Shown one piece after another: positions 1 to 64,000 of a DNA stretch of 64,000 nucleotides. Source of the DNA: Caenorhabditis elegans (taxonomy: Eukaryota; Nematoda; Chromadorea; Rhabditida; Rhabditidae); contig NC_003282.8 of assembly GCF_000002985.6 (NCBI RefSeq), forward strand, positions 10,540,001 to 10,604,000, read 5' to 3'. The notes beneath the pieces are model-generated. The model did not search any database and was not told where the DNA came from. It saw nothing but the letters and a program-made list of their open reading frames with translations. Position numbers and translations under genes: made by a program. Position 1 is the stretch's first letter, and each line of letters starts with the position of its first letter.

Positions 1-323
1 TGAATGGAAATTCACAGTACCTCGAATTTTCAGATTAAATATTTCCGACCAAAGAAATTGAAACTTTAAACATGTTGGTTAAACATATCACATAAGAATG
101 CGTGTCGAAGACCTTCACCATCTCAATATTTTCAATGTTGGTCTGTTACGCGTGAATTAGTTGAGAAAAATCCGGGATCATTTTATTTGAGGCAGAAATA
201 CTAAAGTTTTATTTAAGTATAAATGTCGAGTTGGAAACCACAGAAAAAATGATGCCCACCGAATATACGATGGTTAGTTTAAGTTAGTGTAATCGTTCGG
301 ATCGACACAATTCCTTCCCATGG
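1..323. other. Gene-free stretch, left edge
   Basis: AT-rich sequence with no convincing exon on either strand. It leads directly into the minisatellite that follows. Confidence 0.5.
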
Positions 324-735
324 GAAGCTTCATCTTTTGAATTATAAAAAATAAATTTCATTTCCAAATCAGTGTGTGCACTATCAAAAGTGTCCACTGG
401 AAGCTTCATCTTTTGAATTATAAAAAAATAAATTTCATTTCAAAATCAGTGTGTGCACTATCAAAAGTGTCCACTGGAAGCTTCATCTTTTGAATTATAA
501 AAAAATAAATTTCATTTCAAAATCAGTGTGTGCACTATCAAAAGTGTCCACTGGAAGCTTCATCTTTTGAATTATAAAAAAACAAATTTCATTTCAAAAT
601 CAGTGTGTGCACTATCAAAAGTGTCCACTGGAAGCTTCATCTTTTGAATTATAAAAAAATAAATTTCATTTCAAAATCAGTGTGTGCACTATCAAAAGTG
701 ACCACTGGAAGCTTCATCTTTTGAATTATAAAACA
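324..735. repeat. 77-bp tandem repeat (minisatellite), about 5.3 copies
   Basis: The landmark GAAGCTTCATCTTTTGAATT recurs at 324, 400, 477, 554, 631 and 708, a step of 76-77 bp. Each unit carries a HindIII site (AAGCTT), an A-run and the phrase CAGTGTGTGCACTATCAAAA. Copies are nearly identical, with single-base differences (for example a C for T in the A-rich part of the fourth copy, and GACC for GTCC in the last). This points to recent expansion. No coding function is seen. Confidence 0.95.
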
Positions 736-1537
736 TTTGGTAACATCTACAGGTTGGAGCAACACAAAAAATAAAAATTTTAGCTGACAGCGTTTTGTGA
801 TTTTTTTTTGTAATTTTCACTGTTCCTCAATTTATATTTCACTAGGATTTGGTTTCCCTCTTATTATGGATTTTCTGTTTGAATGCCAAATAATTCGCAA
901 AAAAAAAAAAAGAAATTTGTAATGTTTCACATGACTTTCAATATTTAAAAAATTAGCACTGACAATCACGTTATGTTCTGTCGTTCATGTAAAGCACGTT
1001 AATTTAAACCTTAAAAAATTATGAAACTTCGAAAAACCGACACCCTTGATTCAAGACCAGAGAACGCGGTCATAATTGGGCAACCAACTTAAAAATATTG
1101 AGAAACAGAAATTATTTTTTCAAATTTTTTTTTGTGAAAGAATGACTGACTCCACTAGAGTTGTCCTAGTTTTAAGTAGTTTGAAAAACGTTTTCATTTT
1201 ACAAAATTTTCAAAAAAAAATTACTGTTTCGTCTAGTTTATTTCAACTCTTCTTTTTTATGTTGCCCCCAGGGAGAGTTGGTCTAAACTGGAGGGTGGCA
1301 TAAACAAAGTATTTTTAAAGTTTCGCCCAATGTTTGCCCAATTTGAACGGTGTTTTTTTTGGTAAAAATTAATTAAGAAGTTGTAACCAATTTCCGAGTC
1401 CTTGTGGAAATCAATATAAAACGTCCGAGTTCATTATTGAATTACTTTATCATCACAATAAATTTATATACACATAAAGCTCTTTTCCTTTTTTTCTATT
1501 CACAAAATTTACATCAACATATGTATATACAAATAAG
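736..1537. other. Non-coding 3' flank of the transporter gene
   Basis: Homopolymer-rich AT sequence. Short open frames here lack splice sites and coding character. It probably includes the 3' UTR of the minus-strand transporter gene whose stop codon is at 1538-1540. Confidence 0.5.
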
Positions 1538-4500
1538 TTATACTTTTTTCACACTTTCGATGCTTTCACTATTTTTGATAAATTTAAAGTTGCATAGTTT
1601 TTCCTCAATTTCTCGAATTTCTCGTTCAGAAGGAATGACCGGTAAGTATGTGAGCCATGAGTATCTCAAGAAAAATTGATTGAGTTTAGATGGAAGTGCA
1701 TATCCATTCATTTCCACAGTTGCCTGTTCTTCAACATCATCGTCTTCATCAATTTCAGAAACAAATCCACGCTGTCTTCGGGTAGCACCACCAGTTATAT
1801 TGTCTAGCACAAATGCTATGACCCCACCGATGAGCATTCTGATTGTCAGTAGTGTTCCGAATACATCATCAACTATTTGATTTCCTGGAAAACAGTGGTT
1901 TATTTTAATTTTCAATTTTTTTACTTGAATCGCAAAGAAATTCCTAGATTCTCACCTGTATTTAAGGGAGTCTTCTCGAAATGCGTTGCCACCGTCAATC
2001 CCATGATAATTGAAACACCGATAATTGTTAAATTTCTGGATAGCTTCATATCCACGGTCTGTAAAAACCTGCTGTGCTGTTCTAGAATTGTTAGCGAGTT
2101 TCATAACGTACTTGTAAGTTGCTCAACGATACTCCATTAATAAGACATACTCCCATGGCAAGTAGTCCGCCGATGATCGGTTCGGGAATCATTGATAAAA
2201 ATGCTGCGAACTTTGAGATGACGCCAGCGAGAATCAGGAAAACTCCCGCCATTTGCATTGTGATACGACTTGTGACCTAAGAAAACATTTGAATATTTTA
2301 TCTTTTGAGTAAATATCTATGTTCTCGGAGTGATTTCTTTGAAAAAAAGACTGTCGTCCGTAATTATTTCAAAGTTTGTGACATTTTTTGAGACGTTTTT
2401 TGTCTTATACTTTTTCTGTTTCTCTTATCGGTCATTACTTATGGTCACTTATCAATCGTAATAAATTCCAGGTGGAATACTAGTGTACGCAATTGTACTT
2501 AAAATATGAAGCTTGAGGTGTTCTAGACATGTGACTGAAATCAAACAATCATTTTGGGAATTAATTTCTGAACTCTATGTAGATGTTCAATGTCACTCGA
2601 AATTTTATGTATTTCAGTTCAAAGTGTCAATTCAAATGTCCATAAAGAAATATATTCACAAAATGTTTAACACCACGTGGTTTTCTCATTTTACATTCCA
2701 TTTTCAACAAACAAGGCCATCGACCAACCTTTGTGACCGACATAATCGCAATGTTCTCTGCATAAGTGGTAACTCCAGTTCCAACTCCCCAAAGAGCAGC
2801 CAAAATGCAACCGATTCCTTCAACGACGAATGCTCGATTCGTATTGGATGGTGGTGGACGGCTTTGCTTGGAGATCTTGGCACAGAGGTCTGAGAAGATA
2901 AAAATGTATATGAAAATTTCTTGACAAACTAAAATTAATTTTCAGTAAATCTAGGAAACTTACTGTAATCTCCGATACTTTCGATCATTGCTGCAAAACA
3001 AGAAGCAGTGAACCCGCAAACTAAAGCCAAGTTAAATTTAGGGGGTCCAAAGAATAATGGCATTGGCATTTGAACCCATGGTGTCTGATCGAAAACGGTG
3101 ATACTAGCATTTTGATCAGTACGAGCTTCTCCTCCACGAGGTTCTGCATTTGTAATTGTCATTATGAAACATATGAACCAAACTATGGAAATTCCAAGGA
3201 GATACTGGAAGAGTTTGTTTTCAGGTTTTTAATTGGCTTCGAGAACTTACAGGGAATTGACTGAAAATTTTTTGACGTGTGAACTTGAATTTCTTCTCCG
3301 AAAGTGAAAATATTGGAATTGGAACTTCATAACGTTCCAAAATCACGACGAATAAGATGAGAGTCAGAAATTCCCTGAAAAAAAAATCAATTTTTTCTTT
3401 CTATCATCCCAAAGAAATAGTTTTGATTTTTCAATAACAACTTTTGCACAATTTTGTAACAATAAAATCTCTTATCACATTGAATTAAAGATTGGTCGCT
3501 GAATTTTAAAAGTGTTTACTCTTTTTGATTCACATAATTTCAACCACCTTTTCGGGAATTCCTGTGCGGGAAATGCTGATAACCTCCTTATCATCTTATT
3601 TTCGGAGGTTGACTTTTAAAAGTTATAGCACACAGCTGATCAACGTCATTGTTCATGTGATCATTGATTATTTTTTTTTCTTATGAAGAAAATGTTTTGC
3701 AAATTTTTTTCCAAAATGGCAGTGAGAAAGTACAAACTTACACAATCGAAATCCAGTGAAGTGCCATTTTCGATTCAATATCAGGTACGGTACCAATTGT
3801 TAATAAACTCATAATGGGTACAATAGTCACTGGACCGATATACTTGGAGATCTTTCCAACTAATCCAGTGAATCCCAAAATTGGCATTATCAAAACTGCA
3901 ATCAGACAACTTCCAGAAATCTGTAAATACACAAATAGGTTTCAAAAACAGATTTTCATAATTTTTGATCTACCATTTGCATTTTTTCTTGCCAATTGCT
4001 GGTATCAGTATTTGCATCACATGGGAACGTCGCCTGGAAGGTATGAAGGGCAGGAAGGAAAGCAAATGAGGGACCGTGAAGAATTGAGAGACTGAAATTA
4101 AAAAAATAATACTATTTGGTTCAAATTGATGAGATGTAAATATTGTTGGGGTGAAGTTTGATGATTTATGAAATTTTGTGAATATACATCAAATACCAAG
4201 ACATAATCCTCAGCTGGTGAAAATTAGCTTCAAAAATTTAATTTGGAAATTCTTGACTTCCTTAATCACTTCTCGAAGTACAAAAAAACCTTATTTTGAA
4301 ACTAAATTGTTAGTTATCAACTGAACGCCATTCTTCCGTATTGTTATCAAACTTTACTATAATAGGCTAGCCTGTTTTCAAAACAATTCTACAGCGTTCC
4401 TTACAAATTGGATTAGAAAACATCTAATAGCCAGAAAATTATGGAAAATAAATTTGTAGCGAGATAATGAAAGCAAAAAAAAACTGTGGTGTATAATATT

Positions 4501-5009
4501 ATGCCTTTTTTGTTTTTTTATTGGACTCAAAATCCTCACAAACGAAAAAAAACAGCTTCTGACCCAAAAAGTCTACAACAAACATGAAAAGACCTTTTGT
4601 CAATATTTTGTCTGTTTGTGTTTTTTACTGAATTTTCTTGTACTTTGCTTTCATATTCTCAATAATCACACTGTGGTAAAAACAACAGACTTTGTATAAA
4701 AATTCAAATACTGTAATGATTTACTCACCGCATACCAAACGTAGTCTGCAAAATTGTGGCAATACCCGAAGTAACAAAAGTGGCAGAGATCAATTGAACA
4801 CTGAAATTTTAATTTTTAAAATTTAAATTATGCCAAAATCCATCAACGTACCGTATTTCCATAGCCTGATCGCCTGCGCAAAGCATATCAGATACTACGT
4901 AAGGAATAACCAGTAAAGAAGACAAACAGATCATCATTTGTTGTAAGCCAAAAAGCATAATTGATGGAGGACTTGGGATCTCATTTACATGAAAATGTAG
5001 GCCACTCAT
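1538..5009 (-). CDS. SLC23-family nucleobase/ascorbate transporter
   Basis: Ten exons (4852-5009, 4729-4800, 3974-4091, 3742-3920, 3251-3374, 2964-3204, 2729-2889, 2112-2276, 1956-2058, 1538-1884) join in frame to 555 aa. The product is a multipass plasma-membrane carrier of the NAT/SVCT (SLC23) family, whose members move nucleobases or ascorbate with sodium or protons. Seen: the TM1 motif GLQQ at residues 21-24, where most family members have GLQH. The family signature appears as ENIAIMSVTK just before the exon 7/8 junction, with Ala for the usual Gly, followed by VTSR where SVCTs have VGSR. The C-terminal tail is acidic (EIDEDDDVEE). Substrate cannot be predicted because both signature positions deviate. 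I recall that C. elegans has a cluster of SLC23 genes next to zim-1 (cosmid T07G12), and this is probably one. It is transcribed away from zim-1. Confidence 0.92.
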
Positions 5010-7087
5010 AGTTGATGGTTAGTGAGAATAAATTCCCAAATGGTTCTTGAAATGCTGGAATTGTGTTCACTGAGAGTTTATCGTTTTGTTTTCTAAAGAT
5101 AACAAACGTATGTATGAAAGTCTATACAAGACCAACCCCTTTCTGAACTTGTGACTTTTTTGTGAATTTTCCTGTATAATCGCATGTTCTTTGCGTCTCT
5201 TTTTCTCATTGTCTCTAGCCTATGACTCCACCCCTTTTTTCTCTCGTGTATATTTTGTTTATGAAGTGATTAGGTGATAAGAAGAGAAATTGGTGGCAAA
5301 GGTGATCCTTGGTGGCTGCATAGAAATTATAGAAATTAAAATTTCAGGTTTTTGATGCTAGATGACGTCAACTATGTTGAACTTTTCAACAGAAAATTTC
5401 AAGAAATTCCTAAATCATTTTAGACAAAATTGATTTTATAGGCTTTCTGACACCGTTTTGTGTTTTTTATGTATTTTAAAGTCAAAACTTTTTTTTTCAA
5501 AATGTGGCTCACAAAAATATTTGCTTGGTTGAATATTAAATTTAGCGCCAGTGAATTTAAAAAATCGTTCGCTGAAAAAATTTATTTACAAATACAGAAA
5601 GGTTCGCCCGCCAGATTAAAAAAAAAGTACGTTTTAATACAAACCAGTTTTTGAATGAGATCATCAAAATGTGTTCTGAATGTGAAAACAACTGAGTTAC
5701 CAATAAACAACATTTTTAGAATTTTTGGTGGATATTTTATGTATGTAAAATTGTTTTTTGGTCGTACTGAGTCGTACTGAAATACAATTTTAAGTGATTT
5801 ATGTTTATCTAAATTTTTGAATGGTAGCGTCCTATTTTTTTGGAAACTTGGTTTGAAATGATAGACAATGAGGCGCAAATAAAAAAGATTCTAAAACTTT
5901 TTTAAAATTCTTCATCTGAACTTGAAAAATATATAAATTTTTTTCTATTTCTCGGCAAATATTTATGTTTTTTCAGTTTTATTTTTTTGTTTTGATGGTT
6001 TAAATTGAACCGAAGAAAAACAACAAAAAAAAATTATAATTTTTGTTCGAAAAACGGAAAAAAGAGATTTCGAAAAGTGGGCGTGGGCAATTCTTCCTTT
6101 TTGGTGAATACAGTCCATTTTCAATCATCTACAATACAATACTCACAGACTCTATATTATAATCTTTGAAATTAATTAACAGTCACAACAATTCGACCAA
6201 CTTCTTCATGATGTTTTGAATTTAACGACGTGGAGTTTAGTCTTTCATGGTTTATGATGGCCAAGGGACCGATGGAAATAAATTGAAATTAAATTATGAA
6301 AAGGGAACAATTTGACCGAATGATCTTTCTCACAGGCAACTGATGCAATGATAAGAGACTGACAAAAACCAGTTAAAAATATCTTGTTTGGTGAAGATAT
6401 TGGAAAAAAGGCAAAAGCCGTTAAAAGTCATTAAAGGATTAACTTATCAAGTACATTGAAGTTTTCTCTCTATTTAGTTTTGTGAGATGTCATGCCTTCA
6501 CAGTGTGAAGTTTGAAGATGTTTGAATTGGTTGGCAAATTCGGATTTGGATGCGTTGTAGATTATGACTGGATTAGACAAAGAATGGTGCGGTTGTTTTT
6601 ATCGTAACAAAAAACAAATCCATAATTAAATCAAGGAGATTGCTATGGCAGTAATTGTGATTTATTAATATTTGGAAACAAATTGAGCTTTCTTTTTTCT
6701 AAGTGCAAGTGCAACATGCTGCTTACAAAAGAAGCACGATTGCTAAACAATACAGAAAATTTTTTCAACTACCGTATGCATTAAAGGCGCATCACACATT
6801 TGGCTGGGGTCTCGCGACGACCAGTCCTTTCTTCAAAACACTCAAATTTTCATCGCTCTTTTTAAGTTTTTTTAAAATTGTTTTTGTTTTGTAAATTTAA
6901 ATTTTATTAGCTTTGTGAAATTTTCTATTCAACATCTAAACAAAGTTAAAAAAAAAACTTGAAATTCAAAATTCTTACTTCTCTTGTGGATGCCTTTATT
7001 ATTGCGATACATTCACTGTGTTCGTTTTAAATTTCCTTTTAAAAATGCAGTTTTAAAAGTGTTTCATTGTCATTTTATATTTTCCAG
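5010..7087. other. Intergenic region between divergent genes
   Basis: About 2 kb separating the transporter (leftward) from zim-1 (rightward), so it should contain both promoters. It is AT-rich with long T- and A-runs and no convincing exon. It ends in TTTTCCAG placed directly before the zim-1 ATG, a good trans-splice acceptor. Confidence 0.6.
6769..6834 (+). repeat. Block shared with the zim-3 upstream region
   Basis: Begins CTACCGTATGCATTAAAGGC and ends CCTTTCTTC. The sequence at 18411-18476 is clearly related (CTACCGTAT, AAGGC-CA, GGTCTC, ACGA, TTTCTTC in the same order). Both blocks end about 250 bp before the ATG of a zim gene (254 and 245 bp). It is either an upstream segment duplicated with the gene or two copies of a dispersed repeat. 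Confidence 0.6.
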
Positions 7088-10000
7088 ATGACTTGTGATG
7101 ATTGGAACAGTTATATTCAAGTGAACATTTATGGAAAAACCATAGAAGGACTTCAGCAGCAAGGAGTTGTGTTGGAATCTCTTTTGGTTAGTTCGATGAT
7201 GAAATTTCATCTCTGGTGATACTTGAATCTGAATATGGTGTTTATCAATTTCAGAACAACGTCGGCTGCTCTAAAGTTTGGATCATGGAGGGCTCCGTCT
7301 GCACAAATCCTAGACCCGAAAGCTCTACACATTCTGAAGAAAGTACAATCGAACCAGTTGTACCACTAAGTACAACTCTGGCCACTAACAAGCTTCCTCG
7401 ATTTTCAACTCCTGCTATCGGCCATTCAAATAATAATTCCAGTAAAAATTTCACATTGAATTTGGCTGAGAAGCTCTCAGAGATACTATCGGATGACGAT
7501 AAAACTGATGAATTCCTGGAGAACTCTCATCAATCCGAAACTTCGAAGGACGACGTGATTAAAGATTTGCTCGAAGAAATGGTACAAACGGTTGCCAATT
7601 CTAATAAACCTCCGATTCTTTTGAGCACAACTCTCGCAAATGTTGGTGTTCCCCGCTTTTCAACTCCCATCAAACCACAACATGCATTGAATCGAGATTT
7701 CACGATGAACATGACAGAAATGATTTCCGAAATCGATTCGAATTATGAAGGTTATGAATTATTCGACGATTCCTCCAATGACTGTACCACCTTGACCCCC
7801 AACTGCCAGGAGGTCGAATCGTCATTTTATCGAGCACTTTCTGAAGCAGCTAGTTCCATTGTTCCATATCAGGAAGGAAAGAGAAGAAGCTCGAGACGTT
7901 TGAGTACTCTGAGTAGTCTCAAGGAAACTGTCAAAGTAGAGCCTGCAGTTTCAAAATTAACGAAGAGAAGACGGCTCACGTAAGAATTTTTCTGTGACGA
8001 GAATTCTGCCCGTTCAGAGATCGCTGCAGATCGAATTATCATAACTTCAATTTCTTTTTTAAAAAACGGATTTATTAGCATGAATATATTCAAAATTTCA
8101 ATAATCCGAATCACCGTCGAAGTTATGTACTTAAGAGTTTCATTATTTTTCAGACCGGTTGAATGTTCAAGTGAAACTATGATTCCACACTCCCAACCAA
8201 TACCACTGGATACTTGCTCAGATCAACCCATTTTTCCCAATTCGACACACAATGCTATTCAATCTGATGGATTCTCATATGAACAACCTATTTGTGAATT
8301 TGGAGATAGTCAATTGTTTTTGTCAGCAAAAAGTCTTTGCACTGAGCCGAACAGTTCTATTGCTGAGGATGTGAAGCCGGTTTTGACAGTTTCGGATTCC
8401 GACATAACAGCTTCCAACAGGAATAATATCGATGATCATAATCGAGTCATAGAACTGTCAACTGAGGTATGATTTGAGTAATTTCCTTTATTTTTAATTT
8501 GTAAATCATCACAACTGACAAGGGAAGTCTTTGAGGGGGTCCCTAGATTTGGGATTCTCATGTTGAAATTCCAATAGAAGAGTATTCCAGATGATCCCTC
8601 CAAAAAATTTAGCTGCCCAGGTTGGGTTTCAGCAAAGTTATGACGTTTTGAAAATTCGGTCTGAAATCGGTTGATTTGTATACTAAATCAACGGTCGGCA
8701 TCGGCCCGGGACACCATAGTTGTCACCAGGCGCGTGGTGTGAGCAAATCATCGGTTGGTTGGTTGAGTGGTAACGAGATGGGTTCTGGTGGTGAAGGTTG
8801 TGGGTTCGATCCCTTGCGTTATAAAGCTTTTTTTAAAAGTTTTTACTGTATTTTAAAAACAGTAAAAAGTGTGATTGAAATTACTTTTACTGACTTTCTC
8901 CACCTTTTTGAGTTTCTTATAAACGTTTGCATCACATTTTCTCACATTTTTTGAATTAAAAAAATTTCAAAAAAATCAAAATTTTCATCATCAAAGTCAT
9001 GAAAAAAAATAGAAATCTCAGATTTTCAGATAACTATAAAAAACCCACCGAAAGATTATTTTCATTATTAAACTCATGGTTAAAACGTATTTCGCGATAA
9101 ACTGGGCCGTGACCGACGGAAAGGGCCACTGGTGTAAACCGCCGTTTTTGTTCGAATTTTTTTTTAGTAATTTCACCGTTTTTTTGTTGTTTTTACTTAT
9201 TGAATTAAAGGTAAATGCCGTTCCGTGCTGATCTTATTGTTGGAGGACTGGTGGAAGAGTTTGGACATGAATATAATCCAAGTTTCATGAGCCGCGAGGA
9301 ACAAAAAATTCTCGAACGTGTTCGAAGAATATTGCGTGATGGAAAAACTCATGAGCTGATCGTGTATAGTGAGGATGAAGAGGAAATTGTCGGTGGAATA
9401 GTAGAGGATGAAAATTGGACAGCAGACGATGATGGTCCCACTACTTATGCTCTTCCGGACAAAGTAAATTTCTCGGGAAATCTAGTAGATGTGGAGACTG
9501 TGAGTTTTCAACTATGTCTAAAAAGTTTGTAAAAGAAAGACGTTTTTACGGTTTTCGAAAGCCACCGTATTTTTATAAATGCTACCAACTTATGTGTATG
9601 TTTTGAATTGTAATACTGTTATCAATACAGGTTGAAAAGGCTATTGAATTTATGATGGATACAAAACATAACAAGTTCCTCACAATGTCCAGTGTACAGC
9701 ATCGTTACCGTTTTATCAAGTCAGAAAAGGATATGAAGAAGCTCCGAAAGTTCGCTAGAAATCGTCAGTTTTCTTTTTCCATATTCTCGGTGCACAACTA
9801 TTTATTTGTTTTAGAAAAAGTCAATTGTTCTCGAGCTTCCAGCTTCGCAAAACTGTCAGAACTTTTGAGAGCAAAAGTTTTTGAGACAATGGAAGCAAGT
9901 GAGTGTTTGATTGCAAATTAAATTTGCATGCTTTATTTTTTAGAAGTTCAAATCGACAAGCTCACACTTCGACGAATGGCAGTTGATCTAAATGAAGAGT

Positions 10001-13000
10001 TTGTGCACATTGACGATTTCAAGGCTTCAGACGATTGGCTCGCAAAATGGAAGAAGTCAAATGGTTTGGTATCTCGTCATATCACTACTTTTGTGACCAA
10101 AGCTAGTTTCGCAAATAAAGAAAAGACAGAAGAAGCGGCAAAGAAGTATGTTGATGATATGAAACTAGAACTGCAAACGCTCGATCCAAATACAGCTTTC
10201 AACTGTGATCAGTGCGGATTCACGAAGGAGCAATATTGCAAAAGGTTCGCCTTGAAAAGAGCAACTTTTATGAAATAAACTTTTCAGAACTCTCGCACCG
10301 AGGGGGGTGAAACGTGTTGAGAGACTTGTCCAATCAAAAGATGCCTTATCTCACTCGTATACCATTCTCCCAATGTTGAGTGTGACGGGAAAGCTCGCTC
10401 CAAAACTCTACATCGTTTTGCAGGTAGAAAATGCGTATCATTCATTGCAGTCTTCTCAACTTTAACTTTTTCAAAAAGTAATATATTACAGGAAAAAGGA
10501 GGCAAGTTTCCCAAGAAAGGTCACTGTTCTCCGTCCAACCTCATCGTTCGTGCCAACTCCAGTCACATTATGACCAAAGATTTAATGAGAGATTGGGTTG
10601 AAAGTGCAGTGTGCGATCCTGCGATGCCGAAGAAAACCGTTCTTCTCCTTGACTCATGGCCAGCATGGAAAAATGAAAGGGACGTACAAGACGCTGCGCT
10701 ATATGGACACACGGTCCACGTTCGTACGATTCCACCTGGAGCGACTTCTTTCATTCAACCTTGTGACATCTACCTCTTCTGCCCAATGAAAAACTTCGTC
10801 AAAAAAGTTCAATCCCATATCATCTACGCTGGAATCGAGTTCAAGCCCCATGAGCGTGACAATATTCTCCGTTTGATTTCGGCCGTGTACTTCTTTTTCT
10901 GTGCACCCAGATTCGAGACATGCTGGCAGTACGGTTGGTTCAAAGGAGGCTACATTGACTCACATCCATCTGAATTCGAGACACCTTCCAAATACTGTCT
11001 CGAAGCTACTGGCAAATGCATACTACAATGCCAAAACGCGGCATATGTCCGTTGTCCATATTGCAAAAAATGTATCTGCTTTCACCATTGGGTGGGAAGT
11101 GGATTCCCAGCTCACAGATGCTCCTAATTCACGAGTTTATTACTTTTTTTAAAAATTAACGTTATGTTCTGTTCGTTCTGCTAATTTCTTCCGGCGTGTT
11201 TTCAAAATTTTCTGAGATTTCTATTTTTTTTTCATGACTTTGATGATGAAAATTTTGATTTTTTTTGAAATTTTTTTAATTCAAAAAATGTGAGAAAATG
11301 TGATGCAAACGTTTATAAGAAACTCAAAAAGGTGGAGAAAGTCAGTAAAAGTAATTTCAATCACACTTTTTACTGTTTTTAAAATACAGTAAAACTTTTA
11401 AAAAAAGCTTTATAACGCAAGGGATCGAACCCACAACCTTCACCACCAGAACCCATCTCGTTACCACACAGGTAAACCGCGTCATGCGAGCAACTGGTGA
11501 ATAACGAACGAACAGCCGCTAACACGCGAAATGTGATTGTAAACAACAAATAATTTTGTGAAAAATGTTTTCCACTGATTTTTAAACTTTCATAAGGATC
11601 CCCTTATGATTCCTCCGATGTTCCAATTTTGAGCAAAAGGGTCCCCCCTTATGGTTGAAAAAAGTTTTTCGCCTAAATTTTTTTTTTGAAAACTTTTCAA
11701 AATTTGCTCAGATGTTACAGAAAATGCAATGTTTGTAGTTTTTTTTTAGTTTCAATGTTCTAAACACAATTTCAGACCAAAACCTGAGGTGTAGTATGTA
11801 GAACACCTATGTTCAAAAACGCTTTCACTTTGGATGCTTATATCTCCGTGGAAAAATTTTTTGTGACAAAGCGATCAACTACAAAGTTGTTTATTTTAAT
11901 CTAATGTACAACTTTGTAGTTGAACGTTTTTCTTCAAAAAAATTGGTGGTCGAGATAGGAACAGAAAAAGAAGTAGAAAATAAAAGCATGAAGCTTCCGC
12001 AATTAACACAACTTTATCTCGACCACCAATTTTTTTGATGAGAAACGTTCAACTACAAAGTCGTACATTAGATTAAGATAATCAACTCTGTAGTTGATTG
12101 CTTTGTCATAAAAATTTTTTCCACGGAGATATAAGCATCCAAAGTGAAAGCGTTTTTGAACATAGGTGTTCTAATACACTTCAGGTTTTCGTTTGAACTC
12201 GTGTTCAGCACATCGAAACTAAAAAAACAATCATTTTTACATTTTTCTATAACATCTGATCAAATTATGAAAAGTTTTCAAAAAAAAAAATTTCGAAAAA
12301 ATTTTAGAAAATTTTCATAAGGGGGGAGCCTTTGGATTTTTTTTCATAAAAATCGAAAAATTTTTTTTTTCAAAAGTTGTCAAATATTTATCAGATATTG
12401 TAGAAATATGTTTACTTGTTCGTTTCAATAAGTTTTCTTACCAAATGTGGTGCTTTCGAAAACTAACAAACTGTAAAAACCTCTATCCCTCTAACAGATC
12501 TACCTGATATGCCAGTTTTTCGAAGTCATGTCCCACATCGGGCAAGCAAGATATCTAAAAATTGTCAACTACAAACTTTTTTAGTTTGTTATTGAACATG
12601 TTTCATACTTAATAGTTTTTTGCTTTCTGTGCAGAGTACGGAGATATCATCAGTCATAATTAGTGATATTTGACTCATAACTAGGTGCTCCTATTTGCTC
12701 AGCCATCCAAGATGGAAAAAAGTTACAATAAATAATTTGTCAATCACTTTATTCACAACAACTTTTTAGTTGACAAGTTTTTCATATTTAAGCTGCCTGC
12801 GGAGGTAGAACATTTTGGAAGTACTGACTTTCTATGAACAAGCCAAATTGACTGTTGTATTTTTTTGCCCAGGAGTGCGATTGAGCTATGAAAACTGTGG
12901 AAAATACTAAAATATACATTTCCTACACAAGTATTGCAGTATTGAAATTTTTTGGAAAAAAAATTTTTCCCAAAATTTTTTCATAAGGGGGGACCCTTAT

Positions 13001-15250
13001 CAAAATTTTAAAATCAGTGGAAAATATTTTTAATTAAATTTTTATTGAACTTAACTTTTTTTCAATTATATGTTGGTTTCAATCACAAATCACATTTACG
13101 ACTCAAAGTGATTTTTTCTTTTCTACGACTTCAATATAAGAGCGAGAAACCATTTCAAAAGAAGCTCCAAACGCAAATGGCAACGACACTCCGAAATAAC
13201 GGTTGCGCGCCCTCTTTACCGTAAATCCTCCTCATTTTCGAAATTATTTTTTCACCATTTTTTTCTTTTTCTTCGATTTTTCATAGTTTTCTTCAGCAAT
13301 TCTTTGATTTTTTTGGCAAAAATAATTATTTTCCGTAAATATACTCGTGTTTCAGCATATCCGACGTTGAGGTACCGATTCATCCGCGGATCCGACGCGG
13401 AATCCATAGAAATGGAGAGACTCGTCTCTGGAGTTTGGATGGGAGTGTGCTGCTGATTCTGAAAATTCGAGTTGATAAAATTTTGGGTTAAAAAATTAAT
13501 GATTACATTGACAAATTGAGCACAAATTTCCGACTTCCGGTCTTTAATTGTAGCATGGATCTCGACTTAATGGACGAATTCTCGGATCAGAGTCTAGCAT
13601 CAGGGCAATCAAACTGCGAAGATCTGTAGAAGTTCCAGCGAAGACAGTCAGATGGGACAGAATAATGTGATCGACGATGCTCCACCACCAACACGCTCAC
13701 GTGGACTGTGATATTTGTCAACTCGACGATTATTCATCACGTAAGAAAAATAGTTGATACTTAATTAAAAACCATTTTTTGTTTTCAGCGACTTCAACAA
13801 TCACCGACTCCTGCCGCCTCGTCGCCTCGGAACGTGTCATCTGCATCGACAAACCCGTCCCCATCCGAATAATTTTCTATTTTTTTTCAAATTTTATTTT
13901 ATTTTTTTATAAAATAAAAATTTTTATGAACTATCAATTGTTATTAAGGAACCGCAAATTTCAATATATGGCGAATAACGGGGTGCCAGCTAGCTGGGCA
14001 TTCGGAGCGTCCTCATCATTTACCGGTCCGTTTTTCGCGAGTTCTTCATCGAATAGCGGCCCGCGCCTTCACCAAAGCCATGTACCGTTTTCGCGAAATA
14101 GCGGCCCGTCACCCGACGAATATTCGCATGACGCGGTTTACCTGTGCACTCAACCAACCAACCGATGATTTGCTCACACCACGCGCCTGGTGACAACTAT
14201 GGTGTCCCGGGCTGATGCCGACCGTTGATTTAGTATACAAATCAACCGATTTCAGACCGAATTTTCAAAACGTCATAACTTTGCTGAAACCCAACCTGGG
14301 CAGCTAAATTTTTTGGAGGGATCATCTGGAATACTCTTCTATTGGAATTTCAACATGAGAATCCCAAATCTAGGGACCCCCTCAAAGACTTCCCTTGTGA
14401 GGGAGGTTTTCGTTTTTAATTAAAGATTTTGCAGCATAAGACAATGGGAGAGTTTCAATATAATTTCGATGATGAGGATACTGTGCTGATCGGAAATTAT
14501 GAAGAAGTTGGAACAGAAATTGATGAGGCAGATGAACAACATAATGAGGAGAACAGTGAAGATGATGAAGAGGATGAGAGCCCGATTCCTTCAAAAAAGC
14601 GAGTTTCGTTTGCTGTTCCACTTGTTCAAAGTCGCTCCAAACAAAAGGATGAAATGAATAAAGTTCATATCATTAAATGCCATTTTGATGTGAGTTTCTG
14701 AGAACAAATAAATATGAAAAATCAACATTTTCTTCCCGTTTAGAAGTGTAACAAATCGTACAATTGGCGCAAAAAATACGGTAAACTACGTCTTGTGGAT
14801 CACGCCTTCACTCATGTCCCTCACTTGAAAATGAAGTGCAATTTTTGTGATTACATGTGCAAAGGAATTAGAAATATTAGGCTTCATCACAAGAAAAGTC
14901 ATCCTGATGAACAATTAACGGGATTTGGTATCAAAAGGTACTTTGAGATTCCAAAAATTAATGTATTTGTCTTATTTTTCAGTGTGGTCCGTACTTCGAA
15001 AAAAGGAAAAGACTTGGCGAAGGTTTGGGATGAATGTTTTAAAAGTAAGTGAAGTATATATGAAAAAGTTATAATTTAAAATGTTAACTTTCTAGAAAAT
15101 CGTGTCCTTCAACATGGATCTGGTACCGATTCAAACCTATTGCATTTCTCAAGACAAGACAAAGGATCTAAAAGATCACAGAAATCTATGGATTCTGGTG
15201 CAAAACAAAAATTGGATGAAGCTAGGGACGAGGATGTGAAGCCATTTTAG
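7088..15250 (+). CDS. zim-1: ZIM-1, C2H2 zinc-finger pairing-centre protein
   Basis: Seven exons (7088-7186, 7255-7979, 8154-8466, 14435-14689, 14744-14937, 14983-15044, 15096-15250) give 600 aa. The start MTCDDWNS is shared with the next two paralogues and is preceded by TTTTCCAG. Two S-T-P motifs lie in PRFSTP contexts, with Thr at about 85 and 170. A basic KRRSSRR patch and an acidic exon 4 follow. The fingers are an atypical CHFD-KCN...DHAFTH (C-x4-C-x17-H-x3-H) and a standard CNFC...HHKKSH (C-x2-C-x12-H-x4-H). Intron 4 falls between the two cysteines of the first finger. By published work ZIM-1 binds pairing centres of chromosomes II and III in meiotic prophase. Intron 3 is about 6 kb because it contains a nested transposon; the same intron is 86 bp in zim-3. 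First of four tandem paralogues. Confidence 0.95.
8519..9021 (+). repeat. Left terminal inverted repeat of the Tc5-type element
   Basis: About 503 bp. Positions 8519-8767 are the reverse complement of 14149-14397, and about 8768-9021 of 11212-11466. The two arms are nearly identical apart from the insertion that splits the right one. Confidence 0.92.
8760..8813 (+). promoter_or_regulatory. tRNA-like A-box/B-box pair within the Tc5 inverted repeat
   Basis: TGGTTGAGTGG at 8760-8770 matches the Pol III A box (TGGCNNAGTGG) at all but one position. GGTTCGATCCC at 8803-8813 matches the B box (GGTTCGANTCC) at all but one. The start-to-start spacing is 43 bp, as in tRNA genes. The flanking acceptor, anticodon and T stems do not fold well, so this is not a working tRNA. 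Whether it binds TFIIIC is not known. Confidence 0.5.
9215..11127 (+). CDS. Tc5-type transposase (pogo superfamily DDE)
   Basis: Six exons (9215-9499, 9631-9763, 9815-9898, 9944-10244, 10288-10423, 10492-11127) splice in frame to 524 aa with no stop or frameshift. It would cut and rejoin transposon ends in the nucleus. Seen: an acidic N-terminal region; a CENP-B-type helix-turn-helix with the hallmark F-x-A-S-x-x-W-L (FKASDDWL); the DDE core with the first Asp in FNCDQCGF, the second in VLLLDSW and the third in FIQPCD; and a cysteine/histidine C-terminal region (CILQC, RCPYCKKCICFHH, HRC) matching the Tc5 C-terminal zinc-binding domain. All three catalytic acids are present, so the protein may be active. 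It has its own splice sites inside the zim-1 intron and the same strand, so read-through from zim-1 could also reach it. Confidence 0.9.
11212..11466 (-). repeat. Right terminal inverted repeat, inner half
   Basis: Reverse complement of about 8768-9021. It starts CTGAGATTTCTATTTTTTTT and stops in ...CGTTACCA, where the second element begins. Confidence 0.9.
11554..13030. repeat. Foldback sequences inside the nested element
   Basis: The main arms are 11635-11957 and 12015-12334. Each reads from a CCCCCCTTATG-type end through the TTTCAGACCAAAACC region and CACTTTGGATGCTTATATCTC to CGACCACCAATTTTTTT, with a 57-bp loop. A second, outer pair (11554-11606 with 12971-13030) carries CCACTGATTTT and a CATAAGG motif. 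The CATAAGGGGGGA motif therefore occurs three times in this stretch. It looks like one or two hairpin-type MITEs, possibly nested. Confidence 0.8.
13340..13875 (+). pseudogene. Exon-like fragments captured in the nested element
   Basis: GC content rises and codon use looks like genuine exons. After TTTCAG near 13357 an open frame reads ISDVEVPIHPRIRRGIHRNG. From 13556 a frame opens MDLDLMDEFSDQSLASGQSN and stops near 13627. After another TTTTCAG near 13788 a Ser/Pro-rich frame reads RLQQSPTPAASSPRN and ends at a stop near 13872. The pieces do not join into one open gene. They look like parts of a host gene picked up by the element. I do not recognise the parent. Confidence 0.45.
14149..14397 (-). 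repeat. Right terminal inverted repeat, outer half
   Basis: Reverse complement of 8519-8767. It resumes with CTCAACCAACC after the second element and ends ...GACTTCCCTTG before the TGA target duplication. Confidence 0.92.
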
Positions 15251-15648
15251 TGAGCATTAAGTTTAAAACATTCCGCGTCATTTTTTTATTCAGTTTCTTC
15301 AGAATTCGATGAGCTTCGTCGTCGGGCCGTCTGCTTTTTGTAAATTGTGTCTCATGTGTTATTATCGTTGATGTTATATTATGTTGTTTTTAATGCATTC
15401 TATGCGACTTTTCTTTTAATAATTCTGAAGGTCTTCATTTTATCACCGCTTTAATTTATAATTACGACATGTTGTTTCACTCAAGTTTGAAAATATTTCT
15501 TGCTAAGACCTACTTTAAATGTTAATCGCCGTTTCATTTGGAACTTTCTTGCTGCTGCCCATTTTCGATATAACTTTTTGAAAGTGGAGCACTCCAGATA
15601 GACTTAAAATTCTATTAATTTAAATATGTTCTTACAAGAATTTTCTAG

Positions 15649-18024
15649 ATGACCTGCGATGATTGGAACAGTTTTATTCAAGTGAACATTTATGGAAAAA
15701 CCATAGAAGGACTTCAGCAGCAAGGAGTTGTGTTGGAAACTCTTTTGGTTAGTTTGATTAATAATTTTGATTTCTCGTTATACTTTTTTTCCAAAGTACA
15801 TATTTTCAGAACAATGTCGGCTGCTCCAAGCTTTGGATTGTGGAGGGATCCGTGTGCACCAGCTCAACTCCTGAAAGCTCTACATATTCTGAAAAACGTA
15901 CAATCGAACCAGTTGTTTCACTAAGTACAACTCTGGCCACTAACAAGCTTCCTCGATTTTCAACTCCTGCTGTCGGCCATTCAAAATATAATTCTGCAAA
16001 AAATTTCACATTGAATTTGGCTGAGAAGCTATCGGAGATTCTATCGGATGACGATAAAACTGATAAATGCCTGGAGAACTCTTATCAATCCGAAACTTCC
16101 AGGGAAGACGTGATTCAGGATTTGCTCGAAGAAATGGTACAAACTGTTGCCGATGTTGATCAAGCTCCGATTCTTTTGAGCACAACTCTCGCAAATATTG
16201 GTGTTCCCCGCTTTTCAACTCCCATCAAACCACAAAATGGTTTGGATCGAAAGTTTACAATGAACATGACAGAAAGAATTTCCGAAATTGATTCGAATTA
16301 TCTTGGTTATGAAGTACTCGACGATTCCAACAAAATTTTGACCGCCAACTGCGAGGAAGTCGAAATGTCGTTGTGTGAGAACATTCCTGGTGTCAACAAT
16401 GCCAGAACTTTCTCAAATACGCCCTACGACGATTTTCTTAATATTTATTCGACTCCAAAAAATCCAAAATCGAATTCCAGTGTTCCATATCAGGAAGGAA
16501 AGAGGAGAAGCTCGAGACGTTTGAGTACTCTGAGTAGTCTCAAGGAAACTGTCAAAATAGAGCCTGCAGTCTCAAAATCAACGAAGAGAAGTCGGCTCGC
16601 GTAAGTTTTTTTTTTCGTTGCGAGCTTTCTGAATTTTCGAAGTTCGTTTGGAGAAAATGTAATTTCTTTCAAAATGATAAATATGGGTTTTTTTACTAAC
16701 TGTATGTCTAAAAAGCTCAGGTTCAAATTTTAGATGCATCTAAACTTTAAGCAGAACTCATGTCGATTAAAAAAAAAGTTCCATTATTTAAAAAAAACTT
16801 TTTTTGGTATCGAAAGGACTAAAGTTATAAATATACTCAAAACTCCTAACGATTCCAATCACCGATAGTTATTTACTTAAGAATTTCGTTATTTTCAGGC
16901 CGATTCAAATTTTAAGTCAAACTGTGCGTCCTAATATTGAACATACATTTCCTGTTTCTACATCAGCTATTCAATCAGATGGTTTTTCGTACGAACATCC
17001 AATTAATGAATATGGAGATAATGAATCATTTTCATCAGCAAAAAGTCATTGTGATGAGCCCAGTTTTTGTAATGCTGTCGACTTGAAGCCAGTTCTGAAA
17101 GTTTTGAATTCTGGAAGAACAGTTTTGACTGGAAGCATTATCAGTGATCAACCTCCAGTCATAGAACTGTCAAGAGATGTAATGTTTAAAAATCGAATTT
17201 GAAATAATCACAACTTGTTGAGTTATCCGTTTTCATTAATGAAATTGCAGCATAACATCGAAGGAGTGTTTCAAAATAATTTCGTTGACGTCGAGGATAC
17301 TATGTTGATTGAAAACTATGAAGAGGTGGGAGCCGAAATCGTTGAAGTAGATGATCAAGATCAGTATGAGGTTATCAGTGAAGATGATGAAAAGGAAAAG
17401 AGCCCGATTCCTTCGAAAAATCGAGTTTCATTTGCATTTCCACTTGTTCAAAGTCCCAACAAACAAAAAGAAGAAATGAATAAAGTTCATAACATTAAAT
17501 GCCATTTTGATGTGAGTTGTTTTGCCGCGTTGTCAGAGAAAAAACTGAATTTCAATAAAAAGTCGCATAGATATAATGTGTTTCAATCAATAATCTTTTC
17601 AGAACTGTAATCGAAAAATTCACTGGAAGATTCGTTATGGAAAACTTAGACTGGTCGATCATGCACTATCACATCAAGAGGAAAAATCCATTGACTGCCA
17701 GAAATGTGAATATTCATGCCAGACAACTCGACAAATGCGTTATCACTACAAAAAGATTCATGCAAATCTGAAAATGGAAGGCTTCGGAATTCTCAAGTGA
17801 GATTTTTTAAAACTAACCGTTTGAAAACTGATAAACCCCTCTTGTAGCATTCCTCTTCAAAATACCAAATTCTCAGATGTATGGAATAAATGTTTTGGAG
17901 GTACATTATTCTAATTATTTAGAGATTACATGCTATTCAAATTCCAGATCAACTGAAAACGATCGGACCCGTTAGAAAAGCTGAACGAACTCCTCGTCGA
18001 AAACTCAAAAGTATTCGCTTATAG
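15649..18024 (+). CDS. zim-2: ZIM-2, C2H2 zinc-finger pairing-centre protein
   Basis: Seven exons (15649-15747, 15810-16600, 16899-17178, 17251-17511, 17603-17796, 17848-17900, 17948-18024) give 584 aa. The start MTCDDWNSFIQVNIYGKT is preceded by TTTTCTAG. Exon 2 has two PRFSTP motifs and a private stretch (SLCENIPGVNNARTFSN onward) replacing the ESSFYRAL segment of its neighbours. Fingers: CHFD-NCN...DHALSH (C-x4-C-x17-H-x3-H) and CQKC...HYKKIH. By published work ZIM-2 serves chromosome V. The last exon could instead run on through a donor at about 18011 and an acceptor at about 18046 to a stop at 18076-18078, giving a tail with EDVK as in ZIM-1. AATAAA lies at 18199-18204. It begins about 400 bp after zim-1. 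Confidence 0.93.
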
Positions 18025-18198
18025 AAAACCAAAATCTCTTCTAGAGTACAAGCGGAAGATGTGAAGATGTTTTTGTAAGCTCCATAACTGCTCATATCAC
18101 TAATTTCAAATCCAGTTTTAACAGAATTTAATGAGCATCACGACGACACCCTCATGTACAATTATTATCATGTTCTAATTATTTTGTAGTTTTACAGA

Positions 18199-18204
18199 AA
18201 TAAA
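18199..18204 (+). terminator. Poly(A) signal of zim-2
   Basis: AATAAA about 175 bp after the first zim-2 stop codon and 121 bp after the alternative one, followed by a T-rich tract. Confidence 0.6.
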
Positions 18205-18410
18205 ATACAGTGTTTTTTCAGTTAATTGTGTTTTTTTTTTTTGGATTAATCGTTCTTTTGACGAATCAAACATGATATTTTCACAATTATTTAGAGTCAA
18301 AAATGTAGTTTTTATAAATGTAAATGTTAAAAATTATTTCAAAAAAAGAAATGCTGTATGCAACAAAATTTAAAAACTAATTGTAAGTAAATACAGTATT
18401 ATATTTCTTC

Positions 18411-18476
18411 CTACCGTATACTTTCAAGGCACATTATACTTTTGTCAAAGGTCTCACAACGATCAGGTCTTTCTTC
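18411..18476 (+). repeat. Block shared with the zim-1 upstream region
   Basis: Related to 6769-6834 and placed at nearly the same distance from the following ATG (245 versus 254 bp). Confidence 0.6.
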
Positions 18477-18720
18477 ATTTCTAGATTTGTCGGAAGTATT
18501 TTGTTTCGTTTCCGCGTTTTAGTTCCTGTTCTTTTTGTATTTTAACCAGTAGATGAATAAAGACTGTTTTAAGCCTGATATTTATCATCATGATAACAAA
18601 CTTTCAATTTCTTCACTATTCATTGCGATGAATTTATGTAAATAACGGTTGTCGATACGCCTGAGAACATGTTTTTGGACATTTTTTTAATTCTTGATGT
18701 TTTCATGGTATATTTTTCAG

Positions 18721-20927
18721 ATGACCTGCGATGACTGGAACAGTTTTATTCAAGTGAACATTTATGGGAAAACTATAGAAGGTCTTCAGCAACAGGGAGT
18801 TGTGTTGGAATCTCTTTTGGTTGGTTTGATAAGGAAATTTTATCTTTTGCTATTTGAATTTGAATAGTAGTTATTATTTCAGAACAATATCGGTTGCTCC
18901 AAGCTTTGGATTGTGGAGGGCTCAATGTACACGAGCTTAACTAATGAAAGCTCTACATATTCTGAAAGTACAATCGAACCAGTTGTTCCACTAAGTACAA
19001 CTTTGGCCACTAACAAGCTTCCTCGATTTTCAACTCCTGCTGTCGGCCATTCAAAATATAATTCTGCAAAAAATTTCACATTGAATTTGGCTGAGAAGCT
19101 ATCGGAGATTCTATCGGATGACGATAAAACTGATAAATGCCTGGAGAACTCTTATCAATCCGAAACTTCCAGGGAAGACGTGATTCAGGATTTGCTCGAA
19201 GAAATGGTACAAACTGTTGCCGATGTTGATCAAGCTCCGATTCTTTTGAGCACAACTCTCGCAAACATTGGTGTTCCCCGCTTTTCAACTCCCATCAAAC
19301 CACAAAATGGTTTGGATCGAAAGTTTACAATGAACATGACAGAAAGAATTTCCGAAATTGATTCGAATTATCAAGGTTATGAATTATTCGAAGATTCCTC
19401 CAATGACTGTACCACTTTGATCCCCAACTGTCAGGAGGTCGAATCGTCATTTTATCGAGCACTTCCTGAAGCAGCTAGTTCCATTGTTCCATATCAGGAA
19501 GGAAAGAGAAGAAGCTCGAGACGTTTGAGTACTCTGAGTAGTCTCAAAGAAACTGTCAAAATAGAGCCTACAGTTTCAAAGTTAACGAAAAGAAGACGGC
19601 TCACGTAAGAATTTTTCTGACGAGAATTCTGACCGTTCGTATAGCGAATTAAGCAACGTTGATATACTTACTCTATTTTCAATTGAAGACAGACCAAACT
19701 TCCAATAATGCCAAAAACCAGTAAAATTAAATATATACTTGAGAATTTCATTGTTTTTTAGATCGATTGAAAGCTCAAATGAAACCATGGTGCCACACTC
19801 CGAACCAATTCCACTGGATAAAGATGGATTCTCATATGAACAACCAATTAATGAATATGGAGATAATGAATCGTTTTTGTCAGCAAAAAGTCTTTGCACT
19901 GAGCCCAGGAGTTCTATTTCTGAGGACGTGAAGCCGGTTTTGAAAGCTACGGATTCAGAAAGAACAGTTTCGATTGGGAATCATATCGTTGATCATCATC
20001 CAGTCATAGAACTGTCAACTGAGGTAGGATTGAAGAGATTTCCTTTATTTCTAATTTGTAAATTGTCGCAACATGATGAGATTTTCGTTTTTAATTGAAT
20101 ATTTTGCAGCATAATACCATGGGAGAGTTTCAATATGATTTCGATGATGAGGATACTGTGCTGATCGGAAATTATGAAGAAGTTGGAACAGAAATTGATG
20201 AGGCAGAACAGCAGAATGAGGAAAACAGTGAAGATGATGAAGAGGATGAGAGCCCGATTCCTTCGACGAAAAAAGTTTCGTTTGCTGTTCCAGTTGTCCA
20301 ACGTCTTAACAAGCGAAACGAGCAAATGAATAAAAATCATATTATTAAATGTAATTTCGAAGTAAGTTCCGATCTGAGCCATTTCTTAGGGAGGATGTTC
20401 AGGAAATATGACAACATTTAAAAAAAAGAAGCTATTTTCAGGGTTGTAAGCAAATTCTCTCGTGGAAACTTCGATACGGCAAACAACGACTTCTGGATCA
20501 TGCAATGACTCATGAAAATGAAAAGTGTCTCGTTTGTCGCACATGTGAATACTCTTGCAGTACACATCCCCAAATGAAGTATCACTATCAAAAAATGCAT
20601 CCAGAAGTGAGGTGTGATGGGTTTAATATTCAGAAGTAAGCCGTCAATTGTTCAATAAATTATATAAAACACGATTATTTCAGAGTGTTCAATATCGAAT
20701 TTGATGAAGTGGCGATTTTCGATCTTTTCCAAAAGTGCTTCGGAGGTATTAGACAGATATGAAATATTGATATTCAATGTGTAATTACAGCACATTCTTC
20801 CATCATCGGAAATATTGGGAAACCGCGGAGATATAAAAAATGTAAAAACTCGCTGAAAAATACTCCAGAAGTCGACAATGAGAATGTAGATAAAGACTCT
20901 CCAGGACCATCACACGATCTTTTCTAG
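18721..20927 (+). CDS. zim-3: ZIM-3, C2H2 zinc-finger pairing-centre protein
   Basis: Seven exons (18721-18819, 18883-19604, 19762-20023, 20110-20361, 20442-20635, 20684-20745, 20791-20927) give 575 aa. The ATG directly follows TTTTTCAG. Two PRFSTP motifs are present. The first part of exon 2 is identical in protein to ZIM-2 from YNSAKNF through ERISEIDSNY, whereas the end of exon 2 and exon 4 match ZIM-1. Exon 3 is shorter than in the paralogues, lacking the residues between IPLD and DGFSYEQ. Fingers: CNFE-GCK...DHAMTH and a second unit CRTCEYSC...HYQKMH. By published work ZIM-3 serves chromosomes I and IV. Introns 1, 2 and 4 sit at the same positions as in its neighbours. Confidence 0.93.
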
Positions 20928-21913
20928 TAGGTTTTTCCATATACTTTATTTTATTCTGAAGTTTAGTTTTCGCAGAATTCGCTGATCGTCTTTCGCTACG
21001 ACTCTGCACAATGTGTTATTTGTCAACTCATGTAACATTTGCAATGTTTTTTAGTAATAGTTTCATTGTTTTGTTTTGTTTTTTGTTTGTTATTGTCGAG
21101 ATAAACTTATAAAATATGTTTTTCATTAAAAAATAACTTGTTTTGTAAATTTTTTGTCCGCGAGTTTTTCATCTATAATACCTTTTTTGACTATTAAATT
21201 CAGTTCTGTATATATGTGATATCACTAAATTTTAATATACCTTCTTAAAGGCACACGGAGTTATTCAGATGGGCATCGAGGCGCAAAAAGTTTATGGTAC
21301 TTTTCTTTAACTTTTTCGGCTGCTTCATTCCTTTTTTAAAAACATTACTTCGTTTTTTGCTAATTTTCTTATTAACTTTGCATTTTTCTGTTAAATTTTT
21401 TTAATATCCTTCTTCGTGTAAAACATGCATTTTTGATCATAAATGTTAATTGTACTATGGAAAAAACTGATCTAAAACAATTTTAAACAGGAAAATGAGT
21501 AGAAAACGACAAACTTCGCTAAAAACTAAGTGATTTTTTCTTGAAAATACAAGAAAAGCGTAGCAGCAAAAAATTGAAAAAAAACCTAGGTTTAAACCTA
21601 TTTACCATACACTTTTTGTGCGGCGAGACCCATCGGAAAAAATACGAGAAGGCTCGTCAATATCTTGTTAAAATATGAAAATTTTCTAATTTCAAAGATG
21701 CATGCCAGATTATTATGAAATAACAGATGACATGCATGTAAATGGGTCTTCTGGCACGATATGGTGCAGCAACAGCAGAATGAGGGAAAACTAGGCCCTC
21801 GTGTAAAACGAGATTATTTGTTTTTAATTTGAATATTTAATGCTGTGATTCCCTTTATTTTTGTTGCTCGACCCTATTTAAATGTTTAATAATTATTTTT
21901 TCAGATACGATAA
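20928..21913. other. zim-3/him-8 spacer
   Basis: Contains the zim-3 3' UTR and an inverted-repeat element at 21266-21634, and ends just before the him-8 start. No coding sequence is seen. Confidence 0.6.
21266..21634. mobile_element. Inverted-repeat (MITE-like) element upstream of him-8
   Basis: 21266-21299 (GATGGGCATCGAGGCGCAAA...TTATGGTA) pairs imperfectly with 21603-21634 (TACCATACACTTTTTGTGCG...). The arms are about 33 bp with an AT-rich interior of about 300 bp and no coding capacity. Its outer side carries the TTAAAGGC motif also seen in nearby repeats. Confidence 0.65.
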
Positions 21914-23815
21914 ATGAATGGAAATTCTTTAAATTCGTTTGTTAATATCAGAATCTATGGAAAAACTCTGGAAAACTTGAAACATTATGGATTGATTGAA
22001 TATTTGGTAAGCCTATCTTTTTTTCATTGCTGAGTATTCGTTTTTGAAACTATTACGATTTACAGAATGAATTCGCCGGTGGCAGCTCATTTGTTTCCCT
22101 CACCGAGAGCACGTCGATATCTTCAATCAACACTGCTACAGTCGATACTCCTCGTTTCTCCACTCCAATCGTTCCAAACGTAGGATTATATCAAAAATTC
22201 ACACTGAATCTTTCGGAAAAAATATCCGAAATTGGACCGAACGACGAGAACGAAGATTTGAAGGAAAGCTATGATCAAGAACCAGAAGAAGAACTAAATA
22301 GTTCACATGAAAGTAATAATAGTGTGGAAAAAGTTATGGATATGATAATCGAAGATGTTGTTTCCAATCATACGACGAATATTGCAGATGGAGACGAGTA
22401 CGTTTTTTTTTAATACAAAATTTTTTTTTCAATAATTTAAACTCTTTTAGCAGTGAATCTTAAATTACGCTGAATATTTTCTCGTAGTCCAAATTAAAAA
22501 TTCATTCACTTGTTTTTTCAAAGCTTCGAACCTGTTTTAGACATTACCCATATGCAAAATTTTGTAATTTTTACCCTAGAGATCGATTTTAGTTTAATTC
22601 AAAAAAGTGTGCGCCTTTAAAAAGTACTGTGGTTCCCAGATTTTTTTTGTTGAATCATGTATATTAAAATACATCAAGTTTTGAAGAAACGGAGGAAAAA
22701 CTAGGAAAAATTAATGCGGATTCTGCAAAAACAAAGTTAGTAACTACAGTACTCCTTAAAGGTGCATTCTTTTGAACCTGAAAAAAAACGGTTGCCGAGA
22801 GACCGGGTACCGTTAGTCACAAGAATTTAAATTTCGTTTTTTTTTCAGTATTAATTCGCCGATTGTATCATCTGGACAGTCGGAGTTTCTCCAAGACGGT
22901 GTAGACAACGATGGAAATATTGATGATTATGAAGAGTATCAGTCATTACCACCGAATGATGATGTTATTATGAATGAAACAGAATTGATGGATGTTGATC
23001 GAACCACAGTGATGACTCCATTACGAAGTCCTACATTTTTCGATTATCACAACGAATCCGGTGATGAAGATCAGTTGAATGAGAATGAAATGAAATCTCC
23101 AGACAGCAAAAACGACGAGATTAATAAAGATGAAATCCACAATATTCAATGTCATTTCCCGGTGAGTTAAATTTTCTGTTTGTTTTTTTCCATTACCTGG
23201 ATTGTTGCAGAACTGCAATCGAGCAATTGCGTGGAAGAGGAAATATGGAAAACTTCGTCTTATCGATCACGCATTGGTCCATTGCGATAAAAACTTTCTG
23301 AAATGCAAAAAATGCAAGCACACTTGTCATACAATCCGTCAAATGCGTTATCACTATCGCATTTTTCACTCAACATCAAAAATGGAAGGCTTCGGAGTGT
23401 CTGGGTAAACTTTCTGAAATTAAAATATTTCAACAAATTGCAAATTTTTCAGCTTGCCAACCAAAAATAAAGGATTCCAAAAAATTATGAATGCTTGTTT
23501 CGCAGGTAAGTATCAAGTTAAAAATTATAGTTTTACATCCATATGGTTTTTGATTTTTTAGATTTGCTCTAATTTTTAAATTTTTAAAATCTTCTTGATA
23601 AAAATCGACTCAAAAAATTCATTTACTGTAGGCCAAATTGTTCAATTTAATTTCAAACATGGATTGGAAACTGAAAATTCTGTTTCATAATTCAGTTGAA
23701 AGTCAATTGTTCAGATCAATTGGTCGAGATGAACAAACGAAAAAATCCTCCAAAATCTCAAAATGGCAGCCGCCGTAGCCGGGTCAAGTCAAAGTCCAAG
23801 AGAAGTGGCATCTAG
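21914..23815 (+). CDS. him-8: HIM-8, X-chromosome pairing-centre zinc-finger protein
   Basis: Six exons (21914-22006, 22066-22397, 22849-23161, 23211-23404, 23453-23505, 23715-23815) give 361 aa. It lacks the MTCDDWNS start of the ZIMs but keeps the IYGKT core in exon 1. One PRFSTP motif is present, with its Thr at residue 64; published work identifies this site as a CHK-2 phosphorylation target that docks PLK-2. The ZIMs have two such motifs. Exon 3 corresponds to ZIM exons 3 and 4 combined. Fingers: CHFP-NCN...DHALVH (C-x4-C-x17-H-x3-H) and CKKC...HYRIFH. The C-terminus is basic (KSKSKRSGI). HIM-8 binds the X pairing centre and is needed for X pairing and segregation. AATAAA lies at 23956-23961. 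Confidence 0.96.
22609..22767. repeat. Small inverted-repeat element in him-8 intron 2
   Basis: GTGCGCCTTTAAAAAGTACTGT at the left end pairs imperfectly with ACAGTACTCCTTAAAGGTGC at the right end. At about 160 bp it fits a small non-autonomous element. Intron 2 is correspondingly the longest of this gene. Confidence 0.7.
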
Positions 23816-23955
23816 AACTTTGCAAGTTCACAGCCGTTTTATTTTGTAAATATCGGCATATTGCATACTTCATACATTATACATGCCTACAGCACGAATC
23901 TCGAAATTTTAATATAATTCGGTTTATGTCATATTTCTACAAAGTTTGTGTCATT

Positions 23956-23961
23956 AATAAA
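23956..23961 (+). terminator. Poly(A) signal of him-8
   Basis: AATAAA 141 bp after the him-8 stop codon. Confidence 0.65.
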
Positions 23962-26900
23962 ATCTTATTGATAATCAGCTCGAGATTAGTAAAACTTTGG
24001 CTCAGAAAATGGAAATTTAAGATCTGGCGCTTCAAATTGTTTAAAATGATATAAATCTCTACAATCAGGTAATACAAGGGTTAATGAATAAAATTCTTTC
24101 AATGCTGTTTGATGTTCTCACAGATTCCTCATCGTACTTTTACGACAAATTCGGCGCCTAAAGCGTCACGATACCCATAAAAAGACACACCGGACCTATA
24201 AAAACTTCTTCCTCCACCACTTCTTTTTTTCGATACGAGACGCGCTCATAAAAACGGATATTCATCATTATATACACAGAGATGAAGCAATTTTTTACCT
24301 TCTCTTTTTTTCCATTATTTACCGGTCTTATTTTTTAATGGAAAAGTTCCCCCTCTTCGGTCAACTATTTCGATAATCGCTTCATTTATTATAATTGGAG
24401 TGAGCGTAGTGAGGCTGTTGCGGTTCAATTATTATGAGCGACCGGCGTGAAAATGGATAGGAATTTATGATGAGTTTCATGTCGGCTCTTTGCAAAATTT
24501 GCGTTGCATTCTATGAAATTGCGAATTGGAATTGGAAACAATTTTAAATGACCTTTTGATGTTATTCAAATACTATCCCTTCTAAGAATTTTTCGGCTGA
24601 CTCCCCGACAACTATGTGCCAAATTTGTCAAAACATATTAACTTGTTCAGAAGTTGTCAAAATTAGGCAAAGGTTAGGTAGGTACTTGGATTAAGCAAAC
24701 CCAAGTTTAAGCTGATTGTAAGTTTATAATTTCAGAATTAAAGATTTTATTAACTGTGAAAGTTTGAAAGTTTCAGATCCATCCAAAATAATAATTATTT
24801 TTGGAGTTGATTTCAAGCATACTTCTACAAAAATTTTTCATGTTATGTGATCATGTAAAGATGATTTCCAAAACTTTCAATCCATTACCCGATATTTACA
24901 CTATCTTACTGTACCGTACTTCTAAATCATTAATGAGATTAGAATACGTTATTCAGATAGATGTTTGGAAACTGTTTAGCTAAAAATCTTAATTTATAAG
25001 CGATTACTATTTACAAATTTACAAAATATGTCTAAATACACCATAGAATAGTTCAATATGTATGGCCAAAAATCATAAGAAAACGATCCAGGAACTTTCA
25101 AAATTTTCTAGTAAAGTTGTGGTAAAATGCATTTTTCACAAGGTTTCGTAATGTTTCAACTAAATGTTCCATCTGTAAACAACTTAGTAATTACTGTAGA
25201 ACAGCTTTTTGTGGAAAGCTCTCAAATAGTTTTGCCGACTAAAATGAACAATTAAAAAACCTGAACAGTTTATTAATTCTGTTTTGTACTTTTACAAAAC
25301 ACCTTCATAGTTAAAGTTTTCCCTTCGATTATTAACTTGAGCCCAAGAAACAATTACGCTTAGCTCTAGAAGCTTCGTACGTAGAAGCTTTGAACCCTAG
25401 TTAAAATAAAAGTATGTGTCCAAATCCAAAAAAGATCAACTGCTCTTAACGAAATCTGGCGAAATTCAATTTTAGTAAATCGAATTTCAGAATATTTCAT
25501 CACGATGAAAAGGACACATTATTATGAAAAGTGCAAAGTGTTGCAAGGATCTTTGAAAATAATTTATTATGGAATAGGAAATGTTAAAATCACTCTAGCT
25601 TACAAGATAAGTATAGGTAATACAAAAAATATTTTCTGTGTTAAGATTTTACTATAGTTACAATAAACAAAGCGGGATATTTCCTTGATTATTATGTATC
25701 TCCGTGAGTGATAATATTAGTGTATAACTTTTAGTTATCATATATAACTTGGGAAAAATATTTAGCAATAGAATCGGAGCAGAAACTTCACCCTAAACAT
25801 TAACTATGAGTCTGATAAAAATTTGAAGCATCAGTCAAATCGAATTTTACATCCATCTTCCTTCAATTTTGTTGTTCTTTTTCTTCGTTTCTATTAATCA
25901 TCCCTTTCTTGTCCTTCTTCAGTTGGTATTCTTCATTTTTAGTGAGAAGTCACTGCTAACATTTCCAGCTGGTTACATCTTTCACACTCTCTTCTTCCAG
26001 TTTTTATTCTCTTATTTATTCCATATATTTCTGCTTCGAAGCGCTTACTTACTTACCACCTCTTCATTTCACCAGTAGAGAGAAAAAAAGGGTCGACCCG
26101 ACCTTCGCTCCGTTTTTTTTTCGACATTTTCTCCTCAATTTTCCTTTTTCTCAAAATTGGTCTTCGAGGATAATAAACTTTGTCCGGCGCTGTGTGTATT
26201 CTGCGTCTCGCTTATAATTTGCATGATGATTGCTATACCATATTTCACCTGAAGGCACACTTTGGGAACGAACGACTACCTGCCGAATGGCGCCCATATG
26301 TCTCCCTTAATAAGTGAGAAGAGAGTATCTAGGAATAGGAGAGTACTAGAGATATTAAATTAGGGGATCAGAAGGTGCTGCTGCTCCAGATGCCCTTGCG
26401 CCACACAAGAATAACATCACTTACATTATCGTCAAAGGAGAAATTGTTTAAAATTACCAAAATATATTTTTCATCATCAGAAGCCAATGTGTATTTTTCT
26501 AGGACTTCAGTACTCCGAAAAAACTTATGATTTTGAAACAATTTCCCCCTTCAGGGGCACTAGTAACTAGTTGACATAAAGGTACCCATCTGCTTTTAAG
26601 GCGACCTACGCCTGCCTTGTGCATACATGTGTGCCTACGGTAGGAGCCCATAAAATATTTTTTTGTAATTTTTTAAATTATAATTTCAACAAATTTATCA
26701 GAACAGTCAGCATATAAGAAAAGTAGCTAATAGCTTAACGTTCGATCAAATACCTTGTTAAATTTTTACCTCCCGTTTCAACCTGTCCCTCTATAATTTC
26801 ATCAATTAGCTCAAATCATCTAGGCATGAATTCTTCAGCGGTCTCTTTTTATTTCTTCAACCACCATCATTATTTCCCAGTTATTTTTATTGTGAAACTT

Positions 26901-29430
26901 ATTGTAACCTTTTGTTCATCTATTGTTCAGTTGAAGTTGTGGTTAGGCTGAAAAATTGGTTGTGGTAAATGAATAGGTTCTTTGAACTATAGGTACTTAA
27001 CTTTGAACCCACATGATAGAAAAGTGGTTTTCGTCTGTTAAATCAAATTTGTGTTAACTACCGAGTTAACCAAAGTTTTCTCCAGACACATGATCAATCT
27101 AAAAAAAGTTATAATTCACCACGTTTCCTTGAAACCAGTTGTAACTATTTTTGCCTAATTACAAAATCTCAAAAATTAAAAAAAAAACTTATTCGCAGTC
27201 AAAAAATAGTCACTACTTACATGTCATACTTGTTTAGATGTCCCAGCAATTCTGGATTTTATAAAAAGAAGCTACAAGTTTTTTAGATATTTGACATTTT
27301 GCCAATACTTTGACTCAAGTTTTAAAAGATTCAACATTTTTCAATGATAACTTTTCTGACCAACTTTTAAAAACTTTTTTTTGCGAAAAACATATTTATT
27401 ACGGTTCACATGATAAGTGAAAATTGATGAACTTTTCTAAAAAAAAGTTTATCTAAGCGTTCAACAACTGCCCCAAAAATTTCATATTCAATTTCAATTT
27501 GAAGCCGATCATAAAAAAAAAAAGTATATTCTCAAATGAGCGATGACGTCCAAAATCGGAAAGGCATAAATAGAACATTGGCTCTGGATGAGCTATTGCT
27601 ATACGACCTACAAAAACCCACTTTATTGGTTCCGTATTCTATCCCTCCTCAATTTTCATCAACACACAAAACGGTCAAAAATCCCGAGTGGACCGGTCTC
27701 CAGTGCCAATTACCGTTCGAAACCTCAAGCTTCGCGGGTTGTCTTCTCCCTCTTTTCTCATCAATCATAATTTGTTCGTTGTCCAACATTCAAGACACAC
27801 AGTCACTCAACTTTCTATTCTCGGTAGCTTCACCGTCCATCTCACCGATTCACACAAAAACTCAACTAACTACTTTCCCGGATTTTCTCTTCCATAATCG
27901 GATAAACTAAAGAAAGGTGTGACTGACCTAGTGTCTTTATTCTCAATTTATCCCTCTATTCAAAGTCACATTTCACAGTTTCCCACCGCATTATATGGAT
28001 AGTTTCACAGCTATCTGAAACTTCTATTAAATAAAACATTATGAATCCCATGTTCATCTCAAAACCCCCTGTTCTGCATTCGTTCTTTTGTATTGACTTA
28101 TCCCTATTTTTTGACATTTCATTTTGGAAAAAACCCACCCGCCGCGCGCCAGGTGACAGCTCAATGGAGTAGGCAGGTGGCCGGAGGAGGCAAGAAGTGG
28201 AACTGTGATAACAAATGGATGGTTTTCAAGGACATGAATTGAAATTCCTTTCGACTGTTTTTACGTTTCAAATTAACTTTTGTATGTTAGTCTTTTAATC
28301 TGGCTAAAGACAGTTTGAGATTGGTATTGGGTTTCCTTGGTAGATCGGCAAATGTTCAAGCGATGTTGCTTGTCTGTCTATGTTCGTGCCTACCGTAGAT
28401 TCAAACCTTTATACTCTTCTAACTTTTATTTGTTTATTGAAAGTTGGGAATTTGAATATTTTTGTTGGTAAATTGTAATATATTCTGATACTGATAGAAT
28501 ACCATATTCCCTTCATTTCCCTTACAGCTCCTCTCTTCTCTCTTCTGATCCTCTCGATGCACTATGTGTCAAAATTCGCTTCAGACTAACTTTTATAGCT
28601 AACAACTTTGTTGTTTTTATTTTTATTCCTGACAAAACATTTAAAATCAATTTTTCTAAAATAGGTAAAATAAATTTAGACATTCCCAAAACACCGATTA
28701 AATAATGGAGAAGAATGTACTTTTATTTTTTTGATCGAGACTGACAAAATACCGAATTCATAATCTCAGCTCTAACTGGCAATGGTCTTGAATGGTCTAG
28801 GAAATTAAAACTGGCGCTATTGTATAAGTCACTTAATTTCTGTTGTCCACTATTTTATGTCACAGCCGAAGTAGACCATATAATCAGGAATCTTTCCTTC
28901 TTCAAATTGTTGACATGCGAGTGTTACCGATTACACGCATGGATCGGTTTCTGCCCTTTTCTTGACAGTGGAAGATGAACAAAAATTAGCCTATCGGTGT
29001 GCAATCAATCCGGTCACCTATCCTGACCTCTCTCTTCTTGTACATTATGACAAATAACAGTAGGGAGATAGATTGGTGGTTACGTTTGCTTAAGATTGAG
29101 TGACTCTGTGTTGCGACGGGGATCAGGAGGACACGGTTATCAGATAAGTTTACATAGAAGGGGAAACGACAAGGAGAAGAGAGATTAGTCATGTTGCCAG
29201 TCAAAGCTACTACTTTTTTGACTAATATGAACTAACAGAATGAGCAGATAAAGTGAATGGTGGAACATCATCGGGAATAGCAGCCACGAGAAAGTTAGAA
29301 GTTGATGTGAAATAGTATCTACATAAGAATACTTGAAAAACTTTGCTGAAGACTGTTATTATTAACCAGCCGTGGACCGCACCTTCGGCGCGGCCCCGAC
29401 TTCTGGGGCTGAAAATTAATTTTTTATGAA

Positions 29431-29521
29431 ACTACCGTAACCCTACAGTATTCCTACCGTACCACTATTGTACCACTACAGTACCCCGACTATATCCCTA
29501 CACTAACCTTAACTCACTATC
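29431..29521. repeat. Degenerate CTACAGTACC/CTACCGTACC repeat
   Basis: Runs of the type CTACAGTA, CTACCGTACC and CTACACTA recur about every 10 bp. This is a common simple repeat in C. elegans intergenic DNA. It directly follows a GC-rich palindromic phrase (CACCTTCGGCGCGGCCC) near 29380. Confidence 0.7.
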
Positions 29522-29660
29522 CCTCCAGAAGCCAAAACTTCACAGACTACAAAGACTACATAGACTACAAACTATGTACACACAGAATAAGCGCTTTATA
29601 TATAGTAAATGATATTTGAGGATAACCGTATTATTGGCATAGTTTCGGAATAGGATTATT

Positions 29661-29882
29661 GACCTACGTAGGCACAAAAATGCCTGCCTGCCTACATGCG
29701 TGTACACGGCCAAAGTACGCCTGAACTTCATTTTTTTTAATTTGTAAATTAAATCATCAAATATTTTTTGGAATGAACCATATAGCAACTCGAAATTCTC
29801 CTCCCTACCAAGATTGAGAGTTAAAAATTCACTCCAACGGTCAGACCACAGGCGATAGGTAGGTATGTAGGCAGGTATGAAC
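29661..29882. repeat. Inverted repeat with GTAGGCAGG arms
   Basis: GCCTGCCTGCCTACATGCG on the left faces AGGTAGGTATGTAGGCAGG on the right across about 150 bp. Related GCCTGCC/GTAGGCA phrases occur near 26610, 31420, 57515 and 60490, so this is a dispersed repeat family. Confidence 0.55.
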
Positions 29883-32800
29883 TAGCATACTGTTGTCTTC
29901 AAATTGTCAATTGTTTTTCTTTGTTTTTCAATTGTTTTTGTTCGAGATCAATTGATTTAACAAATTTTGAAAACATTTAATTCAACCTAATATGTGAAAT
30001 TTTCAAGTGCCTTTGTTGGCCACCATTTACTGTTTACTAATAAGCTTCTCCTATGAGTATGCCTTTTAATTATTTTTCCAATACTTTACCTCATCATCGT
30101 CTTCCTTATTACCCATCCTCCTGGCTCCTCCCACTTCTTCTAACTAACGGATCGCGCATTCCCTCGACGATCTCGCGGGTTGTCTTATTGCGTAACCCGA
30201 ACCTTATCATAACTCTCTCTTCTTTATTTTCTTTCTTCTCACCCAAAAAAAGAAGACTCACTCCACCATCACCCGGTGACTGACGCGGGAAAAATGCAAA
30301 CGGAACGGAACAGAGGGATATCATTAACTTGCCCCCTTCTTCTCCTATTAACTGCAGTGTTATCACCTTCCATCCACATATCCCTTTTCTCCTTTATCCA
30401 AATGTCCATTATCCTCAATTTGAATCACTTCTTTGTTTTTCTGATTTTCCTGGTTTTTTTTGTTGGTTTTGTTAAAATTATCGCAAATTTCCAAGTAGAA
30501 AGACAATTTGGAAATGTGAAAACTTCGTTAATCATTATTCAGTGGTATTAGAGCAAAATATCTTTTTATTAGAAGTAATTAATGTTCGGCAAAGAAAAGC
30601 ACCTGTAGCACTAAAAAGTTTTAGACTGCACGGCCCCGGTAAAGAATCTACCCAAACTTGGTGTGATTGCAGTTTTTCCTATGCATTTTGAGCCTTAAAT
30701 TTCTAAAATTTCAAAAAAAAATTGATTTTCCTAATTCTCAGTGTAAAATACACCATAATTATATAACTGCAAATATAATGACAATCAACTCTAAAAAGTT
30801 CTCAAAAAAACCAAAGCCATCAAGCATCTCAATATTCACCAAAACTTATTAAAGCAGATAGTAAATCTCATCCTAGTTTTCAAATTTTCAGCACAGAAGG
30901 GCCCGAAAAAAAAATCCGAAATATGAATTTCGCAAGAAACCAACTTCGTATTCTGCTTCTTTTCAATACTGACCTTCATTTACCTCCACCATCTCCCCCG
31001 TTTCCGAGATACCACTTTTACCAAACTTTCGCACTTTCCTCACTTTGTCTTGCCTTTGAAATTTTCCCGTACTGCATGCTGGATGAATAGTTATGTGTTC
31101 CCTCTACACTTGACATGTTCAAGATCATTCTTCCACCACCAAATGGCATCTTCTCCTTCATTTCCGTTTCGCTTGATTTGATTGTTTTTCCTGGTTCTCC
31201 AGTACCTCATGTTCCACAGAGTTTGCTCTCAGTCAGTCGTCTAATTGATAATTAGGTGTTTGTGGTGGTAGTGGGGTGTGTCTTGAGGGGGACACCCATC
31301 TGGTACAAGCTCATCTGGTCGTTTTTCTTTTCTTCTCAAACAATCCAATCATTTTCTTGCCAACTACATATACTTATTTTCGTTATACTAAACCTTTTCG
31401 GGAAGCTTTCCATGTAGGAACGAAAATGCCTACATGAAAAGCTAAAATAAATTCGCATTCCAAACATTGACAAGAATATAAAATAACTGACACGATTGCC
31501 TAACGTTGTTACATGCTCTGATTTTTCTCAAATTCTTTAACCAGTCAGCTTGTATTAATTAGTTTTGTTAACACTATCCTTTAAAAGTGTGCTGTTAGTG
31601 GAGTTTTACTTAAATAAAATTATAATAGTCCAACAAGAGCAAATATTAGTGTCAAACACTTCGAATAGTTTGAGTCTTTTCGAATTTTTCAGTCAAGGTT
31701 TTGGTAAAACGTCAAATGAAAAAACAAACATATATTTTTCTGACGATAATTTTGAAATGAGTAATGCCAATAAGCTTCCCCTCTTCAATAGATCCACTCA
31801 TAATTTCTGCCAAGTGTTGTGAATACAAAACTTTAGTAACTGCTTGTTTTTGGCATACCTTATATCCAAAAGGTGCGAGAGGCAATTAAACATGGACAAT
31901 AGATGGACAAGTCTAATTATTGTTAAACCACAGCCACCACGACGAACACACACTCCCGTAGAGGATGGTTGTTTTGAGTGTATAGCAGTTCATATGTCTA
32001 TACATAGCTTGTATGTTCCTATGTTCTTCGTATAATTATCATCGTCATGCCTTCACACTTCTCCCTTCATCTTTTTCATCTATATACTAACATTCACTCT
32101 GGAAGCCCTCCCTCTGACATCCTGTGCCATAAGAAGAAGAAGCAGTCAGTTCTGGCTCATTAGTCGGATGTCTTCTGTGTCCGAAAAGGGTCACGCAATC
32201 TCAGTCTATTCATTCTCCGCCTAACTCGACAACATTCCTTCCTTTCCACCCGCACTTCATTCTTCTGAATTATGTATACCAGTTTGACCTACTTATCTAA
32301 GAGCTTTAGAGCTCTAATTCTATTTTGAGAACTTTTCGAGTAAATTGCACAATTTTTTAGGGCTCCGTGAGACTCTCCTTAAAGAGCCCAGCTGTGAGTT
32401 TCGTCAATAAGGTCTAGAAATTAATGAATATTTAGTGAAAAAAATTCGTTGAAAATTTGACAGTTTTTCTCTGTATTAATTTTGCTCATAAGCAGACACA
32501 TTTTTCAGCACTTTTGGAAATTATATATACACGTGTTACCAAACATAATTTATCAAGCTATTTTTACTACCTTCTCACCGAACTCCGCGTGTCTGTGTTG
32601 CGAAGAAATTGAGCCTCTTTCATCTTTCATCATCACATTTGTGTCAAACTACGCTTGTTTCGCTATGTTTCTTCTTAGATTACATAGATTCTCTCACAAC
32701 TTGCAACTCATCAATTCTCCCCTCACGTCAATTGATTGTTCTTGTGGCAAATTACATTGTTTTTAGAGCCTCGATGACATCGAGCAGGTGGCCAAAAGTT

Positions 32801-34628
32801 TTGAGAGAGCAAGACGAGTTTTTACACGAAACTTTGAACATTTTTTTTCAATTTTTTTCGAATTAAAAAAAAAATGTATACGGTTTCAAGATTAAAACAT
32901 TTAAAAAGGAAAACCTTACCGTTTAATTAAATTCCTCTCTTGCCAACTGCATGACAGCTCATAACTATACTTCATCCAACTATACGTAGCACAGAAAAGA
33001 CAAAGCGAACCTATTTATTTCTTTATTTCTATTCTCATTTCCCGTCAAAAGCCAGTAGCCATTTCATATCCTCCACATCCTTTCATCACCATCAATCTTT
33101 TCCTCACTTGGCGACGTTTTTCCCGGGTAAAGAAACAGAAACAGAAGCCCGTTGCCATTCAGAAGTCGTCAAAAAACAGTTTTGATTCGATTACGGTAAT
33201 CGTTCGCCACTGCTTTTTGTCTACTATGAGAACTATTCAGCTTGTGTGTATTCTATGTATGTGTGGTTGAAATGAACGAAATTTTAATTGGATACGGATT
33301 TCGATTGACAGCCAGAAAGCAGCAGACAGCAGCAGCGCCCTCCCGTCATCATCCGGCATTTCGAATGCCATTGTTTGACGAACACAGTGTTGGAGCAAGA
33401 AGTATCCTTTCTTGTTTCTACCCGCGTCCTGTGCGCCCCACATGTGCGCACACGAAATATATTCCCATGGTATCGTGTTGAATTTCACTGGAAAGTCAAA
33501 AGCCCGGCGAGAGCCAAGTGGATATCTAAATATCTAGCTCTTCTCTTTTTCAAACTGCATTCTTTGTACAAGTGTTCTAGTCTCTTTTCCTTCTTCTTTC
33601 TATCCCGGATATCCCACACTTCTCTAACACCTTCCATTGTACAAGTACATGGAGCAAATCGAATTCTCTCCTCCAATCTTTCCGCTCATCAGAAGAGCCC
33701 ATTGAAGTGTGCATATGTCTTTGCCTGTTTCACACTCTTTTTTTCTTCAGCAAACCCTCTCATTTTTTCCGAGCTCACACGTACATCTTCTCGGGATGAA
33801 TGCGTCGTTTTTCTATTAACCTTTAGGGGTGAAATAAAAGGCCACTACTTCAATTGAGTTGTGTACATAAGCTCTCAGATTTTTTTCCCAACAAAAAAGT
33901 TCCAGATTTTGATCGTACCACATTTCCAAATTTAATTTAATTTATGTTTTTCTGACACGTGTTTTGCAAGAGACTGAAATTTTAGAACAACTGTTGTTGT
34001 ACCTCGGAATCTATTATGTCAAAAATTTCCCTAATCTCGAAAGCGAAACTTAACTGCCTGAATATTGTCTGAAATTGAAAATAGTGATTCAAGTAAAAAA
34101 AAATTGAGCAAAACACAATGAAAAAATCAGAATCCTTGTGGAAAGATCTTTTCACTGGAATTCAAACTGAGTCACTTTCGTCGATTTAGGTTACAAAAAT
34201 GAATTTGATTAATTTTCCAGTTTTTCTTATGTTCTCCTAAATTTCAGCTCTTTCTAGTATTTTACCATTTAGAAAATTCTTCAGTGGAGAAATAATAAAA
34301 ATCCATTCTTTTGGTGCTAAAATTACTACAAATCGTACAATAAATTCAGAACAAATTCCAGAAGTTTTTGTAATTTTTTTGACCGGCCGTACTCAAATTT
34401 TAATATAGGCTAAAACTTGTAAGAACAACTTTTTCGCAACTTATTTTAGAAATCTATTTCCTCAAAAATGTCTCAATTCTTAATGAGACTTCAAATTTTG
34501 CAGTGACCAAACCAAAACCATGAGCTATTTTTCTAGTTCCAAAGGATAACCTAATTTGTATTCAGTGGTAGTGCCAGTTCCAGTTTTTCTAAAGTTTTGT
34601 GTGAGTTTTGTGCTCTTTAGCTTGTTTG

Positions 34629-34644
34629 GCATGCGCATGCGCAT
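34629..34644. repeat. Alternating purine-pyrimidine palindrome
   Basis: GCATGCGCATGCGCAT, a nearly perfect palindrome of alternating purine and pyrimidine in otherwise AT-rich DNA. It contains TGCGCATGCGCA, the core bound by NRF-1 in vertebrates. No function is shown here. Confidence 0.4.
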
Positions 34645-36388
34645 CATGGCCACAAACGATCATCCAATTTCATTTGACCACACACACACACACATAGGCC
34701 CCCCGTCTCCCTGCTCCCCAAAGTTTCCATTACACATTTTTTATATACATACACATCTTCCCTATGTGCTCCATCCGGCTTCTCATTTTTAACGAGACTA
34801 CGAGCTTCCTCAAAGCATTGCTCAAAGGATCTTGTCCCAATTAGCTCGCCGCATCTAGTCTCAAGTCATTCGATTCATTTCAAGTGTGTCAATGTGTCGG
34901 ATGCACCTGTTTAGGATCACAGAGAAGCCGACCTGGTTACGCCATATTGAGAATAGGCAGTTAGAGACGAATTGGTGGGAATGAGTGGAAGGAAGAGGGG
35001 TGACAGATGTATATGTAGAAGAACAAATTGGATGGCTAATGAAGCTGGAAGGATTAGTACCGTATAGAGACAGATATGTATATTTTAATTAAACATAAAT
35101 AGGTAGGTTTAGGTAGGCTTAGTTTCCAGCTGTGACAGCATTTGTATTCAAATAAATAAAGGTTGGCAATAACCGTTATTTTAGATTCTCTGAATGTTTC
35201 TAATAAAAATAAATCAAATTATGTTTAAAACTTTATTTTCCATCCTAATAAAAACAGTTTACCTAACCAATTAACCAGTCTCTACCGCACACCCCGATTT
35301 GTACTGTAAACATTTGTTTCCCCCTTACTCATCCAATTTCCTGTGTTCTTGCCAGCTTCCTTCCGTGTGCTCACTAGCTGCCTATACAAAGGCAAACCAT
35401 TCCCGTGCTAGGAGGAGGGCAGGTCAAGTACCATCGGCTCTTCAAAATGTAATATAATGTTCTGATCGGAGGGGAGCTGCGTTTTGTTTTTCTGTTTTGG
35501 TGTGTCTAGTTTTGATTTAATTTGGCCAATATGTATTGGCTTTGTATGGACTACCTATTAATTTCTGGCCCTATTAAACAATGTGTATTTTCTTTCTATA
35601 TAAATTTTTTCCAACCGTTCAAATTAACTAAGTTCGAATTTTTGTATATCAAAACTTAAATTATCGCAGATATAATTTGTTATACCAAACCCGAAATATT
35701 TGTCAAGAATTTTCCTATTTTCCTAATTTTTTCTTCGTTTTAATTATACAAATTCCTGCCATGTAAACAAGAAAAAAAGAAAATCTCGAAAGCTTTCTAA
35801 AAGTTTTCGTTTATATTCTTTTTAAATTTCAAATCGTTTCAATTTTTATAGCCACCTGGCTGGTGGTCATAAACCCTTTCATCTTTCTTTGCAATAGTCC
35901 AAGTCTCTTTTTTTCGAGTATTTTAAACATTGAAACGACCTTCTCAACTTCATTCGTTTCTGAATTTTTCTCTTTTCTTCAGTTCGTCCTGTGATAAGCA
36001 TGCCAATTAGGAGAATGACCCCCGCATCACCGAAAAACCAATCTGCGACGCGGCGCTGGCCCTACCGCAAAAAACGACGTTTTTATGTGATTATTCACAC
36101 CTTTTCTGTCAATGCGATTTCATTTATCCCCATTTCTCTCTTTTATTTCTTTTTTTGACGCAATATTATTGTAGAACAAGTCTGTATAGGTGACAAGTTT
36201 TACGATTTCTGTTGTTCTAGAACACTAGAATGCCAAACATTATATCTTTCAGTTTAACATTCGATTTATTTTTATAGAGTTTGCAAGACCGTTCGCTGTT
36301 TTCTTATCTTTTAAAAACTTGCAAATCTGTTTTATTCTTGAATTTTCAGAGTTTCGACTTATCAATCCTTTTTCCTGATGGTGTAGCG

Positions 36389-38027
36389 ATGCAGATTGCC
36401 ACGTTCATCTTGCTTTCCTTATTCCCATTTATTGGGTGGGCTCGCAAGATTCCTGATATCAATTGGATATCATCTAATCCAATGTGAGTTTTTAAAAAAT
36501 TTATTTAGGATTTCAGTTACTTCTTCTACTCCAGAAAAATTAGTATCTGCGATTAGCAATCCGAAGTTTCGAAAATTAAAATATTCTAGAATTATTCGCT
36601 CCTTTCATCTCACAATTTTTCTTTATATACATATCTGCGGATAATTAATAATATCTTAGTTACAACCCTTTGCGGCTTCCGCCGCCTCTTCTCAAAGAAT
36701 GGATATCTTCAGATAATGCGTATAGCGCCAAGGTTATGATTAGATCGGAACATGAGTATGTTTCATATTGTTGTTGGGAATAAATTGACTGTTCCTCTTT
36801 GTCTCTAGAAGATAGATATACTCCGTCTAAGAAAACTTTGAGAGATTTAAGATAATTGAGAGACACAGAGATTGGGTAATTCATCACCGCCGCAAAGGGT
36901 AAAAGGTGAACGAGGAGGAAAGGAAAATATGATGAAAACAATGAATGGAAAGAAAATGATATGGTATATGAGGGAAACATCTGAAAATATTCATCAAAGT
37001 AAAAAAAACTTCTAATCAAAAAAAAATTACCTTGATGGTGATCTAATCTTACATTGCCATAATACAGTTATATATATATTTCTACGGTAGAACTTCAATG
37101 ATTGTTAACATTTTAAGCTGTTCAATAAAATTTTTTCAGCTTTGACGTATCGAATACGGATCATGTGATATCAGTTCATATTGGCGATCGAGTTTCAATA
37201 AGATGCCCGAAGTCAGATGAAACTGGAAAATATGAGTATTCGTACATTTATATGGTTTCCGATGAAGAATACGATCACTGTTTCTTATCAAAACCAAGAC
37301 TTGTAGGAGCTTGTGATAACCAGACAATTAATGTAAGTGAATATTTCAAAAATTTGATAATTGGGTTTGTAAAATTTTGTTTTATGTTGTTTAAAAAAAA
37401 TCATTTTTTGTCAAAAACTTTGACATTTTTGAATTACTAGAGCAGTCCTATGGTTTGAAAAATGTCTGAAAAAAGATTTCTTGATAAATATCTTTCAAAC
37501 CGAAGTTTTCACACTTTCAGGCATCAATAAACATTGTGTTTCGATCGTTCACCCCTACACCTGGCGGCTTTGAGTTTCAACCTGGAAAGAATTATTTCCT
37601 TATCAGTAAGTCTGAGGTTGACGCCTTAATAATATATGAAACCGCAAACCAAATATTTCCAGGCACTTCAGACGGCACATTAGAAGGAATTGATAGGAAA
37701 AAAGATGGTCTTTGTACGGCAAAACAAATGAAAATAAAATTTGAAGTTGGGCAAGATAGGCGAGGAATTGAGAATCCAAAATTTGCAGCTCGAACTTTGA
37801 AAAAAGATCGAGATGCAGAACATTCGACACCTGTCATGTACGTGGTACATGATGAGAGCGATATTGATGACGGTAAGGTTGAAAAAGAAAATTGAAATCT
37901 AATCTTTAATTATAAGTTTGGTTTCTCAAAAGCTTAATTCCAACTCTTTCCAGATGACGACGGCTCCAACGCTTGCTCGTATTTCGTTTCGATCGTCGTT
38001 TTGCTAGCATCTCGATACCTTCTCTAA
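36389..38027 (+). CDS. efn-2: Ephrin, GPI-anchored Eph-receptor ligand
   Basis: Five exons (36389-36483, 37140-37332, 37521-37605, 37663-37872, 37954-38027) give 218 aa. It is a cell-surface ligand for the Eph receptor kinase, acting in contact-dependent signalling in embryonic morphogenesis. Seen: a signal peptide MQIATFILLSLFPFIGWA; an ephrin receptor-binding fold with four cysteines in the contexts IRCPK, DHCFL, GACDN and GLCTAK; the family phrase FTPTPGGFEFQPGKNYFLIS; a spacer of acidic and basic residues; and a C-terminal hydrophobic tail (SYFVSIVVLLASRYLL) ending at the stop, as expected for GPI attachment. An in-frame ATG at 36281 is passed over because a splice-like TTTTCAG lies between. 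Four C. elegans ephrins are known; the chromosome IV position suggests EFN-2. AATAAA lies at 38269-38274. Confidence 0.9.
36665..36900. repeat. Short inverted repeat in ephrin intron 1
   Basis: ACCCTTTGCGGC at 36665-36676 faces its exact complement GCCGCAAAGGGT at 36889-36900, with further imperfect pairing outside. This suggests a small MITE relic in the 656-bp first intron. Confidence 0.5.
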
Positions 38028-38785
38028 ATCTATCATATTTTTCAATTTTTTAATTCTTTAAAAGATCCAGTCCCAATTTCTTTCCAAACCGCTCACATTG
38101 TCATCAACGGGTTAAAATGTTTGTCAACCACCTCTTCTTCTCTATAATTGTATTTTTCCGCCCACTTCCAACTGTCCAGTGATCGATTCTAGATTTTTTT
38201 GTTTACTTCTCTGAAACATTTTTTGCCGCTTTCTGTGATTGAATATGAAATCATGATTCGGAAATATAAATAAAGATGCAAAATAATTATTGAATGGTTT
38301 TAAACTAAACACAAAAGCCTGTCGTCATGCAAAAATATACAACACAAAAGACCGATTCACCGAAGAAACCAAACATATATTATCAACTCGAAAAATTCAA
38401 CAAATGAAAATTAACTCTTGCAAAACCTAGACATGGATCCATATGGAGAAAATATTAAAAAACGTTCGATATACTTCTTTTTGTTGCGAGAATGTATAGT
38501 TAAATTAAATAATTAGAAAAAAAATTCAAAATGTTTCATACTCGTTAAATGCATAATTACAAAAAAAAACTTCAATTGGAGTTAAATTAGTTTGAATAAA
38601 ATAGGTGGCGTCTTCTGGGCCAGCGAGAAATTGAACTAATTAGTGTGACTTGATGTAGATGCCCCATACGTTTGACAGAGACTGGTTTTATTTATCAATC
38701 TTCCAAAATTCTTCTCTCAACGTTTGAGATCTCTTCTATTCCTCTACTATATTCTACAATCTATGACCTAAAAAATGGATGAAAA

Positions 38786-41773
38786 ATGATGATCAGGTGT
38801 AGTTTATCTATTATTTGCATTTTGCTCTCACTATCAGTGATCAGGATTGACGCGAATGGTAAATTATTTAGAATTTTTATTGCTTTTTATTAATTGTAAA
38901 CGTAGCAAACATTGAAGCATGTTAAATGGATTGTGTTTGATTGTGTGTAGCTTAATAATTTACTTCTAATTTTCAGAAGTTTTAACAACCGAAGCGTCAA
39001 CTGATTCTTCTTCTCCAACATCGAGCATATTTGACTGGATACCTTTTAAACTTTTCGGTTCGGAGAAAACGGTAAGAATTTTCATTCGAAAATATTATTG
39101 ATAATTCAACTTTATTCATAGACCCCGATTCTTCGAATAAAAGTTCGCGCTGTCAATCGTGTAATCTACACCAAAAAAGACAATCTTCTTCAAGAAATAG
39201 AAAATGCAAGTGAATATAAAAAAGAGCAAGAAAAACAATTCGAGCAAATACCTGATGTTTCGACAGAAGTCAAAGAAGTCAGTATAAATGAGCCGGATAA
39301 AATGTACGAACGAGGTGAAGAGCCAAAGATTTTCTTGTTTCCGAAACAGGGAAATACTGTCCCGAAAATTGAAGGCGAGTTTGAAAAAGTTGATATAATT
39401 GGAGAAGTAAGCGAGGATAAAGTGAAAACACCAAAAGATGACGATTTTCAAATAATGTATGATGATGAGTTGAAAGAGTATGTTTTGAAAAGAAGACCTT
39501 TAAAAATGGATAAAAATGGAATTATCGATTCTTGGAATGGAGGTGATACGAAAGAAATAATGGATGATAGTGATGATGAAGTAAAGCGAATTTTGGAAAG
39601 TGGCGAAGAAGGATTAGTTGGAAAAAATAATAGAACTTTGAAGACCCAACAGAGAAATCATACGGAGGTTACTTTAGAAGAAGAAGAAATAAATTTGGAA
39701 GGTTTGCTTAATGTTAGCTTTTAAACATCGTTATTTGAAGTAAAGTGTTCAGACCTCCAATTCAAATCTTATCAATTTAAACCAGGGAAAAGTAAGATTC
39801 GAACTTACGATCTTGCTTGGATGGATCCAAGTTTTCTTGAAAAAGAGGAGTTTTCTGTTCGTCTCACATCTCAACAAAGATCAGATTGGAGAGATAAACT
39901 AACTAATTTGACAATGCTTGAAGAACGACGAGCAAATGAGCATCGAGATTACGGTAGTAGCTACATTCTTCCAGTACTTAAAAGTGTGGATTATGACAAT
40001 ACAAGTGTTCCATTGGCGTTTAATGGTAAGAAATAAATTCAGGACAAGTGTGTAAAATAAAATTATTTTCAGACATTCCTGTAAATGTGGCGGTTGCTTT
40101 CAACTTTTTGTATTTAGCAAATTTTGATAGCGAAATGATGGAATTCTCAATGGACGTGGAGATGGAATTTTCGTGGATTGATATTAGGTGAGTAATTGTA
40201 TAAACAGTTGTTGTTGTTATTTCTAAGAAAATATTACCGCGTCTTGAAGGTGACTTGCACTAACACAAAATTATCACTATAAAAAGCACACTATACTTGG
40301 ATCTAATTGTCGTTTAAAAAAATTTCAGGTTAGTGAACAACTATACCAAACCAATTAGAATTCGCGAAAAGCCAATTATCGAACAAATCTGGCGACCCGA
40401 TCCTTATATCGTCAACTCGAAGCATTCATATTTTCACTACGTCTCGTTCCCGAATATACGAATGAGAATAACACCAGAAGGACTGGTGACGTATACAGTT
40501 CGGTACGTAATAGTAATCCGATCAAGTACTCATCTATATATTTTTAAATTTTGCAGAGTCTCCTCAGTTTGTTCATGTTTTATGTCATTCTGTCTCTACC
40601 CTCATGACAGACAAGAGTGTGATTTGAGAATTAGTTCTAGTGAGTTAATGATAACAGAAAGCATCAAAATACAAATATTGAATTACAGTTGCCTATTCAA
40701 ATCAATATGTGAAATTTCACTGGCACTCGAATCCCATCAAGTTCCAATCAAAAATTACTCTACCAGAATTGCACATCACAAAAATTAAGACAGCTGAATG
40801 TTCAACAAAAGGAAAACTAGGTGAATTTTTTGGAATTTTGTTCCAACTTCTTGAGCAATTCTTGCCTGAGTCTGTCCAAATCGTGTTTTCTGTGCAAAAA
40901 TTAAGCAAGAAGTTGGGAGTAAAGACAAAGTTGCAACCAAAATTGCTCATTCAATAATTTTCCAGTAGATGCATCATGCCTCCGAATAATATTCTCACTC
41001 GAACGGGACAGTGCAAGATTTGTAATTGAGAAATACGTTCCATCGACACTTGCAATGATGTTCGCATGGGTGGCCCCATATGTTCCATACAACTATGAAG
41101 ATGTCCGAATTATTACTCCTATCACAGTGAGCTGACAAAATACTAGACCTTTCGATAGGCTCAAACTAGACTGTTCTAGGCTTTTCATAGAATCTGTAAT
41201 TTCCATGAACCTCAATGCTTTGGTAATAGGGAATTTTAAATTTCAAAATTTCATGTAGAACGAAAAAAAAATTTACTTGACAACATTTCCATAATATCGG
41301 TGGCCGTCAGGCAAAGCTTCACCAACTTCTCAGCCAAGTCTTTTCTTTTTTGGAGTAATGTTGGTCACGAAGGATGACTACATTCCAAGCGAGATTCACA
41401 TAATAAAAGTGATTTTCAGGTCCTTCTAACCCTCGTACAAATGGAAAAAGGTGACAAAGAAATTCGTACATCTTACCTCACCTCAATCGATGTTTGGTTT
41501 GCTGCAATGAAGTCATTCACAGTTCTTTCTCTACTCGAATCTCTTGCAGTTTTAGCTCTCATCAAAAGAAGTCGAGCAATGACAAAAAATGCAGAAAGAG
41601 CAGCCAACGAGTTTGAAAGATGTACATTTGAAGCCGAAGCATATCGATTAAATCGTCTTTACCATCGTGTCGACTCAATTTGTCGTTTTTCATCACCGGT
41701 TGTTTTTGTTGCATTTTTTGTTTATTATGTGTTGTTTGTTGCTCAAGGAAATGAGAATTGTGTTCAGATATAA
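38786..41773 (+). CDS. Cys-loop ligand-gated ion channel family protein (LGC type)
   Basis: Ten exons (38786-38858, 38977-39071, 39122-39701, 39753-40025, 40073-40187, 40329-40502, 40557-40639, 40689-40820, 40966-41126, 41420-41773) give 679 aa. Seen: a signal peptide (MMIRCSLSIICILLSLS...); then about 230 residues rich in Glu, Asp and Lys, a segment not usual in the family; then the extracellular ligand-binding domain with FNFLYLANFD, WIDIRL, EQIWRPDPYIVN and the Cys loop CFMSFCLYPHDRQEC (C-x13-C, residues about 444-458). The transmembrane part is YVPSTLAMMFAWVAPY, a TM2-like TPITVLLTLVQM, WFAAMKSFTVLSLLESLAVLALI, a charged intracellular loop and a last helix SSPVVFVAFFVYYVLFVA. The TM2 lacks the usual pore signature, so ion selectivity cannot be predicted. 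Ligand unknown. AATAAA lies at 41779-41784. Confidence 0.87.
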
Positions 41774-44536
41774 AAAAGAATAAATATAACATAAAAATCT
41801 GTTTAGGTGTTTGATGATATGGAAAACCATAAAATGAAAATGAAAGCGATGGTGGTATTTGTTGGAAATTAATTTACATATTCGTCTTTCAACAACAGCG
41901 ACTCAGTTTTTACACTTTTTTTTTGACAGATTGCCCCATCGAATGTAGTTTTAAAAAATTGAATTCAAAAATTCTGTAATTGTATTCTGCTTTTGTGCAA
42001 TTTATATTGCCTGTAAGTTTAAAACTCCCAATATTAAATAACTATTTTGAACAAAACTTTTGAAAATACTCATCTTTGGACACTCACAATTTTTTTGCAA
42101 ACGGATTTTAAAACGGAAGAGATCAAATTATTAATCTATGTATAATTTTATAATCACGTTATTTGGTCAAAGATTTCCAATTGTTCAAAGTTTTGAAACA
42201 ATGTGTAGTATTGTGTACGTTAGAAAAATATGGTTTAAATTAATTAATTTTCCATTTTAGTATATTTATCATTCTTAATATATTATAGTTCACATTAAAT
42301 TTACTGTTTACATTCAAATAAAAATAAGAAATTATTTTTAACGCCAGTAGTACACTTCACCTGTGCTAAAAAAAGAAAGATTTAAAAATTGCAAAGAAAA
42401 ACTGATTTTGAAAAAGACAGAACATTTCTTCGTTCATCTTAAACAATACTTTACAAAATAAAAAAAACCATTAAAATTGCCTTCCATTTCTGATATTAAA
42501 AATCCGGTCAATTCGTTTTGTTTTTGTTACTTTTTCTCTTGTTCACTGTTTGACAGATTTTTCCCACACAGACAGAGACTAAAAATGCATTGTTCAAATG
42601 TTGGTTTCCGATGCTTATAAATATTTGAAAAGAATAATTCATCTCAATTTGCATAAAAAAGACATCGATTTCTTATAGTCTGTATTTTTGCTCATTGAAT
42701 TTTCGATATTTTTAAATTGTTGAAACTATAAATTTAATATAATTGTCGTTCAATCTCTAAACTTAAATGCCACTCAAAGTCATTCTAGTTGGGCGTGTCA
42801 AACAAGAAAATGTCATAGAATCCTCGTTTCGATACGTATTTTCTTTAATAATAAGACAATTTTACAGACGCAGCTCAAGTTTTTGAACTTTTCAAGTGCA
42901 ATAGTTTCAATTAAAAATATATAACTCGCCATTTTCAGTTATATCTAAAAGAACTGCTCACTTGATGTATTATTCATAAACTTAACTAGGTCTCTTGGAT
43001 ACCGAAAGTGTTATGAAAGAGAAACAATGACAAAATTTCATTTTCTATTTCCAACACCTTAAAATATAAGAGAAATAATATTTGGAAAATGAGCAGGTTT
43101 ACTTAATAGTCATTCGACTATTTTGCTATTTATTCATCTGGAATACTAATTTGTAGCTTGCCTCACGACTGCCAGCTTACCTATGTTATGATATTTTGTG
43201 TACAAAAGCTAATGTGTTTTTACCTTTTTAATATTAAAAATTGTTGCAAGAAATTCCAGTTTGATATTGGAAACTTTAAAGAAAATTAGTAATTTTCTAA
43301 ATTCCTACTTAAAATCATTCATATTTTTTTGGTTTAAATTATTGAGTTTTCTTTTCTCAAAAATTTGACACTTTTTCAAGTTTTTGAGCTATTTTTTAAA
43401 CAAAAAATGTATTCATTCTCTTTGAATATTTTTAATCGTTTCATACTTATTGCTGAATGGCCAAATTAAAAATCGCTTAGACCGCCAAATACCACATCAT
43501 AAAGAATCACAATAAAAACAATTGAAATTAAAAGCATACTCGGAGCCGTGAATCAAAGTAACGCTTACAAGAAAAGCCTTCCGACTCTTTGTCAAACAAA
43601 TTATATTATTTATAAACTTATTCTTTATGAAATATCTGTCTCTTAAGTTTTCGCAACTTTACATACACCGCTTTTTATCGAAAAATAGCATCCTCACTTT
43701 TTTACTGCCTTTGCAAGCTTTATACTGCTATAACTTTTTATCATATTTATTACTTGATATAAATTTCCGGGTGTATCTTTATTTTAATTTTCAAGTCTTA
43801 AGGTATGAGTACTACAGAAAATTTCCAGCTAATTGTAGTCTATCACAATTTTTAATAAAAGTTCTCGGAATACCTGAGTAGCGATTTTTCGTTCTTCTAG
43901 AATTCCAATATTGTTTGAACTGTTGTCAAGTTTTATGGGTTATTTCTATTTGAATGTGTAAAATAGTTGCAACATTTAGTTGCTTTGAACATCCAAACTC
44001 AGCTTCCCACACTAGCTAAATACTTCTTCGGTGCCTAGATAAAAAAATTTTTTGAAAAAAACTATGAAGCGCTGTATTTTATAAAATTATATCTTAATCA
44101 AGTTGTATATAAGGATTGTTGGTTTTTTGGATAAAGCAATAAATAAGGGCGTTAATTTCTTCACTCGGAATTCGGATATATTCCGTTTTATATTGAAAAC
44201 CATAAAATTTCTGTATATCATCTACGAGAATTCTAAAAAAAGCACTTAATGATCTCGTCATTTAAATTTTAAAGCTGAAACGTTTTACAACTGTCGTAAT
44301 GATTCATAATTTCAATATTTTTTGAACTTGTTTTGAATATACTAAAACTTTTAACACGGTACCTAAATGTTTTGCACGAAACAAACAAAGTTGCGTAAAC
44401 GTTTCCACAATTTACACGGTTTGATGCCCAAATTCATTTTCACACCTCAATTTATTATCTCTTTTTTTCTTTTAATTTTTTTATTAACTTCGTTTTCTCA
44501 TCTTGCTGAAAAAAATATTTTTTTCAGTATTCTCGA
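41774..44536. other. Intergenic region upstream of the acyltransferase gene
   Basis: About 2.75 kb of AT-rich DNA after the channel gene, with no exon that could be joined to either neighbour. It ends with TTTTTTTCAG 14 bp before the acyltransferase ATG, a likely trans-splice site. Confidence 0.55.
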
Positions 44537-47400
44537 ATGAAACGGGATGACCTGCAAGGCATTCGAGGCCTTGCTATTGGAGCAGTTCTCGCGTTTCACT
44601 TTTTCCCTAAAACCTTCCCAAATGGGTATATTGGAGTAGATATGTAGGTTGAAATAAAAACTCAGAAAATTTCAAACTTCAATTTTCAGGTTTTTTGTGC
44701 TTTCTGGTTTTCTAATGACAATGATTTTTGGGTCCAAGCCAATTAATTCTGATTCAGTTTATCAATTCTATTTTCGTCGAGCCAAGCGGATATTACCACT
44801 TTATTTATTGATAATTTTTGTTGGTAAGTTTCTTTGAGAGGTTTTTACCTACTTTTATCACTGAAGAACTAATTTCAACTTCAAAGTTTCAATTTTAAGG
44901 TTGCATTTTAGTATTCTTTCTGTTCCCCAACACTTTTGTATCAATGAATATGGATTCAGCATGGAACTCTATTTTCCTGTATCATAATATGGCTGAGCAC
45001 TCGGATAACAACATGTACTTCAAAATGGTAAAAAACATTTTCCTGACTAATCCAAATTCCGAGCAAGTTTCTGAAAATCTAGAATCCAGTTTTGAACCTG
45101 GTTTTTGAGTAATCGTTTTTAAAAATGAGTTCGTTCTTGAACTCCAATTTAAAGTTGACCATAACAAAATTATTTCAATCTTACGATCTGAACTCACAGA
45201 TAACATACGTTGTGAGCAAAAAGACCTTATTAAATTTAATTCAAACAATTTTTAGTTGAATCAAGCCGAAGATATTTTTACTCATACCTGGTCGTTATGC
45301 GTTGAAATGCAATTTTATCTGCTAGCTCCCATTATATTCATCTTCCTTTCTTTCTGCTCAACTGGGATGTTTTTAGCTGTGTTTCATCTGATTTTAATTT
45401 CCATATCACTAGGAAATCATTTGTTATCGACCGAGCAGGCTGCTTTTAATAAGTATGTCATTTAATTTATTTCAACTCGGCTACTGAAGAGAATTTGAAA
45501 CTATATATTTCATAGAAATTATATTTTTCAGTGTTTTCTGTCGAGTATGGCAATTTTTAATTGGTTCCGCAGTTTTCTTCCTCTCGCGAGAACTCATTGA
45601 TTTGGATACCAAAGTTAATAAATACACAGAACTTCTATTGGAGGAGAAATCCGAAGAATTATCAGATGAAGAAAATGAGAATAATGATGACGAAGAATTG
45701 ATTATGAAACCTCGACAAAATTTGAGCAGAGCTCCTTTTTATATTTTACTTTGGTCTTCATTAATGTTTTTGGTATTCTTGTCTTTTGCACCATGGACTA
45801 TTCCAGAAGCGGCTTTGAGAATGGTAAGAACCACTTTTTTCAATAACTCATCTAAATCCTAATTTAATATATTCAGACCTGTACATTCCTTTCCGGCGTT
45901 GTCATTTTAACTGGAACATTGTGCGACATTAATCCCATGAAAAATCGGTTGGTTAAACGGAACTCGAAAACCAAACAAGAACTATTTTTAGAGTATTGGT
46001 GTACACTGGTGACATTTCCTATAGTTTATATCTGGTTCATTGGCCGATTTATGTATATGTAAAACATTATTATGAGAATCAGTTGGCAGGTGAACAATTG
46101 CAAGGATGAAACAATATGAAATTTGCATTGTTTTTAGCTTATCTCCTTGCAATCGTAATTGCAGTTATTCTTGCAATTATAATATCGGAGACTTTTGAAA
46201 AATGGTATTTGACAATTGGAAAACAGGAAATCATGTTTATGATCTTAATATTCTATGTATCTATTGTGTTAATTGTTGTGAGGAAAGATATCATCTCAAA
46301 TTTTGTGGAAAAAGTTAAATATGGGCATGAAGAGATCAAGGTTCACACAACTTTTGAAAATGTTACTTTAAGTGAGTTTTGAATTATGGAATTGCTTTAT
46401 CTAATACTTTGATTTCAGAACAAGCTATCGCACTGAACAAAAAATGGGCTCGAGAGGAATACAAAGATCTAATCATTCCTAACTGTTACCCAAATAAAGC
46501 AGAGCATGGATTTTGTGAATTTGATAAATCGAATCTAACCGGAGATTTGACTGTTTTTCTTGTTGGAAATAGCTTGACCCCAAATCTAGGATCACTTGTG
46601 TTTAAAACTTTCAAGAACCACGCAAAAGTGATGTACAAATATAGTAATTCTTGTAAGTTATTAGATACACGCATTTGCAAAAAATATTTATAAATTTAAA
46701 GATTGTGAAATACTAACGGTTGCTAATGAGAAAAAATGTCGAAAAGCCCATGATACTTACGAAGAAGAGGTGTTCAAAAAACTTCCAGATATTTTGTTCA
46801 TGCTTGATAGGTAAACTGAAAATCTTACTTCTTCCTACCCCATTTTAACTTTCAGACCAGACAAACTTCGACGGCCGTTGACCGAACCGCTGGAGAAAGA
46901 TGATATTTTCAAGGAGGCACTGGCAACATTGAGAAAATATGAGAATAATGTGAAGAAGAAAATTTATTTGCTCGAATCCTACACACCACCAACAAACTTA
47001 AAACTGTCTACATTTGCAAAAATCTTAGAGGATGGGAAGAATGTGACTCAGAGTTTGTACAAAGTTGATTTCTCATATCTCAATGGACTTCGAAGACAGG
47101 AAGAACTTGTGAAAAAGTAAGCGGTTTGTGGTTAAAAAATTAAAAAAATACCAGTTGAACAATTAAAAAGGCTTAAAATTTTTCTCAAAATACGGTAAAA
47201 ATGATTTATCCTTTAATATTTTCAGGTGTTCAAAATGCGAATTAATTCGTATATCCGACGTGTTATTCAACGGGAACCGGACGAGAAGTTACGATGAAAA
47301 AACGAAGTTAGGATACTATTACGATGGACTTCACATTACACCGTTTGCTCAAAATCTCATTCTACCACTGTTCCAGAATGCTTCCGATCATTTTCAATAG
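44537..47400 (+). CDS. Acyltransferase-3/SGNH membrane protein (OAC family)
   Basis: Twelve exons (44537-44643, 44690-44823, 44912-45027, 45256-45452, 45532-45823, 45877-45947, 45992-46089, 46138-46371, 46419-46652, 46702-46810, 46856-47116, 47226-47400) give 675 aa. It is a multipass O-acyltransferase-like protein expected to transfer acyl groups across a membrane. Seen: the family start LQGIRGLAIGAVLAFHFFP with its His, then YIGVDMFFVLSGFLM, FRRAKRILPLY, HTWSLCVEMQFYLLAP and GDISYSLYLVHWPIYVY. An acidic stretch (EELSDEENENNDDEE) lies in a loop. The C-terminal SGNH-like domain has VFLVGNS around residues 462-468 and DGLH at 651-654. The usual GDS is GNS here, while the Ser and the DxxH Asp/His remain. 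The nematode OAC family is large, and I cannot assign the individual member. The start is the first Met after a strong TTTTCAG acceptor. Confidence 0.9.
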
Positions 47401-47552
47401 ATAATATTATTTATGTATCACTTAATTTATATTTCAGCCGGTTTCTCTTTCTGTGTATGCATTTTATGCTTTATAATTTTTTTCGGGTATTTATTTTCTC
47501 TGCTCTAAAAAAGGCTTGAGATCAAAAATGTTTTATTAGACAACTAATAAAG

Positions 47553-49147
47553 CTATTTTCTATCGCTTAAACTTTCATAAATCATTGATTTTTCTCTATA
47601 ACAAACGGGACTATAGACATCACTAGAATAGGAAGAAACATTACGGACATCTCTTACAGTAGGCGAAATAAACGTTTGTATTCGAGTTTGAGCATTTATA
47701 AAGTTGTACGCAATGATTGCAGCAGCACAAATGTATTCGAATAATCCATCAATTAGTGGAACTGAACAAGATTTAAAATGTTTAAATTCAAAACTTGGAA
47801 GACTCACCATATGCGTGACATCTTTTCAGCTTTTGAAACTGCATCCAAGTTAGAATAACATGCGGAAAGCAAGCTGAAAATGTGACAAAGAAGATGGATT
47901 TGATGTAGAATCTCGGAGTTTGAATCTGTAAAAAAAACATCGTGAGATTATGAAAAAACTCATGGAATAACCGTTTTTTGAAACACGAAAACTTTGTAAA
48001 ATCATATTTTATCGCAGGCACGTAGGCAGACAGGAATGAGACAAAAACTGCACAAAACGCCACGGAATCCCTATTGAAACTTACAAAAACAAATCTTCCG
48101 TCAAAAGCATCATGAAGAAGATCGATCAGCATCTCAAGAAATGTGAATGCTCCCACCATTGAAAACGCATACGGCTGGAAAAATGTGACTGTAAACAAGA
48201 ATCTATTTCCCCAAACTGCTGGACTCTTAAACTTACGATATTCTTTATCGAATTCCGAGTGAAGAGAAGTTATCAAAAACAATGATAAAGACTGTAGAAA
48301 GGATATCCAAGGTGCAGATGATAACAAAAATTGAATAACTCGTGGAAATGGATTTATCTTACTCGTAAGAACATCGGTTGTTCGGACTAAAGCCATTGTC
48401 TTAAATATGTCATTAAAAAAGATTTCCTGTCGGTGAAGGTTTACCATTCGAAAACTCATACATTCCAAAACTAAAAACCGCAATCCAGAAGAAAAATATG
48501 GGTCGAGTTCAATGGTTCTTGTGATTGACTTTACCTTGAAATGGGACCGTTTTAGCCTTTTTCAAAGAATAACTAATAACTCACAAAATGACCACCAGGA
48601 ACTGGTACGAAAGCTTTCTTATTATACCAGTCACATATTAATTGCCCATCTGACTAAAAATATATGGGTATTTTCAACTCTTTCAAATAAACAAACTTAC
48701 TTTACAATATGATAACAAGGAGGTGCCATATTCGATTCTTGTAAAATTATTCCGTCGATATAAACGATTTTTTTCTCGGAAACTTGCAATTCTTAATTAT
48801 GAAAATTTATAAAAGGAAATTCCTATAGTCATTTTTCCGATCCTCTACCAACTAACTTTAAAAGTTCACTTTTTAGCTGCATTTTATTAATGAAAGGTCG
48901 CGTTGTAGGCTCCCAGGTGTTATTCATATCACAATTATCCTATAAAATACCTTCAGTGTGAACTTTCTAAAAAGATAAATAAACTTACCCATGGGACAAT
49001 CGGCTCTGAGTAATCATTAAAATGTGTCATAACTACAATTATTACAATAAATATAACCCAAAAACCGTAAAACATTAAACTATGCTTTGGTAGTTCGAAT
49101 TGATAATGACATGATTCGACTTCTTCTTCAGCACCGAGATTTGTCAT
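47553..49147 (-). CDS. Multipass membrane protein of unknown function
   Basis: Supported exons: 48989-49147, 48857-48939, 48701-48782, 48585-48653, 47808-48470 and 47553-47761. The first four join in frame, and so do the last two. The junction between 48585 and 48470 needs one more small exon or a different splice, because the phases do not match as drawn. Seen: one N-terminal transmembrane segment (MFYGFWVIFIVIIVVMTHF), a loop with DNCDMNNTW (possible N-glycosylation site) and PVPGGHF, then several hydrophobic helices (FLLSSAPWISFLQSLSLFLI, FTVTFFQPYAFSMVGAFTF, AFCAVFVSFLSAYVPA, FFVTFSACFPHVILTW, YICAAAIIAYNF) and a hydrophilic tail. The one-plus-five layout resembles the FRAG1/DRAM/Sfk1 (PGAP2-like) group, but no signature residues confirm this. 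A frame break making it a pseudogene is possible but less likely. Confidence 0.65.
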
Positions 49148-49423
49148 GTTAATAAAAGTGTTTTATCTGAAATTTTTTAACGAATTCTAAGAAATTTATC
49201 AATTTCAATGTTATGAAGAAAAAACTAGACTTAACTACAGGAAAAGAAATCACAAAGCACGTTAAAAGCATGATAAGAGAAGCCGCTAAAATGAGAGATA
49301 ATTGAGAGACGGATATTCGGAAGAAAGAAAAAAAACTGTGAAAGAAGTGAACCAGTTAGCAAGCAGATTCTTATCTACAATCTGTGGTTCTCAAGTGAAG
49401 AAGGGAAGAAATTGTGAATGATC

Positions 49424-50721
49424 TTAGCAACAGATATTTCCTGCTTGACAAGTATAACCACTGGCGCAAAGTCCATTGAAACAAGAACCAAATGGTGGAC
49501 GCCCAGAAGCACAAGTGGCACAGCAGTAACCATTGCCAGTGTTTGAATTGCATGAATATCCAGTTGGGCAGCCCTGAAAATATAAAACATTACGCTGTAA
49601 AATGCTGCTTGAGAAAATTCAGGAAAAGTCAACTCACATTGGAACACAGACCCGCAGTTCTTCCATATTGGCATTCACAGCAATAGTTTGAAGATGTACA
49701 TCTGAAAGATCCGCACGTCTGACCTGTACCACATGCTGAAATAGCTGGAAGTCCTCCACAAGATCCTGTATATTCATTTCCTGTTGTGGTACAGCAAATC
49801 CCATTCATGCATGTTTGACCGGCTGCGCAATCTACAGAAGTTGTGCAACGAACTTGCGTGCGTTGTCCATTATAGCAGTATGCTACAAAAACTTAATTAT
49901 TAGTTAAGTAATTTTTAGTTTCAAATATTACCCAATGCAGAAACAGATCTAGTTGTGGTAGTTGGGATGATTGGAGCTCGAGTTGTCACAACTGGATTTG
50001 TACAGCAACAATTGTTCAGACACACGGAGTTGGCAGCGTATGGAGTACACTAGAAAATACGATCTTATCCCAACAGAAATATAGAATTACCTGATAGTTG
50101 TAATAACATCCAACACCTATTTTCCTACCACCATTTGCACACGTATAAGGATTTCTTACAGTTTGAGATGTCCAGTATTCGCATGCTGAAAAACGTGGAG
50201 ATTAGAACAAGTGTTTTGAAAATTAGTTTTAAATATACAATTTTCTAAATATTACTTTACAAATCGTTACTCCTGAAACTCGGGCGGGGAGTTCACAAAC
50301 TCTCAAGCGCGAAGTGCACTTTCCGCGTTCCACGGAGAGTATGTTTTGTTTGAGCCTAAACCTAACACGATTTCGATATCAATCTCAACTGAACTGCTAA
50401 ACTTCTAAATGAATGCGTATAAATAAAACAGGTTTCGTAAATTTTCAACTAGATTAAATTTTAGATTGGAAAGTTATTTAAAAACATGGAAACAAGATTA
50501 AATGATCAGGTAAAATAAAATAGTTATCATCGGTAATTAAAGTCTGTTATATACAATTTGTTTTAATTCTTTGAGTTCTTACGAAACATTGAGTAGAATT
50601 GATTAGGATAAGTTCCACAAATATGTGTTTGCCGTTTTGATCGAATTCCTAGCTCAGTTAATCCGAAAATTGAAGGAATTACAGAGAAAAGTACTAGAAA
50701 CATCATGATGCGGTGCTGCAT
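49424..50721 (-). CDS. Secreted cysteine-rich repeat protein
   Basis: Five exons (50583-50721, 50091-50185, 49932-50049, 49638-49882, 49424-49573) give 248 aa. Seen: a signal peptide (MFLVLFSVIPSIFG) followed by a dibasic KR, then cysteine-rich modules: CEYW...CANGGRKIGVGCYYNYQC, a CCC cluster, a Thr/Pro linker (TTRAPIIPTTTTR), then repeated units with C-x-x-G-x-x-C and paired CC (AAGQTCMNGICC, GTGQTCGSFRC, SNYCCEC, GCPTGYSCNSNTGNGYCC, ASGYTCQAGNICC). The spacing resembles the lustrin-type cysteine-rich domains found in many nematode secreted proteins. No enzymatic motif is present. It is probably an extracellular matrix or cuticle-associated protein; the function is not known. Intron 1 is 397 bp, much longer than the others. 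The gene diverges from the Na,K-ATPase beta gene with only about 235 bp between start codons, so promoter elements may be shared. Confidence 0.85.
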
Positions 50722-50956
50722 TGTGTCTATGAAAAGCTAAAAATCGTTCGAAATTGTGGGATGAAAGTTATGGGAAAATGTTGCATTGTTTGCGCAGCTG
50801 CTTGAAAAAATATTGAAAAGCATGAACACGTCGGCCCCTTTTGTTATGCCCTAGATATCACGACGATAGTTTTTTTGCCGTTGGTAAAAACGTGAGATGT
50901 GAAGATGAAGTGTGTGGAAAAATTTATTTCGAAGAAAACGAAAACTTCTTTTCGAT

Positions 50957-52978
50957 ATGGTTGGGAGCAATTCCTCTCGTGATGATTCGCAACAAAGAAA
51001 ATCGTTTCTAGATAAGCAAAGTAAGTTGGACAGTGCGGGACATTTCCTGGGGTAAAGATAATTTTAGCGAATGTCAGAGCTCTCATAAACCACAGAGAAT
51101 CGATATGGTTTTATTTTCTGACTTCTGAGTTCCAGATTCCAGTTCTTCTTGAAAAAAAATTCTATAGAAATGAAAACCATGTGAAAATTATTTGCAGACT
51201 CTTCAAAAACCGCGAAAAGCCGTGTTGGGTCTTCAGAAAAGAGTAAAAGTAGCAAAACGGAGAAATCGACGCAGCAGTCTGAAAAGAAAACTGAAAGAAG
51301 CACGGCAAACACAACGATCAAATCTGAAGCGCCGTCAAAGAAGTTGATCACTCAACAGTCTACAGCTTCTATTCAGAGGTAGAATGTTTGGAATATATAG
51401 ATTCCTGCCTAATGCAGTCTGCTGCGTCTAATTTGTTTTCAGAAGCCCAACCGATTGGGGAAACATTTGAAAACGCGAACCACGAAAAGGCGATTCACAA
51501 AAAGGGGAAACAATGTAGTTGCAAACCTGGCGTTTTTAACTTTTTCTTCTCGGACATTGTTTAAATGCAAACGTGGATCAAAGTTTATTGTTAATTTCAC
51601 TGTTTTCCAATTGAAATAGAACGTGAAATCACGGATTTTCTATTTCATAAAAAACAGAAAAAAAGTTTATTAGAGAAAAGGGGGAAACGTTTTCTAATGT
51701 TTTATCAATTGGTACAGCCTCTGTTTTCAAACTAATTATTATAGTTGCGGTTATTTTTATATTCGAAATTTCAGTGTTGGCCGTCGTGGACCGAAAATGA
51801 GCGATGGCACAGAGTTTGATGCAGGACCTTACGGATACAGTTTGTTTAATTTTTCCGTTTCATATTTCAATTACATATTTCAGTCTTCTCCTTCATCTTT
51901 CTATTTGTTCTTTGGGGGTTAGCAACCATGCTTGCCATTGCTCTTGTTTGGTTCAATTTTTCTCGCCTCGATCGTCAATATCCCATCTATTTCGGTGATG
52001 GATCTTTCCTAGGTGGTGCTCCAAGTGAGTTTTGTTTATTTATTTGTTTGCATTTCGACTCATTTTTGTTGTCTGGTTTTCGGTTGATCACACAGCTCGC
52101 GTAAAAATTCCAGAAGTCTCCTTCGATCCGAACCCACGCCAATTCTTGGAGGATGGCACTAAAAATGCCATGTCATGGAATATTTATGAGTTTTCGACGT
52201 ATGTCAACTACTTGATTCGTTATAAACAAGTACTTAAAAGTTTGTTTGTGGTTCATAAGCTTTAAAGATTGTATATTTGATATTCAGAGTATTCTGGTGG
52301 AATAGGAAAACAGAAGGTTAAAAAGGAAGAGATGTGTAAGAATCAGACAATGACACGAGAAAATGCTTGCAAATTTGATCGATTGACAGATTTTGGAGAA
52401 TGCACACTTTCGCTGTAAGATTTCATTTTTTTCCATCAAAATGAAAATCTGATCAGAGACAATTTGGAGCGTGGATTTGGATACAGTAAAGGACAGCCGT
52501 GTATCATGTTGAAGCTGAATAAGATTGTCGGATGGGTGCCAAACTTGTCTCCTTCGAAAAATAAAACCAAATGCCCCTCTGGAGATTTGTGTTGTGGCCA
52601 AGGAATCAAATTTAAATGTACTTCGAATGTAAGAACCTTTTAGAATTATTTATTACAACAGAAGTTAGAATAATCACTTTTAGGCTGACGTCAAATTTGA
52701 ATATTTCCCTAAAACTGGAATCCCTACTTGTTACTTCCCATATGCCAATCAAGGAGGTTACGAACAGCCCTATCAAATGGTCAAATTGACAAACATCACT
52801 GTTAATAGAGAGGTATTTCCTAGATTTTACTTGAAACAAAACAAATATATTTTTTCAGACTACTATCGAATGTGCTCCTGAAGATTCTTCGCTGAACACA
52901 CTCGCAAGTGGAAAGACCAATGAGGCAAGGTTCCATATCTTGATGACAAAAAATCGACCAGTGGAAACTGTTGGTTAG
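50957..52978 (+). CDS. nkb-2: Na+/K+-ATPase beta subunit
   Basis: Nine exons (50957-51020, 51198-51378, 51775-51839, 51884-52024, 52096-52229, 52290-52414, 52457-52628, 52684-52812, 52859-52978) give 376 aa. It is a type II membrane glycoprotein needed for folding and surface delivery of the sodium-pump alpha subunit. Seen: a cytosolic N-terminus of about 103 residues rich in Ser, Lys, Thr and Gln; one transmembrane helix (FSFIFLFVLWGLATMLAIALVWF); and an ectodomain with six cysteines as three likely pairs (CKNQT...CKFD, GECTLS...QPCIML, CPSGDLCCG...KCTS/TCYF) plus the beta signature FGYSKGQPCIMLKLNKIVGW. The long N-terminus is unusual; typical beta subunits have 30-60 residues. Exon 6 uses the second AG of CAGAG to stay in frame. 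The name rests on my memory of three worm nkb genes. AATAAA lies at 53024-53029. Confidence 0.88.
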
Positions 52979-53023
52979 AATAATTTCTGTGAAATTAAAT
53001 GACAATCAAAAAGGAATCTGACA

Positions 53024-53029
53024 AATAAA
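53024..53029 (+). terminator. Poly(A) signal of the Na,K-ATPase beta gene
   Basis: AATAAA 46 bp after the stop codon. The 3' end lies within about 40 bp of the stop codon of the convergent peptide gene, so the two 3' UTRs probably touch or overlap. Confidence 0.65.
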
Positions 53030-53067
53030 TTAGTTTATTCGATTTTTGCGGCAATATGAAATACGAT

Positions 53068-53575
53068 TTAAAGCAAGTTGCGGCAAAGTTCGAAGCTTCG
53101 GAGTGCTAGCATACAGTCGATTCGTGAGGCACGGCTGTAGACAACTGGTGGCCTACAATTTAAATTGTTAATAATCAAATTATAATGGGTTATAACTCTT
53201 GAATTTCTATTCCAATCACATTCATTTTTTCCATTATAAATTAGAATGATAGAAAATAAGTTTTGAAATCAACTCACCGTCTGTCGAGAAGTTTGATAAG
53301 GCTGTTTTGGAATTCTGGAACTACTTCATCGGCTCGTTTGTCCATTGGATCTGGAATGTAGTGAAATATGTGTTTCGAACTTAATGAGCCGGAATTTTCT
53401 TCGTTAGCCTCATTCGTATCCTACTGCTAACACGCGTGAAAATTTGTTTTTCTTAATATGAACTAACATGGAAGCCGTACATTATAAAATTCTGAAACTG
53501 AAGCTCACCATATGAGGATGCTGAGACGCAAACAAGCAGTACGAGCATAACGAGAATAATTGAAAATGATGACAT
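53068..53575 (-). CDS. Small secreted peptide precursor, elevenin/L11-like candidate
   Basis: Three exons (53509-53575, 53278-53350, 53068-53152) give 74 aa. Seen: a signal peptide (MSSFSIILVMLVLLVCVSAS), then a dibasic KR, a spacer (ADEVVPEFQNSLIKLLD), an RR site, and a C-terminal peptide PPVVYSRASRIDCMLALRSF followed by ELCRNLL. The last part has exactly two cysteines, C-x9-C, in the context RIDC...CR. Invertebrate elevenin (Aplysia L11) peptides have the same RIDC...CR frame around one disulfide loop, and C. elegans SNET-1 was described as L11-like. Whether this is that gene I cannot tell. All splice junctions are in frame. It lies tail-to-tail with the Na,K-ATPase beta gene, with 89 bp between stop codons. 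Confidence 0.75.
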
Positions 53576-56500
53576 ACTGTGACAAGAAAATCTCGTGTGT
53601 TACCTGGAATATTTAATTGTGCTTGAGAAAGCTTAAAGCTTTTGTGACTAGAAGAAATAAGATGATGTCAAATGAGAGGAGATGTGAAATCTAGTGCTGC
53701 AGAAAAATGAGAGCAGAGGAGCACAACTGGGCGGAGTCTAATGGAAAGGTAGGATAGGACAATGGGAACAATAGGAAGAATATTAGGGGTTGGAATTGAG
53801 GATTAGGTATTCCAGATTTCTAAGTATGCACGTGGTCTTCGGATGATGAACCCAGAAAGTTCATTTTATTAAATTCGAACGGAAATAACAAGAATAGGTG
53901 GGAAGGTAAAGCTAGACTCCGGAAAGAATCTTTTACGCAAGTAAGACTAAGTAATAGGAAGTGAGATTTTCACAGACCAAAATGTGATGTGATAGGGAAA
54001 TACAATATTGAAGTAAGCCCAGACAAATGTAGACCGAAAACAAGCCACGGGCGAAGCCCTTTTTCTGTTGAAAAATCCTTGTCTATCTCAAAATAGGTAC
54101 ACACGCTTATCGTCTAATCGCTGAAAAATAAATGAAACCGTGTTTTGAAAAGTGTGATGTCACATGGGACTTGAAATTTAGCAACCTAGCTTCCTATTCC
54201 GTATTCCGGTAATTTTAGATTATTAAATAGATTTACAAAAATTTGTAGCATGAAAAATTGCACAAGCTGCCGTAGTTACAGTCAGATATCACCATAATTT
54301 TTTTCTTTAAGGAGTAATGTTTTTTTTTGTAAAAAAAACCAAATAACGCAAACTTGTTTGTCACAACACGAGATACAAAATTCTGAAATTCTCATTAGAC
54401 CAAACTAAACATGCTTGCGCCTTGTTTTTTGTGCAAGCACCATTTGTAAGACCAGTATTTCGTGTGGTTTATTTTTCCAGACAAAAAGGAAAAATTTGAG
54501 CAAAAAATGTTGAAAACTTTGGTGTCGAAATACAACCACAAACAAGGTCAGAAATGTGGGTAAACTCGATCCAAGAAATTGCCTGGATTACTTATTCCGA
54601 TTTGAATGACGTACTTCTTGAGAAAAAAGCTGATGGAATCAAGGAAAATGTATGGGAATTTTATCAACTTCGTATTTCTTTCTCATGTAGTATTTCTTAA
54701 AATTCTAGCGTGATGTCATGGGGAAAATACACTCGAAAAAGATATTTTGACGAGATTTATGTGGAAAATAATACTTCAATAAATATAATCAGTGTAAATT
54801 GATTAAATAAATATAGATTTTTCTGAATGTCAAACATCATTTATATTTTTTATCAGACATTCGATTGGATCAGTGTCTGCAACGCCTCACACTCGCCTCT
54901 TTACTCGCCCTTCTGAAGCCCTATCTGAATTTTTTGAGTTTTCATTTCACGTTCTTATTTTCTAATTTTGATTTTTTTCAAAATGTGTTCAGTTATTTTA
55001 ATAAGACAATACTTTTTGAGATTTTGAGATTAATAAGACAATGAAAACTATCACAAAATTATTGAAAACCTTCGTAACATCAAAAAAAAATTCAGGCACC
55101 GGATCGTCCAATACCCTAACGTCCGGTTTAGTCCAGGCATGGTTAAGTAGGTTTAATAGTCTTGTTTTGAATCTTTCATAAAAACGGCAGTATTATAGAG
55201 ATTACAAAAATTAATTTAGTGCACAAAAAAAGATTCTTCTAGAAGACGATAAATCTTTCGAAGACAATAGTTTTTTCTCGGAATCACAGTTCCCGATTTC
55301 AAATATAAATATTTACGAATTTTACAACGAAAACATGGAATTATGATGGTCATGATTGTTAGGGTAAGAAAATATACCCACTTTGTCTAAAGTAAGTAAG
55401 CTTTTGTCTAAAGTAAGTAAGCTGATTATGTTTACTTAAACACCCACGGGTGAATATTATATGAAAGGGAAAAAGCTAAAATGGAAAGCAAAATGGGAAG
55501 AAAAACATTGAAAACATCAGATTTACATACATCATGGGGTTCACAAAGAGGCAACGCGCTTTATCTTAAAATAGTCTATGGACCAGAAAAAACCCTCCTC
55601 TGATCCTCTTCTTGCGTTGGCCAAAAATCCAATTTCGATAATCTGCTAAATTCAGATGGTACTAATAGTAAGAAACCAGGAAAATAAAAACAGGGTCGCG
55701 TGACCAAGTTTAAAAAAAAACTGACTTATTTGTTGCGAATACCTATTTGGCCGTTCGAAAATTGTTTTGATAAAAAAATATAGAAACCATTGGAGTTTTC
55801 TATCGTAATCTAAACGGCTGAAGTAACGGGTTGATTTATATTAGGAAACATGAAGAATACAAGAGACTACTTAAAAAACAAGTTGCACAGTTAGATTGCT
55901 AGGAGAAGTTTATATATGTTTTTTTTCTTTCATCATAGATCAGCTCCAATATTGGATAGGTACATGTCAATTTCAGAAGATATAATAACAACCTTCAGGA
56001 ACAAAATGAGATCTTTTTGCGTGGGTTACTACAACTTCAGCTTTCAAAGTGTGTGTGTGTGAAACGGAAATTGACAAAATGGAAATGATTATTTTTAGAT
56101 GCAAATGACACCAATGTCTATGTTGAGCATCATTATAGTGATGTGCAAATTGGTGTATCTTGGAACAAAAACGAACTATGTAAATTTTTGATATGAAGAA
56201 GAATAAGAAAAGTGAAGTGGAGAGGATTAAAATTTTCGCACGTCAATAAGTTTTTTAAATGGTATTTTGACTCATTTTGATTCGTTATGTCATTGTATCC
56301 GTTAAAATAATATATTATAGAAAGGAATCGCGAATCAAACATAGTTTTACTATACGTATCTGGCTGGAAAAACTAAAAAGAAATTTGTTTTCAGGGGAAA
56401 ACTAATAAAACCTAATACATCACAGTTTTAGGAATTTTGTTCAGAATATTCCGGTCAGTGAAACTAGCTATCCGTTGTGCTCCATTATTGAAACTACCAG

Positions 56501-56932
56501 TTAATAAATGCTGAGTATCATCAGTGAGGATTTTGTATGTACAGTGTTAAAAATTGATAATTTTAGCTTAATATAAGTAGTTTTAAACAACATCTTTATT
56601 ATTCAATTAACTTGGTTTTAATTTCCACCATCGCCTTTTTTACTTTCGTCTATTCACTTTTATTAAAATTTCTTCAAATGATGCGTCATCATCATCCAAC
56701 AAAAAACCGACACAGTAAGCACATAAGTGTGTACTTCAAGCTTATCCTTGTCTCACAACCGGACCGGTGTTCTTCGCTTCACCATCGAAACCATTACAAA
56801 AGTCATAATGTTGTGTCGTAACTAGCTGGATCCCGATAATCCGCTTTCAGAAAAAAAACGAATTGAAACGACAACTACTGTAGACGACTGTTTGAAAACG
56901 AAGAAACACCTGTCATTTTCATACTTTTCAAA
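53576..56932. other. Intergenic region with one possible small gene
   Basis: About 3.4 kb. It contains the promoter side of the small peptide gene, a candidate small coding unit at 54482-54753 (listed separately) and a 19-bp tandem duplication near 55385-55425 (TTTTGTCTAAAGTAAGTAAGC twice, with the motif truncated here to its repeated core). No other exons were found. Confidence 0.5.
54482..54753 (+). pseudogene. Possible small gene or gene remnant
   Basis: After TTTTTCCAG an exon-like stretch runs to a GTATGG donor at about 54650, then TTCTAG opens a second stretch that ends in a stop near 54750. One frame across this junction reads MWVNSIQEIAWITYSDLNDV and continues LLEKKADGIKEN to a short basic tail ending in KKIF. 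The composition is protein-like, and AATAAAT follows at about 54806. Upstream of the Met the frame is closed by a TGA near 54498, and the first part of the exon is open only in another frame, so a frameshift may be present. I do not recognise the product. Confidence 0.3.
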
Positions 56933-59900
56933 ATGTTCTTACGCGCGATAACAGCTGTTCTGATGTATTCAACATTGGTAAGTTGGATATAATTACTGAT
57001 GACGTTAACTCAAAATTTTAATGTTTCATAATAGATATTTTAAATTTTTTGAAGCTAGAAATTATAAGGATCAATGATTTTTAGAGTTAATGTAAATTTG
57101 TAAAATATTATAATTCTCGGACTTTTCCACAAAGTTCTTTTTTTAAAAATAAGCCTAAAGCATTCGAAAAATAAAAACAGTTTTCATATTTTGACAGAAC
57201 TTTTTAGTCTAGACGGACTCCAAAAATGACTGCATTGCACTTCAACTTGTGGCGCAGCCTGAGTCTGACATATTTTTAGGGAACTTGTGGTCCTGAAAAA
57301 TCCGATAAAGAAAAACCGGAAACCTCTGAACAAATTGATCCGTCAATCTACATTCGACAAGGCATGATGAATGGATTGGGAATGGGACAACATTTTGGAA
57401 TGGGACAAAATTCAATGAATCAAGGTGAAAAATCTAGTTAAAACATTTCGCCTTAAATAAAGACGATCGGCAATAGGCACTAGCCAATTGTCGCTCTGAA
57501 TTCAGAGGTTTCATCGTAGGCAGGTACACCTTCAGTCGAATAAATACCTGCCACGTAACTATTTTTGTCTTGACAGGTATGTTGTTCTAAAAGTATTACC
57601 ATATTGTTTACTTATCTGAATTCTAGGATTAACTTGAATTATTGACTTTGCATTTTCCTGGAAGTATACTAATTTTCTAATTCTGATATCACAATAATAT
57701 TCTGACTAATATAATATGCTTGTTTTTAAGTGGAAGCAACATAAATCATGAGATCAGAAATCATTGTCCTCGATGTTATGATTAAAGGCTACAAATCATA
57801 ATCACAATGAGAACACAAAATGTTTTTTTTTGAGAAAATGGAGCTTAGTGACGTGTCTCCATAATGAAGGTATATTGTTCCATATAGCTATTTTCAGTAA
57901 ACTTCGCCTTTACATGCAAGTGTGCATCAAAGAACATCAATCCCCTATCACCGGCCCCAATGGATGCTAATGCTTTGGCTCAGCAGCAGATTGTTCAGTT
58001 ACAGGTAAGGTTTTGGCACATTAAAAAAATATACTTAAGAAATTTTGAGGTTTCAAGTTATTGTGGATCATCTATTACTTTAATTTCACAGCTTATTTCA
58101 CATGCTTGGTTGATTTAGGAAATATAATTTAACAGTATTTTGCAAAACTATTGAGATTTAGGCTGTCATGGTTGAGCAATGCGGTGCAAGACTAATTAAA
58201 GAAATATGGTAGTTGACTTTTCCTATGGAAGAGTAGACAATTTCTTTGAATGAATTCAACCTTTGAGTAAGAAATTGATGCCAAAATACTTTTATTGTTG
58301 CGGGATGATGATCAAATTATGGAAGTGTTGACAAATTCTGTCTAATTGCAAACACTTTCAGAAAATTGAAAAAAAAAACCCATTAAGGGTTTCTCGCTCG
58401 ACCCAGACAAATGTTTTCTTTGCCATTAAAATACGCTGGGCTCAGTCGCAGGTAATGACTTTAGAGGAAAATCCTATTAAGCGATATCAGATAAATGTAT
58501 TGTTATACAACCAACTCTATTTTTCTTTGGAACACATTAATAAATGATTCATATAGATCTTTGAATGGCTTCTCAGATTAAGCTTTGACTTTAAAATAGA
58601 CTGACATCAGTATGGAAAAAGAATAGTTTACGAGCTTTGAAATAACTTTTCGCACCAAGTATATCTCATTTTCTAAATGGGATTTTTAGTGCTTCTTGTA
58701 TGTAGTACATTGCTTTCCACATCCTATTGAATTCAAGAATCCTAGAATAGAAAACAGGAAATAAGGGGAGACTCTCGTATTTTCTTCAAATATTCTGAAA
58801 AAAAAGTTTCGTATTTATTTTGAAGCATCGAATCGGAAACATTTATGAAATCCAAGGGGTCTCCAGATGACGTGAACACACAAAGAGTTAAAAATGAAAA
58901 TGTCATGTAGCGGAGGAATCGAATGAATTAAATTTGCAGGAGCAAGTCCGACGGCAGCAGGAAGTCATCAATCGGCAATCAGCAACTAAGAATGGATTCG
59001 AGAATTTCAGTAAGTAAAAGTAAATTGGCCGCCAAATACGATGTTATCAAGGGAGTGTTACAAAATTGGAAATTACAAAACGATAGGTGATTTGCTAACA
59101 ATTTTGTATTCGAAGTAAGACATTCTGTACTAATTTTATGTTCCAGAAAATTCAATGGAAAAACTCAAAAATCTAGATATAGAATATAGAAAGAGCCTTT
59201 CATGTATTACTGTGCTATTTCAAAATTAAATTTTGTAATGACCACTTACAAAATATTGTGTCCCGACAGGTAAGCTACGCCCAGAACTAATTACTAGATA
59301 CTAATCGGAAAGTGTTTTGCAATGTGAACTCTGAAAATGTTTCGACAAGTTTATAAATTATTTTAAGTTCATTATCAAATTAAGAAAAACGTGCAAATCT
59401 TAATTTTAAAAAAAAGTTCAAGATAATTGGCAACAAAAATTTGCAGCTGCTGCGTTCAAAAAAATAAGCACACTTTTCAACGAATAGCTAATTTTTGACA
59501 ACAATAGTGTAAGCAGTTTTACTAGTTTTATGAATAGAAATTTTTTGTTGACTTTAGCCATTGTGATCCTTTGTAGGATCATAGAGACCAAGTAGTTGGA
59601 AAATGAATTTCTAATAAGACAAAGATTTCGACAACTTGGAGAGAACATTCCCTTTTTTTTTGGATAAAAAGAGCTTTGTGAGCTCCAATTTTAAATGTCC
59701 ATTCTTTTCGAACCACACTGTCAATCAAACTTAATGCTCCGTAAAAATCGATGTCTCAACCAAAATAACAAGAATAACACAACTTCTTTTTTTCTAGCTC
59801 AACTGATTGCTCTTGCCAACTCCATGGATTGTCAGTGTTCTTCCGATAATTCTGGAATGGGTGGTCAAGTGGGAATGGGAGGTATTTATGCAAGTCAAGG

Positions 59901-60030
59901 AGGAATGGGAGGTCCTGGTGGATATCCGCCAATTACTCACGGATTTGGATTTCCTGCACAGAGAGGTGTACCAATTACAACATTCGGAGGAACTCAACAA
60001 ATGATCGAAGTGCCGTATGCAAAAGTTTAA
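56933..60030 (+). CDS. Secreted Gly/Met/Gln-rich protein of unknown function
   Basis: Five exons (56933-56977, 57280-57424, 57898-58004, 58940-59009, 59798-60030) give 199 aa. Seen: a short signal peptide ([19 protein letters not shown]); a charged [12 protein letters not shown] segment; a Gly-Met-Gln run ([16 protein letters not shown]); a Cys pair CKC in [12 protein letters not shown]; a Gln/Arg coiled segment ([20 protein letters not shown]); a second Cys pair CQC in SMDCQCSSD; and a Gly/Met/Pro-rich tail ([20 protein letters not shown]...). The two CxC segments, each followed by Ser/Lys, look like a repeated unit. No domain is recognised. Introns 3 and 4 are long (935 and 788 bp). AATAAA lies at 60111-60116. 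Confidence 0.75.
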
Positions 60031-60211
60031 GAGAGGAATTGAATATTACTTTTTAAATTTATTTAATTATTGAAATACTGTGTCTTTTATCAACATTAAC
60101 ATAGATTATTAATAAAATAAACACTACTTTTGTTTGAAAAAAAAACGATTACAATTTCAGAATGACGATTTGTAATATTTAGTAATATGGTTTTTACAAT
60201 TTCATAGGTTT

Positions 60212-61752
60212 ATGAATTTCATAACCAAAGTATCAAAGTCGCGACATCGATCGTTTGTTCCCCAGTTTTTGGTTTTTTACCTCCTACCAATTTCATTGTT
60301 TTTTTTTATTTCTATGACGCGAAGTTCGACAATATTTCTATTAGCTGCTTTCACAGCGTTGGTACTATATTTTTATCATAATGATATACCTGTGCTAGGA
60401 CACTTACCGGTAAATTATTTTATTATTTATAACTGATAATTGGTTTATCTTATCCTTTTAATTAATTTGCACTAAAGTTTTCTTGAGATAAAAACGCCTG
60501 CCTGCCGGCAAAACAGTTTTTTTGAACTTTCAAAATTAATGGGATTCAGAAACTAGGTGGTAGATAAGTGTGTATGTAAGCCGGCAGAAGAAATCCACAC
60601 ATTTGACTTTGTGTCTGCCTACAATGTCAGTTTGATCACACTACTATTTTTCAGTTTATTGTCAGAACAAGTGCGGATGAAATATATGAAAATTGGTGGG
60701 AATGTATGCAGCCAGATATGCTGACACTGATGAGATCAGACGAGCAAACATTTTGGAATACTCTGGAGAATCCAGTTCAAAAATGTGAAAAATTGGGGTC
60801 TCTTCAAAATATTATTATGGAACCGTTCACCAATTTGGATGAGACAAAGTATTCAATATTACCAATTTGTGAAAAACCTGACATGAGTGTTGTGACATTG
60901 GGTGTGGGACAAGATGTCAATGCAGAGACACAGCTATTACAGGTTAATTCAATTTTTTACTGAAAGTTTGAGAACTAATAAACATTTGAATTTAATATTC
61001 AGCGTCTTGGAAATTCTTCTCTGCTATTTTTTGGAGCGGATCCGATAGTGGAAGGGAATGACGAATCATTTTCAAAAGTCGGCACATTCTTCCCATTTGC
61101 AATTGGAAATAGTTCGAAAATGGGAAAAGCTTCAGTTCTTGAAAATGGTAAGAGATTTGAAATTATATTGAAATATCGTTTAAAGTTACTTCAAATTATC
61201 GACTTCCAATTTTTCAGGAGTGTATGTTGATAAACGAGTGGTTCACGTAGAACTTATCGAGTTTTTGAAAGGAATTATCGGGAAAACGGTTTGTAATTTT
61301 AAGATAAATTAAATTTTCATAACTGCCACGATCAGCATGAAAGCGTTATAAAATTCGTTTTTTTATTCCAGTTTTTTGACAATATTTGGATTGACGGAGA
61401 ATACGCTGAATATGAATTGTTTGATTACTTTTATAATGGTGGAAAGCTGGATAAGGAGAAAATTACAATTTGTCAGTTTAACATGGAAGTAGGTTTTTTG
61501 GAATGGTTATACATATGGATTTGTAAGAGCAGGACTATAAATACTTTAACAATACCTTTTATTAAAATAAAAAGAAAATTTCAGGTGCATCTTCCGACTC
61601 TTCGTCAACAACAAGAATTTAAAGAATTTATTGTAAGAATATACAACGACAAACGTTACGCTTTCTTCCGCCCGGTTCGCGGAAATCATATTCGTCTTTA
61701 TTTTGTCAATTTCAAGGATCCGATTTGTGCGAAGAAGTTCATTAGTGGGTAG
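60212..61752 (+). CDS. FkbM-type methyltransferase-like protein
   Basis: Six exons (60212-60409, 60655-60942, 61003-61147, 61218-61288, 61372-61488, 61585-61752) give 328 aa. Seen: hydrophobic N-terminal segments (FLVFYLLPISLFFFIS and IFLLAAFTALVLYFY), then a fold with VTLGVGQDVNAETQLL (the glycine-rich SAM-binding strand), LLFFGADPIVEGN (the acidic residue after strand 2), IDGEYAEYELFDYF, ICQFNMEVHLP and a C-terminal YAFFRPVRGNHIRLYFVNF. These match the large nematode family of FkbM/Methyltransf_21-related proteins, probably Golgi or ER type II membrane proteins. Substrate is unknown. A start at 60314 (MTRSSTIF) would leave only one membrane segment and may be the true start; the earlier ATG is chosen because TTTCATAG precedes it. 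AATAAA lies at 61835-61840. Confidence 0.83.
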
Positions 61753-64000
61753 AAAATTTTTTTTTTTCATCTAATTGTTAGTTTTATTTTTGTTGCATGA
61801 GTTGAAGACCTCGATTACATTATGATTTTTTGCAAATAAAAAAGTTCATACTTTTTCCAACTTGCTCTACAGTTTGACTTTAATTTTGTTTGTACTTTGC
61901 CAGAACGCTGATGCAAGTGTAGAATGAAAAAAAGCGACACTTTGCACTAAAAATAACAACTATTTTTATGCAAGGAAGGTGCGAAGAAGAGTGAGAGAAA
62001 AGTGAAATAGCAGATTAGAAGTTTGCTGTTTTATGTTAAACAAGCAACATTTTTGCCAGTATAAAAAAGAAAGATCGAATCGAAACATATAACTTCTGTA
62101 AACTTCAGTATAAAACTTACCGAATAAATCCATTTTTGGAATGAAACATTTTTATTCACTTTTTTGAACAATCATTATTACTACTTTATTCCTACTTTTA
62201 CTGTTATTATTACTGTGTTTTGTGCATGTTTGTTCAGCCAATTTAGTAGATATGTTATACAATTTTGATTTTAAAATATTCAAAAAAAAGCTTTTATAAA
62301 TGGCTTTATTTGAAGTTTTGCACAATTGCACATTATTGATACTTATAGTTTTGTAAAACGTAGATTTCATTCCTTGTGTTATTTGCCCGGTTTTCTGTTT
62401 GTTCGACGTCCTGCAAGAGTATTTCAATGCTTTACGTGTGTGAATCATGTTTTCAATAAAACATATGTTATATTCTAGTTCACGCTCAATACTATTGTAA
62501 AGCTTTGAGAAATTGGATTTTAAAAATTTAGCTTGAAACTGTTATTGCTACTTTAAATAAATAATGTCATTCATGCCATTGCTACTTTCAGTCAACAAAC
62601 TATAATAAAAAATGTTTGACCGATTTTGCCTCTTCAATCTGGCTATTGAGGATTTCCAAACACATTTTGTATATATATATATATGATTTTCGTATTTTCA
62701 AGAAAACCTAAAATTCGAAGTGGATCTGTTTGAATGAAATACTTCCAACACAATTCATTTCCGCCCTCATGTTTCCAAATAAAAAGTCATTTATTACTAG
62801 ACTGAGTTTGAAACAGATCCATGTATATTGATCAACTATCGGAGTTGCCTACGCCCCAAAAGCGCATGTCTTGCAAAAGAAAGCTGCTCAAATAATCCCA
62901 GTGTCTCATATTCGTTATCTTGCACAACCTTTGATTTCATTCATTTGATCTTCTTGTACCGATTGCAACTATTGTACATGAAAAGCCAATTTCGCACGCT
63001 GCTTCATACAAATTCTTCCAGCTTTAACAAAACTTCATTGATACGGTAAGATGTTCAAGTTCTCACGAAAACCAAAGATTCTAAATGTCTTATTTCATAT
63101 GAAAACTAGATGGGAGCATACAAAATTATATGAATGCTTTTTTGATACTATAGTCTTTTCTAGGAAAACTATTCATTGCGGGTATCCATGACAATAGCTT
63201 TTAAATGCTCTTAGAAACCGGAAATATATTGTATCTAAGTTCAAAAAATTTCGTTTTAAATTTAGTTTCTTTGGGTTTGTCAGTGCTCATAGTTAGTTTT
63301 TTTAAATTATTATTTTCCATACCATTTTAAACTAAGACCGTATCCTCCTAAGATGCTTTCAACAAGAAACTGAAACCAAAAATATTAAAGAGAAAGCTAA
63401 AAATGAAACATTAATCGAAAGTGCCTGGTGATTTCCCTAAATACATTTTCAGTGTTTGAAATTTGAGCACCGTCACCTTACTTTTCTGTTTGTTTTTTCC
63501 GACTGCTCTATTACACGTTCAAAAAGAAAACTGTCAAAAACAAAGTGCCAAAACTTACTAGAGCTGCCCATTTACTCTGTTAATATTTTTTCACATTTTC
63601 ATGAAGAATTCACTATTTTGAATCGCTTAGATTAAAAAAATATTTACTCCTTTTTTTGTTTTGGAAATTGAATTCACAGCTTTCCTATATGCTTACAGGA
63701 TTGAAAAAAAAAACTTTTTGGGAGGATAAAACCCATTTGTATCATATTTTTGTGTGCCTCGTCTTTCAAATTCTTTGCAATTTCGAAACATAATGCACTC
63801 ATAAAATTATATGAACAACGACTTGTACATACATACTTGTTTGTCTTTCACCACGCTCCTCTAATCAACCTGTGGTTTTGTGATAATGATAAAGTAAAAG
63901 TCGTTTAAAAATACATCAAAACTTGGCCAAATAACTGAAAATCTTGGTATTCTGAAAATCGGTACTTCCTTTTGTGGTACCAAAATGAACGAAAAGAAAG
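61753..64000. other. Gene-free right end
   Basis: After the poly(A) signal at 61835 there is AT-rich DNA with a TA dinucleotide run near 62671-62684. No exon with matching splice sites was found on either strand. The open frames on both strands here have low-complexity composition. Confidence 0.5.

Follow-up and report, generated by a model that had tools for sequence, protein, structure and literature searches.

Introduction

Why should the terminal inverted repeats of a DNA transposon carry an A box and a B box at the spacing of a tRNA gene? The question is raised by a Tc5 element in a 64-kb stretch of Caenorhabditis elegans DNA, C4:10540001-10604000, which was analysed as a whole and is called the window here; coordinates given without a chromosome or locus are positions in it. 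The original prediction, made from the letters of the window, read the two boxes as a possible tRNA-derived module that might bind TFIIIC, start a Pol III transcript into the element, or direct the element towards other Pol III factors. We have followed these readings through the other Tc5 copies, through two further families of transposons with terminal inverted repeats (TIRs), Tc4 and a family named R here, and through the insertion sites of a clan of transposons that favours tRNA genes.

Results

A tRNA-like box pair in the inverted repeats of Tc5

Tc5 is marked by inverted repeats near 490 bp and a TNA target duplication. The element at 8519..14397, which is ~3.2 kb long if a nested insertion is excluded, has the ends CAAGGGAAGTC and is flanked by a TGA duplication (8516-8518 and 14398-14400). 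Its left repeat is uninterrupted (8519..9010, plus strand, ~492 bp), and its right repeat, on the minus strand, lies in an inner part (11225..11466) and an outer part (14147..14397). The stop-to-stop piece at 10321-11124 matched the Pfam families Transp_Tc5_C (E 4.7e-13) and DDE_1 (E 6.9e-9), both above cut-off, and that at 9922-10275 matched HTH_Tnp_Tc5 below cut-off (E 9.2e-4); the piece at 9607-9918 had no Pfam match. The transposase domains, the ~492-bp repeats and the TGA duplication all fit, and the element is Tc5.

In the left repeat the A box TGGTTGAGTGG (8760..8770, plus strand) begins 241 bp from the Tc5 end, and the B box GGTTCGATCCC (8803..8813, plus strand) follows with 43 bp from start to start and 32 bp between the boxes. 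A T7 run, a candidate Pol III terminator, stands 14 nt 3′ of the B box and still within the repeat (8828..8834, plus strand). The tRNA-derived module proposed here spans 8745..8836 on the plus strand, and a short Pol III transcript, if there is one, would fall within it. The degenerate box consensus is TRGYNNARNGG for the A box and GGTTCRANNCC for the B box, and both Tc5 boxes match it without a mismatch; each has 1 mismatch to the stricter form, TRGCNNAGTGG or GGTTCGANTCC, and by this measure the one mismatch per box and the 43-bp spacing given in the original prediction hold. The same prediction placed the pair in both inverted repeats, which is right for the left pair and for the right B box (11421..11431, minus strand, intact); the right A box is split by a nested transposon at 11467..14146, and 10 of its 11 bases are left at 14147-14156. 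The sequence thus has what is expected of a type-2 Pol III promoter, namely A and B boxes at tRNA spacing and a T run 3′ of the B box, of which the T run is a weak terminator criterion because such runs are common in AT-rich DNA.

The perfect pair at 8760/8803 is the only one in the 64 kb, and none arose in 60 first-order Markov windows. When up to 1 mismatch per box was allowed, the window still held that pair only, and the simulated windows held 0.9 on average and 3 at most. Perfect pairs appeared 1, 0 and 1 times per 20,000 simulated 500-nt strands in Markov-modelled Tc5, R and Tc4 repeats, respectively. Across the C. elegans genome (100.3 Mb, seven contigs), the narrower pattern TGGTYGAGTGGT...GGTTCGATCCC occurred once and its reversed control not at all.

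The module in other Tc5 copies

Five module-bearing Tc5 arms were found: the left and right arms in the window, and those at chrIV:11.197 Mb, chrI:2.148 Mb and chrI:2.1468 Mb. All five share an identical B box, and all five have seven or more T in a row. The A box reads TGGTTGAGTGG in one arm, TGGTTAAGTGG in one and TGGTTAAGTAG in one, and is interrupted by an insertion junction in two; the three uninterrupted A boxes differ from that of the left arm in the window by 0, 1 and 2 bases, and TGGTTAAGTAG departs from the degenerate consensus by 1 mismatch. In both interrupted boxes the junction is that of an element with CACAG-type ends lying inside the box. At chrI:2146797 it falls 2 bases into the A box, and TGGTTAAGTAG is re-formed by the final two bases of the insertion, so that an A box with 1 mismatch is still readable there; the far end of this insertion was looked for and was not found. 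Only the outer 150 bp of a Tc5 repeat are present at C4:14118286. The copy at chrIV:11.197 Mb (L038, 495-5334) has its interior split by ~4.8 kb of other DNA, and no right repeat lies within the fetched stretch.

Tc4 and a third family carry the boxes at nearly the same place

Tc4 is a fold-back element of C. elegans. It resembles Tc5 in the outer 142 bp of the repeats, at 87% identity, and in having an A/B box module, as the present analysis shows; it is unlike Tc5 in the inner repeat, where BLAST similarity ends at base 142, and between the boxes, as judged by the shuffle tests below. Its A box TGGCCGAGTTGG and B box GGTTCGATTCC are 43 bp apart, with the A box 252 bp from the end (251-254 over the arms). 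Among 36 distinct Tc4 arms (loci L008-L030), the A box is exact in 33 and the B box in 32.

The third TIR family, R, was noticed among the targets of the nested transposon. One element was fetched: its repeats start with CTAGGGAGTG, adjoining a TTA duplication, and its A box stands 242 bp from the end. The B box of R departs from the consensus at 1 position, and R is therefore without a perfect pair. R modules occur in inverted pairs, many of them ~1 kb apart (at least 41 matches, with 40 of 57 candidates scored). The A-box offsets of Tc5, R and Tc4 are thus 241, 242 and 252 bp and the start-to-start spacings 43, 44 and 43 bp, with all modules pointing inward; the B box is followed by T7 in Tc5, T5 in Tc4, and T4 then T7 in R. 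The original prediction named loss of the boxes in other Tc5 copies or in relatives as an observation that would refute it; the boxes are conserved in both.

BLAST of the Tc5 and R repeats gave one strong match, 65 bp at 77% (E 3e-9), and it lies on the module. The outer 225 bp show a weaker colinear similarity, with a score of 84 against 52 ± 8.5 for shuffled sequence, a value that 0.2% of shuffles reach. Within the alignment the two best 25-bp windows (80%) both fall in the module, and the others range from 44 to 72%.

Likeness to tRNA genes beyond the boxes

Each module was compared with 11 targets while both boxes were held fixed and the rest was shuffled 500 times. Nine of the targets were tRNA genes recovered from insertion sites rather than the full tRNA set, so that the tRNAs matched below are candidate parents only. 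The Tc5 module resembles the R module beyond the boxes (z 5.6, 0/500 shuffles). The R module in turn resembles tRNA-Asn-GTT (z 8.8), tRNA-Arg-ACG (z 7.7) and tRNA-Ala-TGC (z 4.3), and the Tc4 module resembles tRNA-Phe-GAA (z 5.3) and tRNA-Asn (z 4.8), each with 0/500 shuffles; the likeness of the Tc5 module to tRNA-Arg is weaker (z 3.6, p 0.004). The Tc4 and Tc5 modules, compared with each other, are alike at the boxes only (z about -0.1 to -0.2 for the rest), a pattern that would fit either separate capture or deep divergence.

The Rfam tRNA model aligns end to end with both arms of R at 20.6 bits, below the 29-bit cut-off, and gave no match up to E 5 for the Tc5 module or for two scanned Tc4 loci. 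ARAGORN, run with the bacterial code, reported no tRNA in the 64-kb window and none at the rejoined Tc5 site. A cloverleaf or other special RNA fold in the Tc5 module was considered and rejected, as the fold z was 0.23 and neither ARAGORN nor Rfam reported a tRNA. Judged from its sequence, the Tc5 module resembles a tRNA gene and seems to be derived from one, but is not itself one. The likeness of Tc5 to R beyond the boxes, together with that of R to tRNA-Arg and tRNA-Asn genes, supports the tRNA-derived origin that had been suggested.

Elements that insert into tRNA genes also insert at the module

The nested transposon that splits the right A box of Tc5 (11467..14146, 2,680 bp) has 23-bp inverted ends, CACAGGTAAACCGCGTCATGCGA, and a 2-bp duplication, CA, or TG on the module strand (11465-11466 and 14147-14148). 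It belongs to a clan of CACAGGTAAA-ended elements whose ends are CACAGGTAAAnCGC and variants, and whose insertions fall within the 5′ half of a wide range of tRNA genes and make duplications of 2-3 bp. With up to 2 mismatches allowed, the genome has 135 ends like CACAGGTAAACCGCG; since the reversed control gave 148, many of the 2-mismatch matches are chance. The 100 places listed comprise 31 exact ends, 28 with 1 mismatch and 41 with 2, and 78 flanks were fetched from them. These belong to 28 exact ends (of the other three, two are in the window and one was omitted), to every one of the 28 ends with 1 mismatch, and to 22 of the 41 ends with 2 mismatches, selected for their end sequence and pairing.

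An A or B box at up to 1 mismatch lies near the junction in 42/78 flanks, or 39/69 after removal of near-duplicates, against 6.4% of 4,000 window positions, 8.5% of shuffled flanks and 2/25 Tc4 flanks. Of the 36/78 flanks that failed this test, several come from a tRNA gene or a tRNA-like repeat in which the cut is upstream of the A box. When flank pairs were rejoined (21, and that of the window, giving 22), ARAGORN recognised a tRNA gene in nine and a doubtful one in a tenth; it recognised none in the other 12, which include the Tc5 site and two pairs that also have no duplication. The nine interrupted genes are those for Ala-AGC, Gly-GCC, Ser-GCT, Gly-TCC, Asn-GTT, Ala-TGC, Arg-ACG, Phe-GAA and Val-AAC; the cut sites follow tRNA nt 7-27, and the nine duplications, 2-3 bp long, comprise 8 different sequences. 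Such variable cuts, spread over tRNA genes of nine anticodons, are better explained if a complex is recognised than if one sequence is.

Twenty-odd further flanks match the dispersed tRNA-like repeats R, S, U and V, some over short stretches only. U (flanks L091, L092 and L123; 237 first-look candidates, 40 scored) and S (flanks L080, L112 and L135; 73 first-look candidates, 40 scored) are both repeated targets of the clan, and may be CeRep3.

The repeats of Tc5, Tc4 and R showed seven clan insertions, every one of them at the module: two in Tc5 (the window and chrI:2146797), two in Tc4 (C4:10030231 and C5:6712425-6716525) and three in R (C5:15107529, C4:16261591 and C6:2815319). Their junctions span from 2 bp before the A box to ~27 bp past its start. 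Among the best matches to the reference repeats, which contain the repeats and not the element interiors, no junction lies outside the module. One flank in a tRNA-Arg gene matches the R module at 73%, as a relative rather than as an insertion. The suggestion that the module targets Tc5 to the neighbourhood of Pol III factors survives only in another sense, in that the module is itself a target of tRNA-favouring transposons.

Discussion

The most probable account of these observations is that a degenerate tRNA gene lies within the TIRs of Tc5, Tc4 and R and serves as a type-2 Pol III promoter that is treated much like a tRNA gene. At some point such a gene would have entered the TIRs of Tc5 and those of Tc4 and R, its relatives with TNA duplications. 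The A box, the B box, their spacing and the T run that follows are still there, but neither Tc5 nor Tc4 is recognised any longer as a tRNA gene. Each repeat would then hold an inward-facing type-2 Pol III promoter with predicted TFIIIC binding, and any transcript would be at most ~85-90 nt long and end inside the repeat at the T run. When CACAGGTAAA-ended elements were inserted at the modules of Tc5, Tc4 and R, at the positions given above, their insertion apparatus may have read an assembled TFIIIC/TFIIIB complex, or the boxes themselves. The insertion record suggests that the three modules may be recognised by the tRNA-gene machinery of the cell.

For Tc5, we infer from the sequence that the TIR module is a tRNA-derived type-2 Pol III promoter for which TFIIIC binding is predicted. 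A Pol III transcript running into the element, as first envisaged, is unlikely to reach the transposase or to serve it, since the T7 run at 8828-8834 stands 14 nt after the B box and inside the repeat.

Published embryo data set a bound on occupancy. In the part of the report available to us, TFIIIC ChIP gave 504 extra-TFIIIC sites, of which 225 overlap repeats and 214 of these CeRep3, leaving 11/504 in repeats other than CeRep3, and 43/525 Pol III-bound sites overlap any repeat (PMC6950938). By these figures, annotated copies of Tc4, Tc5 or R could account for at most 54 called sites (11 + 43). The modules listed here number at least 80, so that a good part of them was not called in the embryo. 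As far as the portion consulted goes, the embryo ChIP counts against strong TFIIIC occupancy and leaves limited room for it; the modules may be unoccupied, weakly occupied or occupied in the germ line only, or their occupancy may be masked by repeat mapping.

A further reading, which we put forward tentatively, is that three TIR families keep a TFIIIC docking site in both ends that is useful to the element, and that the clan insertions record germ-line TFIIIC occupancy. The benefit could be, for example, a shield against spreading heterochromatin or a means of bringing the two ends of the element together.

Against any such use, the module might be a neutral passenger, a tRNA gene captured once or more that persists without use, with the tRNA-favouring elements reading DNA sequence only. 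We regard this as possible though somewhat doubtful. The copies within each family are near-identical, so that conservation within a family proves little; in 2/3 uninterrupted Tc5 arms the A box is unlike that of the window, once against the consensus; and the embryo ChIP, in the part available, leaves only limited room for occupancy (PMC6950938). Against a passenger stand the two boxes and their spacing, which three families share at nearly one offset even though the rest of their inner repeats has diverged, and the two best 25-bp windows (80%) of the Tc5-R alignment, which fall in the module.

It is improbable that the boxes arose by convergence, as transposase-binding or repeat-architecture sequences that happen to look like A and B boxes. 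Their presence in the repeats of both arms and the lack of a cloverleaf in Tc5 would be natural on such a view, but between the boxes R and Tc4 are closer to tRNA-Arg, tRNA-Asn and tRNA-Phe than box-keeping shuffles are, the Rfam tRNA model aligns with R, if below cut-off, and the tRNA-favouring elements insert at the module. A chance match in an AT-rich genome is highly improbable: pairs at 1 mismatch per box are not rare in simulated windows (mean 0.9), but a 0-mismatch pair is absent from all 60 of them, and the A/B pair recurs in Tc4 and R at about the same offset.

The proposed degenerate tRNA gene within the repeats of Tc5, Tc4 and R invites comparison with other systems. tRNA-derived SINEs are mobile elements that carry a degenerate tRNA gene with A and B boxes. 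Tc5, Tc4 and R share with them both mobility and the degenerate tRNA gene; unlike SINEs, they hold the module inside the inverted repeats of a cut-and-paste DNA transposon, twice per complete element and facing inward. Extra-TFIIIC sites and the CeRep3 putative tRNA pseudogenes are described, in the part of the report at hand, as dispersed, tRNA-like and endowed with strong A and B boxes (PMC6950938). The modules of Tc4, Tc5 and R are likewise dispersed and tRNA-like, and differ in being parts of TIR transposons; the main text of that report contains no word starting with ‘transpos’ (PMC6950938). Retrotransposons are described as targeting the surroundings of tRNA genes, in the portion of the source available (PMC5006619).

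Closer to the nested element stand the Dada DNA transposons, which, according to the available parts of the sources, insert inside tRNA genes, some of them at the A box (PMC3706591, PMC8869645), with 6-7-bp duplications, no terminal inverted repeats and a fixed site per family (PMC3706591). On that description, both Dada and the clan of the nested element are DNA transposons that enter tRNA genes, and the clan is unlike Dada in its inverted ends, its 2-3-bp duplications and its variable cuts (nt 7-27) over nine anticodons. The 2-bp duplication of the nested element (2-3 bp elsewhere) and its 23-bp inverted ends do not fit Dada.

In the open-licence literature, which did not include the founding Tc4 and Tc5 papers, we came across no account of a tRNA-like module in the repeats of Tc4 or Tc5; the same literature yielded no description of these C. 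elegans tRNA-favouring elements and no other tRNA-derived promoter in the inverted repeats of a cut-and-paste transposon. If our reading is correct, a tRNA-derived promoter is built into the TIRs of cut-and-paste transposons, in three families and at about one position, and DNA transposons are linked to the Pol III machinery of a model animal in a way that can be tested. The finding also points to a C. elegans clan of DNA transposons that enters tRNA genes at variable sites, unlike Dada.

As to the nature of this clan, no transposase ORF could be assigned in the window copy or in nine fetched copies of CACAGGTAAA-ended elements (L150-L158); the clan may be of the CMC/Mirage type. In the window copy the longest ORF lying wholly within the element has 59 aa, and another of 129 aa overruns its end. 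Pfam was run on two ORF pieces only among these copies: that of L157 (C4:16261580-16268320) matched Transposase_1 over 20 residues (0.0028) and that of L158 (C6:2166250-2172620) matched RVT_1 (4.4e-5), both below cut-off. By eye, L157 and L158 have the same kind of ends and some ORF stretches in common, and L151 contains a mariner-like stretch. The Transposase_1, RVT_1 and mariner-like stretches are taken as nested or captured sequence. The nested element in the window also contains a palindrome (11799-12173) with 159-bp arms and a 57-bp spacer, parts of which match microRNA precursor models below their cut-offs.
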